A stretch of DNA of 64,000 nucleotides. It comes from Ascidia mentula. Its lineage: Eukaryota; Chordata; Ascidiacea; Phlebobranchia; Ascidiidae. The number at the start of each line of letters is the position of its first letter. The first letter of the stretch is position 1. Shown here in pieces: positions 1 to 64,000 of this stretch. The notes beneath the pieces are model-generated. The model ran no database searches and was not told the DNA's origin. It was given only the letters and a program-made list of their open reading frames with translations. The DNA lies in assembly GCA_947561715.1 (NCBI GenBank), contig OX387200.1:20338501-20402500 (forward strand), given 5' to 3'. Position numbers and translations under genes: made by a program.

Positions 1-172
1 TACGACTTTTGGCCGGTATATCTTCTCCTTTTCACTGAGCTCTTCAGTTTTCCTTTTGACAAACTTGTTTCTTTGATCTTTGAACCTTGGCAGTGTGATC
101 TGCATGAGCCTCACGTATCTTCTGTTCAAAGGTCTCTTGCTGTAGTCATATCGAAATCGCTTGGGAACAATG
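1..172 (-). CDS. Internal coding exon of an unrecognised gene, cut by the left edge
   Basis: The minus strand is open from a splice acceptor (TTCTACAG, exon beginning at 172) to the window edge. It reads a very basic peptide of about 57 residues, including NRRYVRLMQITLPRF and then a charged Lys/Glu-rich stretch ending IYRPKVV. The lack of stops, the good acceptor and the strongly basic composition support real coding sequence. Basic peptides of this kind are common in ribosomal or nucleolar proteins, but I do not recognise the family. Upstream exons were not found in 173-1366. Confidence 0.5.
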
Positions 173-1366
173 ATTGCTGATGCTGTAGAAAGATTTGCAC
201 AAGCATTGTAAAAAAATTTGATTGCATTCGTGATTTTGAATTCGCGACTTTTTTTGGAAAATGTTGGTATATATACGTAAACAGTGATGCAAGTTATGTT
301 GGATGATAAACCATGTGTGCTCCACACACGTTTACTTTGTAATAGCATTTACCTTGTCTGAGGTCAGCTTGGATTAATGGTATTAGCAACATTATTAAAT
401 ACCTCTGAAAAGTACAAACGACACAGGTTAAACAACAATCACAGCAAGAACATGAACCTACGTTTTACAATAAGGGAAGTCACAAAAAGTGCAGTTAAAA
501 CACAGTTAGTACACACATACAAACACCATAAATGCATTGGAAAAAATGAAGAAGAAGCTTGTTCAATAATCCCAACAGGTAATGTTGATATTATCTTTGG
601 CACATTTTATACTGTGCCACGGACTTTATGGAAATCAGGTGAAATTTGGGAAGCTATGAACTGCTTGACAAGATACAGCATTTTTCTGTTACCATGGTGC
701 ACATGAAATAAAATCTTTGCAAATATGTTGCCTTACATTGCGTACATTTACAACATCATCAGTTAAATGTTGTCTTGCAAAAGCAGCAAACAATTACATG
801 GCATACAAAGAAAGCATTTTAACTGTTGCATATGTATACTGTGCACAAAACACAACTGTGTTTGTAACTGACCTTTCTTCAAGTTTTTCTGTGACATAAA
901 CAATACTATTCCTAATGAGCTTTGTGTATACAATGAAATAAATGAGCCACTTTAAACACAAGCATTGGTGTGCACCAAAAACCACTGAAAATGAAACCAC
1001 CTAAAATTGAGACTAAATATGCCAGCACAAAATTGGATGTGATAAACACTACAGCTACACTACACAAACATGCATATTGTAAACAGCCTGGCAGACTGCA
1101 AGACATAAATTAAAATAAGAAAAGAGAGGAATAAATACATGAACAATGTCACTCTGCCAAACATTCACTCAATTCAACCCATATTTCAGAATATCCTGCA
1201 CAAAGTCAATTGACTGAATGGGTTTTAACATGAGTTGAAAGCAAAGACTAATATAGATACTGATACACCAAATCACACTTGATTACATACAAGCATAGCA
1301 AGTAGCAAGATAAATTGATATTGAAATTACACCAGCCACAGTGAAAACCACATTTACATGTTTTCG
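173..1366. other. Non-coding stretch, nothing recognised
   Basis: This 1.2-kb AT-rich stretch lies between the left-edge exon and the LYSMD stop codon. The open frames in it have no family signature and no splice context. It probably holds an intron of the left-edge gene and the LYSMD 3' UTR. Confidence 0.5.
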
Positions 1367-2005
1367 TCATAACTGAAACAAGTGTTCAGTGTCCTCTGAG
1401 TTTGAATGAGAAAACATAGTTTTGGGATGGTTTTTATGAAAATTCTTTGTCGTCAGTTTGGTAAACTTGGCTGTGCCAGGAGAAGTGGGCATTTCCTCTG
1501 GAACTTCAACTTTAAGATCCTTGAATGCTTTCTTGCCAGCAGAAATCTGTGAGTCCAGTTTTAGCAGAAAGGACAAGGCATCATTCTTTTCAGTCTTCTT
1601 TGTGAGGTCATTTTTATGTTCAATCGAATCAGTACTCTTTGGTGACTCAGTTGAGTCACTTTTTTTTGATGGCATGTTAGTACTGTGATTGACGTCTGAA
1701 GAATTCCCATTCATATGTACACTAGACTGCTTTGGGGTTATTGAGGTTGAAGGTTGTGAGTCAGGAATCAACAAAAATTTCCTTTGGAACAAGGAATCGG
1801 AGCTGTACAGTTTGTTGATTCTTCGAAGCTCCGTTGGTGTAAGTCCATATTTTAAGGCTATTCCCTCAACAGTTTCCCCATCTTCTATGTCATGTCTGGT
1901 GTAATGTGTGTTCAATTTCTGAGCTGAATGGACACATGAACCATATGAGGAGCCATACGACCTTGTGGACCCAACAATGGAATCCCACTCATTCATTTTC
2001 CTCAC
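1367..2005 (-). CDS. LYSMD2: LysM domain protein, LYSMD1/2-like
   Basis: Intronless frame of 212 codons. A single LysM domain spans about residues 36-81, with the family signature GETVEGIALKYGLTPTELRR, an Asn-Lys-Leu turn and the closing LLIP strand. An N-terminal TRSYGSS motif and a C-terminal helix (ALSFLLKLDSQI) match vertebrate LYSMD1/2, which are also about 215-227 residues. There is no signal peptide or membrane segment, so it should be cytosolic or nuclear, unlike LYSMD3/4. The middle is a Ser/Thr/Lys-rich linker. LysM folds bind N-acetylglucosamine polymers in other proteins, but the animal cytosolic members have no settled role. Two nearby Met codons could serve as start; the first was taken. 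LYSMD1 and LYSMD2 cannot be separated by eye. Confidence 0.85.
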   Translation of the reverse strand: MRKMNEWDSIVGSTRSYGSSYGSCVHSAQKLNTHYTRHDIEDGETVEGIALKYGLTPTELRRINKLYSSDSLFQRKFLLIPDSQPSTSITPKQSSVHMNGNSSDVNHSTNMPSKKSDSTESPKSTDSIEHKNDLTKKTEKNDALSFLLKLDSQISAGKKAFKDLKVEVPEEMPTSPGTAKFTKLTTKNFHKNHPKTMFSHSNSEDTEHLFQL

Positions 2006-2944
2006 TTGACAGCAGGTTTAAGATAATCCAAAGCATAAAGCTTATCACTCACAACTGCGAGAAATTATGGCATACATAAAATAAACAAAGCAATTATATC
2101 ACAACATAAAAGATATAAACATTAAAATGTCAACATCAAATATCTTCTTGGAAAGCTTTTATTGTGAAACTTGAGACAAAATCAATCACACATTTTTCAG
2201 GTCATTGGACTTACCGATCAAAATTCACGCAATCATTGGATCTGAATTTTTTCTAACATGCAGATTGTAAATATATTTGGGTTGTTATTTTCTTTTTTTG
2301 ACAAACTATGAGTTTTCCAATATTTATTTATCGTTAATAAATGGCAATACCCACCATTAATTATATCATAACTGCCAAGTGTGTGTACTTTTTTTGCCAA
2401 GGAAGTAACTTTAGTGACGTCTAAAATTCCTTCATCCACCACACACAACCGTCCAGAAAATTGGAACAATGGTTGTTTGGCAAAACTAGTTTGAGGATAA
2501 TACAGTGTGGTTAGAGTTTATAGTTTTATTGTCTTTTTTGTTTCTTCCTACCCGTGATAAAACATATTTGTGAAATTTAGCTGTAACGAATATGTGTTTG
2601 TTTGCTGTAACGAAAACGTGTTCGAAATCCCCAAAGTGGCAACTTTGAAAATTGTTTTGGTTCATTTGCCAGTTTCACACTAACCTATTGTTATTGGTTT
2701 AAGCTTTTCCAAAATTTCTATTTCATCTTTTCTCATAGACAAATCTCCACATAATCTTTGCTACAAATCAAGACCTACTTCTGTGGCGTGTTGATATACC
2801 AGACACAATTTTACTGTGCAGCTTTTTATTGTTGACACAACATTGACCGAATCCAGAGAAAATTATTATAAAGACTCAAATTGGTCTAAAATAATTCAAA
2901 TTTTTGCTGTCACTTTATATTCATAGTTTTACCGAATTACAAAC
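2006..2944. promoter_or_regulatory. Intergenic region between two divergent genes
   Basis: About 0.94 kb between the LYSMD start (minus) and the start of the ten-exon gene (plus), so it must hold both promoters. It is AT-rich. A short minus-strand open frame at 2233-2469 has no recognisable domain. No clear TATA box or conserved motif was identified. Confidence 0.4.
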
Positions 2945-3136
2945 ATGTCCAAAGGATTTTCACAACAAAAGCTTGTAAGTCAGTTGCCAAGGGGAACAAG
3001 ACTGGATGCCTCAGGTTAATATCATAAATAAACTTAAAATTTTACCCAATAAAATGACTTCGACCTGAAACCATTATCAAAACTGTGATCACTTGTTTCA
3101 AAATTTAGAGAAAATTTTCGTAAAGCCTTGGACCTG

Positions 3137-3175
<39 letters not shown>

Positions 3176-6131
3176 ATTACTTGAACATATAAATGTGTAT
3201 CTGTATATTCATTTTCATGGTATGATGTTGGTCAGCTACCAAAAAATCAAATTTATTTTTTAAATTTTTCCTAAATTCTAATGGCGTTTAGGCACGTTTT
3301 TGGATGTGAAAGGGTCAAGAAACTTCTGTTCAAAACCCATTCGAATTACAGCAGATGAAATGTACATTGATATTGTGGAGAGGGGTCTACGTGCAGATGG
3401 ATTATCATCCAAACTAGGAGTAAAGAATAGCAGAGAATATATAGCAAAGGTGAGAAATTGTAAGCTGTTATTCATAGTTTTGGCATGCATGTGCACTTCT
3501 GTTTCTTTGGGTTTAGTGTTTCATGATTTTAATGTTATTGTGAACTAAATTTTCATTGGTTTGTGTGCTTGGCAGTGCAATGTGCTCTTGTTAACTTGGT
3601 CTGCATCCCAAAATTATCTTAATTAACGTGCGCAGAGGCCACTAAAACATGCTTGTGTTAAAACATCTTTTATTTTTTACTCAAACTATTTTTCATTCTA
3701 AAGCTAGTTGATGGCTTATTTCAAAATGACCCCCGCCATGATGTTGTTATTGACTATTTCCATTCAAGAAGACAGAGAAGCCATTCGACCAAGACCATTT
3801 ATTCCACCATGACTACTGATGAATTGAAGGTCAGTTTCTGCTCACAGTCAATTATGAGATTATTTAAGCTTGTTACAGATTATGGCGGAGGAATTAATTC
3901 CTGCAAGAACAGATACTCTAGTTAAAAGTTGTCTCACTGAAATGTTTGCAAACCAGCACACCAAACTTGAAAACACTGTACAGGTGCTCGAAAAGGTATC
4001 ACTGATTTGTACATAACAGCAGGCTGAACTGTGTGTAACGTCTTGTTTGTATTTAGTTAATGGAGGTCTTTAACGAGCTTACGCCACGCTGTGAAATAGT
4101 TTGCAACCACAATTTTCAAACAAGAGGATTTTTTATGGACACTCTTTGCCAAATCAGCAGCTACATTAATGTAAGAACAATGTGTAGTAAGAGATACAGT
4201 TAAAAATTCTGTATTATTACCACCACATGCTGTCAACTGTTGCAATTTTTGTGACAATTTGTTTTGTGTTTAGCAACTTTTACTGGAGGTGACGGGATCG
4301 AATGATGAAACATACCAAGCAACCAACAATATTCAACCAGCCAGCCACATTGGAAAAGATGTATAAAATAATTTAAATTTTTGTGTTCTATTTTAAGTTA
4401 CTAGAAGACACTGAATGTTCATAGTATTTTTTCAGAGAAGTAAATTAAAATAATGTAGGTATTTGTCTTACACCGACATGTAAATAGTAAGTAGTTTTCA
4501 TCCATCAATGAATATTATGTCATTATGAAGTTTATGTATTCATGCAGTTTTGCAGAAGTGATACTATGCTTTCGCATAGCAAGGCAGGATTGCCCCACTG
4601 CCAGATCCAGCTTGGCTGTAATGCCTTTGCTGTGAAGCCTGTAAACCTTTTTGACACACACCAAAAATATTTAAAAATGCCCCCCAAAAAAGCATTCAAA
4701 ATACTTTCAAGGTGTTTCAAAGCAGTATTTATCTGTATTTTTTGTTTAAGGATGAAACTGCCGCAGAAATCCTTCTTTCTGTCGGATCCACAGTTCAACC
4801 AGCCACAAGCCACACTAAGGCAAAACTTCAAACGAAAAAGAAAGCAGTCACACCTATTGTGCCTACAGAAGACAAGGTAGGATTGTACAAGAGGGTTGAC
4901 CCAGTGGTTCCTAACTTCCTTGGCCCACAGCCTAACTGCACAATTTATAAAGATATTGCGGCAAACCAATGGGCAAGCTCCACTATTGCAGCAATCAGCC
5001 TTTGTTTCTGATTCTTAATGGAAGGCTAATGTCATTATGAACCACATGCTGAAAAATTATCAAAAACAAAGAAAATCATGTGGCACCTCCGAAGGTTACA
5101 ATTGGCATCGCAGGGTTCCACTGGGTTAACAGCATGTAAATTTCCTTTTCAACTAAACTTTGAAGCTTAGTTTGTTAATATCCTGAGAAAAATATACTCA
5201 CACAATATATACAGGGGGATGTCTCCAAAAAGGAATGGGTTACAGTTGGAATTGTTGATGACAGCATGCAAACCAAATACCTTCTTGTAAAAACTCCAAA
5301 AGATATGGAAGGTTCGATAGATGCTGATAAGCTTATAGAGGTATCGGTCATTTTATTGTTGGCATGCTTTGGCAGTTTTTGTAAAAACGTTGGAAGTCTC
5401 CTTGTTTGTAAATTGCATGTCAAACAATGAAATTATGTGAACTTTCTCAACTTGTAAAATTGATCATTATTGTGCTTCCACACAAACACAAATTATCCCC
5501 TATTTTCACAGATTATTAACAATCCTGAAACTGTGATGTTTGAGAGTGAGGAAGATTCGAAAAACTTTCTCTCCTCCCAAGTTGAACAAACCTCAACCAC
5601 CAGCGCCACTGAACCCGAAAACAAAGATGAAAAACTATCCGCCATTGTTACGTCAGAATCATATATTCCCAACAACAGTAAACAGACTATGACGACACTG
5701 GAGATAACGTTATCACCTAATCCAGGTATGTTTTAGTTACTAAACTTAGCTCTAAAAAGGGTTGTTTTTTTCCTAAACAGTGTTCCATATTATGGAACCA
5801 AACGTGTTTACTGGTAGCAGACGATCATCCTTTACATCTTTCAAGTTATTTGTCAACGTTTAATGTTGTGACAAATACGAATCCTTTCAGTGCAGTTATG
5901 GTGTAGCTAGATTTTGTCAGTTAAAGAGCATTCGGCATGCGGCTTTATAGCTGACAAGACCGTTGTAAGTTACACCTCAGCTGCACTGCTGAGAGCTATT
6001 AGGTCGAAACATTGGCCGTCTCTGTAGCTCTCTATAAAACCATTATTTGTTCTATTGCTAAGATATGAATCCTATATTGTTTAGAGCAAGACGTTGAAGA
6101 GATTCCTCGCAAGAAGATGAAGAAATTATGA
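2945..6131 (+). CDS. Unrecognised ten-exon gene (394 aa)
   Basis: Ten exons join in frame with GT/AG borders: 2945-3014, 3292-3449, 3704-3829, 3879-3995, 4057-4170, 4274-4360, 4751-4876, 5215-5340, 5512-5725 and 6085-6131. The product is about 394 residues. It starts MSKGFSQQKLVSQL, has a helical N-terminal half with Leu and Cys residues, then a Ser/Thr-rich acidic linker, and ends in a basic tail (IPRKKMKKL) that could be a nuclear localisation signal. No transmembrane segment or signal peptide is visible. Six consecutive exons (3704-5340) begin and end in phase 0. I do not recognise the family. The unbroken frame over ten exons is strong evidence that it is a real gene. Introns 6, 7 and 9 host small repeats, described separately. 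Confidence 0.75.
3139..3174. repeat. (TA)n microsatellite
   Basis: A run of about 36 bp of alternating TA with a few C interruptions lies in the first intron of the ten-exon gene. Confidence 0.8.
4575..4665 (+). repeat. SINE body fragment
   Basis: The stretch around GATCCAGCTTGGCTGTAATG up to AAGCCTGTAAACC closely matches the body of the tRNA-derived SINE at 46109-46290 (GATCCAGCTAGGCTGCAATG up to AAGCCTGCAAACC). The tRNA head is not evident here. It lies in intron 6 of the ten-exon gene. Confidence 0.5.
4900..5128. mobile_element. hAT-like MITE candidate
   Basis: The left end reads CCCAGTGGTTCCTAAC. The right end reads GGGTTCCACTGGG, whose reverse complement begins CCCAGTGGAACCC. An imperfect inverted repeat starting CAGTGG with about 0.2 kb between the ends is typical of non-autonomous hAT elements. 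Flanking GTTGAC and GTTAAC may be remnants of a target duplication, but this is weak. It lies in intron 7 of the ten-exon gene and has no coding capacity. Confidence 0.45.
5930..6055 (+). repeat. Dispersed repeat copy A (GGTCGAAACATTG family)
   Basis: The segment contains AGCTGCACTG, then GGTCGAAACATTG, then TCTCTATAAAA. The same ordered blocks recur at 33893-34040. A related GGCGAAACATCGGTGAATAAA tail occurs near 45288-45308. It sits in intron 9 of the ten-exon gene. It may be a SINE or MITE family; the class is unknown. Confidence 0.45.
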
Positions 6132-6832
6132 AAGATCTCTTCTGTGGCACAAGTAAGTGTGGGATTGTAATCAACTGGCATAAAACACAAAACCACACAG
6201 GAAAGTCACGCGCATCAACGTGATTCGCTTGTGCTCCAGTCCTACGAACATAGGATAAAATCGGTAAGCCCGGCCATAAATATTTAGGGTATATTATACG
6301 GTTTTAGGGAGTTGCTCAGGAGAACAGTTCTGTGTGCTACCATGGCCGTCATGATGTACAAACAGTCAAACTATCCACTTATGTTCACTTCTACGTTGGT
6401 GGTTGTACTTTTTCAAAAACACATAACTATGGTGCGACACTTGCAAATGAAAATATTATGATTGTGGGGACCACTTTTGCGGTTTAGAAAGTTTCTGCTT
6501 TAGTTAGTTGTCAAATGATTCTTCTGACATTTTTGCATAACTGGATTGTTGATACCTTTTCCGCTAAAGAGTTCTGCGAAATATGTTGCTTGAAGCTTGT
6601 ATATTTGTTTGATAAGCATAGGTGTTTATAAAAACAAAATAACAACAAACAAAAAATTAACTGCGCGAATACGCAAAGACTACACAGAAAGCAGCTTCGA
6701 CTATAAAAGCCTTTATATCCGGCTATGCAGCACCATAAACAAACATTTGTCCACGTGCGCAGCACCATAAGGCATCCGTCTACTGAGTTTGGAAAACTAT
6801 TGCACATCGTTTTACGCAACGCAACGTAACGC
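6132..6832. other. Intergenic region between convergent genes
   Basis: Seven hundred bases lie between the stop of the ten-exon gene and the stop of the UGM gene on the other strand. This should be mostly 3' UTR sequence. No gene or repeat was recognised. Confidence 0.5.
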
Positions 6833-9800
6833 TCATTGATTGGTCTCTTCATCTGTCACGTGATTGGGCTCGGTGGTTATGGCGTTTCTCACATTTCCTG
6901 CGTTGATAATACTCTGCTCGGAATCCGACACAACAATGGGATCGATTGTGTCGTCACTGATGACGCTGCCCTCCTCAGAAAACTCCCCGTTGGCAACAGC
7001 CAGCTGGGACACAACTACGCCCTCTAGTGGAACGACGTCGAAAGACGGAATTGGCGATTTTTGTGGTTGGTTGACGAGGTCACACCTGGTGATGCAGGAT
7101 TCCGGTGTGCCTTTAAGCATGTTGTCGACCGCCTCCACCCCTTGTATAAAGCAGTGGTCGAGGCTCCCAACCTCGTATTTAAATGACCCGAAGCGTCCAC
7201 GACTCCAAACGTCTTTCGACTTGAGCCACCCAAGAGCTTCGTCAATCTGCTTTGAAAAATTATAGTGTTTTTACCAATGAAATATTGTCTGGCACCCACA
7301 GTAGTGAGGTTCAGGTTGTTTTTGTAAGTATACGTCCCGCTTACAATGCCGGGGTTAATATCCCGTGGTTACAGCTGGGCTTCACACAACTATTGCATAT
7401 GCCATTAATACCCTCATAACTGTACCTTCTCGGTGGATGTTATAGTTGGTAGTGGGTAGCCATGCGTCATTTCCGTTAAATGGATTGAAACAATCTCATC
7501 GCTTTCTTGTACCAAGCCAACGGAACAAGCATCTTTGATCACAGTATCGACTGCAAAGAAAAATCTTAGATAACAAAATTCCATACTATCGCGCACATAC
7601 ATCTTATATTGAGTTATTTCAACGTAATTACGTACAAGCCAAACCAAATGCAATGTTGTAAAATGGTACACAAGTTGTTTTAGTGTACAGGCTTTTAACC
7701 TTTAGATTCCGGCACCGTTATAAGGTCTACCAGCCACAAAGCATTTATACCGTAACTGACAATAACAATGTAAACACACAACATACCGACTGTCGACTCG
7801 GAAACCGTTTTCAGTGGCCCTCCGCTCACTTCGAGTAATAGTGACCAGTAAGGTCCTGGCTTCTCAGTAGCAGCATCCGATGGTTGCTCCCCATTGGCCA
7901 GTTTGATAGTAGACAAATTGACGTCACTCGATGGGACACTATCCGGGTCGTGGGATGAGAAAATGACAGCTCGGTGGAAAAGAGTGCTCGACTCGGGGTA
8001 GTAGATGCAACCTGCCAAAAACAAACCACAATCTCCATGTTGCTGTTAAAGTTAAATCGATTTGCTACTATTTTGTATGCAAAACAGGATAAAGTGACTC
8101 GCGTGTCTCTTGTTGTTAGTACTAAGAGCTGTTAGATCATCACCAAGGGAGTAAAAATTTTGGGCTCTTTTTACAAATTCCAAAAATGGTGGCACGCCAA
8201 AAAATTGTGTATGTTTTCCATGTCCAGAAACCTAATATTAGCATTAAGTTTCATTTGAGCCAAGTCCTTGAGTATTTAAAGTGGTTGTCAAAACGACCGC
8301 ACGCCAAGCAAACACAAAAACAACGTTCGTGGGTTGTTAACAAAATATTGACTTTCCTCCAGTTACCAAAGGAAGAATGAAGGTGACAATATGACGTACC
8401 AGTGACGTCACGGTGCGGGCTCACCCCTCTCACACCAAGGCAAACAACGAAGAGTGAGGAATGGACCATGCTTTCACACAGATCGCTTCTGTCAGCAAGA
8501 TCCAGTAAGGCGGTCAGTGGCATCGTGCTGATCAACTGTTTGTAACTGTGACGTCGAATATATTTTGTTTGTTCAATGCTTCGTGTGATGGTTCAAATAC
8601 ACTGTGTGCGCCCAAACATATCGAGTCTCTATATTGTGCGACTATATGCGGGCTATTTAGTTTAAGCACACAGTTGCTAACCAGACACAAATTGTGCGTT
8701 TTTTTAACAATTATTTGAAAAACACTTAGTTTTAAAATCATTTCACCATGAAAATTTATAACAGCTTGCAGATATTGATGTTATTCGCAGAGTTAAAACA
8801 TTTTCGCATAAAATATATTCGTTTGCATTCTATCAAAAGTCACTCACTTGATCTCCAAGCCAGCCTTTGTGACCAACTTTTTGCCTTCAATATCGAGTTG
8901 GGATATTTCGCTCTTGAACCTTACGTTGCTTTTGGGAAGGGTTTTGGCCAGACCTCTCCAAAACCCAATCATACCGCCCTTGCTTGGGTACATTGAAGTC
9001 GCGTCAACTCCCCAACCTGTTGATTGTGATGTAACAATACACGGTTACATGACGTCAGATTGAGATGAAATAACTTGTTTGAGTTGCGAAGCTGTCTGTG
9101 GTAATACGTATTTGGGCTAAAAGGTTATAATGTGCAAATTATGAAGGCGAAAGCCTTCAAGATACTTGAAGATAGCCGCTATAAGTTGCCTTTGGCGCTA
9201 CCACTTAGCTTTACAACAACTAAAATAAGTTTAAAACTTTCCACCAAGTTCTTATTCGCGGTATAATCGCCTAATACCCCAAGTGGTTCTTGACTACAGA
9301 CATCTCGAAAACTAGCTATCTAAAATCTTCTGTGAATATCGTGGCATTCAAAACATACTTTGTGAAAAAGCACAGTCTTAATATTTGTAGAGTTACCGCT
9401 TGTTATAAAAAAAAACACAACCGTAACCCTGAAGAGTAACGTGAATGTACATTTTTGTAAGGGCAAATGTCCCACAAAAAAGTTGGTAAGAATACAAATG
9501 TTGATTCTAATTTCGTATTTGCACAAATTTCTTTCAGGTTGTCAACAATTTGTGCTTAATAAACAGTGGTTACGGGAGGCCGTTAGTAATTGTGGCCGAA
9601 CAGACTTGTAGTAAAAGCATTGTCTTTCAATTACTTGTCAAGCGACATTAGTTTATCTAATACACCAATATCAATGTGTAACAGAATACTAACCGGGATC
9701 TCTTTGTTCGTCACTGAACACACGACCGACGTCATCACCAATATTTACTGGTGCAATTTTGTAGTCTGTCCAATCGAAACGTAGTTTGCCGGTAGGATAT

Positions 9801-10814
9801 GCCCAAGCTTTGAATATGTAGGGGCGAAAGAAAAGGTTGCAAAGGGTTTCTCCCCATTCCGCAACCAAGTGCTCGTCTAAGTTGTTGACGTCACTCCTCG
9901 GCGGGTTGTCCTTCTTCTCTAAGCGCGCTTTAACCAAATCCAAGAGGCAAGCTTGTTTTTCGGTCGGGGGCAAACCGCTGAGATTATTCTGGACCGGGTA
10001 TTTCACTAAGCTTTCGCGCAGATACACGTAATTGTCCCTTTGTCGTCTGACCATGGTTTTTGCGGTCACTTCGTTGTACTGAGAGTCGATAACGCGGTCG
10101 AAATATTCGTAGTGGCTGGAAAGGGTCTTATAACCATGATCAAAGCGAAATCCCTCTGCCGTCTTAATGGAGCCTGCCAAACCGCCGGGATATTTTTCGG
10201 CGTCCAAGAGCAGCCAATTTTCGTAGCCATACTGCTTCAACCTGCAAGGAATTAAAAAGAAGTAGAGCGTTGTTTGTATTGTTCTGTCACAAAACCCGCG
10301 CCACGTTTTCTATTCGTCACGCCCCGACAGGTTTGACTGAAGTTACGCTGTGGGTCACCGGTTGTTTTAAGCAGTCTTTGTGTTTTTTTACTTGGGTCTA
10401 AGTTTTGTTTCGCTTGGTATTCCGGAAGCTACTTTTGCACCTGGAAACAAAAATTTGTACCTGCTTCTGTGCAACGGCAAACGTGTTAAGAATGCTTTAA
10501 AATGTCCGTTTTCAAACCCCAATGCCTATAGCTCTTGTTTACTGGTTTCCAAATGCAGTAAGCTCTATTTCCTCTCGAGCAATACTTAAATCACTGAATT
10601 AACTATGCCGTGATTTTGTATCTAATCGATTAAATAATGACTTAAGTAGCGCCAATGCTTTTCTGTGGTAATTAACATATATATTTCCATTTACACGTCA
10701 ACTTCCGCAAACCAGCATCGTCTTTTACCTGTAAGCGGCCCCAAGTCCAGTGGGCCCTCCACCAATGATCACAATATCAACTGCCGCTGATTGGCCTTCT
10801 AAAGCGTTGCCCAT
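6833..10814 (-). CDS. glf: UDP-galactopyranose mutase (UGM)
   Basis: Seven exons join in frame: 10814-10729, 10241-9694, 9016-8848, 8545-8400, 8011-7787, 7550-7426 and 7246-6833, giving about 570 residues. The enzyme is a flavoprotein that interconverts UDP-galactopyranose and UDP-galactofuranose, the donor for galactofuranose glycans. The N-terminus has the FAD-binding motif IIGGGPTGLGAAYRL and PGGLAGS. The middle shows the UGM signatures YPVQNNLSGLP and FFRPYIFKAWAYPTGKL, then SKGGMIGFWRGLA. Later come ISTMPL, GPYWSLLLEVS, THGYPLPT and SRGRFGSFKYEVG, the conserved C-terminal catalytic region. The order and spacing follow eukaryotic (fungal/nematode) UGMs. The last exon adds an acidic tail of about 75 residues beyond the usual end. 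It is cytosolic, with no signal peptide. Generic amine oxidase is the alternative name, but the active-site motifs are those of UGM. Confidence 0.9.
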
Positions 10815-13001
10815 TGTCACACAAGCAAACACGTAAATTAGCACTTTTATACCTGTTTAGACACAAAACTTTGTTAATGAATTCGCCCAGAATTGTATAA
10901 CAGGCCGTCAAGCAAACACACCAATAAAAACATCTCCAAACTGTCTACAATTCTGAGTGTTACATACAAAGCCTAATCACAGCAGTAGCAAAACAATCAT
11001 CTGATTCAACTTAAACTGCAAATACTGTGCATCCGTCGGTTTAACATATGTTCAACAAAACTATGCGTTATTGCTGAACAAATGAATCCGCAACCTTAAA
11101 CCTAGTTTTGTCACACGAATTATATCACATTCTGTTATAACAGTACAGTAGCCCTCAGACGCAACGTCTGTATTATCCCAGTCTTACGAAATACCGCACC
11201 CCATCTCTCTATTTGCTGTGAAAGTTTTTCATGGGTTGTGCAAACAAGGCAGTTTTTGTAGTCTATTCACTCTTGTATGTACCCTTATAGGTGGCGGCTG
11301 CAACACTCAATGCTGTTTCTATCAATATTTTTACCTACTGTTCCGAAACATTCCACCATAAACCAGGTGATTATTCGCTCAACAAAGGATTTATGGCGTT
11401 GGAGGGCACACGCTTCGCTACATCCCACTGAACAAATATTTAACCTCTTACTTGCCAATAGCTGGGAGAGCTCCCATGTGATCTACACCTTTTTTCATCA
11501 CAAAATGCATTGTGTTCTCATATACCGCATTCGTGGCCTGTTTCCTGTGCAGCTTCACGCAGCAGGCGTTACGTGTCAGCTGACCCAGGCAACAGCATTT
11601 GGTGCGCCGATGTTCTGGCGGTCTTTCTCCTATGCGAGAAAATATTCCTTGGAAAACACCGCGCCGTTACTATTGCCAGACCAATGACATAATCGAAAGG
11701 ATAAACAGGGTGCTTGACAACAGTTTCGAAAATAACATCGTGACATGGTATGGCGAGTGATGCTAGACGTAAGAAAACGACGCCACAAGTTAATGAGACA
11801 AACAGTCAACACTTTGTTGTTTCAGTTACAAGTTGTTTCAATGTACATTAAATACATCTCGCCATAAGGCAATAAAATTCAAACACCGTTACATTTGCTG
11901 GCGGAGTTTAAGACACCAAAACATGATACAAAGTTTAAGCTTACACTACCCTGTGGAACTGTAACTGCCTTTCCTTCAGTGTTGAAGATATCAAGCGTAT
12001 TGGTACACCATAATCAACACTGTTTTTTTTACACAAAGGCTTAGAGTAGAGACCCGTTATTGTTTCGCAACAAAGACTATTTCCCATGGAATCAATCATT
12101 AAAGCTTACAGGCTTCCTGCCGATGAAGGCAGGATAGGTCCATATACTAACACCGTTGGCAACGCCCCTGCGAAAGAGGACACTAAGAACTGTAACCAAG
12201 CTTGATACAGACTCACAACCGCGTACAAGCTCATCCCATCCAAGTGCATTCCTTCAGAATGGACAAACCCCATTTTTGTGTTTCAACTGCACACCTCAAT
12301 GAACCTCATTACATTCTATTATGGACAGAACTCGCATAGCCTGCAACATACCTGCCTTTTTCTCAGCATGTTTAAATAGAGTATTAAATACGTAATTAGT
12401 ATAATATCCGGATAGCATTGTGTAGCACGAATCAATGTGATGCCCTCAAAAGTGCGCAAGGAAATAATACAAAAACACTGCTGATAGAAAAGCTGTGTGT
12501 AACAAACAAAGCATGGCTGGATTTAAGCGAAATATGCCGAGACTTGATCCAACCACTCATAGCATGCTTGGCTTGCTCCCGGCAACAATGCCAAGTTGGC
12601 AATGGTGCGGAACTTGCATGTCTACCTTATACTAGTATCTGCCTGAGGGCAAAAAGTACTTTCGCAATTAAAGAACCACGTTTTCTTGGTGACGTTGGTC
12701 GATAGTCGGCTAAGAGATGTCGTTTCGCGTTGCAACATACAGTCATCACACCAGCATGTTGCAGTTAATAAAACTGGCAACACGTGACCATTTACTACAT
12801 CTTTCTGACAATACGTGTATTCGACAATACAAAGCGTCAAATGACCCACCCATTAAAAATATAACTGCCAAAACACCGGGGACTTTGTGGTTATTAGGTA
12901 CGGTACCAGTTGATTAAGTGCTTTGCTGAAAAAACGTGATATATTGTAAATCACTAAACTGTTTTTGTGAAGTCATAAACATTCTGTCAAAGAGGAAAGT
13001 T
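10815..13001. promoter_or_regulatory. Intergenic region between divergent UGM and FBXO39
   Basis: This 2.2-kb stretch has no convincing exon. The longest open frame (11277-11687) has no domain. It must hold the promoters of UGM (minus) and FBXO39 (plus). No clear repeat was noticed. Confidence 0.4.
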
Positions 13002-15822
13002 ATGTCACAATGGGGAGGTTATGCGAGGCTCATTACCGTGGAGGTAGAAGGCTCGGACACAATTATGAGCTTGGTGGGTCACGAAGATCTTGCCGAAGGA
13101 CCTAGCAATGTAAAGCAAGATCTTCCCGATTTATTACGTCACAACCAGGAGGCAACGTCACAATGGATGGAGAATTCAAACCAGTCGGAATCGCGGGATT
13201 GGGACAATTTGCCACATGTGGTTTTGGAGAAAATCTTTTCCAATTTGAACGAAGTCAGTCTTTTGAAGGCGCAATTCGTCTGCAAACGCTGGTATGACGT
13301 CATACGCCACAGCGCCGCTCTGTGGCGAAATAAAACCTACAGATTTTCGGGTCGCAACCCTCGGGATCTTACACACGGACCGTATAAGTACGCAACGAAC
13401 TTTACCCGAACCTTTGGGAGGTACTTACGTCACGTCGAGTTTAAACTGTTCAGCCCCGTGTCTTCAGGCGTATGCAAAAAGTTTCAAAAATGTGTAAAAG
13501 TCTGTTTGAACTTCATGATTAAGAACAGAACGCAGTTAAAATCCTTATCGATTCCGTGTCTACAGTTAGACCGCTCCCAGTGGATGCTCTACCGGGAGGA
13601 CATGTGCTCCTCATTGGCGAGATTCTTCTGCAAGAGTCAACACACGATAGAACGGGTCAGCCTCCGTGGGGCCAGGGCCAGTTTTGACGACGGATATAAG
13701 GTCCTGTATGCCCTTGGATATAACACAGGCGGCACCGTTTCCCATCTCAATATATCGGACATGATAATGAGTAGGAGACCTCTGTTCGATTGTCCACAGT
13801 TTGTTGAGTGTTTCAAAAACTTTAAAAGTCTCCGTGAGTTAGATTTGAACTACAGTTACATATCAGAGGAACTGCTGGAGATTTTGGCTGAAAATCTGCA
13901 GGAAAATTCGTTGCAACTTTTGACGACCTCAGTGACCCAGTATGACCCCCACAATCAAGTTATTTGGGATCATTCCTGGGCAGCCCTGGCCAAACGTTGT
14001 CGTGACCTCAAAGTGGAAATGTACTTTCAAAGGGTAATGACCTACGAACAGCATTTCAGAATACTTTTGCCTCAGATTCCACTTTCAGAAGTAAGTTATG
14101 TTATCTGCTTCTGATAGCTACTGTACATATCCCATTCATATAGATAAGAAGCCTTTTTAGCAGGAGCGGTAACGCAAAAGTCCCGCCTTTACAATTGTGT
14201 TTTAAGAGATACTATAACAGAAACACAATTTTCTTCTTGAAAAGGTAGTTTTGAGCATAATATACAGACACTGTAATTGCATTCATCGGATAGCATTTGG
14301 CTGATCCAACCATAAGAACGAAGGCACGCAGCAACCGCAACTTACTTTAGTATGCAAAGTAACACATTCGTGATATTCTTTTAGATTTCCTTTGACGGTT
14401 GCTATTTTGCCGACCGCGACTGGCAGATCTGTCCCACCCTTGCAAGTATTCTTCCGCGATACAAGTCAACGCTAGAACGCTTAATTATTGGTATTTATTC
14501 GAACCTATATAACTTGTGAATATGTCGAAGGATAGCTTTGTTTAATGTATGCGCCAAAGCAAATTAAAAAAACGAATTTGGTCATGAGAATTGGTACGTT
14601 ACGCTATGTAATACTGGCGGTATTATGTTTATGCTTTGCACCTAATCACACGAAACATCCATTCATGACGTAAATTACGTACAAATCGACCTCAGCGTTA
14701 CGTCACGTGATATACGTATACACAATACATCCGTTGTTGCTACTGTTTTAAAGGCACATTAGAAAGATGACGTCATTATTAAAAGCCCGTATTTTTGTTG
14801 GTTTTTGAGATGGACAAAGGCTTTGGGTCAACAATTCTAAATATCAGTTGTTTCAAATTTTTTCAACACTTCTTAAACATAAACCTCCTATTTATAACTC
14901 ATTTTCCAAGCTTGCGCGGTATCATGCGCCTTTTTTCCGAAAATATCACCCACCAGTTGTCACACCCCCATCTGACTTTCATGTAGTAAAGTAATAATAT
15001 AACCGAACCTAGTATTTCAGCATCCGCCACTGAGATGAACATAACTTTACACATGTCAATATTTGGCGCCAACCGTCGAATAAATCTTTAAGAAATAGTC
15101 GCCTTACTAGATAATAAACTTCACAATACATGTTTCGCTTATTCTACGTTTCCAGAACTTCCCGACACCCACGAGGTTTTCGAAAATGAGCTTCTGTCCC
15201 TTATCATGCTCAGCCCTAACCTGTGGTACGTCAAAATGAGCGCCTACATCAGTACCAGGTTTATAGAGAAACTTTTGAAAGCGATTAGTGAAAGAAAATG
15301 CAACGTTGTTGTCATCAAGGTATTTTTCAATGGTTCTAATGGTTTCACTCTTTCTATTTCGTTTTGGAAAGCGTTCAAACAACCGCACCAGTTAATTAAA
15401 TGTCACAATAGTGGGTTTTACGGAACTGTATGGTTCGATAAACAAAAATAAAAGGTTTCACGAGCTGCCATCTGTTTTAGCCAAAAGATGAACTTTTCTT
15501 GTGAAAAACGTTTAAGTTTACTCAATGTGTCTGACGGCCTAAGGGTTCCTGACGTACTTAATTGACCTTTCAATATTCCGCGGACAAAATCGTTTGGGAA
15601 ACACTGTATTAGATCCCGTATATTACGAAATGAATAAGTTTGCACCAAAATATACGATGGTACGTCGAAAGTTTTTATCTGTTTGTACAGATACGCATAT
15701 ATGTCCGCGACTACGACACAGAAACAGAAGAACTTGACCTGGAGCGAATTTACAACAAATATCGTGACCTCATACTAACGGAACTGCACGACTATTACGC
15801 AACATGCTGTGTGTCCATGTAA
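13002..15822 (+). CDS. FBXO39: F-box protein, FBXO39-like
   Basis: Four exons (13002-14090, 14385-14490, 15156-15319, 15691-15822) give about 496 residues. An F-box starts near residue 47 (WDNLPHVVLEKIFSNLNEVS, then VCKRWYDVIRHSALW-type residues). Leucine-rich-repeat-like segments follow, close to vertebrate FBXO39: RLRHVEFK-type strands, LKSLSIPCLQLDRSQW, LRELDLNYSYISEELLE, DPHNQVIWDHSWAALAKR and the C-terminal IYNKYRDLILTELHDYY. F-box proteins recruit substrates to SCF (SKP1-CUL1) ubiquitin ligases; the substrate here is unknown. The start was placed at MSQWGG. The frame is open further upstream, and a later Met (13065) is also possible. FBXO33 is the nearest alternative. An AATAAA signal lies at 15912-15917, 90 bp after the stop. 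Confidence 0.88.
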
Positions 15823-16207
15823 CTTATTGAACGACCACGGTGTGTTTGAAAAAAAGCATGCAAGAAGCCAACTATGCACTGTTAAAATATTTGCACAATA
15901 ATGGAAGTCCCAATAAAACCTAACTTACCAAGACACAATGTTCTGCTCACACTATTTAAATTACAATAGAAAAGCAGAATTTTTGTTTTTATTTGCAATC
16001 ACAAAACATTTGTGACAACTGACAAGGAGAATATTTATAACATTACCTACAGTGTAAATTAACACAAACTTCCCCAAAAATAAAGTATTGCAATTCAATC
16101 ACATCCTACACCCAATAGGATTTAAACCCAACCTTGTTGGTCGATTTTCAAGTATTGATTACAAAAGTCAAACTCTAGACCCTGACCTAAGTCAATTCAT
16201 CAAGGTG
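15823..16207. other. 3' regions of convergent FBXO39 and CULT genes
   Basis: This 385-bp spacer has a plus-strand AATAAA poly(A) signal at 15912-15917. No other feature was seen. Confidence 0.5.
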
Positions 16208-16919
16208 TTAACTCAGATAGGATTTTGGAACAACCAGTAATGTGTCAGACTCTTTTTCCTCAAGTAGATTGTCCAAAATTAAACCCACAAAAGTGTCATT
16301 TTCTGAGACTGTCAGGTGATTAAAGTTGATTGGTTGGAACTTCCAACCAAGGTGGGCGTGACATCTGGGACAAACAGATATTCGCCATGCAAATCCTGGA
16401 AACCAAGTGGCATCAGAGTATGCCTGCAAAGCAATGTTTTACTTATGAGGTTAATACTAAAAGTTAATTTCTTTTTATGATAAATATATTGGAAATATGA
16501 TCTATTTTATTCATTATTGTCAAAGATAGATCTTATGCTGACAAAACAAACAAACCTGCTCATGTGCAAGAATATTAGCTGCTTTCGCTGTAATAAGATT
16601 AAAAATGGCCTTTTGTGGATTTTCAAACTTTTGCACAAATGTGTGAGGAAGTCCCAGGATGGTTTTGTTCCACCTTGATTGTGAAAGTGAACTTGGAACA
16701 TATTTCAGCTGGCTTGCTTTCAAAATAGTTTCTCCACATTTTCTGCACAGCATAACAGCTGCAAAAGATAAACATTTAACTGTGCTTAAGCTTAAGCAGG
16801 CTTATTGTTATCAAGTAGAAAACAACATGAATCACCTTACCGTCCTCTTCTGTGGAGTGACCTGAAACTTCCTTGAATGTAGAAATGAAAGCAAAAATCA
16901 AAAGTGCGCACAGATTCAT
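16208..16919 (-). CDS. Secreted CULT-domain (cereblon-fold) protein
   Basis: Three exons (16919-16841, 16758-16556, 16423-16208) encode 165 residues. Residues 1-19 form a signal peptide (MNLCALLIFAFISTF). The rest is one CULT domain, the cereblon thalidomide-binding fold. It has a first CxxC (LCRKCGE), a central His (LAHEQ), then TWFPGFAWRISVC, a second CxxC (CPRCHAHLGWKF) and a C-terminal strand. The four cysteines should bind zinc, and the Trp residues of WFPGFAW and HLGW line the aromatic ligand cage. Stand-alone secreted CULT proteins are known as a family separate from cereblon, but their function is not established. Cereblon itself is excluded because the LON domain is missing. Confidence 0.82.
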
Positions 16920-17502
16920 ATTTTTTGTTGTCAACAAACTATTACAGACGAAAGTAAATCAGAAAAGTGACAACGAAATATTTAGGGGATTGCCCCCTGG
17001 CATAATTTGTGCAAAAAGATATCACCGATTCACAACATTATAATGATAAAGCTTAATGATTGCTTGCAAAGAAAAAATTACATTTTTCAAAGTTGGATTT
17101 ACTGATGAGAAATTTTTGGGGCTCTGAAGCAAGTATTTTACATTTATGGCAAAAAATTGAAGCGACAAGCGACAGGACAAAAAAGTGTACTTTGAAAGCC
17201 CCATTAAGCAACAATTCATATTATCTTCCTCGCAAAAGCGTCCTTCCGTGAACATTATATGTGCTGCTCTGATGTTTTTTAGTGTACTGGCTTTGAACGT
17301 ATAATGTTAGGAACAATTTTGTACTGCAGAATAATTAGTTTCTCAGCGGAAAAAACTACAAAATAATTACGTGCTTCTGAGCACACCTTCAAATACGTCA
17401 TTAGTTCTCATGCATCAATGATTTCTTCGCAGGTTGTGGCTCAGTTTGGTTGTTGTATTGTTGTAGCAAATAGGTTATTGTTAAGTCAGTATATATACAA
17501 TC
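16920..17502. promoter_or_regulatory. Shared upstream region of CULT gene and ING3
   Basis: This 583-bp spacer lies between two divergently transcribed genes and so probably holds both promoters. It is AT-rich, and no specific motif was identified. Confidence 0.4.
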
Positions 17503-19703
17503 ATGTTGTATTTGGAAGATTACTTGGAGTTAATCGAACATTTGCCATCAGATCTTGGTGAACGATTAACAGATATGAGAGAAATGGACTTGCAGGTAAA
17601 TAATTTATCATTTTTCATCATACTGTTTTTATTTCCGTTTTAAATAATTTCCACATACAAGCACTAAGCACAGGTCTGTACTATTTGCTTTTGCATTTTG
17701 GACAAAATGTTTTGTTTAAAATAAAAAAAAACTGCGTAAAGTTTTCTTTGCAACTTTTAATAATGACATAAACAGTGTCAAATATTAACAATTAGTTTTT
17801 TCACAATTGGTTGTATTAAACCCAATTACTACCATTCACAAAACCTGTTTCTGTGACAGGTGCAAAACACTATGGACAGTTTGAAAGACAGATCGATCAA
17901 GTTGTTTCAGAAATGTCTTGTGAAAAAGGGGAAAACCCCTAGTGCAGATGAAATGTATGAGGATATAAAAAAGGAATATTACAAAGTTCTAGAGGAAGCC
18001 GATGAAAAAGTAACAATGTGTGATACATGGAGCTGGCTACAGAAATAAATATATTGTTTCGTTGTGCTTAGGTTCAATTGGCAAATCAGATTTATGATTT
18101 GGTGGACCGGCACCTACGTAAACTGGACCAAGAACTTTCAAAATTTAAAATGGAGTTAGAAGCCGACAATGCTGGAATTACTGAAATTCTGGAACAACGC
18201 TCCCTGGAGCTCGATTCTTCCACACAACAAAGAATACCGGGAATGGTAATCATAATATTATTGATACAAGTCTTAATAAAGAGTTCAGCATCAGTGCAAT
18301 TTAAAAACTGTAATTTCTGTTAGTGTTGCAGATATCAGGTATCAATTTTGTGGATATTTAATTGATTGAATTATTAATAAACATAATACCGTATCAGTCT
18401 TTATATGTCTACAAGAATCAAGTTCGTTAATTTATTGAAAAATTCAATTGTACCAAGTGTTTTTTCAAATGTTTTAGACGCACAAGGAGAAAAGGCATCA
18501 TGCTCATCACATTCACCAATCAGCATCCAGCTCTTCTCTTGTATCAATAGTGAATAGCAATGGAGATGGACCTCCTGATAAAAAGTCAAGGTTTGACCTT
18601 CAAACTGAATCGGAGCTGCTGACCCATCTTCATACTGAGAGTCCAGGTCTTTATCCTGAGCTGCAGGAAACTGGTATTCGAAGCCTCTTTGGCGACGCAT
18701 TTCAGAGTCGACCTAATGTGGAAGTCACTGATGGTGGGTAAAAGTTTCAAATTTTTTTGGACGGAAGCTGCTATGCATATTGCTAAATTAAATTGAGTTC
18801 TTCTGTAAATAAAACTGTTTATTGTGATCAACATTTCAATGAAATATGGCAACCAAAACAACGAACAAAAAAAATATATTTTTGCCTGAAGACCCGCAAA
18901 TATATATAAATATTAAAATCTTCAACATATATACACTTTCATTGATATCCAAATATTTCTGTTTCTTTTTTTGAGTACTACCAATATTTGTTTTATAACT
19001 TTGTAAGTAATATTTTAAATGCATCAGTTGTCAAATTTGGATAAAGCACAATAAAAAAATTGTATTCGTAATTATACTTATTTTCTTGATTGCAGTACCA
19101 GACGTAAAAACTCAAGAACTCAACCCTACTGCCACATCAGCCCAAGAACATCGCGGTCAAATTTCAACCCCATCTAGCCGACGATCATCTGCAAATAAAT
19201 TTGATCAAGGACGCTTGGCCGAAACCACAAGTCGATTTAGTGAATTTGATGGTTTAAGTGTGGAAACTTTAGACACAAGTGGTGAGATTGTCAGTGACTC
19301 CAGCATCGGGTCTGCACCGGGTGCTACTGTCCATCGGCCATACAGGACCAAAAAACAAACCTCAAAAGCTGCTGCTTGGGTCCAGGAGCGTCAGAAGCAA
19401 GCAGAAGCTCGACATGAACAACGAAAGAAAGAGCATCATGTCAGTGACACTCCGCATGAACAGTCGAGGGTAGAAGTCGTTGAAGGCACATCAGTGGAAT
19501 GGACTTACGACCCGAACGAGCCACGTTACTGTATTTGCAACCATGTATCTTATGGTGAAATGGTTGGCTGTGACAATGATAAGTGTCCAATTGAGTGGTT
19601 TCATTATGGTTGTGTTGGACTTGAAGAAGCACCAAAGGGAAAGTGGTATTGTCCGCAATGCACACAGACAATGAAACGCAGAAATAAAGTGCGATCAACT
19701 TAA
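17503..19703 (+). CDS. ING3: Inhibitor of growth protein 3
   Basis: Five exons (17503-17595, 17860-18009, 18072-18245, 18478-18733, 19096-19703) give 426 residues, close to human ING3 (418). The N-terminus starts [18 protein letters not shown] and contains the ING coiled-coil domain, including [20 protein letters not shown] and [18 protein letters not shown], almost identical to vertebrate ING3. A Ser/Thr-rich linker follows. The C-terminal PHD finger starts at about residue 370 ([15 protein letters not shown] and the C4HC3 zinc ligands, ending WYCPQC) and should bind trimethylated H3K4. ING3 is a subunit of the NuA4/TIP60 histone acetyltransferase complex. A poly(A) signal candidate lies at 19786-19791. 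Confidence 0.95.
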
Positions 19704-21039
19704 ATTTATAACAAAAAAACTTTTCCAATATAAGGTTTTTGCAAATTGCTTTTACAATTTATTTACTTACATTAAATATAGTAAAAATAAATGTTGCATT
19801 AAAATAAATATGTATATATGTATGACAAGACCAAAGACCGATCAGACTTGCCAGTAATTGTGCTATTTTAAGCTGTATCACTAAATATGTTTGCTCAGGT
19901 TCCATTAGTCTGTTTGTAGATATAAAAAAAAAAAATTCATATTGTTATGACCGATGCCTATGTTGTTTAGTCATGTGTGACCAGTTGGTTGTGTATGTTA
20001 GTTACATGTGGCTTTATTGGAACACTTTATTGAACATTTAAATTCAAAACATCTGATTTAAGATATATTATCCGTTTGCAAAATATTGTTGTTCCAGTGT
20101 GTGCCATTTAACGATCTTCTCAATTTGTGCATTTTAGTTGTGTTAGTAACCTGTCTGTGGATATGAGGAAATGTCACAAGATCTGCACTTTATGAACAAG
20201 ATTGAATGACATTGACCCACACTGATTTTCCAGCATTGTGATAATACATTTTAGTGTGTCCACAGCTTGACTAGCTGCTGCAACTTTTATAAGAGAAGGA
20301 ATTTATTCCCAAAAGGATTATTGTCAGACTTGTCAGGTAAAATATTTGCTTCTTGAAAAAGATCATAGAAATATTAGTGCAAATATGAATAAAAAGGCTG
20401 TTTATGTTAATTAACGGTAACCATGAAACCATTATGCACACCCTTTGGGGGTCTGCAAACCCTAGGTTGGGAACCACTGATAGAGCTGTAACATTCCTCT
20501 TCCAGGGAGTGTAGTGCATACATATCAATGTGTGGTATCACTATTCATCCCACAACTGATGCACTTCTCAAGCACTGGGTTAACTATTACCACCCAGTTA
20601 CTGGTTTTCACAGTCTCTACATTCCAACTAGACAATATACTGTTACAAAAGTTTGAAATATTAGCAGATAATGTAAAAATGCTTGTTAATAAAATGTGCA
20701 AGAATATTTTACAAAACCTGAGCAAAATCATCAAATTTGTAACATTCCATAGTTCATATTGAAACATACATATGCTTCCCAAGTTTTCCTAATATGTGTG
20801 GACTTCATCAAAAAGGCCTGTGTGTATTTTGATGTTGATGCACTGTTAACATCATTTTTATCTTTCTCCACAAGATAAAATACTAATGACATCACTCTGG
20901 TAATGTGTTTGTGATGACATTTAGGTTGTCGATATTTTCTCTTACAGTTTTTGTAAAAAGTTTACATGTATATTGTGTTTCTTTGTTTTTTTTATGATGT
21001 AGCTGAATTTTTTATTATTGTACTTTTTTTAACAGCCTC
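19704..21039. other. Intergenic region between ING3 and PIGO
   Basis: This 1.3-kb spacer holds the ING3 3' UTR and the PIGO promoter. No exon was recognised. It contains a hAT-like end near 20437-20481. Confidence 0.4.
20437..20481. mobile_element. hAT-like terminal fragment
   Basis: GGGTCTGCAAACCC followed by GGTTGGGAACCACTG reads, on the other strand, as CAGTGGTTCCCAACC. That is a classic terminal sequence of hAT-Charlie-type elements. The opposite end was not found, so this may be a relic. Confidence 0.4.
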
Positions 21040-24000
21040 ATGGATAAAAACGTTGAGAAAGTCCCAGAAATGAAAATGAAGTTTGGTTTGGTGATAGCTT
21101 ATGTGGGCTTCACGGTCTGCCTTTACTTCATCGGCATGTACTACTTTGCCACTGGATTTCTATTGACGAGGCATGAGATGACAACAAAAAGTTCATGTCG
21201 AAATGACGATTGTAGGGTGGCACCTCATGTAAACACTGTATACACACGAACCATTGTGATTATTATTGATGCTTTGAGGTTCGACTTTGCCGAATATAAA
21301 AATGATTCAAGAAGCCATCTTCCGTATATTAACAAACTTCCTGTACTGAGAGAACTGGCTCTGGAAAAGGGCTGCTCTGGTGCCAGGCTATTCAGGTAAC
21401 TATTTTATAATAATAAATGTACATGTATTTAATGTATTAATTTTTTATTAAGTCTTGCTTAAATTTGCATTCCAGTATTTACCCCTTATTGCAGACTTTG
21501 CCTTCATTTAAAGAAACCCAGTTCTTATTTAAGACTAATGGTCAACCCCAGTAAAATTTTACACAATATCAAATTATGATTGTTTTTTCGACTTTTCAAG
21601 ATTCCAAGCTGACGCACCAACAACTACAATGCAGAGGATAAAAGGTTTCACAACAGGGAGTTTCCCAACATTTGTGGACATCAGCAACAACTTTGACAGT
21701 GCGGAGATCACCGAAGATAATATCATTGATCAACTCCGGCGCCAAGGGAAGAGATTAACATTTATGGGTGATGATACATGGATGAACTTGTTTCCCAACA
21801 GGTAGATAATTAAAACAAACCACTTTGGCTTTATTTGCACCAATGTGCCATCACTGTAAGTTTGCAACATTTTATTCACTTAAACATTGTATAAAATCTG
21901 CATTAATTTTTGCACAATATTTTGCTTCTTAACTTTTAAATTTTTGACACAAGATTCAAGAGAACTTTTCCGTTTCCATCGTTTGATGTTAAAGATCTAC
22001 ATACGGTGGACAATGGTGTCTTGCGTCATATTTACAAGGAAATGAAAAAAAGTCACTGGGATTTTATAATCGCACATTTTCTTGGGGTGGACCATTGTGG
22101 TCACAGGTATGTCTCTTTGCTGCTGGTCAATTTATTCAAATCACATTAACGAAGCATAAAAATACATCCAAAATTTAATAGGACTCCACAAGTTAATCTT
22201 CATTTCTTTAAAATAAATAATTACACCTATTGTAGAAATTGAAACAATCAAGTAATACACACAATAAATTAATTACCATTAAACAAAAACTACAATACTT
22301 TATATATTTTTTTACCATGTAACTAGGTATGGACCTGTCCATCCTGAGATGAAGTATAAGCTTCGCCAGATGAATCAAATGATCAGAAGAGTCGTTGATG
22401 GGATGAGGAATGACACTCTGTTAGTTGTCATGGGTGACCATGGTACGTTAATATGTGTAAGGTTCAACAATTATAATGTTTCTGTAAAAAGTAAGAGTAG
22501 CATTTTAACTATTATCCTGGATTTTTATTTTATGCTCTATGTACTTATTGCCTATCTCCTAGAATTTGTGTTTATTGTCGTTATGTGCAGCCATTATATA
22601 TGCAAACATAATGTGGGACCAAAACTTTTAATATGTTGCGCCATTGATTATACCTGATACAGTGAGCGGAAAATAGTAAAACAATTTCTTCAATAGTTTT
22701 ATTGCACCATAGAAGAGCAGATTGGCATATTATGTAACCACGAGACATTGTTTACTCAGGCATGACTGAAACAGGTGATCACGGTGGCGCAACACCCAAT
22801 GAAGTGGACACAACATTATTTGTCTATAGTCCAGCTGGTGCTTTGTACTCCCCGAGTGATACAGAATTCGATACAAACTGCTATGATTCCAAAGTACAGC
22901 AGGTATTTTGCTGTTTATATGTTACTTAGGTTTTGTTTTTCTTTTTCGTTGAGGTGTTGTTGTTTGTGTAGGTTGACATTGTACCGACTCTTTCACTGTT
23001 ATTTGGATCTCCAATTCCATTTCCAAATCTTGGTACTTTCATTCCAGCATTTGTTCCTGGAACAAATCGAGGTGAGGGATTTTGTATGGTTGTAAAAAAT
23101 TTGAAACAACAGTGGCTTGTGTATGGCTGTGTTGCTTTTCAGCACTGTGCTTTGGACAATTCAATCAAATTTTATTTTTGCACATAGAGAATATGATCAG
23201 ATCGCATATGAACAATACATTTGCAAAATAAAATGGCATGGGCACCAATAAATTCATTAAAATTTGTGACAAAAAATAATTAATTTTGTGCAAAGACCTG
23301 CTTTCCATGCATGTTGTCCCATGCCTTGTAAAATAATGTTGTAAACTGTTTACTACTGTTCAGATGCCCTTTCTATTTCAGATGAGCAGGAGGAAAACCT
23401 TAAAGAGATGCTGAAAATAAATCTGATGCAAATCCAGAGGTATCTTAAAGAGTACAACAGACTTCATCAAAGCTTTCCTCAAGAATCGTTTCAAAACCTT
23501 TCTACGGACATGGGGATTTTGACCAACAAAAATACAAACAGTACCCAAGTAGAGGATTATTTCAAACTAATGCGACTGGCTCGCGAGATGTGCAGAGAGA
23601 TATGGGCTCAGTTTGATGAACTCTCAATGGTGATAGGTTTGCATTTATGCACCACATTTACTTTGTGGCACTCCCTCAATCCACCTTTGCTCATTGTATT
23701 TGGGCCCATGTTTCTGTCATATGCAGTCAGCTTTTTAAATTATTTTGGAGTCTCCAAAGAAGTACTTGGAAACATGATGTTTTTCATGTTAGTGTTTGGA
23801 ATCATTTCTTCAGTTGCAAGAGTAACTGTGGATAAGGAAAAACCTCTTCAATTTCTTCCCCAAATTGCAATAGTTGTTTTTTATGGCGCAATTTACACTG
23901 CAAACAGTTTTATTTTAAACGAAGACCGCACTATTTGCTATTTGTTCTTAACAATGCAAGGGTACATGTTGGTTAGGTTAATAAGAAATTCTAACAAGAG

Positions 24001-27000
24001 GGGATTTAATATGAGGTTTAAGGCACATACACCAACATGGAGAAAAATAATGCATTTTTGTGTTGCATTTCACAAGGAAATGTTTTCCCTGGGCATCGTC
24101 CTGTGTGTTGCTCTCCTTTTTGTTACGCGTTTCTCTTTTATTTTTCGTATTTGTCGCCCTGAACAATTTTGGTGCTACAAGAATTCTTCCGAAGTGAAGT
24201 TTTCTGTTGAGGAAACTGATTGGGCCAATTTTTGGAAGTAAGTGTAGATAGACAGTGTTTGTAGTTGGTTAATTTTATGTCATTTTAATTATTTTCATTA
24301 AATATTGTATTTATTACTTAGCGATTATATCTTTGGTATTATTGGTGTTATTCACCTTCATCTTTCCTCCAGGGTTAATTTAATGCATCACATTAGATAA
24401 GGAAGTAAATTTTTTGTTATCCTATAGTCATGTTATGCACCATCATTTCTCTGGATTGTGCAAAAGTTTATTTATTGCAACAAACAAACCTATTTTTTTC
24501 CAATGATTTGTGAATCTTATTTTTTTTAGACCTGTTATGTCCGTTGCATCGCTTGTTGGAATTATCCTGTTGGTGTGGAAGTGGTTTTCGAAGAGTGGGA
24601 ACATGAACTGTGTTTTATCACCTTCAAGAGTTTGCTGTAAAAGTCTTCTTCCGCTTACTGTTGTTTTTATTGCCTTCCATTGGATGATACAAACAATTTC
24701 TTCCTCGGTTTGTAAACATTAGTAGTTTTTTGTGTATTAATAAGGACAGGACATGGATGATTTTGTGCATTCTTAACCTCATTGAAATAGTGAGATTTTA
24801 GCATGCCAAAATTCAATATCAGTGATGTTATGTACTTACAAAGTCTGTTGGTCATGCAACAATCAGCAGAAGTATCCGAAACATTTGCTTGGAATTTTCC
24901 ATGTAAAGTGCTGTTAAATTATCTGAATCTCATCCAAGTGTGAAGTGAATGGTTGTAGAACATATGATAAATTTACAAAACTGTTTTTGTAACCAGCTGT
25001 AACATTTGTACATGCAGGCGCTTGATGATTTACCTGACCTATACATTACCCTTCTACCTCGTTGTGCTTATGTGTTGTTGCTCATCTGTGCCCTCTGGTG
25101 GATCATTTCTCCTGTGACGTCGGTCATTATCCACCCCAACAAGTAAGAGATACAATTTCCCAATTGTCACTACTTAAATTTTACTAACTTATGTATGTGA
25201 TGTAAAATTAGCACAAGCCAGCGATTTCCAAACAGGGTTCCATTATGAAATATAAATGGTTCCATGAGCTGCTGCATTAGCATATTTGTGGGTCTTTGGG
25301 GAACAACCATGTAAGATCATATACAAAATACAAAAAAAGAAAACTTTATTGAAAACAGTTTAGATGGTTTGGTGGTAAACTTAAATACCATTACAAGTTT
25401 TCACAGACAAATGATTTTTGGAAACACTGGTGTATACTATGCCTATGGGTGGTTTTTGTTTTTTTAATCTGTTTCTGTTTTTAGGAAGGGTGCATCTTCA
25501 AACTACAACCCTGATATCCAATCTCACTACCTTTACAAACTGAAACGATATCATCTTGATCGAAAAACAGAGAACAGAAATGTGGCCAGTATGCAGTTTG
25601 TTCATATTGGCCTTAACCATTAGTTGGTAAACCTGTTGTTGCAATAATGAGGAAAGAGTGTTTGCGTAAAATCCATACTTGTACATTGTGTTATTGTTAA
25701 TAATTCTTCTTTCACATATATAAAGGTTTTTAATTGTTTGTTTAGGCAAAAAAAAATTATATTATTCAGCACAAAATAATGTTTTTTAGTTTAACAGATG
25801 CATTCCTTTATTGTTAATTAGTGAAAATACTTTTTTTGCAGATAAATCAGCAGCACCAGCACCAGCACCACCTGCTGCATTTGGAATCCACCACATACTT
25901 TCCACAGGCATCATTGGGTTTACGCAGGTCCTTCTTATTCTCTTTGCTCTACTTCTTGATGTGGAAGTTGCCCCTGTGATGTTTTTCTTTGTGATATCGA
26001 TTGGATTTCTGCTTGAAATCATTGCTCTTGATCGACGCTTGTAAGAAACTGGTTTTAGTTTTAAAATTAAATAAAAATTTCAGTGCATCAATTAAAAATT
26101 GGTTAAAACATTGGTAATTTAAAATCACACTGAAAAGTTTTGTATGTCCAAACGTTTTTTCAAACATGACAATGTTAACAACAGTATGGGCCAGTATTTT
26201 TATTCTCAGAATGTATGTCCAAAATTATACATAAATATTGATATATATGTATGTATGTATACTAATTTCCATTGCAGATAATAATAGGCTACAAAATAGT
26301 TAATTCTTTTTGATTAAACTTAATTTTCATGGCTGATAGAAGTACTTCATGCATTTGTGCTTTGTAGTATGCCACCTAGTGAGTCAGGAAACTGGAAAGT
26401 CACATGGTCGGCAGTGGCTTTGTGGTCACTTTCTTCATCTTTTTGGTGGTTTGCGACAGGTCACCAGGGCGGAATTTCCTCAATCCCTTGGAATGCAGCT
26501 TTTGTTGGTTTCCGTGGAAACCATCCAACTGTGGCCATTCCTGGCCTCATGGTCATTTTGAATATTTTCGCCTCACAAATCTTGCACACATGTGAGTACA
26601 CGTTTTTTAATGTAAAACTAAATTGTTAATGTCAAAGTAAAACTGGTTCTCTGAACATTTTAAGTCTTGCTTATTGCAAACATTATTTAAATAGTGCTGC
26701 TGCCGTTGGTTGTTATCTGGCCTATAACCCATGCCAAACCGTTGACCCATGACCAGAGGGACATCGGAAATGAGTTGGAATTTCTTCAATCAGATTACTT
26801 CTGGCCTGCGATCACTGACAGTTATATGAAGTATATTCTCTTACAATCAGTCAAGGTAAACAAAACCCATAAGTAAGAACACAGTTCTAAATTATACGTT
26901 ATTATTACAGAGTAACTGAACAAAACTAAAAATTTAACATTGCATCTGTCTAACTGATAGAGTTTATGCTTGCTATTAGTGTATAACTGTGTGTACATTT

Positions 27001-27295
27001 TTTCTTGATTTGCTTGAAACAGTTTCAAACTAATTTTTTGTTTTTTCTCCCGAACAAATTTTGTGTTGCTTCATTCCAGATGATTGGATGCATGCTGGCT
27101 GGTTTTCTTCACCGACGCCACCTAATGGTTTGGTGGATTTTTGCCCCCCGTTATTTATATGAGAGCATTTCTTTTATTGTGACTGGCGTTAGTAGTGTGT
27201 TGTGTTTGTTCTTACTCCAAAGATTCCGTTATACCACTGCATGTTGGGTGATAAAGGAGTTGGGTGATGGCAAAATTTCTTCACCAAAAAAATAG
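21040..27295 (+). CDS. PIGO: GPI ethanolamine phosphate transferase 3
   Basis: Fourteen exons: 21040-21395, 21601-21801, 21954-22106, 22327-22442, 22760-22902, 22972-23071, 23382-24237, 24530-24707, 25018-25142, 25485-25588, 25842-26040, 26368-26591, 26695-26855 and 27080-27295. They encode about 1043 residues (human PIGO 1089). The enzyme adds ethanolamine phosphate to the third mannose of the GPI precursor in the ER membrane. An N-terminal membrane anchor precedes the luminal alkaline-phosphatase-like domain. Metal-site motifs are [12 protein letters not shown], the catalytic-Thr region [24 protein letters not shown] and [14 protein letters not shown]. The C-terminal half is a multi-pass membrane region ([52 protein letters not shown]). 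PIGN and PIGG share the catalytic fold, but the [17 protein letters not shown]-type C-terminus is PIGO. Confidence 0.95.
25214..25432. mobile_element. hAT-like MITE candidate in PIGO intron 9
   Basis: The left end CCAGCGATTTCCAAAC and the right end TTTTTGGAAACACTGG form an imperfect inverted repeat about 220 bp apart, with no coding capacity. Internally GGGTTCCATTATGAAAT resembles hAT-derived non-autonomous elements. No clear target duplication was seen, so the exact ends are uncertain. Confidence 0.4.
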
Positions 27296-28303
27296 TAGTT
27301 CAGAAATGGTTAAAATTTTATGAATGTCAACAACTTGTATTATGAACCACTGTGCTTTGAAGGGTGCTATATAAACTGTTTACTCTCCTATTTTCTGTGA
27401 GTTTGGTAGGTGGATAACTTTTGATGTTCAATCAAGGTTTTATATAAAAAGAAATTGAATCAAGTGCTTAAAATTATGGTGTGATTTACAGACACCTTAG
27501 TGACAAGAACCCGAGTAAGCTTGCTAATTTTTGTATCAGTTTAACCTGCAATACCTCCTCACCTTGTTTGTCTTTGATTTGAAAAAATTGTGATATAGCA
27601 ACATTTGTCTTGGTGTTTTTGGAAAAGGTTAATGAAACCGATCGTAAATACACCTTGAAATGATGCAACATAACTGTTTCCCACGGTTTGCTGAAATGAG
27701 GGTGAGGGCAGCATTTAAATAGCAAACCATAGAGTCTTCCGGACTTTTGTTCAAATGAATATTAAAATCAAACTGCCTAAGGTGGAATTGAAATTAAAAA
27801 CATCATTATTTTGAGAATGTTTTGTTTCCATTCTATGTTACATTTTGCATACTTTTCCTGTTTGGTAACTTTGCATTATGTTTTGTTTACATAACGACAA
27901 AGAATTTTTTCCAACTCAAAAAAGTTTATTTCTTGTTTAAAGTTCTGGGATGAAACATGCAGTATGGTATGAGAGTTGGGTAACATAACAGGCAAATAAA
28001 GCAAAACAACCTTATTGTAGACAATTCTTATGATTGCTTGTCACCACAATCCCTGAATGGCTATCATGAAGTTTATTAAATTTGTCTTCTGTTGTTAGTA
28101 GTGCATCCAGTATTCTTGCGGAAATGACAAAAGATTTTATTTATTGCTGAAAACTTCTAAAATGAGGAAAATGCAGACGAACTTGGAAGTTGGATAACAA
28201 AACATGTTAATACATCCAAAAAAAAACTTGTGGTAGATAATTATAATGATGGCTTGCCACAATTCTTTAAATTGGTGGATAATGCAAGAAGATAGATTGG
28301 TAC
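27296..28303. other. PIGO downstream region with dispersed-repeat copies
   Basis: No gene was seen. The segment 27486-27550 (GCTTGCTAATTTTTGTATCAG) recurs at 28848-28905. The segments 27900-28050 and 28130-28300 resemble each other and 32715-32870 (TTTATT, then GTTGGATAACA and TAGATGATTATGATGGCTTG-type blocks). Confidence 0.45.
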
Positions 28304-28795
28304 AAATCATTGCTCTAGACTGGCGTTTGTAAGAAACTAGTTTTAGTTTCAAAATTAAATAAAAATTTCACTGCATCAATTAAAAATAGTTTTGGTGTTG
28401 GTCAATTTAAAATCACACTGAAAAGTTTTAAAACTGCATGTCCAAAATTATACATATATATTGATATACATGTTTGTATGTATACTAATTTTCATAGCAA
28501 ATGATAATAGGCTGCAAAACAGTTAATTCTTTTTGTTTAAACTTTATTTTCGTGCTGATGGAAGTACTTCATGCATTTGTGCTTTGTAGTATGCCACCTA
28601 GTAAGTTTTGCCCACTGTTATTTATATGAGAACATTTCTTTCATTGTGACTGGTGTTAGTAGTGTATTGTGTTTGTTCTTACTCCAAAGATTCCATTATA
28701 CCACTGCATGTTGGGTGATAAAGAAGTTGGGTGATGGCAAAATTTCTTCAACAAAATAATAGTAGTTTAGAAATGGTAAAAATGTCATAAATGTT
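28304..28795 (+). pseudogene. PIGO: Partial duplicate of the PIGO 3' end
   Basis: The block starts with a copy of the PIGO exon 11 end (ATTGCTCTAGACTGGCG) and runs through a recognisable copy of intron 11 and the start of exon 12 (TTTGTAGTATGCCACCTAGT). It then jumps directly into exon 14 ([20 protein letters not shown], then [19 protein letters not shown]) and on into the 3' UTR. Most of exon 12, all of exon 13 and the start of exon 14 are absent. It therefore cannot make a PIGO membrane domain and is best read as a decayed local duplication. The remaining codons are well kept, so the duplication is not very old. Confidence 0.8.
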
Positions 28796-28847
28796 GTCTA
28801 CTCTCCTATTTTTTTGAATCAAGTGCTTAAAATTATGGTGTGATTTG

Positions 28848-29335
28848 CAGACATCTTAGTAACACGAGACCGAGCAAGCTTGCTAATTTTTGTATCAGTC
28901 TCACCTTGTTTGTTTATTTTTTAACCTCAAGAAAATTAAAACAAATATTCCTCTATACCACTGCATGTTGGGTGATCACAAAAGCTGAACTTTTTTGTGT
29001 ACTTCAACAATACACTGTAAAAATTTCACGAATTTTAACAATTGCCAAATCCACTGTGTACTTTAAAAGGTGCCATATAAACATATATTTGTGTCTACTC
29101 TCCTATTTTCTGTGACGGTGGTTTGGTGGATTTTTGCCCCCTGTTGTTTATATGAGAGCATTTCTTTTATTGTGACTGATGTGTTGTGTTTGCTATGCCA
29201 CTGCATGTTGGGCGGTGACAAAAGCTGAACTTTTTTTGTTCTTAATACATTGTAAATAACAATCGCAAAATCCACTGTGTGCTTAAAGGGTGCCATATAA
29301 ATGTATACTTGTGTCTACTCTCCTGTTTTCTGGGA
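28848..29335 (+). repeat. Further short degenerate copies of the PIGO exon 14 region
   Basis: CCACTGCATGTTGGGTGAT-type blocks from exon 14 recur near 28960 and 29200, each followed by AAAAGCTGAACTTTTTT. GTTTGGTGGATTTTTGCCCC with the following YESISFIVT codons recurs near 29120-29185. The tail CTACTCTCCTATTTTCTGTG of the PIGO 3' UTR (about 27381-27400) also recurs at about 29095 and 29313. This is a serial, nested duplication array derived from the PIGO 3' end. Confidence 0.7.
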
Positions 29336-30097
29336 TTTTTGTAAAAGAATAGTTTGGTTATAAATCTAAGGTTTTATTAAAAAAACACAGTACGCAAAAC
29401 ATAAAACATGCTCATTTTTACATCTGTTTAAAAAGTATGTAAGTTTGATCCAGTTGGAGCTGCGAATACCTCTTGGCTTTATTTCTTATCCTAAAATCAA
29501 ATCAAATTGTTAAAAATGTGATGCATTTTCCCTGCATATAAACTAACTTGGTGTTCTTCGAAAAGCTTCATAAAATAGAACACACATACACCACAAAATG
29601 ATGCAGCACTTGATTTCAATTAGTATCACAACTTTTTCCACATCACATTTTGCTGAAATGAAAGCAAGGAAAAAATTATTACCCACAGGATATCAGAACA
29701 AAATGCAAGCATAATACACCAACCAAGTAGTTGTAGTGCTCCATATCGAATGGCAAAAACGCACAACTTCAACTGATATTCTGAAAGTAATTCAAACAAA
29801 AGATAATATTTAAGTAAAGCCAAAAGACTTGTTTAAGACAATTCTTAAATTGGATTGTCACCATTCTTAACTGGCTGTTAAAATAAAAGAATTATTCAAT
29901 TTGTCATACCTGTTTCATGTGCAGTGTTGCTTAGCCATTCTAGAGCAGCACCCCCAAAACTTATGACAGTCAATATCACACAGTATATAAAAAATGCAAT
30001 GACAGTCAATATCACACAGAATTTTAGCCATTTCATTCTGGAACCTGTGATTTTTAAAAAAATATACAATGTTATGGGAGGAAAACATATAACAATA
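29336..30097. other. Intergenic region at the 3' end of the kinase gene
   Basis: AT-rich. Parts resemble the dispersed family at 27660-28050 (GATGCAGCAC, TTTGCTGAAATGA, GACAATTCTTA-type blocks). No gene was recognised. Confidence 0.4.
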
Positions 30098-32229
30098 TCA
30101 AAGCCTGTGACCTGCTGCAGATGGCTTATTAGTCAGTCCTGGTTTGTTGATTGGTTTTGCTTCGGCTGGTTCATTTATTTGCTGTATCCCTTCCACAAAT
30201 TCATTTATTTGAGAAACCTCATCTACAGCTATTGGTTCAATGATTGAGGGTTGTCGTTCTATTCTTTCATGTGTTGGCAGATTTTCAGCTGTATGCCCAC
30301 CTTCTGCTGTGACTACATTGCTATGCTCCCTTTTTTCTTGTGGCTCATGAATAGAAACTCTTTCAATTGCCTCTGAATCAGCACTAGCTGGTCCAGATTC
30401 CACCATTTGGCTATTACTGGGTTCCCTCCTCCCTGGTAATGCTTCATTGCTTTGGAGCACATTTTCAACTACGTCATTGCTTTGGGGCACATTTTCAACT
30501 ACATCATTGCTTTGGAGCACATTTTCAACTACATCATTGCTTTGGAGCACATTTTCAACTACGTCATTGCTTTGGTGCACATTTTCAACTACGTCATTGC
30601 TGTTTTTTCCATTTTCATTTTGATCTTCATTGCTTTGTTGGAGCATTCCTAAAAATAAAACCTTTTTTCATTCTGCCATTACAAAACGTATATTGTGATA
30701 CAATCATCAAAGCGCATACTAAGCTTGTTTCTGTAGCACAAGCTTAACCAACTACCTTACATATTGGTATAATTACCAGCTGGCCTTGCAGGCACAAGGT
30801 TTTCTTCATCCAGATCTGGGGCAACAGGATGTGGTCCGGATTGTGGATTTGTACGAGACTGTCTGGAATCTAGACACCAAAGTTTTACTTCTTTATGAAA
30901 ATATGCAAATTAAACAAAGGTTAACTTTACCTGAAAAACGGTTTAAGACTGTTGAAAACTGGTATATTGGTATTGTATGATTTTCAGGGTCAAGAATATC
31001 AATATCCATCTCGCTGATAGTTTGAAACTCATGCTGTCTAATTACATCTGGGTCATATTGGTCATACATTTCATGCAACCTTGCACTAACTTCATCCATT
31101 GTGGGTCGTGAAGATGGATCTTGATCCCAACATTGTTTCATTAATTGCACAAGTGCTTCTGCCATTGCCCTGTCACTGTCGCTAAATGAACTCATCATTT
31201 CTTCTATTATTTCACAGTTTGGCCTTCTACCCTCCTTAATCGCATCAACTAGTACTTTGTCATTGCTGGGATAGGGAACAGTACGAGTGATGTGAGAGTA
31301 TGTCATTACACCTAAAGCATAAATGTCAAACTCCTTTGTAGGTTTTATAGTTGGATCTTTCAATTTTTCTGGTGCTGCATAGTGCGGTGTGTACTGAGGT
31401 CTCTCTTTCTTGCTTCTTGCTAAAGAATTAACAGTAGTTGAATTACTCAAAGTTGCCAGTTCAGCACTTCCAAAGTCGCCAAGTTTACACAACAACCTCT
31501 TAGTAATCAAAGCATTTTCAAGCTTGACATCGCCATGAATTAGGCGCTTTTCAGACAAATTGTGACACAAGACAAGGGCATCTGCAACATTCATTAAAAA
31601 GCCAACACGCAAAATTAGTGGCAAAGAGATATCATGATCCAGCAAAAGGTTCAAGAGATTTCCACCCTCACAGTATTCCATAACTATTCCCATGGCAAAG
31701 CTCCATTTTACCCAACCATGAACAACCACTATGTTACTGTGCTTGGCTTTTTGCAAATGTCCCATTTCTTCCTTGATCCTGTCAAAGGAATTATTCAATT
31801 ATCATGCAAGCAATCACATGGTAAGCAATCACACTTACTTCTTAATGATAACTCTCTTCCCTCTTTCCCCACCAGTTACCTGGAAAATTTTAACAGCAAC
31901 AAAACACGCTAAAGATTGACAGTAGCCAAACACAACATTTCCAAAGCCGCCAGCTCCGGCATCAAAAATAATGTCATTACAAAGGATATCTTCTGCATCG
32001 AATGTGACGAACTGTACAAGAAACAGATACTTTGCAAAACCTTCCCAAACGCTTACATTCAATTCATTTTACTTTCACCATGTTACTCAAAATGTATTGT
32101 TCAAATAGGAGTATTTAAACATATATATTCGAACAATGAAACCATTGGTGGTTATCCAAAACCAGCCCTGGGGCATGACAGTTTTGTAAAACCCACCTCA
32201 CTGTCGCTGACCAAGTGATTTGCTTCCAT
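30098..32229 (-). CDS. TKL/RIPK-like serine-threonine kinase with repeat tail
   Basis: Five exons (32229-32197, 32011-31839, 31778-30931, 30869-30777, 30648-30098) give about 565 residues. The kinase domain covers roughly residues 20-310. It has the glycine loop GAGGFGNVVFG, the catalytic Lys in FVAVKIF, the hinge MEYCEGGNL, the catalytic loop LIHGDVKLENAL (HGD instead of the usual HRD), GDFGSAELA, an APE-like AAPEK and a C-lobe ending CWDQDPSSRPTMDEV. The HGD variant keeps the catalytic Asp, Lys and Asn, so activity is plausible. The overall type matches RIPK-like kinases of the TKL group. The C-terminal tail has a Pro/Ser-rich linker, then five 10-residue repeats of the SNDVVENVLQ type, then an acidic region. 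No death or CARD domain was recognised, so a precise orthologue is not assigned. Confidence 0.82.
30448..30604 (-). repeat. 30-bp coding minisatellite in the kinase gene
   Basis: Five near-identical 30-bp units encode AGCAATGAYGTAGTTGAAAA-type codons (SNDVVENV plus LQ, HQ or PQ). Units differ at a few silent and coding sites. They keep frame and extend the kinase tail. Confidence 0.9.
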
Positions 32230-35141
32230 GGCATCTGAACTGTTACTTCATTTGGATGAAAAACAGTTTTTTCTTTTTCTCATTTTTCTAGTATATTCTT
32301 AAAACAATATATCCTTAGCAAAGTTATTAAACCACATATTGTTATCACTCTAATTCAATTTTGTGAGTTCCCTAATTCAATTTTGAGAAACAACAAGTAA
32401 TGATCACATCAATTTAATGTAACCAAATGTTTTTAGGGGAATACTGTAGCACATACAATCCCTTATATTGGAAAACGTAACCTTGTCCCTTGGCTTTTTA
32501 CCAGGTACTTCCCCTGGGGCCAGACAGTTTGGTATCACCTGAAATTTGATTCCACTTCGTCATCAAATTGAATTTTTTGGTCTTTTATACTACATATTAA
32601 AATCGAGACACTTTTTGGGGAGGATGCCACTAATTTTGGAAACTTTTTATTTTAGTTATTTCTTTTGGTTAAAATTGTTTTTTCTGTTGGTTAAAATTGC
32701 ATGTTTTCTTGGGTAATGACAAATGATTTTATTTCTTGTTAGAGATTTCTGGGCAAAAATGCAGCGAAGCTTGCAAGTTGGATAACATATAAATAAAGCC
32801 AAAAAAACTGGTAGATGATGATGGCTCACCATACTTCAATAAATTGTTGAATAATGCAATCAGCTGGGCTTAATTTATTAGGTTAAAAAATTTTGGTAGC
32901 TTTCTGCAGAATGGTCTGAGGTTATAATCTCATTCACACCAATTTAAACTCTTTATCAAATATTTATTCACAGAAAGTAAATAATGTCAAAAAAAAGATT
33001 TCATTTGTCACCTTCATCTCTTACAGGATCTACAAAAACAAGATTCACTTTAATCTTCCCACAATATATATATACTTGTTTAACATATTCTTACAGGGAT
33101 AAGCAAGGTAATGTGCGTTGTTCACATACTCTTTACTTCTTGCCTTTCTTTCTGCATACTTTGTCTCTGAGAAAATCCCCCAAAGAATACCAGCAGAAAA
33201 CACTGACGAACAATTCACATTATATTACCGGTTGCTTTACGTTGCATGACAAAGGAATTCTATTGGATTGCACATTAAAGGTGACTGAAAATAGTTTTAC
33301 TTACATGTCATGGCACCGACCATGTAAAAAATAATATCGCCCTCTGCATAAAGTCTTTGTCGCAACATTCTTCCGAGTTCTGTGAAAAGACATAAAAACC
33401 AATTGTTTGTCTTGCAGTCCTATTGTTTAATAAATTTGTGACATATTGTTTATGTTTTATGAACACATAAAACAACACGACAGTTTTGCAACAAATTCCA
33501 TTTCAATGACATGCATCATAGATTGCCTGGATAAAATAATTTTAATCATCGAGTAGGTACCACCACAACAGTTTGTACTGGTTGAATAATACACATCGAC
33601 TCTAGTTTAGATTCTACTATTCACCTAACCCTAGTGTGTGGAGTGTATGTCAGTGAAAAATATATGACAAGTTTATATAGTTTTTTACTTAAAGTGGGGT
33701 TCCCAAAATTGCCAAACTTCTTCAAGGGAACCAGATTATCGGTAAATTTTTGTAAAAGTGTCTGGAGAATAAATCCAAATAAATACGATAAACGTTGCGA
33801 CCGTCCGAAGATAAATCCCTGACATTTTTTCCAATCGGGCATGCTGATACATTTAAAATAACTTGCAGATATAATTTTGCTTGACTGAAAGGTACTACGA
33901 AGTGGAGATTAGTGTGCCTGCTAGTGTAAAAGCTAGCACAGTGTCACTCAACAGCTGCACTGACCTTACAGGTCGAAACAGTGCGTGTACACACCCTGTC
34001 TGCAGCTTTCCAACAATTTTGCTTATTTCTCTATAAAATTATAAAGTCAGCTGTTAGACAAAATAACCATTTTACCATGAGGCTGTGCTTTGCCACCAAG
34101 AAAGTTGGGTTTGTGCCAGTCTGCCATATTCCTTACTTGGCTTCTTGCGGCGACATCTAAAGCATAGGTTTTGCAACAAAGGTGTAACGAGTTTGGGTTA
34201 AGCACACAGAACATAATTATATTTGGAAATTACTATATTCCGTGTACAAAGTTTAGATAAATTGCAATAATGTAGCCTATGCAATAAATCAAACAGCCAA
34301 AAACCAACAAACTTACGTTGTCCTCGACAAAAGACAACTCTCAAATGAGAGATCATGGTTTATTATTTTCAACACCAATTGGATAAATTAAACTTAGATC
34401 TTTAACCAAACATAGATAAGTATTTTAACCTTGGTCAACAACATGCAACTTCTCACTGAACTATGATCTTTCTGCAAGTAATCTTACTACTTTAGGTAAA
34501 ACAGCAATTTACACATCGCCAATTTGCCGTTGTAACATAATAAAAAAATTGAAATAAAACCACATCGAAGCAGTATTTATTAGATTTAGATTATTAAGGA
34601 TATTATTCTTATTTTTTGCTGTTATGTTGTTGAGCAAATAGGGTTTGGAATCATTCGCTAAAAAATTCCTACAGTAAACATAAGAGATCTTCCCCGGTTA
34701 CCCTATAATCACTCAAGCGCAACCTCAGGTTTTCTCGCATTGGACTCACTAGCATATTTTCCCTCGCGATAAAAATACCATAATTTTTAGGTAAAACACC
34801 AGCTAAGAAATACCTTTTCTGGGAGAACACATGTCTCTGTAAAGGCACCGTAGTAAACAGCAAATTTTGAAAACGGAATATCATCATTTTATAGTAACAT
34901 TAAGAGAGGCTTCATCCTTGAAATAAATACCTCTTATATCATACGAAACCAACAAATTTTATTTGTACCCTAACATGATAAAAGCTGTGAACAGTGGGTT
35001 GGCACTAGTGATAAGGCAGCGATGAAGTAATGCATATGAACATAAAAATACTACATGATTGCACAGTGTATCTAAATGGAACTAGAGGTAAAATCGAAAC
35101 TAAAAAAAACAACACAATAAGTGGGAAAGAACAGAAGCATC
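32230..35141. other. Intergenic region upstream of the kinase, downstream of TMEM145
   Basis: This 2.9-kb stretch has no recognisable gene. It contains a dispersed-repeat copy at about 32715-32870, the GGTCGAAACA-type repeat at 33893-34040 and AT-rich filler. Open frames (for example 32984-33334) show no domain. The kinase promoter should lie near 32230-32600, and the TMEM145 3' UTR near 34570-35141. Confidence 0.45.
33893..34040 (+). repeat. Dispersed repeat copy B (GGTCGAAACA family)
   Basis: The ordered blocks CAGCTGCACTGACC, AGGTCGAAACAGTG and TTTCTCTATAAAA repeat those in 5930-6055. It lies between genes here, and no coding sequence is present. Confidence 0.45.
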
Positions 35142-39346
<4,205 letters not shown>

Positions 39347-39630
39347 TTGCCTCAGCTCCTTAAGTACAATCTTTGAAGAAGGAAACACTCATTTAATACT
39401 TTTTGTTAATTTTCTCAGTTTGCGAAATGAAAACTCAACAACGCGATGCAGACTTTCATTTCAAACATAGAAATGGAACAAAGGCTACTGGTGTCATTCA
39501 AACTTGTTTATTAGTTAATCAGAAGCTTGCCACAAATAGTTCATAAGCTTGCCACAAATAGTTTAAATAAAAACAATAATGCAAAATATTACAGTTGAAT
39601 TATTTATGAAACAATAAACCCATTCAAGTA

Positions 39631-40272
39631 TTAGTGTCCAACTTCAGTATGCACATATGGTTTTGGTCTAGCTGGTTGGGCCATTAGATGGCTATAATAA
39701 GAATACCCAAATATTTTTTTAATGTGGTCAAAGTACTGATGAAAAACAGACTTAAATTCCTTCGGTAACTCATCAAAGTTGATGTCATAGTCCGTCATCA
39801 TGTAATTAATTCTCCACCAACGACCTAGAAATCCAACATCCAAAATTTGCTTGTAAAAATGAGTCCATCTTGGATTTGTGTATTTGCATTGTGATCGATA
39901 GTTTTTGGTGATGCTTCCATGATTGTTATGATAAATAATGGAGAACAGTCCAAGACGTTTGTGGAATAATCTGTCTTTGGCGTGATGCTGTGATATCATC
40001 TGCACATAATTGTCTGCTTCTCTGTTTCTTGTGCCATCATCCTGTAGCAGCAAATCGTTTGACGACAAGACAAGTGCTGATATGTACTCCTGTTCCTTCG
40101 GCACTTTCTTGCGAGCATAAATTCCAAAACCAAAAAGACTGACATAGAAAATGGATTTTCCTGGCCGGCTGATACCATTAGACCAGGTTTCCTTGGCAAC
40201 TGTTATGTAGTCAGAGGAAATTGCCTTGTAAGATTCAATGAATTTTGCTCTTGCTCTGGTCAGCATTGACAT
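39631..40272 (-). CDS. TIMM29: TIM22 complex subunit Tim29
   Basis: Single exon, 213 residues. Tim29 is an inner-membrane subunit of the TIM22 carrier translocase in metazoan mitochondria. Family signatures are the membrane segment PGKSIFYVSLFGFGIYA, then TRNREADNYVQMI, LGLFSIIYHN, CKYTNPRWTHFYKQILDVGF and GRWWRINYMMTDYDIN, which follow vertebrate TIMM29 (C19orf52) in order. The start at MSML follows a TTTAGAG sequence that might be a trans-splice or splice acceptor; another Met lies two codons later. TMEM145 lies 284 bp downstream on the same strand. A minus-strand AATAAA lies at 39507-39512. Confidence 0.88.
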   Translation of the reverse strand: MSMLTRARAKFIESYKAISSDYITVAKETWSNGISRPGKSIFYVSLFGFGIYARKKVPKEQEYISALVLSSNDLLLQDDGTRNREADNYVQMISQHHAKDRLFHKRLGLFSIIYHNNHGSITKNYRSQCKYTNPRWTHFYKQILDVGFLGRWWRINYMMTDYDINFDELPKEFKSVFHQYFDHIKKIFGYSYYSHLMAQPARPKPYVHTEVGH

Positions 40273-41001
40273 GCCTCTAAATCACACACACTTAATATAA
40301 GTTAACGCCGATTTATCTGCCAATATCAAATAAAGTTTATAGACAGAACAAACACATACAATCAGCCTACAATACAAGTTTATCCTACCCCAATGCTGTC
40401 CTATTTAAAGCATGTGTAAAGTAGTTACGAATTAAGAGTTTACCCAATGATATGCAGTATTTTGTGCTGAAACGTTTTTTAACATGAAGCACACGGACAC
40501 ATGCACCATACGATACGTGTGTACTATGCTTGTACGGCCAAACCGATGTTTTAACCCCGAAGGCAATTTTGTGCACAAGACTTTTCACTTCGGAAGGGCA
40601 GCATGCGGCAACCAACAACATGCCCACTAGCTCCACTTACCGGTTGTATTTCGCGAGATATGTTTACACTAATGGCGTATGTGTTTTTTTCTACATTTCA
40701 CATAGCGTTTGTTATTTTAAAGACATCTATGTCAGATATAAGTTAAAAATCAGTCGCTTTATAACTTTTAGTACCAAAAGAGCACTAGTTTACAATGCAA
40801 TAATACAAGTTTGTTTCATTTTTTTAACTCTCTTCTTTAATATTTTTTCGACTTTAATCGTACTTTTACTTAACCTGTAGAACACAGGGGAATACCCAAC
40901 ATTTCACAGTTCAGCAAAATTAAAATTTCAGTTTGTAAAATTTTGTGTTTGTCGAGTTTTCTTTGATTGCATTTCTATTAATCAGGTGTAAAATAAGCAT
41001 C
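40273..41001. promoter_or_regulatory. Shared upstream region of TIMM29 and ANAPC13
   Basis: This 729-bp region separates two divergent genes. An open frame at 40385-40636 (minus) has no recognised domain and is not called. Confidence 0.4.
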
Positions 41002-41347
41002 ATGGATGGGGAGGCCAAAATTGATGGTTACTTGATTGATATTCTTGATGAAAGTTGGGTTACAGATAAACTTCCTTTAGAAGACATTGATGTTCCCCTT
41101 GAGGAATTGCCAGATATCGAACAGGTTCAATAATACGTTTTTGCTATACCAGTAGCTTATATTTTCTTTTGTTTTTGTAACTGTATATACTCATAAATCT
41201 TGATAGAAAGCTGTACTTGATAATCACCAAACTTTACACAACCAGGACAATGGAAGCACCAAAGAAACTATGAAGGAGCTCGAAAAGAAATGGAACGACG
41301 ACAATCTTCAATCTTTATTGCAACAAACTACCCACAGACAATCTTGA
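41002..41347 (+). CDS. ANAPC13: Anaphase-promoting complex subunit 13
   Basis: Two exons (41002-41124, 41246-41347) give 74 residues, exactly the human length. The small scaffold subunit stabilises the TPR lobe of the anaphase-promoting complex. The sequence starts MDGEAKIDGYLIDILDESW, continues DKLPLEDIDVPLEELPDIEQ and DNGSTKETMKELEKKW, and matches human APC13 nearly residue by residue in the acidic Pro-Leu region. The intron lies between EQ and DN. A poly(A) signal AATAAA is at 41693-41698. This short gene is split over two frames, so it is easy to miss. Confidence 0.95.
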
Positions 41348-42058
41348 AGAAGATGTGACTGCTTTCTCTACTTGTTGGGAAAGCTTCATAGCAAAATTGT
41401 TGTTTACTGTTGCCAAAGCATGGTTATTATATAAGTGCTTTATCAATTGCAATTCTTCCTGCAGTACAGGGGTGTCTGCAATTTTTTTATTTCAAAAACC
41501 TGCTTTTTTAAATGTGAGTTGGTACCATCTGACAATTTGATTTTACTTAAAATCACCAAAATTGCTTGGTATGCAGTACCAACTGCTGCATACACCTTTA
41601 ATAACACTACGTTTTGTTTGTTTATTAAAACAACTTTTTTGTAAAGCACTAAAGCACAAAAAAATATGTGTCATATACTGTATAGAGTCTTAAATAAAAC
41701 ATAGAGAAAATGATAGCTGTAAATATAAAATGTATTGTTTTGTCACCATCAACATGAACTTCGCTTAAACGCAACTCCAACATCGTGGAAAAAGTACGTT
41801 TAAATACATATGACCGAAGCAGAAATAAAACAACTTGTGTATTTCATTGTTCAATTGTAAAGAGGATCATACTGCTTATAATGAATAGCACAACCATTCG
41901 GTGCATCGGGTGCAATTGTGCTGTCTATCAGCTTAACGTAACGCGCAACAATATACCGGAAAACGCAATCCACGTTGGCGACCTGCAACTGTGATATATT
42001 TGTGCGTTTTAACATCAGCCGTTACGTTATATCGATACTATTCAGCGAAAGATTAAGT
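41348..42058. other. Intergenic region between ANAPC13 and the thioredoxin-like gene
   Basis: Contains the ANAPC13 3' UTR (poly(A) signal at 41693) and the next promoter. Nothing else was recognised. Confidence 0.45.
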
Positions 42059-43483
42059 ATGGATAAGAGGAACCCAACTACAGTGATTTACCGTGTTCTT
42101 ATGTTTTGTGCATGTTGTTGGGGCGGTTGCTTAGCAGCCTCTGCCACTACGAATACAAAATACGACCAAAAAGCTGACTACGACATGTCGAAGTGGGGCT
42201 TGCCAATGCCCAGTGAATATCCAGATGTTTACAAATGTCTGGACCACCAGAATATTCAGAAAGTTGTGTTTGAAAGTCGGGACACCTGGGTGCTTCTCTT
42301 TTCTACCAAAACTATGGGTAAGTGACTGTACCGCATAAAGTGAAACTGCAAAATTATGTTGTGTGTAGATGCGCAAAATGCGTTTGACCATATTTGAAGT
42401 ATATTTTGCGCCGCTTTACAATATCACGTCGAAAATTTTTTATTGAAAACAGTAAAGGCTATAGCCTGTATACAGCTAAATATTATTCATTTGTGTAAGT
42501 AGGTCATTTAAAATGACGTCGTATTTTGCGTATGTTGCCTTTTACTCTTAGGCATGTGGAACAGGTTATAAGTATGTTGATATAGTCCACCTAATTTATC
42601 ATTGGTACCTACTAAATAAAGTTTAGTTAGTAGCCTACAACACGCCCGAAATTTGATAAAGAAGCTTTGCCCTCGTAAATAATACTTCAATGAATTTACA
42701 GATAAGTCTTGGAAATCGCTTATCGACTACTGGAAAGGAGCAATATTTTTCGCCGACGTAACACTAAAGGAGAGTTCCATGGTATTGGAAAATATTGGGT
42801 TAAGTGAGGATCTGCAAGGCAAAGTCCTAGGTTCCATTCTTAAAACAACCATTGGTATCGTGTTTCCATATGGCGGCGAAAAAATGAAAAGGAAATACAA
42901 AATTTGTGAGAATACTGGTATGGTGATCAAGCACGTTTTGAAAGGTCTTCCGGCCAACGAGATTTATCTTCGAAGCGAACGAGAACGATCTGAGTATCTA
43001 TTCCAAGCGCAAACCTCCGTTGTGCCTCAAATTCCGGTAATGGTCGTGGCAAATCCCGAACCCAAGGGTCAACTCTTTCTCGCCTATTGCAGGGTCCTGG
43101 CTTCGCTTTTCAAAGATTATTTCCGCTTTGCGTTTTTTACCACCGACGACGATCAAAACCTGTTTGCGGAATTTTTTTCGCAAAAAGAAGTCGGTACAAC
43201 GAACGTCACAGTGCCCACAATGTCTGCTTTGATTGCAAAGACTGAAAGCGGCCAAACCAAGTATGGGTTCTTCCCTTTTGCCCGGAAAATGATGGGCGAG
43301 GTTACATTTATAAACTGTGTTTACTGGTTGTATATTGTGAACGACCAGTTTCGGCCCACTATCCCCCACCATGTAGGAACGAGCTACACCGAGGAAGCGG
43401 CAGAAATGAAATCCATCGCCAAGGTTTTAAAGAAAAGAGCCGAGATTTTTACGAAGTGCAAAGATCGAAAGGAAGAACTATAG
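42059..43483 (+). CDS. Secreted/ER protein, possibly a redox-dead thioredoxin-fold relative
   Basis: Two exons (42059-42317, 42702-43483) encode 346 residues. A hydrophobic N-terminal stretch (VIYRVLMFCACCWGGCLAA) is a likely signal peptide. Then VVFESRDTWVLLFST followed by KSWKSLIDYWKGAIFFADV resembles a thioredoxin-like strand-helix-strand unit of the PDI family, but the CxxC active site is replaced (TKTMDKSW). The remainder includes LKGLPANEIYLRSERERSEY and a C-terminal charged helix, with no KDEL-type ending (it ends RKEEL). I do not recognise a named orthologue. The two-exon frame and signal peptide support a real gene; the fold is an inference. Confidence 0.6.
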
Positions 43484-44013
43484 GCATGTGGCCTCTTGCA
43501 GGACATTATGAAACAAACTTTATAGTACCTTTACCAGTGATGGCGGTACTATATCTGCGTATAGTATAGCCTACGAAACGTGATAAATCTTACGATAACA
43601 AAGTATGTTGATGGTATAATTTGTAACAACCTGCGATATCTGCCGGTTTATCAACGAAAATACAAGGAAACTTTAATGAGGTGTGCTTGTATTTTCACTT
43701 GCAAATACTTCACTTGAAAACATTTCATAATTTAAATTGCCCAAAGAACACCCAAAAATATGAAAAAACAGTTATTAGACATTGCCTACTTTTGGGAACG
43801 TGGCACAGCAAAAATTGGAAAAAAGTTTCATCGCCATGCAATAAATCAACATTCTCGCGAATTTGGCACCCAATAAACAGATATCAAAAGTACATTTTAA
43901 AATGTGTGATACATGAAATTCCATTTTATTACGTAATATATTTGTGTTTCTTGCAACTGCAATCTGGCGTCTGCTCTGTACACCTTCTTACTCTGTAGTA
44001 TCTACACAGCAAA
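43484..44013. other. Convergent 3' regions
   Basis: This 530-bp spacer lies between the thioredoxin-like gene and PYCR3. A minus-strand poly(A) signal for PYCR3 lies at 43925-43930. No gene was seen. Confidence 0.5.
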
Positions 44014-46443
44014 TTATTTCTTCGCACCAATCTCCATTGATCGTTTTGTGGCCACTTCAACAGCATCTATAAGCGCCGCTCTGAATCCACCTTTATCCAA
44101 TGCATGGAGTGCGCAAATAGTTACACCTCCAGGTGATGTTACGGCGTCTTTCAACACTCCTGGATGCTGTTCAGTTCGTAAATACATGCTGCCTGCACCC
44201 TTTAATAGAAATAATAAAAGTGGTTTCTTACTCCCTACACAAGCATATATTTTTAATGTTACAGATAACATACAGGGTACCTTCTATAAAAATATTATAT
44301 TTTCTATGTTACACTGACATGTAAGGTACTTCCTACAAAAAGAATATATTTTCTGTGCTACAGATGACTGCCAAAATTTTGCACAGAAACCCATACACCA
44401 TTTTACATATCAACATACAGTGCAAGCCTTTGCAGCCAGTTTCAGTGCAGCTGCTCTTGGAAGTCCCATTTTCACTCCCCCATCAGCAAGAGCATCAAGA
44501 GCAGTAAAAAACTGTGAATTAACAATAAAATCTTACATGACAATAGTTGACATATTTCATCCTGTAGCTTGAGTGCAGATAAAACTAAAATCAAGTCAAG
44601 TTTTACTGCTAAAATAAATAAATAAATATGTTACAATTTATCCCAATAAAGATTGACAACAGCACAAAGCACTATTAGATATTTTTACATTATTTCTTTC
44701 TTTCGTCGGCATTCATGCTATGTTTGTCTGTATATTGCTCAATCATGATTGATTCATGGCCCTTGATACTTTTTTGTTCTTGTAAAAGCAACAATCACAT
44801 TTGTTTCAAAAAATCAGAATACCACACTTATTGCTTACATAGGCAACTCCGCAGCCAGAAATGGCTTGTCCAGCATCCACTAATCTCTCGGGAAGAAGCA
44901 CGCACTCAGCAAATGAAGAGAAAAGAGTTTCTAGTACTCTAATATCATCATCTGTGGTTGACTTTCCTTTGCAATAAAGCAAAACACCATCTTGAACCTT
45001 GCAGGGTGTGTTCGGGACAGTTCTTATCACCCTTGCCCAGTGAAATATCTGTCATAAAAAGGATTGTATATTTGTTGAATTTGAAAATTCAATTTTTTTG
45101 TATTGGATTAAATAGTTTTGGTCTCTGAAGATAAATTTTATGTTTCATTTGATAACATCACGTTATTTCACAAGCGGTGTTAACGTTATATTTTTTCGTG
45201 GTGGCACATTTTCTTGGTGTGGGTTGTGTGCTGTACCAGTACCATTACCCTGAGGAAGCCTTGTTGGATAGCAGGCGAAACATCGGTGAATAAAGTTACA
45301 TTTTTATTGTGCCAGAAGAAAAAACTATTGAATTGTTAAGAGAAATGTCGGAAGTATAGTCAACATCCCAATAAAGTTGCTTGTTTTATGTGATGCATAC
45401 TTCATAAAGTCAACGTCCTTTATACCCTTGGTCATGACAAACACACACACAATCCACTGTTCTTGAACAGTGTTAACCAACCTTTTCTAGTGATTCGCTG
45501 ACCAAACCAGCAACAATTGAAATGATCAGTTGGTTGTTAGGATAAGAGGTTTGGCATTTCAACTCTGTTTCCACATCTGGAAGAATCTTTAAAGGGTAAA
45601 TGTACAAAATAAAAGCAATAAAAAAATAAGTAATTTTATTATTTTACTTACATGTGGTTTGACGCAAATTAAAACAATGTCACAGTTATCAATGATCTCC
45701 ATGTTATTGTGGGTTGTGTTGATGCCTTTTACTTGAAATCTCTCCAACTTTCCAGCAGAAGGATTGCTCACTCTGATTTGTGAAGCTTTTATCCCCCCTA
45801 AAAACAAGGTATTTTATCCTCAAATAAGAGTTTATATTCTTGGAATCTACTGTTATCTGTATGATCGACACAGACTTAGTAACAGATTTTTTGAACAACT
45901 CCTGTAAATAATCGTAAGTTGTCAAACAAATGTCCAATGATAATGTGCAGGAGTTATTTCATCCTTGGTGATTACAGTAGTGATAAATTACTTTACAAAT
46001 CATAAAATAAAACACCAAGTTTGTAGAGTATATGTGAAGGTTGCCTGACAAGTTGTGTGCTTGCACACCAGTGTACCTTGGCCACAATATACCCCGTGAA
46101 ACCACTGAGCTGATGTAGGTAAATTGGTAGAGCGTTGGGCCTAGTTAGCCCACGGTCGTGAGTTCAAACCTCACCGGGAGCTTGATTTTTCAAATCTTGC
46201 TCCGACTTGTAAGGAAAAAGTGGCTGATCCAGCTAGGCTGCAATGCCCGAGCTGCCAAGCCTGCAAACCTAATGATTTGTAGATACTCATGTTTCCTTGG
46301 AGAAAGTCAATTAATTGTATTATAAAACATTCATTCAGAAAGATAAAACAATATGTCCAACCTGCCAACATTCCAACAGAAATAGCATAAGCCATTTCAC
46401 CTCCCCCGACAAATCCAATCTTTTTTGCGTGCAATTCATCCAT
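44014..46443 (-). CDS. PYCR3: Pyrroline-5-carboxylate reductase 3
   Basis: Six exons (46443-46362, 45797-45652, 45586-45482, 45048-44839, 44511-44419, 44199-44014) encode 273 residues (human PYCR3 274). It reduces pyrroline-5-carboxylate to proline with NAD(P)H. The N-terminal Rossmann motif is IGFVGGGEMAYAISVGML, and the second nucleotide-binding strand is RVSNPSAGKLE. DIVLICVKPH, IISIVAGL and RTVPNTPCKVQDG are P5CR signatures. The C-terminal dimer and active-site region contains SGCGVAY, ALDALADGGVKMGL and HPGVLKDAVTSPGGVTICAL. The lack of an N-terminal targeting peptide fits the cytosolic PYCR3 form rather than mitochondrial PYCR1/2. Intron 1 holds a SINE, and intron 3 holds a dispersed-repeat tail. 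Confidence 0.95.
45200..45312 (+). repeat. Dispersed repeat, GCGAAACATCGGTGAATAAA tail
   Basis: The segment contains ACCCTGAGGAAGCC and AGGCGAAACATCGGTGAATA in PYCR3 intron 3. Flanking GTGGCACATT and TTTTATTGTGCC could be imperfect inverted ends. It resembles the GGTCGAAACA family elsewhere in the window. Confidence 0.35.
46109..46290 (+). repeat. tRNA-Thr-derived SINE
   Basis: The head folds like a tRNA. It has an A-box-like GATGTAGGTAAATTGGTAGA, an anticodon stem TGGGC/GCCCA with loop CTAGTTA (anticodon AGT, Thr), and a T-arm GTGAG-TTCAAAC-CTCAC that serves as B box. The acceptor stem mispairs at several positions, and a unique body follows (GATCCAGCTAGGCTGCAATG to AAGCCTGCAAACC). The same body is found at about 4605-4650. 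It lies in PYCR3 intron 1, antisense to the gene. Confidence 0.7.
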
Positions 46444-46904
46444 TGTAATAATACAGCAGAACTACACAAGCATAAACCTTTCTATTATTTTTCTTTCTAA
46501 AATTTCATAAGAAATACAACATTTTAATGTTGAAAGTACCAGTACACATAAACTTTACATCATGTAGTGCAAATAATACAATTGCTTTTATCACAGTAAC
46601 ACACAAACAATGAAAAGAGAAAGAAAGTATGGATCATTTAAAATATGCTTTACTCACAAATGAAACCAAACAGATATGAGATACAAGTTCGCTACCATGA
46701 TGAATTTGGTTTTTTGGAATGAAATGGAAAAACATTTTTGGCTACCAAAGTTTTGGATTGAATAAATACATGCAAGCAATGTTTTTATAGCACATCTCAA
46801 ACACTTGCCAATAAGTCACTCAAATACTGTGGCACCATAATCCCTAAACACACACCAAAATACTTCTCAAGTGCTTTTGTATGCAGCAAAACCTCACATT
46901 TGTT
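46444..46904. other. Spacer between MINDY4 and PYCR3
   Basis: This 461-bp region is AT-rich and lies between two minus-strand genes. It should hold the MINDY4 3' UTR and the PYCR3 promoter. No gene was seen. Confidence 0.5.
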
Positions 46905-48839
46905 TCACAAAATGGGCTCTGTTTCATTCCAGTCAATTTGTGCCCGGGGCCACTTTGTACGAATACAATGTTCTAGGGGTGGAGTCAAGTCTTCATTTAT
47001 ATTTTTATTCAGTTCTTTTGAACTTGGAACAACAGTCAACTTAATAAATTCATCCTGGTTGGCCAATCCATCATAATACTCAAGATCGAATGATTCCAGA
47101 TCAGAACTGGCATTCACAACATTTGTATTCAAACAAAACAACACTGTGAAGTGACTTTCACTGCATACAACCCAAATAGGATACTTTGGTGTTTTGTAAA
47201 ACTCGCCAACTTTGCAAGAGTCATAGTGCTCAAACAGTGATAACAACCCAACATCACAGCGACTTTTGATACCTTTCAGGATTGTGGCCTTATCAAGCCT
47301 TACTGCATTGTCGAATGCATTAGACGTTGCTCTGCCAGTCAAGAGAAGGTTGACCATTTCTTGAGTACAGTAGTTGTGGGCACCCATTAATTTTCCATTT
47401 GGTTCGTCCATATCTGATCTAACATTGTTTAATCCCCTGGATAGAATAGCAGAATACAGCAACATTAGGCAAGCTCCTTTGCCTTGCAGATAGGACTTGA
47501 TGTTTTCCTGAACCCCAAGTTTAAGTTTTTCTTGTGATCCATACTGGATTATGGTGATGGTTTCAGAAAAGTTGTCGGGCCTATATGTTGCAGAAGGGCT
47601 AAAATCACATCCAAGCTTTGTTACAACTAGATAAGCAGACGAATCATTACCAGCTCTCCATATGATTTCAGAGATAGCCATAACGAGAGCTTTGTTCCGT
47701 TCAATGCTGCTGGCATTGAGCATAGCCAGTTGTGGAACAAAATTGCTTTTGCAGAACAATAAATGTTTTAAAACTGTGGCCTGGACAGATGCAAGGACAC
47801 CACATGGTCCACCTTTTTTCTGCACAATTCCAAATCTCAATGACTGAGGCCTTCCATCCAAGCAGTCACAGAAAGAGAAGCTCTGATTCACCCACTCCGG
47901 TGGATAAATCCCCTTAGTTGAACCTAGCAACAGCTTTCTCATTTTCTCAACCAGTTCAACATTTTTCCAACTGTAAACTTCAGTGTCTTCGACCGTGTTC
48001 TCGCTAATGGTTATAGTGGAAATGTCTAGGTTGTTCAAACTTTTCGGATGTGGCTCCTTTTTCTCCGATTGTTTTGATGGTTTTTTGCTACGAGGCATAT
48101 CCCATGGAAAGTTAGATATTGGTTCTGTGACCTCCTGCTCCAGCTTTATGCTACTTATTGCCTTCTCAGGGCTGGCAGACAGCATTTCAAATAGAGAAGT
48201 TGCTTTGGGTTTTGTTGCAGGCTTTTTACTACCAACTGAACCAACAACAGTTTTGCTTCTTTCCAACTCTTTCTTGGACTCAACTAATTTATTGCCCCAT
48301 AAACTCGTCGGTAAATCATCACTAAAGGGTCTGGACAAATCCATTCTTGCTGCTTTAGGAACAGAATCGTTCATATCAACATTGCAATCATCCAGTTCCT
48401 CGATATCCAGTGGTGTCACACTTTCGAGTGGGACAGACTGTACAGTTTTAAGTGCACTCTGTTTATTCAATGAGTTATCGAGACCCTCATCTTCGACATG
48501 CTGCTCTGTCTGGTTTGACACAGGAAAACATGTTAAACCATTTGGTGAATTTTGTACTGCTGAAATATTTCTAATTATCACTTCTAGCATGGTCCTTAAT
48601 GGATCATTGCTATGTTTGTTAGCTCTCATCCAGCCCTCTATGTTTAGACTTTGTGCAAGTTTTAGGCGATTGTTGATGCTTCCACTAGTGCGTGGTAGCT
48701 CCTGGTCTAACATTTGCAATGTTGCAGTGCACTTTTTTCTGCTCAGAAACTCCCTTACAATCGACGCAGACAAGTCTTCGGTGCACGATAAAGTTTCCAT
48801 TGTCTTTCGCCCTCCTATTTTAATTAGTTGGGTCGACAT
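46905..48839 (-). CDS. MINDY4: MINDY-4-type lysine-48 deubiquitinase
   Basis: Intronless frame of 644 residues (human MINDY4, FAM188B, about 757). MINDY enzymes are cysteine proteases that trim K48-linked ubiquitin chains. The catalytic Cys sits in VQKKGGPCGVLASVQA at about residue 346, and the catalytic His in SHFTVLF at about residue 563. Around the active site are SLRFGIV, ACLMLLYSAILSRGL, LMGAHNYCTQEMVNLLLTG and KYPIWVVCSESHFTVLF, as in FAM188 proteins. The N-terminus has a LisH-like helix pair (IVREFLSRKKCTATLQML), and the region between is Ser/Lys-rich and low in order. MINDY3 is the closest alternative, but the long N-terminal region favours MINDY4. The lack of introns contrasts with most neighbours. 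Confidence 0.92.
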   Translation of the reverse strand: MSTQLIKIGGRKTMETLSCTEDLSASIVREFLSRKKCTATLQMLDQELPRTSGSINNRLKLAQSLNIEGWMRANKHSNDPLRTMLEVIIRNISAVQNSPNGLTCFPVSNQTEQHVEDEGLDNSLNKQSALKTVQSVPLESVTPLDIEELDDCNVDMNDSVPKAARMDLSRPFSDDLPTSLWGNKLVESKKELERSKTVVGSVGSKKPATKPKATSLFEMLSASPEKAISSIKLEQEVTEPISNFPWDMPRSKKPSKQSEKKEPHPKSLNNLDISTITISENTVEDTEVYSWKNVELVEKMRKLLLGSTKGIYPPEWVNQSFSFCDCLDGRPQSLRFGIVQKKGGPCGVLASVQATVLKHLLFCKSNFVPQLAMLNASSIERNKALVMAISEIIWRAGNDSSAYLVVTKLGCDFSPSATYRPDNFSETITIIQYGSQEKLKLGVQENIKSYLQGKGACLMLLYSAILSRGLNNVRSDMDEPNGKLMGAHNYCTQEMVNLLLTGRATSNAFDNAVRLDKATILKGIKSRCDVGLLSLFEHYDSCKVGEFYKTPKYPIWVVCSESHFTVLFCLNTNVVNASSDLESFDLEYYDGLANQDEFIKLTVVPSSKELNKNINEDLTPPLEHCIRTKWPRAQIDWNETEPIL

Positions 48840-49529
48840 TGTGGCCTCGTCATAAGTGACGTTTGTTACAAGAAAGGCGTCATTTTTGCCTTAATAAACA
48901 CGCACGCGCCGTTCCTACAAAAACGATGTTGTTGTCTGTTGTAAAACTAAATAAAATGCCGGCGTACCTGGCAGCTGGCATTACAACAACCATAGAAACA
49001 CTATTACAACTGAGGTCAGACACGACAAGGGGTGCCAAGCCCACGTTGACACAATTCACTTGAAAAGCGCCTCTTTACCTCCTATGATATGTTATGGATG
49101 GGGATTGGGGGTATTAGTGAAAATGGCAAGCTGGTTTTGAGAGTACGAATCGAAACAGATTTTTTATTGATCATCTCCAGTGACGTATTTGCCGTCATAA
49201 TAATAATTGCCAAATCTTTGCAGTTGTAATGAAATTTTGTTTCGTTGACATTTCGATTTTGCAGTAGTTGCGAGGAATAAAAGTTAAAAGTCTTGATTAA
49301 GAAAATTAGGTCAAAAGCGATCAAGTACTTTAAGAGCCAATATGCGTATAAACAAAACAAATAGGCCGTAAATATAAAGAATTAAAATAGAGCTTAACTT
49401 TATACCATTTCGTGCATGTAATATTTTGAAATAAGCATTCCATTTGCCCGCCGTTTGAAGTAACTGAATTGAACCATGACAGTCACTCGTGCGTGAATGC
49501 TGCACATGTTGTTGATGAATTTGTGAGGA
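48840..49529. promoter_or_regulatory. MINDY4 upstream region, left of the transposon
   Basis: About 0.69 kb between the MINDY4 start and the transposon target site. Before the insertion it joined directly to the short sequence in front of FNTB, so it probably held a shared promoter for both genes. No gene was seen. Confidence 0.5.
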
Positions 49530-49537
49530 ACGAAGGT
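49530..49537 (+). repeat. Target-site duplication, left copy
   Basis: ACGAAGGT directly abuts the left end of the element. The identical octamer follows the right end at 54595-54602. The base before it differs on the two sides, so the duplication is exactly 8 bp. Confidence 0.92.
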
Positions 49538-49869
49538 ACGGTGGCCCACAAGTGCCACCGCGAAATATTAACGAATCGCGAAATATATTTGCACTGCGCG
49601 AAATATTTTTTCACCGCGCGAAATATATTTACATCGCGCGAAATATATTTTCACTTCGCGAAATATATTTTCACTGCGCGAAATATATTTCGAGATCGCG
49701 AAATATATTTTCACTGCGCGAAATATTTTTTCACCGCGCGAAATATATTTACATCGCGCGAAATATATTTACACCGCGCGAAATATATTTTCACTTCGCG
49801 AAATATATTTTCACTGCGCGAAATATATTTGCGCTGTGCGATGTATATTTTCTTCGCGCGAAATATGTT
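49538..49869 (+). repeat. Left terminal inverted repeat with 20-bp array
   Basis: After about 38 bp of unique terminal sequence come about 15 units of CGCGAAATATATTT plus six variable bases (such as TCACTG, ACATCG, TCACCG, TCACTT, CGAGAT). The phase is exactly 20 bp. Units carrying AAATATTTTTTCACCG occur at 49601 and 49721, exactly 120 bp apart, showing a six-unit higher-order repeat. Confidence 0.92.
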
Positions 49870-50001
49870 GTTAGTTTTTATTAGAAATGCCTGGCGGGAA
49901 GTCTAGTTGTTTCAAGTTTTCACGTACATCTATATGCTACAGTCTGTGCATTTAAGTTCAAATAGAAAAATAGTTTGAGTGTTTTATCCCTATTTGTAAT
50001 C

Positions 50002-52194
50002 ATGTACTGCACAAATTGTGGAAGGCTACTTTTTCAAGAACACTTGTATTGCGCACATTGCGGACGCGGTAAGTGGTTTATTCTTTAATTGTCGTTTATC
50101 AGCCTTGTCAATCTGTTGTTTTGAGGTAACATTCTTGTAAATGTTAATATATCAGACAGACATATATGCCAGTAAAATAATATTGTGCAAGTATAATTAG
50201 ATTGATTCTGTGTTGCAGAGAAAGCCCATGGCAGCAATCATCCTACTTTGTCTAAATCTGAAAATGAGGGTTCTGTGATTGAAAATGTTAATTCCAGTAT
50301 AAATGGTTAGTATGCCAAACAACCTGTAGCTGAACAACTTTGGTTAACTTTGCAAAACAAAAGTTTAATAATACATGTAAAATCTACAGGTACATCATCC
50401 ATGAAACGCAAAAGTGCAACAGAAATTTTGCCATTTAGTGAATTTAAAGCAATGAAAGGCTCACAATGGAAGCAAAGAGTGTCGAAAAAGGATGAAAATG
50501 AGGAAGTGTGTGTTAACATAGGCATGCTTGAATATGGAGGGAAAGATTTTAAGTTGAAGCCAGTTCGGGGTCAATCCATTATAATTAATGTTGGAAGAAA
50601 AGAGTGTGTTCAATCCATACTGAATAAAGCCAAAGAACGGTACTTTCAATTTTATCCAAAGAGTCAAAGACATGGTGCAGTATACCACCTTGCTTTTAAA
50701 GATGGACGAATTGTTGAAGTATTGCCTGGAACAAATGAGCCATTCACTCTAGTCAAATACAAGGAGAGCATTGGTAAAGATTACAAGAAGATCATGTTAT
50801 ATCTACTTGAATGTGACAGTGAAGATGATGAAACAAATGATGCAAGTAACATTGAATGCTCTGGTAATGGAAAACAATCTCCCTCTATTCTACAAAGTTC
50901 ATTGCCTGATTTTACTGATTACTTTGATTCTAGTGAACTGGACAATATTATTGGCAATCAATGTGATTTGTTAGCCCCAAAACTCGAAAGGTATGATGGC
51001 AAAAAATTCAATGATTTGAATGCTGCACTAGAGTCATTGCATAAAAAAGTTGATGATTTAGACCAGTTGTTTATTTGTGTGCGCCGTGGGGCTCATATTC
51101 AACGTCAACTTAACTTGTGGAAAAGAGAAACCAAAAAGAAATCAGCAGAAAAGAAATTGGTTGTCCAATTTCAAGGTGAGACAGGGATTGATTCTGGTGC
51201 AATGGCTAAGGAGTTCTTTAGTCTTGTTTTGCAAAGTATTTGTGAACAATTCTTTCCTGATGGTGCCCCAGTTGACTCAATGCTTCATGTCCAAAATGGA
51301 CATTTCAAAGCATGTGGTGAAATAATAGCTGCAAGTTTGGTGCAAGGTGGGCCAGCTCCACATTGCTTACACCCAAATGTGTTCACAATTCTTGCTAACA
51401 TGGATTCAGTTGATATAACCAAACTAAATCTTGACCAACACTTTACTGAGAATGAAGGTCAACTGATACAGAGAGTTTGTGCTGACCCACTTGTTCATAC
51501 TGACATAATAACAGAAAATGGATACACAGGCAAAATCAATATTGATAGCGCCAGTGAAATTAGTCGCACAATCATGGTGAGCATCACTAATAAGCGGCTT
51601 TGCTACCTCAAAGAGTTTGCTTCAGGGCTGAGTCTGTTTGGTTTGTTCAATGTTGTCAAAAATAATGCCTTACTTTTTGCACCTTTATTCATTCCAGGCA
51701 AATTGACTGTTGATGCCAATTATGTGTCAAGTTTACTGCAACCGCAATATTCCTCAAAAAATTCCACAAAGCGGTGCGTAGAGGAGAAGATAATGGATAA
51801 CTTTCAAGATTTCTTGAACTATATTGAGGATAACTGTATTCGGGCCCCCACAGAAGAGGTTTTGGCTTACTGCTGTACTAACAGTGAAAATGAAGTCAAT
51901 GTAGAAAATATTGGAGAGACAATGACTGCAGCAGCTGATTGTACTCCAGCTGGTGTGCTAGGTTGGCTAACAGGCCAAAAACATAGGCCAATATTTGGTG
52001 ACAGTTTGTCCATATCTGTGGAATTTAATCATGACTGCATGAGCAACAACCCAAACCACACCATCTGTTTTCCTGTTGTTGGTGCATGTGCGAAAACAAT
52101 TACGTTCCCTACAAAACATATGGAAGAACTTCAAGATTTCAAATCCATCTTTATTACAGCAATGTCCAATGGCCAGGCATTTGGTTTACATTAA
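50002..52194 (+). CDS. Transposon-borne HECT-type E3 ubiquitin ligase
   Basis: Three exons (50002-50068, 50219-50305, 50390-52194) encode about 652 residues. Exon 1 is a zinc ribbon with cysteines at 3, 6, 17 and 20 (CTNC, then CAHCG). A Ser/Thr-rich linker and a middle region follow (MLEYGGKDFKLKPVRGQSI, a possible ubiquitin-like beta-grasp segment). The HECT domain runs from about residue 290: LVVQFQGETGIDSGAMAKEF matches the HECT N-lobe, GGPAPHCLHP the substrate-adjacent loop, and GACAKTITFPTKHMEELQDF the C-lobe with the likely catalytic Cys, ending AFGLH like HECT C-termini. The closest host relatives by pattern are G2E3-like HECT proteins. It could ubiquitinate the transposase, chromatin or host defence proteins; none of this is shown. 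It is convergent with the transposase. Confidence 0.88.
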
Positions 52195-52798
52195 AAAAAT
52201 TCTTCTGTTTCATTGTTTATGTTCATAAGTAGTTGTCACTTCATTGCATGTTTCAAGTGTTATATGGCAAAACAGCAATTTAGATTTTTTACGTACTCAC
52301 TATTGTGTTCGTGACCGTCAGCATTGTCGAAGCAAAATTAGTGTTTTATTTTTTTATTCAACTGCCTCGTGTTTGTTTTGGTGAAACGTATTTCATCCTT
52401 TTATACCAAAATTGTTTTTACCTGACACTTACTATTGCATTTTTGAGGTACTGCTGCATAATTGTGAGATTTTTGTGCCACTGCTACTTGCCACTGTACA
52501 TTTATGCACTCACTTTTCTTCATTTACACTGCATGTTGTCTTTCACACTTTTCTATTCCATCATCTGTTTGCAATACAATGGGAAAAAATTTCGATTTGT
52601 ATCCTAGCATTTACAAACCACCTCTTTTAGATTCTAGTAGTGCAGTACGCTGATTGTTAATCAGTGAGTAAAAAAACAATTTTTCACAAAGTTGCCTGTG
52701 TTTGTTGGTGTAATTTGACAATTAACATACTTGCACTAACAACAAAGTTCAATATACTGAAGTACAAACATGCATACATGGCTGTGGGCTTTGACTTT
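52195..52798. other. Spacer between the two transposon genes
   Basis: This 604-bp AT-rich segment between the two convergent stop codons holds both 3' UTRs. No further gene was seen. Confidence 0.6.
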
Positions 52799-54100
52799 TT
52801 ATTCTTTTGCAACCTCCATTATCCCTTTGTACATTGCCAGTGCTTCTGCACAGGAGGTTGGCATGACAAATCCAAGTTCAGTTCGAACATAGTCAAAATA
52901 TTCCTCATATTCGTTCACTTCTTCGGGTGGGGAAATATCATTGCACACCACTTGAAATTTCTCTTGTGAGACTGCATTTATCATGTCTGCTCTTCCACCA
53001 TACCTTTCTGGCATTAAGTAAAGTAAATTTGGGCGACCAGCTATAACATTGTGTCTTGATTTTCGTATTCGATGACTATTCCAGTGATCCATTACAAAAT
53101 TTAAGTCACTTTGTAGAACTTTGGAGAAGCAATACCACACACACTCCTTGCTTAAAGGAAGTGAATAATCAACAACACCTTTAAACTCGAGATCACCAAA
53201 AAAGTTTCGCCACCAAGAAGTACGAAACTTGCACAATGTTGACCACCAACTTTCAATTCTCTGATTCCTTGGTGAAGGAACGTATCGATGTGCATTAATA
53301 CTGTTTCTGAAAAAGCACTGTGCTGCTGCCAATATCCCATTTTCTGTGCCCAAATCAGACACAATTTGCACTGGACAACCTTGTACATGTGAAACAGTTC
53401 TAAGGTACATGGAAGCTATAGTGTGTGGGCATTTATTGGAGCGTATAACATGAAGCCATAGGACCTTACGACTAAAACCATCAATGGCTGCATGTATGGA
53501 AAAACCAAATGGCTTTAATTTATCATAACCATCTATATGCCAGGCATAATTGGGCCCTGGATTGTTATACTCTCTGCGCTTCAGACGATGGCCCCTCCTG
53601 AGTTCACAGCCATCAGGATCAATTTTATTCAAAACTTCTGCAACAAAGGATCTTGGAACTCTCAAACCCTCCATCTCCAAACCATGCCACACAGAACGGT
53701 ACCCCCCACATGAAGATGGACCTTCTAAAATTTCTTTGATTCGTTTTTCAGCATCATTTATAATATTCGGATCTTTTTGCCAAGCACCACGTCTATGCAG
53801 CCCCATTTCTTGTAAGCGTCTTTTCAAGGTTCTCAAACTGAAAGTTACATTGTGGTAATTTTGCAACAAATGCAAAATTTCAGAGTGTTCATATCCTAGT
53901 TGAAAGTAGTGGGTGATGAGGTGTGTTTCATCAATGGTGGTCCCTGCAAGGAAAAATTGTATTGTCCAAACCGAAATAACAAAATTGCAATGAATGTAGG
54001 CCAACTGGAAATACACAATACAAACACACTTACCATGGCCACAATGGGTACAAAATGAATGATCAAGTCCCACATAGTGATCACAATTTAAACAATTCAT
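52799..54100 (-). CDS. Transposase, integrase-fold (rve) DDE type
   Basis: Two exons (54100-54034, 53943-52799) encode 403 residues. Exon 1 is a zinc ribbon with cysteines at 3, 6, 17 and 20 (CLNC, then CTHCG). Residues 28-72 form a helix-turn-helix-like region (YFQLGYEHSEILHLL, TLKRRLQEMGLHRRG). GGYRSVWHGLEMEGLRVPR at about 102-120 resembles the IS3-type pre-catalytic domain. The catalytic core has D160 (WHIDGYDKL), D219 (VSDLGTENG) and E253 (RNQRIESWW), with 33 residues between the last two. AAIDGFSRKVLWL is the typical rve strand. The C-terminal third (MDHWNSHRIRKSRHNVIAGRP) is the usual tail of this family. All three acidic residues are present, so it may be active. It is not a retroelement integrase, because no gag or RT is linked to it. 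Confidence 0.9.
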   Translation of the reverse strand: MNCLNCDHYVGLDHSFCTHCGHGKCVCIVYFQLAYIHCNFVISVWTIQFFLAGTTIDETHLITHYFQLGYEHSEILHLLQNYHNVTFSLRTLKRRLQEMGLHRRGAWQKDPNIINDAEKRIKEILEGPSSCGGYRSVWHGLEMEGLRVPRSFVAEVLNKIDPDGCELRRGHRLKRREYNNPGPNYAWHIDGYDKLKPFGFSIHAAIDGFSRKVLWLHVIRSNKCPHTIASMYLRTVSHVQGCPVQIVSDLGTENGILAAAQCFFRNSINAHRYVPSPRNQRIESWWSTLCKFRTSWWRNFFGDLEFKGVVDYSLPLSKECVWYCFSKVLQSDLNFVMDHWNSHRIRKSRHNVIAGRPNLLYLMPERYGGRADMINAVSQEKFQVVCNDISPPEEVNEYEEYFDYVRTELGFVMPTSCAEALAMYKGIMEVAKE

Positions 54101-54234
54101 TCAGTTGAACAGTCCCTGCCAACAACTGGAGTAGGTAAATGCTTACTTAGCTGATATAGTCGGTCACCCGTCGTGCAAACATACGAACGGAGTGAAATCA
54201 ACGAGAACCTGGCCTGTCACTACATTTTGCGTCA

Positions 54235-54594
54235 CAAGAAATATATTTCGCGCGATGTAAATATATTTCGCGCGATGTAAATATATTTCGCGCAGTGAAA
54301 ATATATTTCGCGATGTTACGAAATTTTATTTGTAGCGGTCGAAATATATTTCGCGATCTCGAAATATATTTCGCGCAGTGAAAATATATTTCGCGAAGTG
54401 AAAATATATTTCGCGCGATGTAAATATATTTCGCGCGATGTAAATATATTTCGCGCGGTGAAAAAATATTTCGCGCAGTGCAAATATATTTCGCGATCTC
54501 GAAATATATTTTGCGCGGTGAAAATATATTTCGCGCAGTGAAAATATATTTCGCGCTTCGTTAATATTTCGCGGTGGCACTTGTGGGCCACCGT
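54235..54594 (-). repeat. Right terminal inverted repeat with 20-bp array
   Basis: This is the reverse-complement counterpart of the left array: 20-bp units of AAATATATTTCGCG plus variable bases. A 30-bp different insert (about 54312-54341) breaks the array near its inner end. Read inward from the element end, the order GCACTG, TCACCG, ACATCG, TCACTT, TCACTG, CGAGAT matches the left arm apart from one extra ACATCG unit. Confidence 0.9.
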
Positions 54595-54602
54595 ACGAAG
54601 GT
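54595..54602 (+). repeat. Target-site duplication, right copy
   Basis: ACGAAGGT, identical to the octamer at 49530-49537. FNTB begins 33 bp after it. Confidence 0.92.
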
Positions 54603-54618
54603 TTGTCACGTACGATTT

Positions 54619-54631
54619 TTTTCAACAAAAG
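54619..54631 (+). promoter_or_regulatory. Possible trans-splice acceptor before FNTB
   Basis: A T-run followed by CAACAAAAG lies five bases before the FNTB start codon and reads like a splice acceptor. No FNTB exon could lie upstream without crossing the transposon. Spliced-leader trans-splicing is common in tunicates, so this could be an outron acceptor. This is an inference from position and a weak motif. Confidence 0.3.
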
Positions 54632-54635
54632 CGTA

Positions 54636-57600
54636 ATGGATTGGTTGGAAAAAGGAGATATGGATATGAAAATGAATGACGACGAAGGACTTGCAACTTA
54701 TACAAGCGTTGAGCAAGTACGTTCAAGTTTAGTTTACGCACTGGGCTAATGAATATCGATAACTTTGGATAAAATATACTTAAATGCATTCCGAATCCCG
54801 TTATAACAATCTATGGCATCCTTTTCATGAATGTTATGGGTAGATTCTTGTGTATAGGGCATTGCCTAACAAGACAAACCATGTCTTTGCCATTAACAGG
54901 AGGGTGTCGAACACAATGTGATCAAGAAATATAAAGACTTTGAAGAATTATCAGACATTCAACCTGAGTAAGACAATAGCTTTTGATTTATCCCCAAAAA
55001 CATTATATGCAGAAGAGGATTAGTGTTTTGCTTTTATATGCTACTTTGATTGTTAATTACAAATGTAAGAAAGAAGACTTTACTCATTCAAAATGTCCTA
55101 AAAGAGATATGCCATAATCTCTTTGCAGAGTATTCTTAACTAGAGATCGCCATGTTGAATATCTGTTCAAAGGCTTGGATATGCTTTCAAGGTCGTATGA
55201 GGTGCTTGCTCTTGCAAAAAAAGTTATATTGTTGGTTAAAAAACTTAGACACTGTGTATTTTTTGCAGTGTTTGGATGCAAGTAGACCATGGTTGTGTTA
55301 TTGGATTGTTCACAGTTTGACTTTGCTGGAACAAGAAGTACCTGAAAATGTCAAATCCAGGTAAGGATTATTTGTTTCCTTAAAGTCTATCAACCTGTTT
55401 GTGTTCTCAAAAAACGTTTTGTTGTAAATTTATTTTATCTTCATATTTTTTTAGGGTGTGCAGATTTCTTGCAAAGTGTCAGAATCCCACTGGTGGATTT
55501 GGAGGTGGTCCAGGCCAAATTTCTCATCTTGCTCCTACGTATGCAGCAGTAAATTGCCTCTGTTGTTTACAGATTGACGAAGCCTATAACGTCATAAACA
55601 GGTTGACTATTTATCCATTTTTTAGTAATTGTAAAATGTACACTTTTATTTTTGTTGATTGTAACTGGTGGCGGCAGTGATTCTTGTAAAAAAAAAATCA
55701 TATTTCCCTTCAGAAAAACCCTGCTTGAATATCTGCGGAGAATGCGTCAACCTGATGGCAGTTTTACTATGCATGATGGTGGGGAGTGTGACACAAGAAG
55801 TGTTTACTGTGCAGTGTCAGCAGCTTCCTTGACTGGGCTTTTAAATGAAGACTTGGAACTGTTCAATAATTCAGTGCAGTGGCTTGTAAGGTAAGTTAAA
55901 TTCATAAATGTAAAGAGATATATGACTATTATGAAGTACCAATTGTGTTCTTTGAGGTTATTATTGTTTTCAAATCAATTTCTCTTTTTTTGACATTTAT
56001 GGAAACATTGGTCTTTTAGCTTCTAATCAGTCAACTATTTTTACATAAAAAAATATCATCAGTGTCAAAGTGAAGAATAAATTTACATTTCAATGAGACA
56101 AACTCAGCCTTTTTTGAAACAAAAACACTCAGTTTCTTTAACTTCAGGTGTCAAACTTATGAGGGTGGAATGGGAGGTTGTCCCGGTACTGAAGCACACG
56201 GGGGCTACACATTCTGTGGTTATGCTGCACTGGTTCTTCTTGACCACTACAAGCTAGTTGACACTGACCGTATGTTGAGATGGGTTACAAACAAACAAAT
56301 GACATTGGAAGGTGGATTCCAGGTACAATTCAAGTTTAAAATAATATGCATCGAATTTGTTAATATTAGTTGCTGTTGTACCTTAATTTAATTGTTAATT
56401 AATTGTTGTTGTACCTTGTATTCTACCCTGTTGGTTTGGATGGATTTACCATGTGACCATGTGACCTTGTGACCGAATGACATTGTGGGTTGGTGATGGT
56501 CAAAGTGTTGGTGCTTAGTGCATTGTATGATTGTATTGAGTTAGGTGCATGGTTGTAGCAAGTTGTTTTACTTTATAGTTAACATTAATTTATATACTTG
56601 TTTTATAAATCTATTTGAATAAGATTCTATTTGAATAAGGTTATATTTGAATAAGACATATATTAAATTCCTGGAATATTGGGTAATGACTCCCAAGAGC
56701 TAAAGACTGCTTTCTATAAATACTGTCAAGGACTAAAGACTGTCCAACAGGTACAGTAATTTAGCAACAAGTGGTAGCAGAGGATCAGGAATAGAAGAAA
56801 TATGTCAAAGAAGGTCCCACCTAAGTTCAAGGAGGACTTACCATATGTTTCATGGAGAAACAAAATAGAAATGTGGCAACTAGTCACATCAGTAGACAAA
56901 AAAGAACAAGCAATTGTGGTTCTACTAGATGCTTTGGAAGGACATCCCAAGGCTGAGAAGGCGGTTTCTGAGCTAACAAAGGAAGATTTGCATGCGATAG
57001 AAGGCATGGAGAAGTTGTTGGCAAAATTGGATGCATGTTTTCAAGGTGAAAAGGTTGATGATGCATATAGTGCTTACATTGCTTTCATAAACTTTTCACA
57101 AAAAGATTTATCCATTGGTGATTATGTCATTGATTTTGAACATAAATATCAGAAAATGTGTGCACATGAAATGAAGTTGCCAGATGCTGTCTTGGCATTT
57201 AAGCTTTTAGAAGGTGCATGTTTAAATGAAACACAAAGACAATTGGCCCTAACTTTCGCACATGACATGACTTTTGATAAAATGAAATCTGCACTAAAAC
57301 GAATATTTACCAGCAATGAATGTTCCACTGCTTCCAATTCAATTTCGACCAAAGAAGAGGCATTTGTGACAAAGAAAAGGTTTTTTTCATCCAATGATAA
57401 AGTTAAACCTAAGAAGAAGTTAAATCCTCTTGACAAATTTGGCAAAATTTCCAGATGTGTTATATGTGACTCCAAAATGCATTGGGCTGTTCACTGTCCA
57501 CATAAGCAGAAGAAAGAATTTGTACAGTTAAGTGAAAAACTTGAAGAAAAAGTAAACTATATTCTGCTCTCAGAAACGAAGACCAATGAGATTCTGGTTG

Positions 57601-60600
57601 CTGACTCGTTTGGATGTGCAATATTAGATACAGCCTGCACAAGAACAGTTTGTGGGCAAAAATGGTTCAACACTTATCTTGAAGCCTTAAACAAAAACTT
57701 CAGACGCAAGGTAAAAGTAGGTAAAGCTAAGTCTATTTTCAAATTTGGGGATGGTAGACAAGTGATATCTCATCAGCGAGCAAATATACCTGCACATATA
57801 GCTGGAAAATCTTGTAGCATTGACACCTCAATTGTTCAAGACGACATTCCCTTGTTATTGAGCAAAACATCACTTAAGAAAGCAAACACTACAATAGATT
57901 TACAACATGATACTGTTACAATGTTTGGAGAAAAGGTAAAGCTATTGGTTTCCAGTAATGGACATTATTGTTTGTACATTTTGCCTCGACGAATGAATAA
58001 GAATAACCAATGTGAAAGAATTTTACTGTTTGAAGATAAACTTTCCAAGTCAAAGCTCACCAAAGCAATTTTGAAATTGCACAAACAGTTTGGTCACGCA
58101 TCCAAAGGCAATTTGGAGAAACTTTTAAAAAATGCTAATTCTTGGCAGGAAGAATACACTCACATAATAGAAAGTGTGATTGATAGCTGTGAAGTGTGTA
58201 AATTACACAAAAAGCCACCTGCTAAACCTGTTGTTGGATTTTCATGGTCAGAGAAATTTAATGATGTTGTGGCTATGGATCTACATGAGCTGGAACCAAG
58301 TTTGTGGTATTTTCACATTGTTGATATGTTTAGCCGATTTAGTAGTGCAGTAATAATTCGTAACAAAAATGCGTCTACAATTGTAAAATGCTTCATGAAG
58401 TATTGGATTAGTATATTTGGGGCACCGCATAAAGTTTTAAGTGATAATGGTCTTGAGTTTAATAACTCAGAGTTTCATGATATGTGTGCTAATTTTAACA
58501 TTGATATTGTGACTACTCCTGCTTATTCTCCGTGGTCTAATGGGTTGTGTGAAAGACACAATAAGATATTGACTGACATTTTGTGCAAAGTGAAAGCAGA
58601 CATGAAATGTGATTGGGACATTGCACTGGCTTGGGCATTGAGTGCCAAGAACTCAATGATTAATAACAATGGGTTCAGTCCAAATCAGTTGGTATTTGGT
58701 GCCAACGCAAACTTACCTACAGTGTTGGTTAACAAATTACCAGCACTAGAAGAAAAGGCCAACAGTGAGAATGTTGGTATGCATATTGCAGCTTTGCATG
58801 CTGCAAGAAGAGCTTTTGTGGAAGCTGAATCGTCCGAGAAGATTCGGAGAGCATTGAGATCTCAAACCAGAAAGACTGGTGAGAGGTATGACATTGGTCA
58901 AAAAGTGTACTATAAACGTGATGGTTCTCCATGGAGAGGACCGGCTCATGTTTTAGGCCAAGATGGCCCTGTTGTTTTTCTACGACATGGAGGACAATAT
59001 GTGAAAGTACATGTTTGTCGTATAGAACCTGCTGATGCGAAGATTTCTGTAAGAAAACAAAGTGGAGATGACGTTGAAAATTACAGTTCGTCAACTGATG
59101 AAGAGGAGATTGTAGACAAGGAAGTTGAAAGAGATAACACAGCAAATGTAGATTCTCATGTGCCTGTTAAGGTTAAGGGCTCTCTTGTGAACAAAACAGT
59201 GCTGTTTAAGCAAAATGGAGAAGAGTTCTCAGCCAAGGTTTTGAGCAGAGCTGGGAAGGCCAAAGGGAAATACAAGAACTGTTTCAACATTGAGTACAAT
59301 ACTCCTGAGAGTAAAAAGGGTATGAAAGAATGGAAGAATTTTGAAGAAGTAGAAGATCTGGCTGTAACAAACAATGATTGTAATGTGGTTACAGAACATG
59401 TATACAGAGCTGTTTCTAATACAGTTTCATTTGAAGAAGCGAAAATGGCAGAGTTAAAAAGTTGGAAGGAGAATGGTGTTTATGAGGAGGTGGCAAAAGG
59501 TGGTCGAGGTTGCATTTCTTTGAAGTGGGTCTTGTCTCTTAAAGAAACTAATGACGGCATTAAACCTAAAGCAAGGTTAGTGGCCAGAGGATTTGAAGAG
59601 GTTAATCAAGATTACTTGGATAAGGAGTCTCCCACTTGCACCAAAGATGGTCTTCGGTTGTTGATGTGTATATCCAGACAAAAGGCCTGGAAACTGAATT
59701 GTATCGATATAAAAACTGCTTTTTTGCAGGGTGAAGCTTTAAATCGAAATTTACATGTTGTGCCGCCGAATGAGGCAAACTGTCCACCAGGCACAGTTTG
59801 GAAGTTAAAGAAGTGTGTGTATGGATTGGTGGATGCTTCACGTTCATGGTATGACAGAGTAAAGCATTTTATGATTTCAGTTGGTGCAAAAATTAGTTTG
59901 TTGGATCCTGCTTTATTTTACTGGCATGACGGCAACAGTTTGCAAGGTATGGTGTCAGTGTATGTTGACGATTTTATGTGGATTGGGTCGAAGCAGTTTG
60001 AGAGTTCTGTTATTGAACGTATTCGCCAAACGTTTAAAATCGGCAAAGAGAATCAGAACAATTTTAAGTACATAGGACTGGAAGTAAACGAGGGTAAAGG
60101 CATGATCAACATAAGCCAAGCTGAATATGTTGAACAATTAAAGCAGATGAAGATCTTACCTGCAAGAAAAGAGAAACTCAATGATGAACTTTCTGTGGAG
60201 GAAAAAGATATTCTGAGAATGAAAATTGGTCAGTTATTGTGGTTGTGTACTCAAAGTCGACCAGACTTAAGTTTTGATGTTTGTATGCTTGCATCCAGAT
60301 GTAAGCATAGTACAGTAAAGGACATTCTTGATTGCAACAAAGTAATCCGAAAGGCTCAAGCAGATTGTATGATGCTAAAGTATCAAAATCTGGGACACAA
60401 TCAGAATTTGAAGTTGGTTGTCTATACCGATGCTGCTTTTGGCAATTTGTCAGATGGTGGCAGCCAAGGAGCCTATCTTTTATTTTTGGTTGGGGAAGAC
60501 AACAAATGTAATCTTTTAAGTTGGCAATCAAAGAGGATTAAAAGAGTTGTAAGAAGTACTCTTGCTGCAGAAACATTGGCAATGACTGATGGCATAGATG

Positions 60601-62604
60601 CTGCCATATACTTCAACTCACTCTGGTGTGAGATAATGCAGGGAAAGCAAATGGAAACAAAGCTTCCAGTACAAGTGGTGACAGACAACAAGTCGCTATA
60701 CACGGCTGCATATACAACAAAAAATGTAGCAGACAAACGTTTGCGTATCGATGTTGGCTCTTTACGTGAAATGATAAATGACTGCGTCGTCACAGAAATA
60801 TCATGGGTACCGACAAAAGAACAGTTAGCAGATTGTCTAACAAAGAAAGGTGCACAAACTGCAAATCTTGGAATAGTACTTTCCACTGGTTGTTTTTCTT
60901 CAAAAAACAAAAGAGAGTGAGATTGTTAATATTAGTTGCTGTTGTACCTTAATTTAATTGTTAATTTAATTGTTGTTGTACCTTGTATTCTACCCTGTTG
61001 GTTTGGATGGATTTACCATGTGACCATGTGACCTTGTGACCGAATGACATTGTGGGTTGGTGATGGTCAAAGTGTTGGTGCTTAGTGCATTGTATGATTG
61101 TATTGAGTTAGGTGCATGGTTGTAGCAAGTTGTTTTACTTTATAGTTAACATTAATTTATATACTTGTTTTATAAATCTATTTGAATAAGATTCTATTTG
61201 AATAAGGTTATATTTGAATAAGACATATATTAAATTCCTGGAATATTGGGTAATGACTCCCAAGAGCTAAAGACTGCTTTCTATAAATACTGTCAAGGAC
61301 TAAAGACTGTCCAACAGGTACAGTAATTTAGCAACAGAATTAATATTGCAGTTTACAAATAATAAAATTTTGTTTCAGCCTAAAGGTAAAATTTATATTT
61401 GTGTGGAAATAATGCATTGAAGAAAACAAAATGTTTATTATGTTTTGGTTATTAATGCCCTGACATAGCTCTTGAAAATGTGTGAAAAAGTTTAGCAGTG
61501 TTTAAGTAAAACATTGCTTGAAGACAAAACTGGTATATACCTGTGATTATAAATCAGGATGTTATCAAGGACATAATTTTGGCTGGTGTCATAATTTTGG
61601 CTGGTGTATATACTATACAGTAGTATATACTGTATATGCATATATTAAAAATGCGTTTTTGAATTTCATTAACAGGGACGAACAAACAAGTTAGTGGATG
61701 CATGTTACTCATTCTGGCAAGGTGGTCTTCTTCCTCTCATCCACAATACACTTGAGGAAGAAGGAGGAGTGGAAGGGGAGGTTGCGGAGGCCCAGGTGAG
61801 AGAATGTTAAATTTGTTTTTGTTTTTTTAGTTTTTGAATTCACAAGAGAATCATGTTGCCTGTAAACTTTTGTATGGTTTGGGAATAAAAAAGGGACTGT
61901 GATATTTCAGTTTAAATTTAGTTAAGGTTGTTACATGACTTAAACTATTTCAAAAATGTGTTGCAGGAAACTTGGTTGTATGACCAAAAAGCACTGCAAT
62001 GTTATGTTCTTCACTGTTGTCAGTCATCATTCGGAGGCCTAATAGACAAGCCAGGAAAGTATGTGTAACTCAATGCCAAATTGTTATTGGTTAATGTGAA
62101 TGCTTCAGCTACATTGATCCTGGAAATCATTCCTCGTTCTGTTAAAAACACTGATGATTTCAAACTCTTGACCTTTATATCACAAGCAGCATAGAAATGT
62201 TTATTTTCCTTGTCTAAAATCAGTCAGCTCTCGTACTCAACACAAATATATTTCGTTTTAATAAGCAATGCCAGGGTCTTTTGCTTTACAAATAACATTC
62301 TATGAAAGAGGATATTTCACCCATAAAGAATATTCCAATGCAATTTGCTTTTAGATCACGAGATTATTATCACACTTGCTATGCATTGAGTGGTTTGTCA
62401 TCCTCACAGCATTGCCCCAACAACCACCAAATTCATGTGGGACCAAAGTCCAACATACTGGTAAGTGTATGTAATGTTGCCAGTTGAATATGTGACAACT
62501 TTTATTTTAAACAGCTCCCGGTCCACCCAGCATTCAACCTTACATATGATTCAGTTCGCAAAGCAATGCACTATTTTAATAAAATATCTTTGGATGATCA
62601 GTGA
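54636..62604 (+). CDS. FNTB: Protein farnesyltransferase subunit beta
   Basis: Eleven exons (54636-54716, 54900-54967, 55129-55201, 55269-55360, 55455-55601, 55714-55890, 56148-56322, 61676-61795, 61967-62058, 62355-62460, 62515-62604) encode 406 residues (human 437). The catalytic beta subunit attaches farnesyl to CaaX-box proteins such as Ras. Alpha-alpha barrel repeats carry the prenyltransferase motifs GGFGGGPGQISHLAPTYAAV, PDGSFTMHDGGECDTRSVYC, EGGMGGCPGTEAHGGYTFCG and GGFQGRTNKLVDACYSFWQGG. The zinc ligands are visible: Asp and Cys in VDACYSFW and His in DYYHTCYALSG. The N-terminus (DRHVEYLFKGL) fits FNTB. Intron 7 (5.35 kb) is swollen by a Copia element. The start was chosen as the first Met after the transposon. 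A poly(A) signal is at 62705-62710. Confidence 0.95.
56358..56769 (+). repeat. Left LTR of the Copia element
   Basis: A 412-bp direct repeat, TGTTAATATTAG to AGCAACA, nearly identical to the right LTR. A TATAAA-like box (TTCTATAAATACTGTC) lies about 60 bp before its end and may be the promoter. Confidence 0.93.
56802..60920 (+). CDS. Copia gag-pol polyprotein
   Basis: One frame of 1,372 codons. The gag capsid region (about 56802-57440) is followed by a CCHC zinc knuckle (CVICDSKMHWAVHC). Then come an aspartic protease (LDTACTRTVCG), an integrase with an HHCC-like zinc region (FGHASKGNLEKLL to CEVCK) and its DDE core (AMDLHE, SDNGLEF, NGLCERH), reverse transcriptase with YVDDF and, last, RNase H (VYTDAAFGN, DNKSLYTAAYTT). 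Integrase before reverse transcriptase is the defining Copia order. The frame looks whole. Confidence 0.93.
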   Translation: MSKKVPPKFKEDLPYVSWRNKIEMWQLVTSVDKKEQAIVVLLDALEGHPKAEKAVSELTKEDLHAIEGMEKLLAKLDACFQGEKVDDAYSAYIAFINFSQKDLSIGDYVIDFEHKYQKMCAHEMKLPDAVLAFKLLEGACLNETQRQLALTFAHDMTFDKMKSALKRIFTSNECSTASNSISTKEEAFVTKKRFFSSNDKVKPKKKLNPLDKFGKISRCVICDSKMHWAVHCPHKQKKEFVQLSEKLEEKVNYILLSETKTNEILVADSFGCAILDTACTRTVCGQKWFNTYLEALNKNFRRKVKVGKAKSIFKFGDGRQVISHQRANIPAHIAGKSCSIDTSIVQDDIPLLLSKTSLKKANTTIDLQHDTVTMFGEKVKLLVSSNGHYCLYILPRRMNKNNQCERILLFEDKLSKSKLTKAILKLHKQFGHASKGNLEKLLKNANSWQEEYTHIIESVIDSCEVCKLHKKPPAKPVVGFSWSEKFNDVVAMDLHELEPSLWYFHIVDMFSRFSSAVIIRNKNASTIVKCFMKYWISIFGAPHKVLSDNGLEFNNSEFHDMCANFNIDIVTTPAYSPWSNGLCERHNKILTDILCKVKADMKCDWDIALAWALSAKNSMINNNGFSPNQLVFGANANLPTVLVNKLPALEEKANSENVGMHIAALHAARRAFVEAESSEKIRRALRSQTRKTGERYDIGQKVYYKRDGSPWRGPAHVLGQDGPVVFLRHGGQYVKVHVCRIEPADAKISVRKQSGDDVENYSSSTDEEEIVDKEVERDNTANVDSHVPVKVKGSLVNKTVLFKQNGEEFSAKVLSRAGKAKGKYKNCFNIEYNTPESKKGMKEWKNFEEVEDLAVTNNDCNVVTEHVYRAVSNTVSFEEAKMAELKSWKENGVYEEVAKGGRGCISLKWVLSLKETNDGIKPKARLVARGFEEVNQDYLDKESPTCTKDGLRLLMCISRQKAWKLNCIDIKTAFLQGEALNRNLHVVPPNEANCPPGTVWKLKKCVYGLVDASRSWYDRVKHFMISVGAKISLLDPALFYWHDGNSLQGMVSVYVDDFMWIGSKQFESSVIERIRQTFKIGKENQNNFKYIGLEVNEGKGMINISQAEYVEQLKQMKILPARKEKLNDELSVEEKDILRMKIGQLLWLCTQSRPDLSFDVCMLASRCKHSTVKDILDCNKVIRKAQADCMMLKYQNLGHNQNLKLVVYTDAAFGNLSDGGSQGAYLLFLVGEDNKCNLLSWQSKRIKRVVRSTLAAETLAMTDGIDAAIYFNSLWCEIMQGKQMETKLPVQVVTDNKSLYTAAYTTKNVADKRLRIDVGSLREMINDCVVTEISWVPTKEQLADCLTKKGAQTANLGIVLSTGCFSSKNKRE
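60924..61336 (+). repeat. Right LTR of the Copia element
   Basis: A 413-bp direct repeat nearly identical to 56358-56769, ending AGCAACA immediately before the GAATT duplication. Confidence 0.93.
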
Positions 62605-63055
62605 TTGCAAAGGAGTTTGTAGAACTTTCTGGCAACAGTCCCAGGGAATAGCAAACACTTGACTGCTTGTAGTGCATTTTGTCATAATCATGATTTTGTG
62701 TTCAAATAAAACGTTTTATACATTTGTGTACTTGGTTATTTATTGCTCTATGTTGCAAGCAAAAAATATGACATGCAATGAAAGAAAGGATGTGCCCTGT
62801 CAGGATAAAGTGCATTTTTTATAAGATGCTTTGATGACAAGTGGCAGGCTAAAATGCCAGTAAATCCGTCAACTTGCCTAGATTTGCTTTGGGATAAATC
62901 AATAAATCAAACTAACAGCTTGTATCTGATTCATTGGAAATTTGCTGTTGCTTAGCCCACATAAAACTTCATACCGAAGAACAACAGTTCGCCATCATAA
63001 AAAAAATATATTTTTCCAAATAAATACACAAGTAAAAATGACTACAAGCAGGTTT
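62605..63055. other. Convergent 3' regions of FNTB and the right-edge gene
   Basis: This 451-bp spacer includes the FNTB poly(A) signal at 62705-62710. No gene was seen. Confidence 0.5.
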
Positions 63056-63915
63056 TCATCCATCTTCTTCAAGCTGCATTTCAACTGATCTGTAACAGAG
63101 ATTGATGTGAAAGCACAGTCACATGTTTTAACTGGATTTTACCTTAATTGAGAAAGCAAGTTTTCCCGTTGACTTCTCAAGGAATTTAAGACCGGATCAT
63201 CTTCAAAATCCAGCTCCTCTATTTCTATACCTTGAAAGAAGGTAAAGACTGTCTTATTTGCAGAATATTAAATGAGAATGTATGCAGGGTTATATTCACT
63301 ACATTTGTACCACACATATATTTATTTAAGCCTGGAAAGCATTATATTACTTTCCAATAGTTGCTTCAAAACATCTTGTGGATTTCCTAAATCTCCTGTT
63401 TTCTGGCTTTCCTCAGACGACGACTTTTCACTCCAACCAGATGTCCCGAAAGCAGATGTTTCGGAACATTTGTCATCTCTGGTTGCACTTGTTTCACCAC
63501 TTAAATGCCTCCTTTGGTAGGGTTTGCTTTCGTTGTCTGTTGTTACAGTGGAATCTGACCTGGCAATTGATCCATTAGTTGTATCATGTTTGTGTGGGGA
63601 CGATGTCTGACTTTCATCAAACAGTCTTGATCCGATAACCTTTACGAGAAAAGGAAAAAATTAGGTGGCAAATTTAAAAAATGCAATTTCTGTTCTTACT
63701 TTTTTAACAATAGTTGTTGTTGGGGATTGTTCATGCTTTTTGCTTTTCGTTTTTCCTTTTCTGTGCAACATAAACCAACATTACAATCATATTTCTATTT
63801 GTGCAGTCAACAAAAGCAATACCTAGATTTGGTTCTGCTTGCAGATGAACTTAGAGTAGATGTGGGACTGACAGCAGCCTTGGATGACTTTTTCTTTGCA
63901 TCCACAATAGTGACT
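63056..63915 (-). CDS. Last five exons of an unrecognised gene, running off the right edge
   Basis: Exons 63915-63823, 63760-63700, 63639-63351, 63230-63143 and 63089-63056 join in frame and end at a stop at 63056. They encode about 187 C-terminal residues. The sequence is Ser/Thr/Lys-rich and probably disordered (KKKSSKAAVSPTSTLSSSAS, then KGKTKSKKHEQSPTTT). It ends in a short conserved-looking acidic helix (IEIEELDFEDDPVLNSLRSQ). The start lies beyond the window. I do not recognise the family. The basic Lys/Ser stretches suggest a nuclear or cytoskeletal regulator, but this is only an impression. Confidence 0.65.
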
Positions 63916-64000
63916 CTGAACAGACAACAATTTACGCAAAACGGATCAAGACAAAATAAAAATTATACATACACACTACCAAGAATCGCATGGATATACA

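Follow-up and report, generated by a model that had tools for sequence, protein, structure and literature searches.

The window, that is, the whole 64-kb stretch of Ascidia mentula DNA analysed here, contains an element of 5059 bp (49537..54595, TACGGTGGCCC...GGGCCACCGTA), the bounds of which follow from comparison of its copies. The element opens and closes with perfect 39-bp terminal inverted repeats (TIR; 49537..49575 on the plus strand and 54557..54595 on the minus strand), the length being counted from TACGG. Inside the TIR lie arrays of 20-bp units, with 14.5 copies on the left (49577..49866, plus strand) and 15.8 copies on the right (54239..54556, minus strand), in mirror orientation to each other. 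Inverted ends and long terminal arrays, both described in an earlier note on this DNA, are thus genuine features of the element. On the outside, it is bordered by exactly matching 6-bp target-site duplications (TSD), CGAAGG (49531..49536 and 54596..54601).

The same note had placed the ends at ACGG and taken a perfect octamer, ACGAAGGT, present on both sides of this copy, for an 8-bp duplication. The octamer occurs just twice in the 64-kb window, in both cases flanking this copy, and the window copy therefore does carry a duplication. Its length, however, is not borne out by the other copies. An exact 6-bp TSD, counted from TACGG..CCGTA, is found in 13 of the 14 elements examined in the host genome and is absent in one, whereas an 8-bp match is seen in one of eight same-family pairs, namely the window's own copy, and in 0/7 of the others, so that 8-bp duplications are not made regularly. 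Across copies, the left flank as first drawn ends with T and the right one starts with A, which moves the ends to TACGG..CCGTA; T precedes ACGG in 27 of the 30 genome tips listed, and the terminal T and A are present in 12/14 elements, the left end being A and G in C52:9418482 and C70:18488869. The window family, L069, L070 and a short derivative have TACGG tips, and the tips of L077, L079 and L080 are TATGG. The 8-bp duplication of the window is an accident of a single copy; the true TSD is 6 bp long.

Two convergent genes with similar putative zinc ribbons

Between the arrays lie two convergent open genes with plausible GT-AG introns, in agreement with the earlier note, the exon structures given here being splice models. 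The transposase gene, on the minus strand, starts with a 67-nt exon (54034..54100) encoding a putative zinc ribbon (MNCLNCDHYVGLDHSFCTHCGH; Pfam Zn_Ribbon_1, E 0.045, below the cut-off), followed by a second exon (52799..53943) that encodes a helix-turn-helix (HTH) region and the rva_4/rve integrase core. The predicted spliced product of 403 aa contains the D160, D219 and E253 core with the numbering originally proposed. It matches Pfam rva_4 (1.8e-25) and, under the cut-off, rve (9.9e-4), as well as the NCBIfam models for IS481 (1.2e-7) and IS3 (1.1e-4), both under the curated cut-offs.

The second gene, on the plus strand, comprises three predicted exons: exon 1 (50002..50068) encodes a putative zinc-ribbon start, recognised by eye (MYCTNCGRLLFQEHLYCAHCGR), exon 2 (50219..50305) is short, and exon 3 (50390..52194) encodes an N-terminal region conserved in relatives and a divergent HECT domain. 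In the predicted 652-aa product, the C-terminus is of the HECT type, with C618 as the Cys and a Phe at position -4. A Pfam search with the window ORF yielded no family up to E 10, and its match to E6AP is short (residues 265–298 of the ORF, E 4.1e-4); by contrast, the Pfam HECT model PF00632 matches the relatives L069 (1.4e-9) and L074 (7.1e-7). We regard the window protein as a HECT protein because of the short E6AP match together with the alignment to these PF00632-matching relatives. PF00632 alone misses the window HECT gene and three B-type loci, and single-protein searches were therefore added. In an alignment with four further HECT C-lobes encoded by such elements, C618 stands opposite their Cys, and the Cys, which is catalytic in HECT ligases, and the Phe at -4, a residue that has a role in these enzymes, are invariant in all five aligned C-lobes, which are otherwise 26%–54% identical to the first row of the alignment. 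Accordingly, the second gene is predicted to encode a HECT-type E3 ubiquitin ligase with ligase activity. It is conceivable that the protein has instead become a second end-binding protein, no longer a ligase, with its importance residing in the ribbon and the N-terminal region; the divergence of the window protein beyond reach of the Pfam model fits this notion, as does the Ala that precedes its Cys where the other four aligned C-lobes have Thr. Nevertheless, retention of the Cys and Phe -4 pair in 5/5 such divergent C-lobes makes the loss of ligase function unlikely. Single-sequence AlphaFold models were uninformative (mean pLDDT of 35.2 and 41.2).

The first exons of the two genes are equal in length (67 nt) and encode similar putative zinc ribbons, with 35/67 identical nucleotides compared to a mean of 18.0 and a maximum of 32 in 20000 random 67-mers, a likeness that is partly forced by the CxxC pattern common to both. 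All zinc-ribbon HMM matches fall under Pfam's cut-offs. In L069, the ribbon is not followed by an intron.

Copies and partner genes in the host genome

The element's tips occur at 34 sites in the host genome, compared to 0 for the control, and there are 10 transposase copies of full or nearly full length, the window one included, with 94%–100% amino acid identity; seven of the 10 are free of stop codons. Five copies have full-length open frames for the transposase as well as for HECT exon 3. For ten copy fragments, the longest DNA match with the element in the window is 95.7%–99.8% identical.

The nearest partner at the 43 rva_4 loci of the genome is a HECT gene in 27 cases, an alpha-kinase gene in 11 and neither in five, a count that includes seven loci within one stretch of C70 (19.8–21 Mb), which are probably segmental rather than independent copies because four listed tips there share one flank. 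All but one of the 38 partner genes are located 3' of the transposase gene in convergent orientation, including 27/27 of the HECT partners. The HECT relatives, with about 25%–50% amino acid identity per piece, reside in elements whose transposases are 40%–47% identical to that of the window, and the HECT-paired families as a whole show transposase identities to the window's of 40%–47% and about 28%. Could the HECT gene be a chance passenger of one copy? The five loci devoid of a partner and the 11 with a kinase could be read that way, but the pairing count over the 43 loci, with HECT genes at the same place and in the same orientation across such distant families, refutes the idea, to which we attach next to no credence. 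The HECT gene is thus part of the element; to the question of the earlier note whether other copies pair both genes, the answer is that a HECT partner is present at 27 of the 43 loci.

At L079, an alpha-kinase (PF02816, 3.4e-32) lies beside an rva_4 transposase in an element with ends TATGGTGGCCC and the TSD CATTAT; L079 and L080 are kinase-type sister elements in this genome. In a small transposase tree, built from relatives in the same genome and three bacterial IS3 sequences only, the HECT family of the window joins the kinase family rather than the second HECT group, and the bacterial IS3 rows split off at 100/99. HECT and alpha-kinase occupy the same slot in sister families, given that partners of both kinds are 3' and convergent and that the kinase of fungal IS3EU is likewise oriented opposite to the transposase. 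A UIM-like motif suspected in L074 was rejected, being found neither by Pfam nor by a regular expression, and a zinc-finger-like stretch within the HECT proteins of L070/L071 had no Pfam match at its position.

Affiliation with the IS3EU/GingerRoot superfamily

IS3EU/GingerRoot is marked by TA..TA termini, a 6-bp TSD and an IS3/IS481-like DDE transposase (PMC10045372), all of which are shared by the window element; no HHCC domain is seen in the window transposase, as in that superfamily. Fungal TET+ IS3EU elements are described as having TAYGG..CCRTA ends, TIR longer than 30 bp, a 6-bp TSD and an alpha-kinase gene opposite to the transposase gene, with a TET/JBP gene in between (PMC12730594). 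The window element corresponds to them in its tips, TIR, TSD and oppositely oriented second gene, but lacks the alpha-kinase typical of IS3EU with a kinase and carries HECT instead, with no TET gene. On these matches in termini, TSD, tips and integrase, the element probably belongs to IS3EU/GingerRoot rather than to a new superfamily. The new rve-transposon superfamily with 8-bp duplications, for which the octamer had spoken, is refuted by the copy comparison given above and by this agreement with the published marks, and is hardly credible any longer.

Other known systems are more distant. IS481EU has a related IS481-like transposase, but its termini are TNT..AYA, its TSD measures about 4, 15 or 25 bp and it has a single gene; Ginger1 and Ginger2 share the rve fold but have a TSD of 4 or 4–5 bp (PMC10045372), Ginger1 also possessing an HHCC domain. 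For Styx of Zymoseptoria, a fungal element with four coding sequences, the transposase was proposed to derive from a two-protein IS3EU element, and the available portion of the report mentions no HECT gene (PMC10853768). Bacterial IS3 and IS481 share the integrase core with the window transposase, as judged by the NCBIfam matches under the cut-offs, and we know of no partner ligase or kinase in them. Scans of plasmids gave weak matches, namely two bacterial records for the L074 transposase (best 4e-5) and 62 records with E values no higher than 1 for the window transposase (best listed 0.5), and three scans of viral contigs with these two transposases and the window HECT protein found no relatives.

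HECT genes are not mentioned in the available text on IS3EU/GingerRoot (PMC10045372), and searches of published papers for IS3EU with HECT, for DNA transposons with a HECT ligase and for 'phase-specific E3 ubiquitin-protein' with transposable element found no such pairing. Hence, the ends and the transposase match a superfamily that already has a name but, within these searches, the gene pair does not, and the HECT-carrying IS3EU is apparently an unreported version of a known kind of transposon.

Possible function of the second gene

Taken together, the element is probably a recently active two-gene cut-and-paste IS3EU/GingerRoot DNA transposon, the second gene of which encodes a HECT-type E3 ligase, operating in the following manner. 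The IS3-like transposase would bind the TIR and the 20-bp arrays via its zinc ribbon and HTH region, excise the element and join its TA..TA ends across a 6-bp stagger, whereas the HECT protein would be brought to the same ends, or to the same complex, by its similar ribbon and ubiquitylate a protein there. The first candidate for the substrate would be the transposase in the strand-transfer complex, which might thereby be cleared for repair, and the second a host silencing factor. We infer the splice forms, the ligase activity, the targeting by the ribbon and the substrate. As the alpha-kinase holds the same slot in sister families, the 3' convergent slot could be viewed as supplying a protein-modifying activity, as our analysis suggests. 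More tentatively, IS3EU transposons might reserve this slot for protein-modifying enzymes that act on their own transposition complex, with HECT and alpha-kinase as interchangeable occupants, and in the lineage of the window the ligase and the transposase might be directed to the same arrays by a shared ribbon exon; in that case, a transposon of eukaryotes would itself supply the ubiquitin ligase with which its transpososome is taken down.

A plausible, although not the favoured, explanation is counter-defence, whereby the HECT protein would direct a host factor of silencing or DNA repair to degradation, outside the transposition reaction, and the sister kinase would do the same job by other chemistry. 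That the partner can be either HECT or kinase would suit a target that is not part of the element, and the TET/JBP gene of fungal IS3EU is read by its author as an escape from methylation silencing (PMC12730594). The fixed convergent slot and the similar ribbon on both proteins, however, point to a task at the ends of the element itself, as in the transposition-linked mechanism that we prefer.

IS3EU is a little-studied superfamily. With a kinase or ubiquitin ligase gene adjoining the transposase gene, nearly always in convergent orientation, its members render testable the idea that eukaryotic cut-and-paste elements exert post-translational control of their own, and they caution genome annotators that HECT genes present in many copies may in some cases belong to transposons.

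Copies and termini of the element

Searches of the host assembly (195.8 Mb, 79 contigs), in which the window is G000:C67:20338501-20402500, place the element within a multicopy group and revise its boundaries. The earlier note had proposed ACGG..CCGT ends and an 8-bp repeat; the copies give TA..TA ends (49537-54595 in the window), from which 13 of 14 elements show an exact 6-bp duplication, the exception being C70:18488869. The comparison covered eight same-family elements, three with related ends (the loci L069 and L070 and the derivative L002), and L077, L079 and L080, drawn from two more distant groups. Counting from ACGG, the window's own pair alone among the eight same-family pairs matches at 8/8 bases, the other seven matching at 7, 6, 6, 7, 6, 0 and 6 of 8. 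T precedes ACGG in 27/30 among the tips listed; these include some end pairs from single elements as well as four tips, on C70, that have one flank in common. The hexamer GTTTAC is the duplication at both C52:11666335 and L070, which belong to different families, and may hint at a target preference.

The 25-nt tip, allowing up to three mismatches, occurs at 34 genome sites, versus 0 for a reversed-pattern control. The window transposase finds 75 matches, ten of which (window included) are full-length or nearly so, with 94-100% identity to the query, seven of the ten being stop-free; the HECT protein finds 39. In five copies, window included, both the transposase frame and that of HECT exon 3 (50390-52194, plus strand, in the window) are fully open, and fragments of ten further copies show, in their longest match, 95.7-99.8% identity to the window element. 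This pattern fits recent movement, but a block on C70, described below, probably owes its copies to segmental duplication.

The C70 block at 19.8-21 Mb, which holds 7 of the 43 loci matching the rva_4 transposase domain, was probably amplified by segmental duplication, and the identical flank of the four listed tips there suggests a locally amplified segment carrying the element. Head-to-head pairs of tips, one lacking its outermost bases, at C70:20516265-20516310 and C70:20597816-20597861 can be read as either a nested insertion or an aberrant joint. The short derivative in L002 (C1:3426132-3427189) measures 1058 bp, has ends of the L069 type and the duplication CAATGA, and is apparently non-autonomous. 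Next to the window insertion lies a host gene for a MINDY-3/4 type deubiquitinase (46905-48839; PF13898, 1.2e-112); that it neighbours a transposon with a ubiquitin-ligase gene is probably coincidental. The 1372-aa open frame at 56802-60920 (RVT_2 1e-33, rve 1.1e-12) is identified by its domains as a Copia-like retrotransposon, and a 16-bp tandem unit, TCTATTTGAATAAGAT, at 56610-56656 and 61177-61223 perhaps lies within its LTRs.

Assignment to IS3EU

The two genes of the window element are convergent, the transposase on the minus strand and the HECT-like gene on the plus strand. Once a predicted 90-nt in-frame intron is removed, the transposase has 403 aa and contains the D160, D219, E253 integrase core that the earlier note had recognized. 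It matches Pfam rva_4 at 1.8e-25; rve (9.9e-4) and the NCBIfam models IS481 (1.2e-7) and IS3 (1.1e-4) fall under their cut-offs. Arrays of a 20-bp unit lie internal to both TIRs; L069 has 22-bp arrays of 30.9 and 27.9 copies and L077 arrays of about 20-22 bp. L070 and L079 have short ones only, so the elements do not consistently carry long arrays.

In published accounts, IS3EU families always have TA..TA termini and usually 6-bp TSDs, with GingerRoot in the same lineage (PMC10045372); fungal TET+ IS3EU elements end in TAYGG..CCRTA, with TIRs longer than 30 bp and TSDs of 6 bp, and encode an alpha-kinase in the orientation opposite to their transposase (PMC12730594); and Styx is proposed to descend from a two-protein IS3EU element (PMC10853768). 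The window TIRs, which are perfect, measure 39 bp, compared with over 30 bp in those fungal elements as there described. On these published marks (termini, TSD, tips and TIRs), the window element is, by every mark checked, IS3EU. In a search of open-access papers, without the Repbase entries, no report of a HECT partner of IS3EU was found, and to that extent the HECT partner is unreported.

Partner genes and their apparent exchange

Merging 46 rva_4 matches gave the 43 loci, at which a partner was defined as a HECT or kinase match within 6 kb, several searches for each being pooled. HECT partners were found at 26, kinases at 11, both at one and neither at five (C52:17297238, C69:18576975, C70:20470459, C71:12772687 and C71:17200508); at 2 kb, the counts were 25, 11, 0 and 7. 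At the locus with both, C1:14817597, a convergent HECT piece is found 940 bp downstream, and the kinase lies upstream, adjoining a second transposase piece at C1:14812002. The partner lies 3' of the transposase and convergent with it in 27/27 cases for HECT and 10/11 for the kinase, the exception being C2:18885737 (kinase upstream, same strand). HECT genes lacking a nearby transposase match also exist, for instance at C78:13668 and C2:5558752.

The elements form three families. Family A (window, L069, L070; ends TACGGTGGCCC) and family B (L073, L074, L077, L078 and, more distantly, L076) have HECT partners; family C (L079, L080; ends TATGGTGGCCC) has an alpha-kinase (match 3.4e-32). L077 has ends TATGGGGCGCCG and the TSD CTTTAT; ends sought at L073 and L076 were not found. 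L076 (C73:8828200-8836200) represents a third transposase/HECT lineage, with ~4.9 kb separating its two matches. L079 (C71) and L080 (C69) are ~4.0 kb long with TIRs of ~626 bp (626 bp at 99.5% identity in L079) and are 99.2% identical over 4007 bp. In a ten-row transposase tree (three rows of A, three of B, one of C, three bacterial IS3), A and C are joined at 96/97, B stands apart at 96/96 and A itself has 80/87, the C row being a flagged long branch and the L070 and L076 rows pieced together. Forcing A with B in this tree carries a penalty of 6.96 log units (AU p 0.044). At face value, this topology implies at least one switch of partner between HECT and kinase. The A and B HECT proteins match so weakly (best tblastn 4.7e-8, L069 against L076) that one HECT capture and two are indistinguishable. 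The B-type HECT may resemble the 'G2/M phase-specific E3 ligase-like' genes that fish and cnidarians have in multiple copies.

The HECT protein and its putative role

The window HECT protein (652 aa, three predicted exons) matches no Pfam family at E up to 10; in a phmmer search of PDB sequences, residues 265-298 of its ORF match E6AP (4.1e-4). The C-lobes of the L069 and L074 HECT proteins match PF00632, and the cysteine and final Phe-Gly are invariant across five aligned C-lobes. The N-terminal part matches L069 (2.0e-15), L070 (1.1e-13) and L071 (9.0e-14). A CxxC..CxxC ribbon opens both window proteins; ribbon HMM matches in the HECT proteins of L069 (6.4e-5) and L070 (3.5e-5 to 5.5e-5) and in the window transposase (0.045) lie under the cut-offs. 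The predicted first exons of the two genes agree in length (67 nt) and in the phase at which they end, and each is followed by GTAAGTG. They are identical at 35/67 bases, a likeness partly imposed by the common CxxC motif; 20000 random window 67-mers gave a mean of 18.0 (sd 3.7, maximum 32). Given this constraint, and because L069 has no intron at the ribbon position, a shared origin of the two exons is no more than likely.

Taken together, these observations make it probable that the element is a recently active two-gene IS3EU transposon with a HECT ligase as its second gene. The HECT protein would be an active ligase that joins the transposase at the element ends via the ribbon and helps transposition to finish, or protects it. 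Within this reading, we tentatively suggest the transposase complex as its target; a host factor is only slightly less likely. A protein-modifying role of the partner seems favoured over a structural one, because the slot is fixed and its occupant appears to have been exchanged for a kinase.
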